The notes beneath the pieces were generated by a model, which worked only from the letters and a program-made list of their open reading frames with translations, made no database searches and had not been told where the DNA came from. Of a DNA stretch of 7,047 nucleotides, positions 1 to 7,047 are shown piece after piece. The stretch covers positions 1 to 7,047 of the forward strand of contig JAUYMQ010000479.1 in the NCBI GenBank assembly GCA_030698575.1, given 5' to 3'. This DNA is from Deltaproteobacteria bacterium (GTDB taxonomy: Bacteria; JAUYMQ01). The number at the start of each line of letters is the position of its first letter. Position 1 is the first letter of the stretch. A program made the translations under genes and the position numbers.

Positions 1-83
1 GCGGCGGCTGAAAGGCACAACGAAACAGCCGCCACGGAAGCCGCGACCACGCGCGACGGTCGGAAGACAGAGCTAAGAAACAT
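1..83 (-). CDS. Start of an exported protein, cut by the left edge (signal peptide only)
   Basis: Read on the minus strand from ATG at 83, the frame stays open to the window edge and encodes 27 residues beginning MFLSSVFRPSRVVAAS. It has a basic n-region (R8, R11), then a hydrophobic Ala/Val/Leu stretch ending in Leu-Ser-Ala-Ala, which is the layout of a Sec signal peptide. A strong ribosome site (GAAGGAG) lies 7 nt before the ATG, which fixes the start. The product therefore crosses the inner membrane, but its identity cannot be read from these residues. The next gene upstream on the same strand (413-790) encodes a small His/Asp-containing secreted protein, of a kind often found before RND-type metal efflux genes. 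An outer-membrane efflux (TolC/CzcC-like) protein is therefore one guess, from context only. The gap of 329 bp suggests it has its own promoter. Confidence 0.55.
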   Translation of the reverse strand, partial: MFLSSVFRPSRVVAASVAAVSLCLSAA

Positions 84-90
84 AGAATGG

Positions 91-97
91 CTCCTTC
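91..97 (-). promoter_or_regulatory. Shine-Dalgarno site of the left-edge exported protein
   Basis: GAAGGAG on the minus strand, followed by a 7-nt spacer and ATG at 83. It is a near-ideal match and spacing, and it decides both the start and the strand of the partial gene at 1-83. Confidence 0.6.
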
Positions 98-344
98 GTG
101 ATTGATCTGATGTCGCGATACGCTCCCCAGCGTGCCGCCCCCAGGTCTTCCGCGGCGATACGAAGACCGAGGTTGCCGGACGGCCGCGCATCGGTTCACT
201 TCCACCTCCCCGGAAAGGCACCTCTCGCTGCGGCGGCAGGTCGAAACGCGCCTTCTCAGGACCCGGCCGGGCCCGTAAAAGGCCCTACGGCCTTGCCGTG
301 GCAGACCGTTCGCCAGGCACCGATAGATACAGGAGTAACGTCTT

Positions 345-364
345 TCGATTTTCTATCTTATCGA
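345..364 (-). promoter_or_regulatory. Possible operator/promoter: TCGAT-N10-ATCGA inverted repeat
   Basis: Five-base arms TCGAT (345-349) and ATCGA (360-364) are separated by 10 nt, giving a 20-bp dyad in the most AT-rich part of this gap. The minus-strand spacer contains TAAGAT, which matches four of six bases of a sigma-70 -10 element; the -35 counterpart is poor. It could serve the gene starting at 83. The arms are short enough to be chance. Confidence 0.22.
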
Positions 365-408
365 TCAGGAAAACTTGAGAAGGCCCGCTCGAGCACAAAG
401 TTACTTGA

Positions 409-418
409 GGGGTCAGGC
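409..418 (+). repeat. GGGGTCAGGC element, left copy
   Basis: GGGGTCAGGC on the plus strand. The exact reverse complement is at 1902-1911. Read outward from the enclosed zone, both copies continue GCCTGACCCC and then a short AT-rich stretch containing TCAAGTA or TACTTGA. It overlaps the stop codon of the small minus-strand gene (TGA at 415-413). From memory, similar GGGGTCAGGC-type sequences are scattered through many proteobacterial genomes near REP-associated transposases; no transposase is present here. Confidence 0.4.
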
Positions 419-790
419 GGAAGGAGGCGCGCGAACCCCGTCGCCCGGCGTCATCCTCCAGGTCTTTATGCTTTCGAGCGAGGAAAACCCGGTGGCGCCG
501 CCGCAACGGGGAAGTTCGACCTGGCTCGAGACAACAGGCCCGGCCAGATCAACGTGGGCGGAAAAACGGGCGTGGAATGGGAAGTTTCCGTGCAACTGCG
601 GGTGGTCATCATCTTCCGAATGGATGAACTCAGGCTCACCGAGCACGGCCGCGACATGGGCTGTGGCTTCGCCTGCGTGAGCCGCCGAATGGAGTAGGGT
701 CCGGCCGGCTGGAAGCAGGCCCATGGTGAACGCGAAAGACACCAGCAGCGCCCGTGCAAGCCAGTGCGTCATCGCGGCGTGTCGCATCAT
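413..790 (-). CDS. Small secreted protein with His/Asp-rich patch, hypothetical
   Basis: A 125-residue protein with an N-terminal signal peptide: a short basic start (R3, H4), then a hydrophobic run (WLARALLVSFAFTMGLL), followed by Ala-His-Ala near residue 40 as a likely cleavage zone. The mature part contains HSEDDDHPQLHG, which could bind a divalent metal, and ends in VRAPPSA. Small exported proteins of this size with a His patch and an R-A-P-P-type end are, as I recall, encoded just before heavy-metal RND efflux operons, which would fit the exported-protein gene at 83. I set the start at ATG 790. ATG 787 and 772 are in frame, and a TTG at 826 would add 12 residues. None has a strong ribosome site. 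TTGACT and TACTTT with 17-bp spacing just upstream (near 826-798) form a weak promoter candidate. The function is not known. Confidence 0.6.
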   Translation of the reverse strand: MMRHAAMTHWLARALLVSFAFTMGLLPAGRTLLHSAAHAGEATAHVAAVLGEPEFIHSEDDDHPQLHGNFPFHARFSAHVDLAGPVVSSQVELPRCGGATGFSSLESIKTWRMTPGDGVRAPPSA

Positions 791-846
791 GGCGCGGAAA
801 GTACCCTGCCGCCTGAAGGAAGTCAAGAATCGGACTCCCCGACTCC

Positions 847-1531
847 TTGGGCTTGGAGCTCCTGCCGCCGGGGAAACCCGGCATGACTCGCGCGAACCTC
901 GCGCGGCTGGCAGGGGCGGTGCTCCTGGGGGGCATCGCCGGCCCGGTCCTCCTTCTCTTTGGGCTCAGCCTGACGCTGGCCGGGTCTGATGGCGGCCCTG
1001 CTCGTGACGGGCGCGTGTATCTGCTGGGGTCTGGACAATCACCTGACGGCGATGATCGATAGAATTACGCCTGTTCGAAGCACTTTCTGGAAGGGTATGG
1101 TCGCGGGAGCCGTGAATCTCATGATCGGCACAGCCGTCGGCCCTCTCGACGCGTCGCCGCCGACGCTGGCCGCAGCCGTGGCGGTCGGTGCGCTCTCCTA
1201 ATGGTGCAAGCATCGCGCTTTACATAACATCGGCGCAGCGCTTTCCTTCACCCTGCTCGGCGAGCCCCTGAGCGATTATCATTTAGCCGCGGGTGCGATG
1301 CTCGCGATCTCTACGAGCCTGATATTTCTCAGCAAGCACGAGCACCATCATGTGCACGAGGCGACGGAACATATCCATGCTCACCGCCAGGACGACGGCC
1401 ATCATTTCCACGAGCATCGCGGGCTGCCCGCCCAGACGCAACGCACGCATTGGCATCGCCACGAAAGCCTCTCACACGCCCATCCACACTGGTCCGATCT
1501 ACATCACCGCCACGATTATTCTGACATTTGA
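847..1531 (+). pseudogene. Decayed DMT/EamA-family permease with His-rich tail
   Basis: Three pieces of one membrane permease can be joined. Piece one (about 847-984, frame 1) contains LARLAGAVLLGGIAGPVLLL, an early transmembrane helix of the DMT fold; the N-terminal 50-60 residues usual in the family are absent. Piece two (from about 985, frame 2) contains LLVTGACICWGLDNHLT and GMVAGAVNLMIG, the start of the second EamA repeat; roughly 50 residues between the pieces are missing and the frame shifts. A TAA at 1199-1201 then stops the frame. The same frame continues beyond it with IGAALSFTLLGEPLS, having lost about 25 residues. The tail from Lys-His-Glu-His (about 1334) to the TGA at 1529-1531 has 21 His in 65 residues. 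His-tailed DMT permeases are a known family and are presumably linked to divalent metals, although transport was not shown here. It cannot be functional as read, barring sequencing error, and three separate lesions make error unlikely. Confidence 0.85.
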
Positions 1532-1565
1532 GAGTTCTGCGGCCATCAAGTGCATCCTGCTTCAT

Positions 1566-1868
1566 GCAAACCGCTGCAGCGCCGAGGAGATTCGCCGCTA
1601 CCGCGGGCGGATCAGCGGGCCTCTGCTGGATCGAATCGACCTCCACGTGGAGATGAGCGCGGTGCCCTGGAAGGAGCTGACGGCCGATCGCGCGGGAGAG
1701 CTCTCAGAGGTTGTTCAAGTTCGCATCGAGGCGGCGCGCGAAACGCAGCGCGCGCGCTTCGCGGGGCGGGCGTTCGCGTTCAACGCGGCGATGACGACGC
1801 GCGAGGTGAAGCGCCACTGCCATCCGCAGCCCGACGCCATGGTGCTGCTGGAGCGGGCGGTGGCCTAG
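1566..1868 (+). pseudogene. comM: Internal fragment of ComM/YifB Mg-chelatase-like AAA+ ATPase
   Basis: About 100 residues match the part of ComM/YifB that follows the ATPase core. CSAEEIRRYRGRISGPLLD then RIDLHVEM is the hallmark of the family, followed by a helical segment (RIEAARETQRARF) and the start of the C-terminal domain (FNAAMTTREVKRHC). It stops at TAG 1866-1868, right after LLERAVA. Intact family members continue for about 50 more residues (the LSARAY...RVARTIADL region) and are about 500 residues long, so both ends are lost: the N-terminal Walker motifs are absent upstream. No start codon or ribosome site fits. Homology begins about 35 bp after the stop of the permease remnant, so the two dead genes are fused by rearrangement. 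ComM is a helicase that aids branch migration during natural transformation; this fragment cannot do that. Confidence 0.85.
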
Positions 1869-1882
1869 CCGGAGCCACCGGC

Positions 1883-1911
1883 AACAAGTCAAATAAGTCA
1901 AGCCTGACCCC
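1883..1911 (-). repeat. GGGGTCAGGC element with AAGTCA repeats, right copy
   Basis: The minus strand reads GGGGTCAGGC (1911-1902), the inverted partner of 409-418. Beside it the plus strand has AAGTCA twice with 9-bp periodicity (1886-1891 and 1895-1900). It lies just after the ComM fragment's stop and before the intact gene block, at the boundary between decayed and healthy sequence. It is probably a remnant of a dispersed repeat, perhaps of the REP/transposase-associated kind; the assignment is from memory of the motif, not from a search. Confidence 0.4.
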
Positions 1912-1963
1912 ACTACTTGAATTTCGATCGGCCCTTGTGAGAGGGTAGGGAAATCGCAACAGG

Positions 1964-1999
1964 CGCCGCCGTCTGGCGGCGTGCGCGGGGGCGCCCCCG
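1964..1999. other. GC-rich hairpin plus 14-bp palindrome ahead of the regulator gene
   Basis: CGCCGCC-GTCT-GGCGGCG (1964-1981) is a perfect 7-bp stem with a tetraloop. CGGGGGCGCCCCCG (1986-1999) follows as a perfect self-complementary 14-mer, and G-runs (GGGGG and GGGGGG, about 2015-2027) come after it. No T-run follows, so these are not standard intrinsic terminators. They lie 60-95 bp before the start of the PucR-type gene and would be in its leader if transcription begins upstream. They might be a dispersed GC-rich repeat, a Rho-type or processing structure, or a binding site. No clear sigma-70 or sigma-54 promoter is visible between 1869 and 2057. Confidence 0.4.
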
Positions 2000-2057
2000 A
2001 GGCGCCCGAAGAAAGGGGGTTGGGGGGCCCTCCGCCGAAGCAAATGAGGCGCCGACC

Positions 2058-3308
2058 ATGCCGCCCCGCCCTTCCAGAGTGAAGAAAGGCAAGCCCGCTC
2101 ACCCGGCGCTGCACCGGCTCATCCGGCGGATGAGCCCGACCCGGAGCAAGCTGGCGCGGCGCATCCTCGAGCAGTCCCTCGAAGTGCTTCCACACTACCG
2201 GAGCCTCCCCGCCGCGGCCCGCAAGACGGTCTACGACAACGTCCTGCACCACGTCTCGCTCTTCTACCGCGTGACCCTCGAGGAAGGCCGTCCCCTCACC
2301 GCCGCGGAGCTGAAGGCCTCGCAGCGGAACGCACGGGTGCGGGCCTCCCAGGGCGTTCCCCTCGGCGAGCTGCTCGCCGCCTACCAGATAGGCAACAGCC
2401 TCGTCTGGCAGAACCTCGTCGCCTGCGCGGGGTCGAATCCGGCCGAGAGATCGGAGCTCCTCGAAAGGGTCGGGACGATCTTCTTCAACCAGACGCAGAT
2501 CATGACAGCGGTCACGGAAGCCTATGTGGAGGAGCGGGAGAGCCTCTCGCACTTCCGCGAGCAGGATGTCGACGATTTCTTCCGGCTGCTGCTCTCGGAG
2601 GAAAAGCGCGAGGGTCTCCTCGAGATCCGGGCCAAGTCGCTCGGGATCCGGCTGGATGAACCGCACTTCGTCGCTTTCTTCCGGCCCGCGACTGCGACCG
2701 TCGCCGAGCGATCACCGGTGACGCAGGAAAACGTCCGGCGCCTGCTGACCGGCAGGACGAAAGCGATCGGGGGGCTGGTCGCGCGCTTGCCGGAGGGCTT
2801 TGCCGTCCTCCTGCCGGACAAGCCGGATACCGTCGAGCTTGCGGACATCGCCCGGAGCCTCCTCGGCGAGAAGGCGCGGCTCGGGATCGGCGGAACGGGA
2901 ACCGACATCGCGGGGCTGAGGCGCTCGGCGCGCGAGGCCCTGCGGGCGATTCACATCGGATCCCTCGTGCACCAGGATGCCCCCTTCCATCGCTACGCGG
3001 ATCTCGCGGTCCTGGATCTCGTGGGAATCGGCTCGGCCGACGCCGAGGCCTTCGTCGATGGCGTGCTCGGTCCTCTCGTCCGGTCGAAATCGAACAGCAT
3101 CCACCTGAACACGCTGCGCGAGCTCTCACGGAACGGCTTTCGGGCCAAGCTCGCGGCGGCGGCCCTCTCCATCCATCCCCACACGCTGTCCTACCGCCTG
3201 AAGCAGATCCACGGCCGTTTCGGAATCGATATCGACGATGCCGAGACGCGCCTGCGCTTGTACCTGGCGCTGCTCATCCTCGATGCCATGGCGCCTTCCG
3301 CCCCCTAG
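2058..3308 (+). CDS. PucR/CdaR-family transcriptional regulator with RsbRD-like N-terminus
   Basis: A 416-residue cytoplasmic regulator. Residues about 30-170 are helical (LARRILEQSLEVLPHYRSL, then FYRVTLEEGRP, GVPLGELLAAYQIG and a segment ending near SHFREQD) and resemble the RsbRD/RsbT-co-antagonist N-terminal sensor domain. Residues about 185-300 (SLGIRLDEPHFVAFFRP, GFAVLLPD, LGIGGTGTDIAGLRRSAREA) look like the GGDEF-like central domain of this family. Residues about 350-405 (NTLRELSRNG, SIHPHTLSYRLKQI, GRFGIDIDDAETRLRLYLAL) are the PucR C-terminal helix-turn-helix, the strongest match. Length is normal and the frame is intact. The start at ATG 2058 is chosen because a weak AGG-type ribosome site lies about 8 nt before it and the N-terminus is basic. 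The ligand and targets are unknown. It lies 260 bp upstream of the lipase on the same strand, so it may regulate that gene; this is inference. Confidence 0.88.
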   Translation: MPPRPSRVKKGKPAHPALHRLIRRMSPTRSKLARRILEQSLEVLPHYRSLPAAARKTVYDNVLHHVSLFYRVTLEEGRPLTAAELKASQRNARVRASQGVPLGELLAAYQIGNSLVWQNLVACAGSNPAERSELLERVGTIFFNQTQIMTAVTEAYVEERESLSHFREQDVDDFFRLLLSEEKREGLLEIRAKSLGIRLDEPHFVAFFRPATATVAERSPVTQENVRRLLTGRTKAIGGLVARLPEGFAVLLPDKPDTVELADIARSLLGEKARLGIGGTGTDIAGLRRSAREALRAIHIGSLVHQDAPFHRYADLAVLDLVGIGSADAEAFVDGVLGPLVRSKSNSIHLNTLRELSRNGFRAKLAAAALSIHPHTLSYRLKQIHGRFGIDIDDAETRLRLYLALLILDAMAPSAP

Positions 3309-3568
3309 CGCCTCGTCCGCCCCGGAAACCGCCTGCCTCCCGGGCCACCCCATGCTTCCCATGGACCCCGGCGGCGATCAGGGCCGGGCGCGGGCCGCGC
3401 GCCGGACTCTCCCGGACCGCCGGCGGGCGAGCCTCTGCGCTCGAGGCACAAGCCGGGCGCTCGAATCTTGGGTGAGAAGCGCAATGACAGGCTCCGTTCG
3501 CGCCCCTAGGGTGGGCCTTTCCACGCATAGACAGCGTGCCGCGCATAACCATAACAAGGAGCAGGAAC
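3309..3568 (+). other. 260-bp regulator-lipase gap, possible control region
   Basis: No gene here. It holds a direct repeat GCGCTCGA at 3437-3444 and 3457-3464, start-to-start 20 bp (two helical turns), about 105-130 bp before the lipase start. It also has a short inverted repeat CCATG-N5-CATGG (3350-3364) and a weak 5-bp hairpin GCCTC/GAGGC (3431-3447). No good sigma-70 promoter and no T-tailed terminator after the regulator gene can be seen, so read-through from the regulator into the lipase is possible. Confidence 0.3.
3556..3561 (+). promoter_or_regulatory. Shine-Dalgarno site of the lipase gene
   Basis: AAGGAG followed by a 7-nt spacer and ATG at 3569. It rules out the longer in-frame GTG start at 3536 and places the start exactly at the signal peptide. 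Confidence 0.8.
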
Positions 3569-4975
3569 ATGAACCTTCGACCATCCCCCACTCTTGCCGC
3601 ATTCGTGCTTGCGATGATCGGCATTCTCGCCGCCGGAACCTTCGCACCAACAACGGCCCGCGCCGAAGAGCCCCTCCCGATCGTCTACGTGCACGGCGGA
3701 GCGGGTTCGGGTGCGCAGTACGAAACGCAGGCCATGCGTTTCGCGAGCAACGGCTATCCGAACGTGGTGCGGGCCATCGACCGCACCTCGTCCAGCTCGG
3801 CGACCCTCAATCCCATGCTGGACGCCTTCTTCGATGCGGTCATGGCCGAGACCGGCGACACCCAGATCTACGTCGTGGCCCATTCGCTCGGCACGAGCCT
3901 CATGATCAACTACCTGAACAGCTCGGCCGCGCGCAGCGCCAGGGTCGCCAAGTACATCAACATCGACGGCGCCACGGGCGCCAACTGCCCCGGGAACCCG
4001 GCGCCGGTGAACTGCATAGGTGTTTGGGGACAGGGGAATCCGGCCCGCATCATGGGGGCGAACAACGTTTACTTCCCCGACTTCGGTCACACCCAGACCG
4101 TGACGGCTCCCGAGTCCTTCGCCGCGCAGTACAAGTACCTCACGGGGGAAGACCCCGCGACGACGCTCGTCCTGCCCGTGCCGGCGGGCGAGGTCCAGAT
4201 CGCCGGCAAGCTGATCAACTTCCCGGCGAACACGGGCCTCGATGGTGCCACCGTGCATCTCTATGAGGTCCATGACGCGACGGGCGTGAGAAAGGACGTC
4301 CTGCCGGTAGCGATGTTCGACATCGGGCCGACCGGCGAGTGGGGTCCCGTCGCGGTCAACGGAAAGAAGTACTACGAGTTCCACTTGATGCGAAGCGACG
4401 TCGACTACGAGGGCCACTACTACTTCCAGCCCTTCCTTCGGAGCAACTACCTGGTCCGACTGCTCGCGTCCCCGGTTGGGTCGGCCATCGTCGCTAACAC
4501 GGCCAGCGGTCCGGACCAGAGCGCTGCGGTCCTGATCCGGTACAAGGAGTGGTGGGCCGATCAGGGCGCCGGAAGCGACATCATGAACGTCTCCATCACG
4601 AGCCCTACCTGGGGGAACCAGGGACCGCTCAACATCCTGAGCAATCCGGCGGTCGGTGTCAGAGCCGCCAGCAAGATCGGGTTGCACGTGATGGACAACG
4701 GCAGCGACAAGGTCTCGACGCTCGCGCCCGTCCCGTACTTCGTCGGGCAGATCTTCCAGACCGGCGTCGACATCTGGATGCCGGCGACCACGCCGCCGGA
4801 TGGATCCATCCGGTGGGCGAACGCGCCGCGAGGGGACACCAGCAGGGTGCAGACGGTGAACACCCCGAACTGGGCGTCCGACTACCACAGGCTCTCGATC
4901 CAGTTCAACGACTACGTTCAGGACGTGAACAGCTGGGTCCAGTGCAAGCAGACCAAGCCGAGCCCCTGCAAATAG
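3569..4975 (+). CDS. Secreted alpha/beta-hydrolase lipase, AFL (AF1763)-type with C-terminal lipid-binding domain
   Basis: A 468-residue secreted hydrolase. Residues 1-32 are a signal peptide (Leu/Ala/Ile core, cleavage after Ala-Arg-Ala 32). The mature part opens with the strand PIVYVHGGAGSGAQYE, whose HGG supplies the oxyanion region, and continues MRFASNGYPNVVRAID. The nucleophile elbow is AHSLG (Ser106). Asp133 (NIDGATG) and His174 (DFGHTQ) are the likely remaining triad members, in the right order and near-family spacing. Residues about 205-468 form a beta-rich domain (GKLINFPANTGLDGATVHLY, YYEFHL, HYYFQPF) like the C-terminal domain of the Archaeoglobus fulgidus lipase, which binds long-chain lipid. 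Cys140/149 and Cys459/467 could form two disulfides in the periplasm or outside. It should hydrolyse acyl esters; the exact substrate is unknown. The gene ends at a strong terminator, so it is the last of its transcript. Confidence 0.88.
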   Translation: MNLRPSPTLAAFVLAMIGILAAGTFAPTTARAEEPLPIVYVHGGAGSGAQYETQAMRFASNGYPNVVRAIDRTSSSSATLNPMLDAFFDAVMAETGDTQIYVVAHSLGTSLMINYLNSSAARSARVAKYINIDGATGANCPGNPAPVNCIGVWGQGNPARIMGANNVYFPDFGHTQTVTAPESFAAQYKYLTGEDPATTLVLPVPAGEVQIAGKLINFPANTGLDGATVHLYEVHDATGVRKDVLPVAMFDIGPTGEWGPVAVNGKKYYEFHLMRSDVDYEGHYYFQPFLRSNYLVRLLASPVGSAIVANTASGPDQSAAVLIRYKEWWADQGAGSDIMNVSITSPTWGNQGPLNILSNPAVGVRAASKIGLHVMDNGSDKVSTLAPVPYFVGQIFQTGVDIWMPATTPPDGSIRWANAPRGDTSRVQTVNTPNWASDYHRLSIQFNDYVQDVNSWVQCKQTKPSPCK

Positions 4976-5036
4976 CAGGGTTTCCGGCGGCCATGATTGC
5001 GTGACGGCAGCGCCGCCACGCAGCGGGTGAACGCGG

Positions 5037-5065
5037 AGAGGCCACCCCAAAGGGGTGGCCTCTTT
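5037..5065 (+). terminator. Rho-independent terminator after the lipase gene
   Basis: A perfect 12-bp stem AGAGGCCACCCC (5037-5048), loop AAA, GGGGTGGCCTCT (5052-5063), then TT. It starts 62 bp after the lipase stop. The T-tail is short, but the stem is very stable. On the opposite strand the stem is followed by CCGCG, so it works mainly for the plus strand, separating the lipase gene from the convergent DUF5666 gene. Confidence 0.85.
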
Positions 5066-5109
5066 GCGCGGATGGGCCGCTAGTGAGGTTGGCCCGAGCG
5101 GCGGCTGGA

Positions 5110-5126
5110 GGAGAGGTGCCCTCTCC
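5110..5126 (-). terminator. Possible weak terminator of the DUF5666 gene
   Basis: GGAGAGG-TGC-CCTCTCC, a perfect 7-bp stem with a 3-nt loop, lies 26 bp past the stop of the minus-strand gene. No T-run follows on the minus strand, so it may be only a 3'-end stabilising hairpin. Confidence 0.35.
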
Positions 5127-5151
5127 GCTCTCTCCCCGCCCCTGGCCCCGG

Positions 5152-6180
5152 CTATCGCTTGGACTTCGAACCCTTGAGCCGGATCACCGTGCTCGTCGTG
5201 CTGTTCGGCGCGACGGCAATCGAGGCGCGGCCTTTCGAGGTCGAATCTCCGACCTGGCGCGTGGCACTCAACCGCGCCTTTCCCGTGGGAAGACCGTGCA
5301 GCACCACGCGGCCGTTGCTCTGCGCCTGGAAGCGAAGGGTCCGCTTCGTCTTCTTCATCTTCACGGTTCCCTTGCTGGTCGGGACGGCGGTTGTCGTCCG
5401 GACCGACTGCGAGACGTCGACCGTCACGCTGGGGATCGGCTGTCCGTCCTCATCGAGATCATCCACCTCGTTGCCCAGCGTGTCCTCGATCTCGACTTCA
5501 ACCATGTTGCCGTAGTTCTTCACTTCGACCTGCGCCGCCACGAGATCGGGAAGCGCGTTTGGATCCAGTTCCACCTCGACGAACTGGCCGACCATGAGCG
5601 TGTTCGGGTCGATCCCCTGGTTGCTCGAATCGTCGTCCTCGTCGTCACAGCCTTCGACATCTGCCGTGGAGATGTCGATCGGCAGCCCGAGGAGGGTGAT
5701 CGTCCCGAGCATCGGGGCGACGGCCTGGATAGGCGCCTGGATCTCGATCTCGCTGCTATCGTCCTCCTGCTCGACCTCGGTGGCCATGAGAGGGGTCAGG
5801 TCGCCGGCAAGCTTCACCTCGACGGTCTGCCCCACCACGAGATCCGCGCACGTCGCGGGGACGTCGTCATCTTCGACGTCGCCTTCATCCTCCCCCTCGT
5901 TCTCCTCTTCCTGCTCGCTGGAAGCGCTCAAGTGGCCCTCCGACTCGTCGTTCGAATCGCCATCGTCTCCGCTCTCGAAATGGGCGCCGGTCACGTCGAT
6001 CGTGAGCCCGAGCACGGTGATCGTCTGGGGCGTCACGTCGCAGTCGGCCGCCTCGAGCGGCGCCTTGATCTCGATCTGCAACTCGTCGGACTCGTCATCC
6101 GCCAGGGCGCTTTGCACGGGGGCAAGGAGCGCTCCAGCGGCCAGCAGAAAAAGCAGCCACATGAAAGTCTTGCGTTTCAT
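5152..6180 (-). CDS. Exported protein with two DUF5666-like repeats and a basic C-terminal domain
   Basis: A 342-residue protein. Residues 1-27 are a Sec signal peptide (MKRKTF, Leu/Ala core, cleavage after Ala-Leu-Ala). Two repeats follow: A (about 33-137) and B (about 143-221). Each has the pattern EIEI.AP, then ITVLGLTID or ITLLGLPID, then VGQ.VEV, ending in a short strand, which is the DUF5666 small-barrel pattern. Each repeat carries an acidic loop at the same place: residues 70-107 in A, with a dense Glu/Asp stretch, and 178-188 in B (CDDEDDDSSNQ). Residues about 225-342 are a Thr/Ser-rich beta domain, perhaps carboxypeptidase-regulatory-like, ending in KGSKSKR, so the charge switches from strongly acidic to basic. 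Cys are at 47, 111 and 178. GGAG lies 7 nt before ATG 6180; an in-frame ATG at 6204 would add MSNRWRWI but has no ribosome site. The function of DUF5666 is unknown; binding of cations by the loops is my inference. Expression is probably sigma-54-dependent (6240-6255). Confidence 0.87.
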   Translation of the reverse strand: MKRKTFMWLLFLLAAGALLAPVQSALADDESDELQIEIKAPLEAADCDVTPQTITVLGLTIDVTGAHFESGDDGDSNDESEGHLSASSEQEEENEGEDEGDVEDDDVPATCADLVVGQTVEVKLAGDLTPLMATEVEQEDDSSEIEIQAPIQAVAPMLGTITLLGLPIDISTADVEGCDDEDDDSSNQGIDPNTLMVGQFVEVELDPNALPDLVAAQVEVKNYGNMVEVEIEDTLGNEVDDLDEDGQPIPSVTVDVSQSVRTTTAVPTSKGTVKMKKTKRTLRFQAQSNGRVVLHGLPTGKARLSATRQVGDSTSKGRASIAVAPNSTTSTVIRLKGSKSKR

Positions 6181-6239
6181 GATCCATCTCCAACGGTTAG
6201 ACATCTGCGCACCGGGCAGCCCTACTCCTCCTTCTCGGG

Positions 6240-6255
6240 AGCAAGATCCGTGCCA
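6240..6255 (-). promoter_or_regulatory. Sigma-54 (-24/-12) promoter of the DUF5666 gene
   Basis: The minus strand reads TGGCACGGATCTTGCT, which matches every fixed base of the sigma-54 consensus TGGCACG-N4-TTGCW, with GG (6254-6253) and GC (6242-6241) 10 bp apart. Transcription would begin near 6229, giving a leader of about 49 nt with GGAG before ATG 6180. Sigma-54 promoters need an ATP-driven activator bound upstream; the palindrome at 6339-6354 is a candidate site. The activator is not encoded in this window. Confidence 0.85.
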
Positions 6256-6338
6256 CGGGCGGGGAACACGAATTGCCCCCAACAACCGGCCGACCGTGGG
6301 GCGGAAGCGGGGTGCGGGGACAGGGGCGTTACGCGGCG

Positions 6339-6354
6339 AGCACGGATCCGTGCT
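6339..6354. promoter_or_regulatory. Perfect 16-bp palindrome, candidate activator site (UAS)
   Basis: AGCACGGATCCGTGCT is exactly self-complementary. Its centre is about 92 bp upstream of the -24 element and about 117 bp upstream of the predicted transcription start, a typical place for a sigma-54 activator site. It shares the 9-mer GCACGGATC with the promoter itself, which might be coincidence or a second half-site. It also lies 66 bp past the VOC gene's stop, but it has no loop and no T-run, so a terminator is less likely. Confidence 0.55.
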
Positions 6355-6419
6355 TACCCGTACCCGGCGGGCGGGTCCCCTCTTCGAATTGACGGCTGGC
6401 AATCCGGGATCTGGCGTGG

Positions 6420-6905
6420 TCAACGGGCCAGGCCGGGACGGCCTGACCAGAGCCAGGCCACGTTGGTGCGGGACACGCCCATGAGGACGCCGTGGAGTGA
6501 TGCGGGATGGATGAAGAAGTGTTCGTGGCCGTGATCGCCAGGGGCGTCGGCCCAGCGGGCGCCGGCCTTCTCGAGGCGCGAGACGATGGCCTTCGGATCG
6601 TCCGTCTCGGCGAAGCACATGTAGAGCGTCTCGCCGCGCTTCGCGACGAAGCGCCCCATGGCCGAGGCCGGGTCGATGACCTGCGACAGCTCGATGCGGT
6701 CAAGGCGCGCGGGAGGATCGAAGAGAAGAAGCGAGCCGGTGTAACCGAAGGCCTCGCTCTCGATGGGGCAGAACCGGTCGGGCTTCAGATCGAAGACGTT
6801 CGCCAGGTGAGCGGCTTCGGCGCGCCAGTCACCGGTCATCTTCGTGACTTCGTAGATATGTGAAAGAGGCCCCGGCCCGGAGCGTTCAGCCAGGGGTGAG
6901 ATCAC
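6420..6905 (-). CDS. VOC-family (glyoxalase/bleomycin-resistance fold) protein
   Basis: 161 residues from GTG 6905. The pattern is that of a vicinal-oxygen-chelate domain: first strand with helix (HIYEVTKMTGDWRAEAAHLANVF), strands ending in LLLFDPPARLDRIELSQV, second-module strand and helix (ETLYMCFAETDDPKAIVSRLEKAGAR), and a last strand after FFIHPASLHGVLMGVSR. His16 and Glu72 sit where metal ligands can lie in the first module. The second module lacks an obvious Glu ligand (VLMGV), so metal-dependent activity is doubtful. The substrate is unknown. The start is uncertain: GTG 6905 has only a weak GGCGGA upstream, and ATG 6839 would remove the first strand. The frame is open to a TAG at 6956-6954, and the 16 codons between (GGRLHLDPSATGGTRA) look like the end strand of another VOC domain, so this may be half of a larger protein. 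The gene is followed by a 239-bp control region. Confidence 0.8.
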   Translation of the reverse strand: MISPLAERSGPGPLSHIYEVTKMTGDWRAEAAHLANVFDLKPDRFCPIESEAFGYTGSLLLFDPPARLDRIELSQVIDPASAMGRFVAKRGETLYMCFAETDDPKAIVSRLEKAGARWADAPGDHGHEHFFIHPASLHGVLMGVSRTNVAWLWSGRPGLAR

Positions 6906-6953
6906 CGCGCGCGTTCCGCCGGTCGCGCTGGGGTCGAGATGCAGGCGGCCGCC

Positions 6954-7047
6954 CTACATCATCTCCGGACCGGCTTCCGGGTCCTTCGTCTCTTCGAACG
7001 AACGCTCCTCCGGCGTCTCGGACTTCATCGCCTCGTCCTCCTCCTCC
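6954..7047 (-). CDS. Acidic C-terminal tail of a gene entering from the right edge
   Basis: In the same minus-strand frame as the VOC gene, about 30 codons lead from the window edge to TAG 6956-6954. They encode an acidic tail (EEEDEAMKSETPEERSFEET, then KDPEAGPEMM). Codons end mostly in G or C, as in the neighbouring genes, which supports coding. The composition is unlike a VOC domain, so it is either the C-terminus of a separate upstream gene, possibly co-transcribed with the VOC gene across a 48-bp gap, or part of a broken longer protein. A short protein from the internal ATG at 7028 is possible but has no clear ribosome site. The function cannot be inferred. Confidence 0.42.
   Translation of the reverse strand, partial: EEEDEAMKSETPEERSFEETKDPEAGPEMM

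Follow-up and report, generated by a model that had tools for sequence, protein, structure and literature searches.

A predicted sigma-54-dependent promoter upstream of an exported DUF5666 protein gene in a lineage near the former Deltaproteobacteria

Results and Discussion

The analysed window, a stretch of 7,047 nucleotides, carries on its minus strand a 16-mer (6255 to 6240) which is very probably, as judged from sequence and setting, an RpoN- and activator-dependent promoter of a monocistronic gene encoding an exported DUF5666 protein. Because a perfect core lies 59 nt upstream of this gene, in a genome that clearly uses sigma-54 promoters, the gene is probably signal-activated. The proposal of the initial annotation that such a promoter drives the gene is well supported as a prediction: exact sites are enriched genome-wide, other such sites precede classic targets, rpoN is intact and activators are numerous. 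The features on which the analysis rests are the following:

6240–6255, minus strand: sigma-54 promoter core TGGCACG-GATC-TTGCT, without mismatches (15 exact sites genome-wide)
6181–6229, minus strand: predicted 5' leader of 49 nt with a GGAG ribosome-binding site ahead of the ATG (position arithmetic and direct reading)
5152–6180, minus strand: exported acidic protein of 342 residues with DUF5666 (open reading frame, signal peptide, Pfam)
6339–6354, no strand assigned: perfect 16-bp palindrome AGCACGGATCCGTGCT, candidate activator (enhancer) site by inferred role
5038–5063, no strand assigned: GC-rich hairpin, possible terminator, in the interval where the DUF5666 and lipase genes converge (direct reading)

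Promoter core and transcription unit

Read directly on the minus strand, the site TGGCACGGATCTTGCT shows no mismatch to the pattern TGGCACGNNNNTTGCW and agrees with the sigma-54 consensus TGGCACG-N4-TTGCW at all 12 fixed positions. The GG of the −24 element is found at 6254/6253 and the GC of the −12 element at 6242/6241, with the C being position −12, so that the fixed bases and exact GG-N10-GC spacing originally described are present. Position arithmetic from the −12 element places the predicted transcription start at 6229 and the leader at 6229–6181, in agreement with the strand and the 49-nt leader claimed earlier. The core is intergenic and correctly oriented, at 59 nt from the ATG (6180) of the DUF5666 gene, a start position indicated by the upstream GGAG, the signal peptide MKRKTFMWLLFLLAAGALLAPVQSALA and the codon-position GC bias, which begins there. 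Upstream of the ATG the frame stays open past the promoter as far as 6618; this extension was not accepted as coding sequence, as it is devoid of coding bias and the signal peptide begins at 6180. A promoter scan of positions 4950–6500 detected no sigma-70-like promoter.

Regarding the limits of the transcription unit, 164 nt lie between the promoter core and the end of the glyoxalase-like gene upstream, which is on the same strand as the DUF5666 gene, and the lipase-like gene downstream is convergent. The hairpin at 5038–5063 does not satisfy the T-run rule of the terminator scan and is absent from its output.

From these elements we infer transcription from the 6240–6255 site, its start and an activator acting from upstream, which would proceed as follows. 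RNA polymerase carrying RpoN would bind the −24/−12 element in a closed complex, over which an AAA+ enhancer-binding protein, bound upstream and possibly at the 6339–6354 palindrome, would loop; upon a signal, ATP hydrolysis by this activator would open the promoter, and transcription would start near 6229 to yield a monocistronic mRNA for the exported acidic protein.

Sigma-54 sites, RpoN and activators in the host genome

The 4.13-Mb host genome (assembly G000) has 15 exact matches to the core, when 0.47–0.72 would be expected by chance from Markov models of order 1 to 4 trained on 204 kb of this genome; allowing up to one mismatch, 69 sites are counted genome-wide, whereas the reversed pattern yields 26. 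With 15 exact sites versus 0.5–0.7 expected, a chance match at 6240–6255 is therefore unlikely. From enrichment alone, an exact site has odds of about 24 to 1 of being real, and the intergenic place, right strand and nearby start codon raise these odds further, roughly tenfold by our estimate. Contamination by a foreign contig is not indicated, since the base composition and tetranucleotide profile of the window (contig C627) fall within the range of similar-sized contigs.

In this genome RpoN is encoded with an intact RpoN box (ARRTVTKYRE), and the Sigma54_activat profile matches 24 places, around 20 of them strongly. The matching sites form a regulon-like set, many of whose members precede classic sigma-54 targets. 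Exact sites are found upstream of the ammonium transporter gene amtB (PF00909, 1.6e-130), of a type IV pilin gene (pilA), on whose contig an NtrC-family activator gene lies upstream, of pilM, of a CBS-domain protein gene and of two NtrC-family response-regulator genes. The window site shares with the −24/−12 promoters of amtB/glnK and pilA the core, spacing and distance to the gene, the presence of rpoN and activators and, possibly, an upstream activator palindrome; in contrast, it has no pyrimidine before TGG, is GC-rich after the −12 element and precedes the gene of an uncharacterized exported protein.

Three related SpvB-N/FG-GAP protein genes are also preceded by sigma-54 sites, exact at L007 and L012 and with one mismatch at L017. 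The exact sites L009 (G000:C449:666-681), L014 (G000:C584:2993-3008), L011, L002, L006 and L008 comprise those of a double-zinc-ribbon protein and of a small exported protein without a Pfam match, as well as places without a clear gene, and are further putative members of the regulon.

The RpoN sequence is nearest to those of Desulfuromonadales, other former Deltaproteobacteria and Myxococcota, the best identity being 59%. No close relative was found, and no genome compared shares more than the domain with the host. The assembly represents an isolated lineage close to the former Deltaproteobacteria (L001, G000:C238), its RpoN being at most 59% identical to those of named genomes.

Flanking bases and alternative explanations

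The earlier description of the site as a full-consensus promoter stands for the core and fails for its flanks, which read G before TGG and CCC after TTGCT. The base before TGG is C or T in all 14 other exact genome sites, and the second base after TTGCW is A or T in 12 of these 14, being C at the DUF5666 promoter; a pyrimidine before TGG and A/T after TTGCW, as in an extended-flank definition, are thus both lacking at 6240–6255. In a score built from the other exact sites, the flanks of this promoter obtain −5.7, to be compared with a leave-one-out mean of −0.1 (sd 5.2) for those sites and a mean of −6.8 for the background. The extended flanks of sigma-54 promoters represent a weak preference, and no strict requirement. 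We estimate that the atypical flanks roughly halve the odds of a real site, with a larger drop if the base before TGG is used alone, and do not overturn them; they could also make for a weaker promoter.

These flanks bear on two other readings of the site. The 16-mer might have arisen by chance, with a housekeeping or ECF promoter that escaped detection driving the DUF5666 gene: around 0.6 of the 15 exact sites is expected to be fortuitous, the flanks resemble background, and sigma-70 consensus scans are insensitive in such GC-rich genomes. However, the enrichment sets prior odds of around 24 to 1 against this explanation, and the position of the site, on the right strand with a start codon 59 nt downstream, further favours a real promoter, so that we regard a chance origin as improbable. 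Alternatively, sigma-54 could bind at 6240–6255 as a roadblock or at a silent site, or drive a short RNA, without activating the DUF5666 gene. Binding studies have revealed sigma-54 sites that show no activation, and the atypical flanks could give a weak promoter; yet the site has the position and strand of an ordinary promoter, followed by a short leader and a ribosome-binding site, which makes such binding without activation of the gene highly improbable.

Upstream palindrome

The perfect palindrome at 6339–6354 lies 110–125 nt upstream of the predicted start, with its centre at around 117 nt, where activator sites usually lie. With the promoter core it has GCACGGATC in common, at a spacing of 100 nt. 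At this base composition, by our calculation, about 0.01 perfect palindromes with 8-bp arms and no loop are expected per 240 bp; if loops are allowed, such a palindrome is less unusual. The host genome has a single exact copy, that of the window. A role as regulon-wide activator site was rejected, as allowing up to three mismatches gives 42 matches versus 30 in the control, and among ten near-copy places retrieved, a sigma-54-like site with at least 10 of 12 bases is nearby at the window's own palindrome only. The palindrome may be an activator site dedicated to the DUF5666 promoter.

The DUF5666 protein and its regulation

The initial annotation of an exported DUF5666 protein agrees with the signal peptide and with a match to PF18914 above its cut-off (residues 150–219, E 3.7e-11, 43.6 bits versus 27). 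A weak first DUF5666-like repeat is encoded at 5770–5874, and the C-terminus has a carboxypeptidase-regulatory-like stretch (PF13620, 20.1 bits, below the cut-off of 32.3). This is the sole DUF5666 gene above the Pfam cut-off in the host genome. No PDB relative was found by sequence, and an AlphaFold2 model from the single sequence, with a mean pLDDT of 36.5, was set aside. Like other PF18914 proteins it is exported, with a domain above the cut-off and a second, weak repeat; many of the others examined, however, are longer and lipoprotein-like, carry several strong repeats and lack a sigma-54 site, whereas this protein has a signal peptide without a lipobox, long acidic stretches and the C-terminal stretch mentioned above.

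Searches of genome contigs, viral contigs and plasmids returned no homologue of the protein, and in about 760 whole genomes no orthologue was found, the matches being partial and low-scoring (25–36% identity). We have scored the upstream regions of 67 DUF5666 loci including the window's own (L015), having left out five whose start falls outside the locus; L015 was scored there from a wrong upstream start, so that its 7 of 12 carries no meaning. The −24/−12 element, whose conservation upstream of other DUF5666 genes had been put forward as a check, is absent there: none of the 66 others, which are from distant bacteria and in some cases have doubtful starts or frames, reaches 11 of 12 bases within 350 nt. 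The best score is 10 of 12, at a locus (L216) whose frame is doubtful, and forward- and reverse-strand scores are similar. By this rough test of distant loci, sigma-54 control is apparently not a trait of the DUF5666 family. Since the element is absent upstream of these loci, the promoter gives no role for the family, and the lead to function that had been suggested is more weakly supported than the promoter itself.

For this protein, the likeliest use, which we hold loosely, would be at the cell envelope or surface: other sites in the genome precede pilus, ammonium-transport and exported-protein genes, and sigma-54 regulons tend toward functions of the bacterial exterior (PMC3162934). More tentatively, and in our view somewhat doubtfully, the lineage, which is isolated and deltaproteobacteria-like, may have recruited an exported DUF5666 protein into a surface or nitrogen regulon that responds to a signal through an activator, the unique palindrome being its dedicated enhancer. 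If so, we know of no earlier regulatory lead on a DUF5666 protein. DUF5666 is nearly absent from the open literature, being named in four papers, of which two (PMC10714799, PMC13255231) have it just in lists. With RpoN plus an activator, the prediction names a testable condition for the expression of an exported protein that otherwise lacks annotation; in the regulon list of a poorly sampled lineage, it also puts a domain of unknown function next to genes for pili and nitrogen. It leaves sigma-54 control as already understood unchanged, being a fairly ordinary regulatory lead, in one lineage so far.

Other genes in the window

The lipase-like protein (3536–4975, plus strand) has Lipase_C and AF_1763-like domains at its C-terminus and weakly matches the extracellular PHA depolymerase PhaZ7, and its gene is preceded by that of a PucR/CdaR-type regulator (2058–3308). 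At 1350–1868 (plus strand), part of a ChlI-like (ComM-type) magnesium chelatase protein runs into unrelated sequence, which looks like either a broken gene or a join made in assembly.
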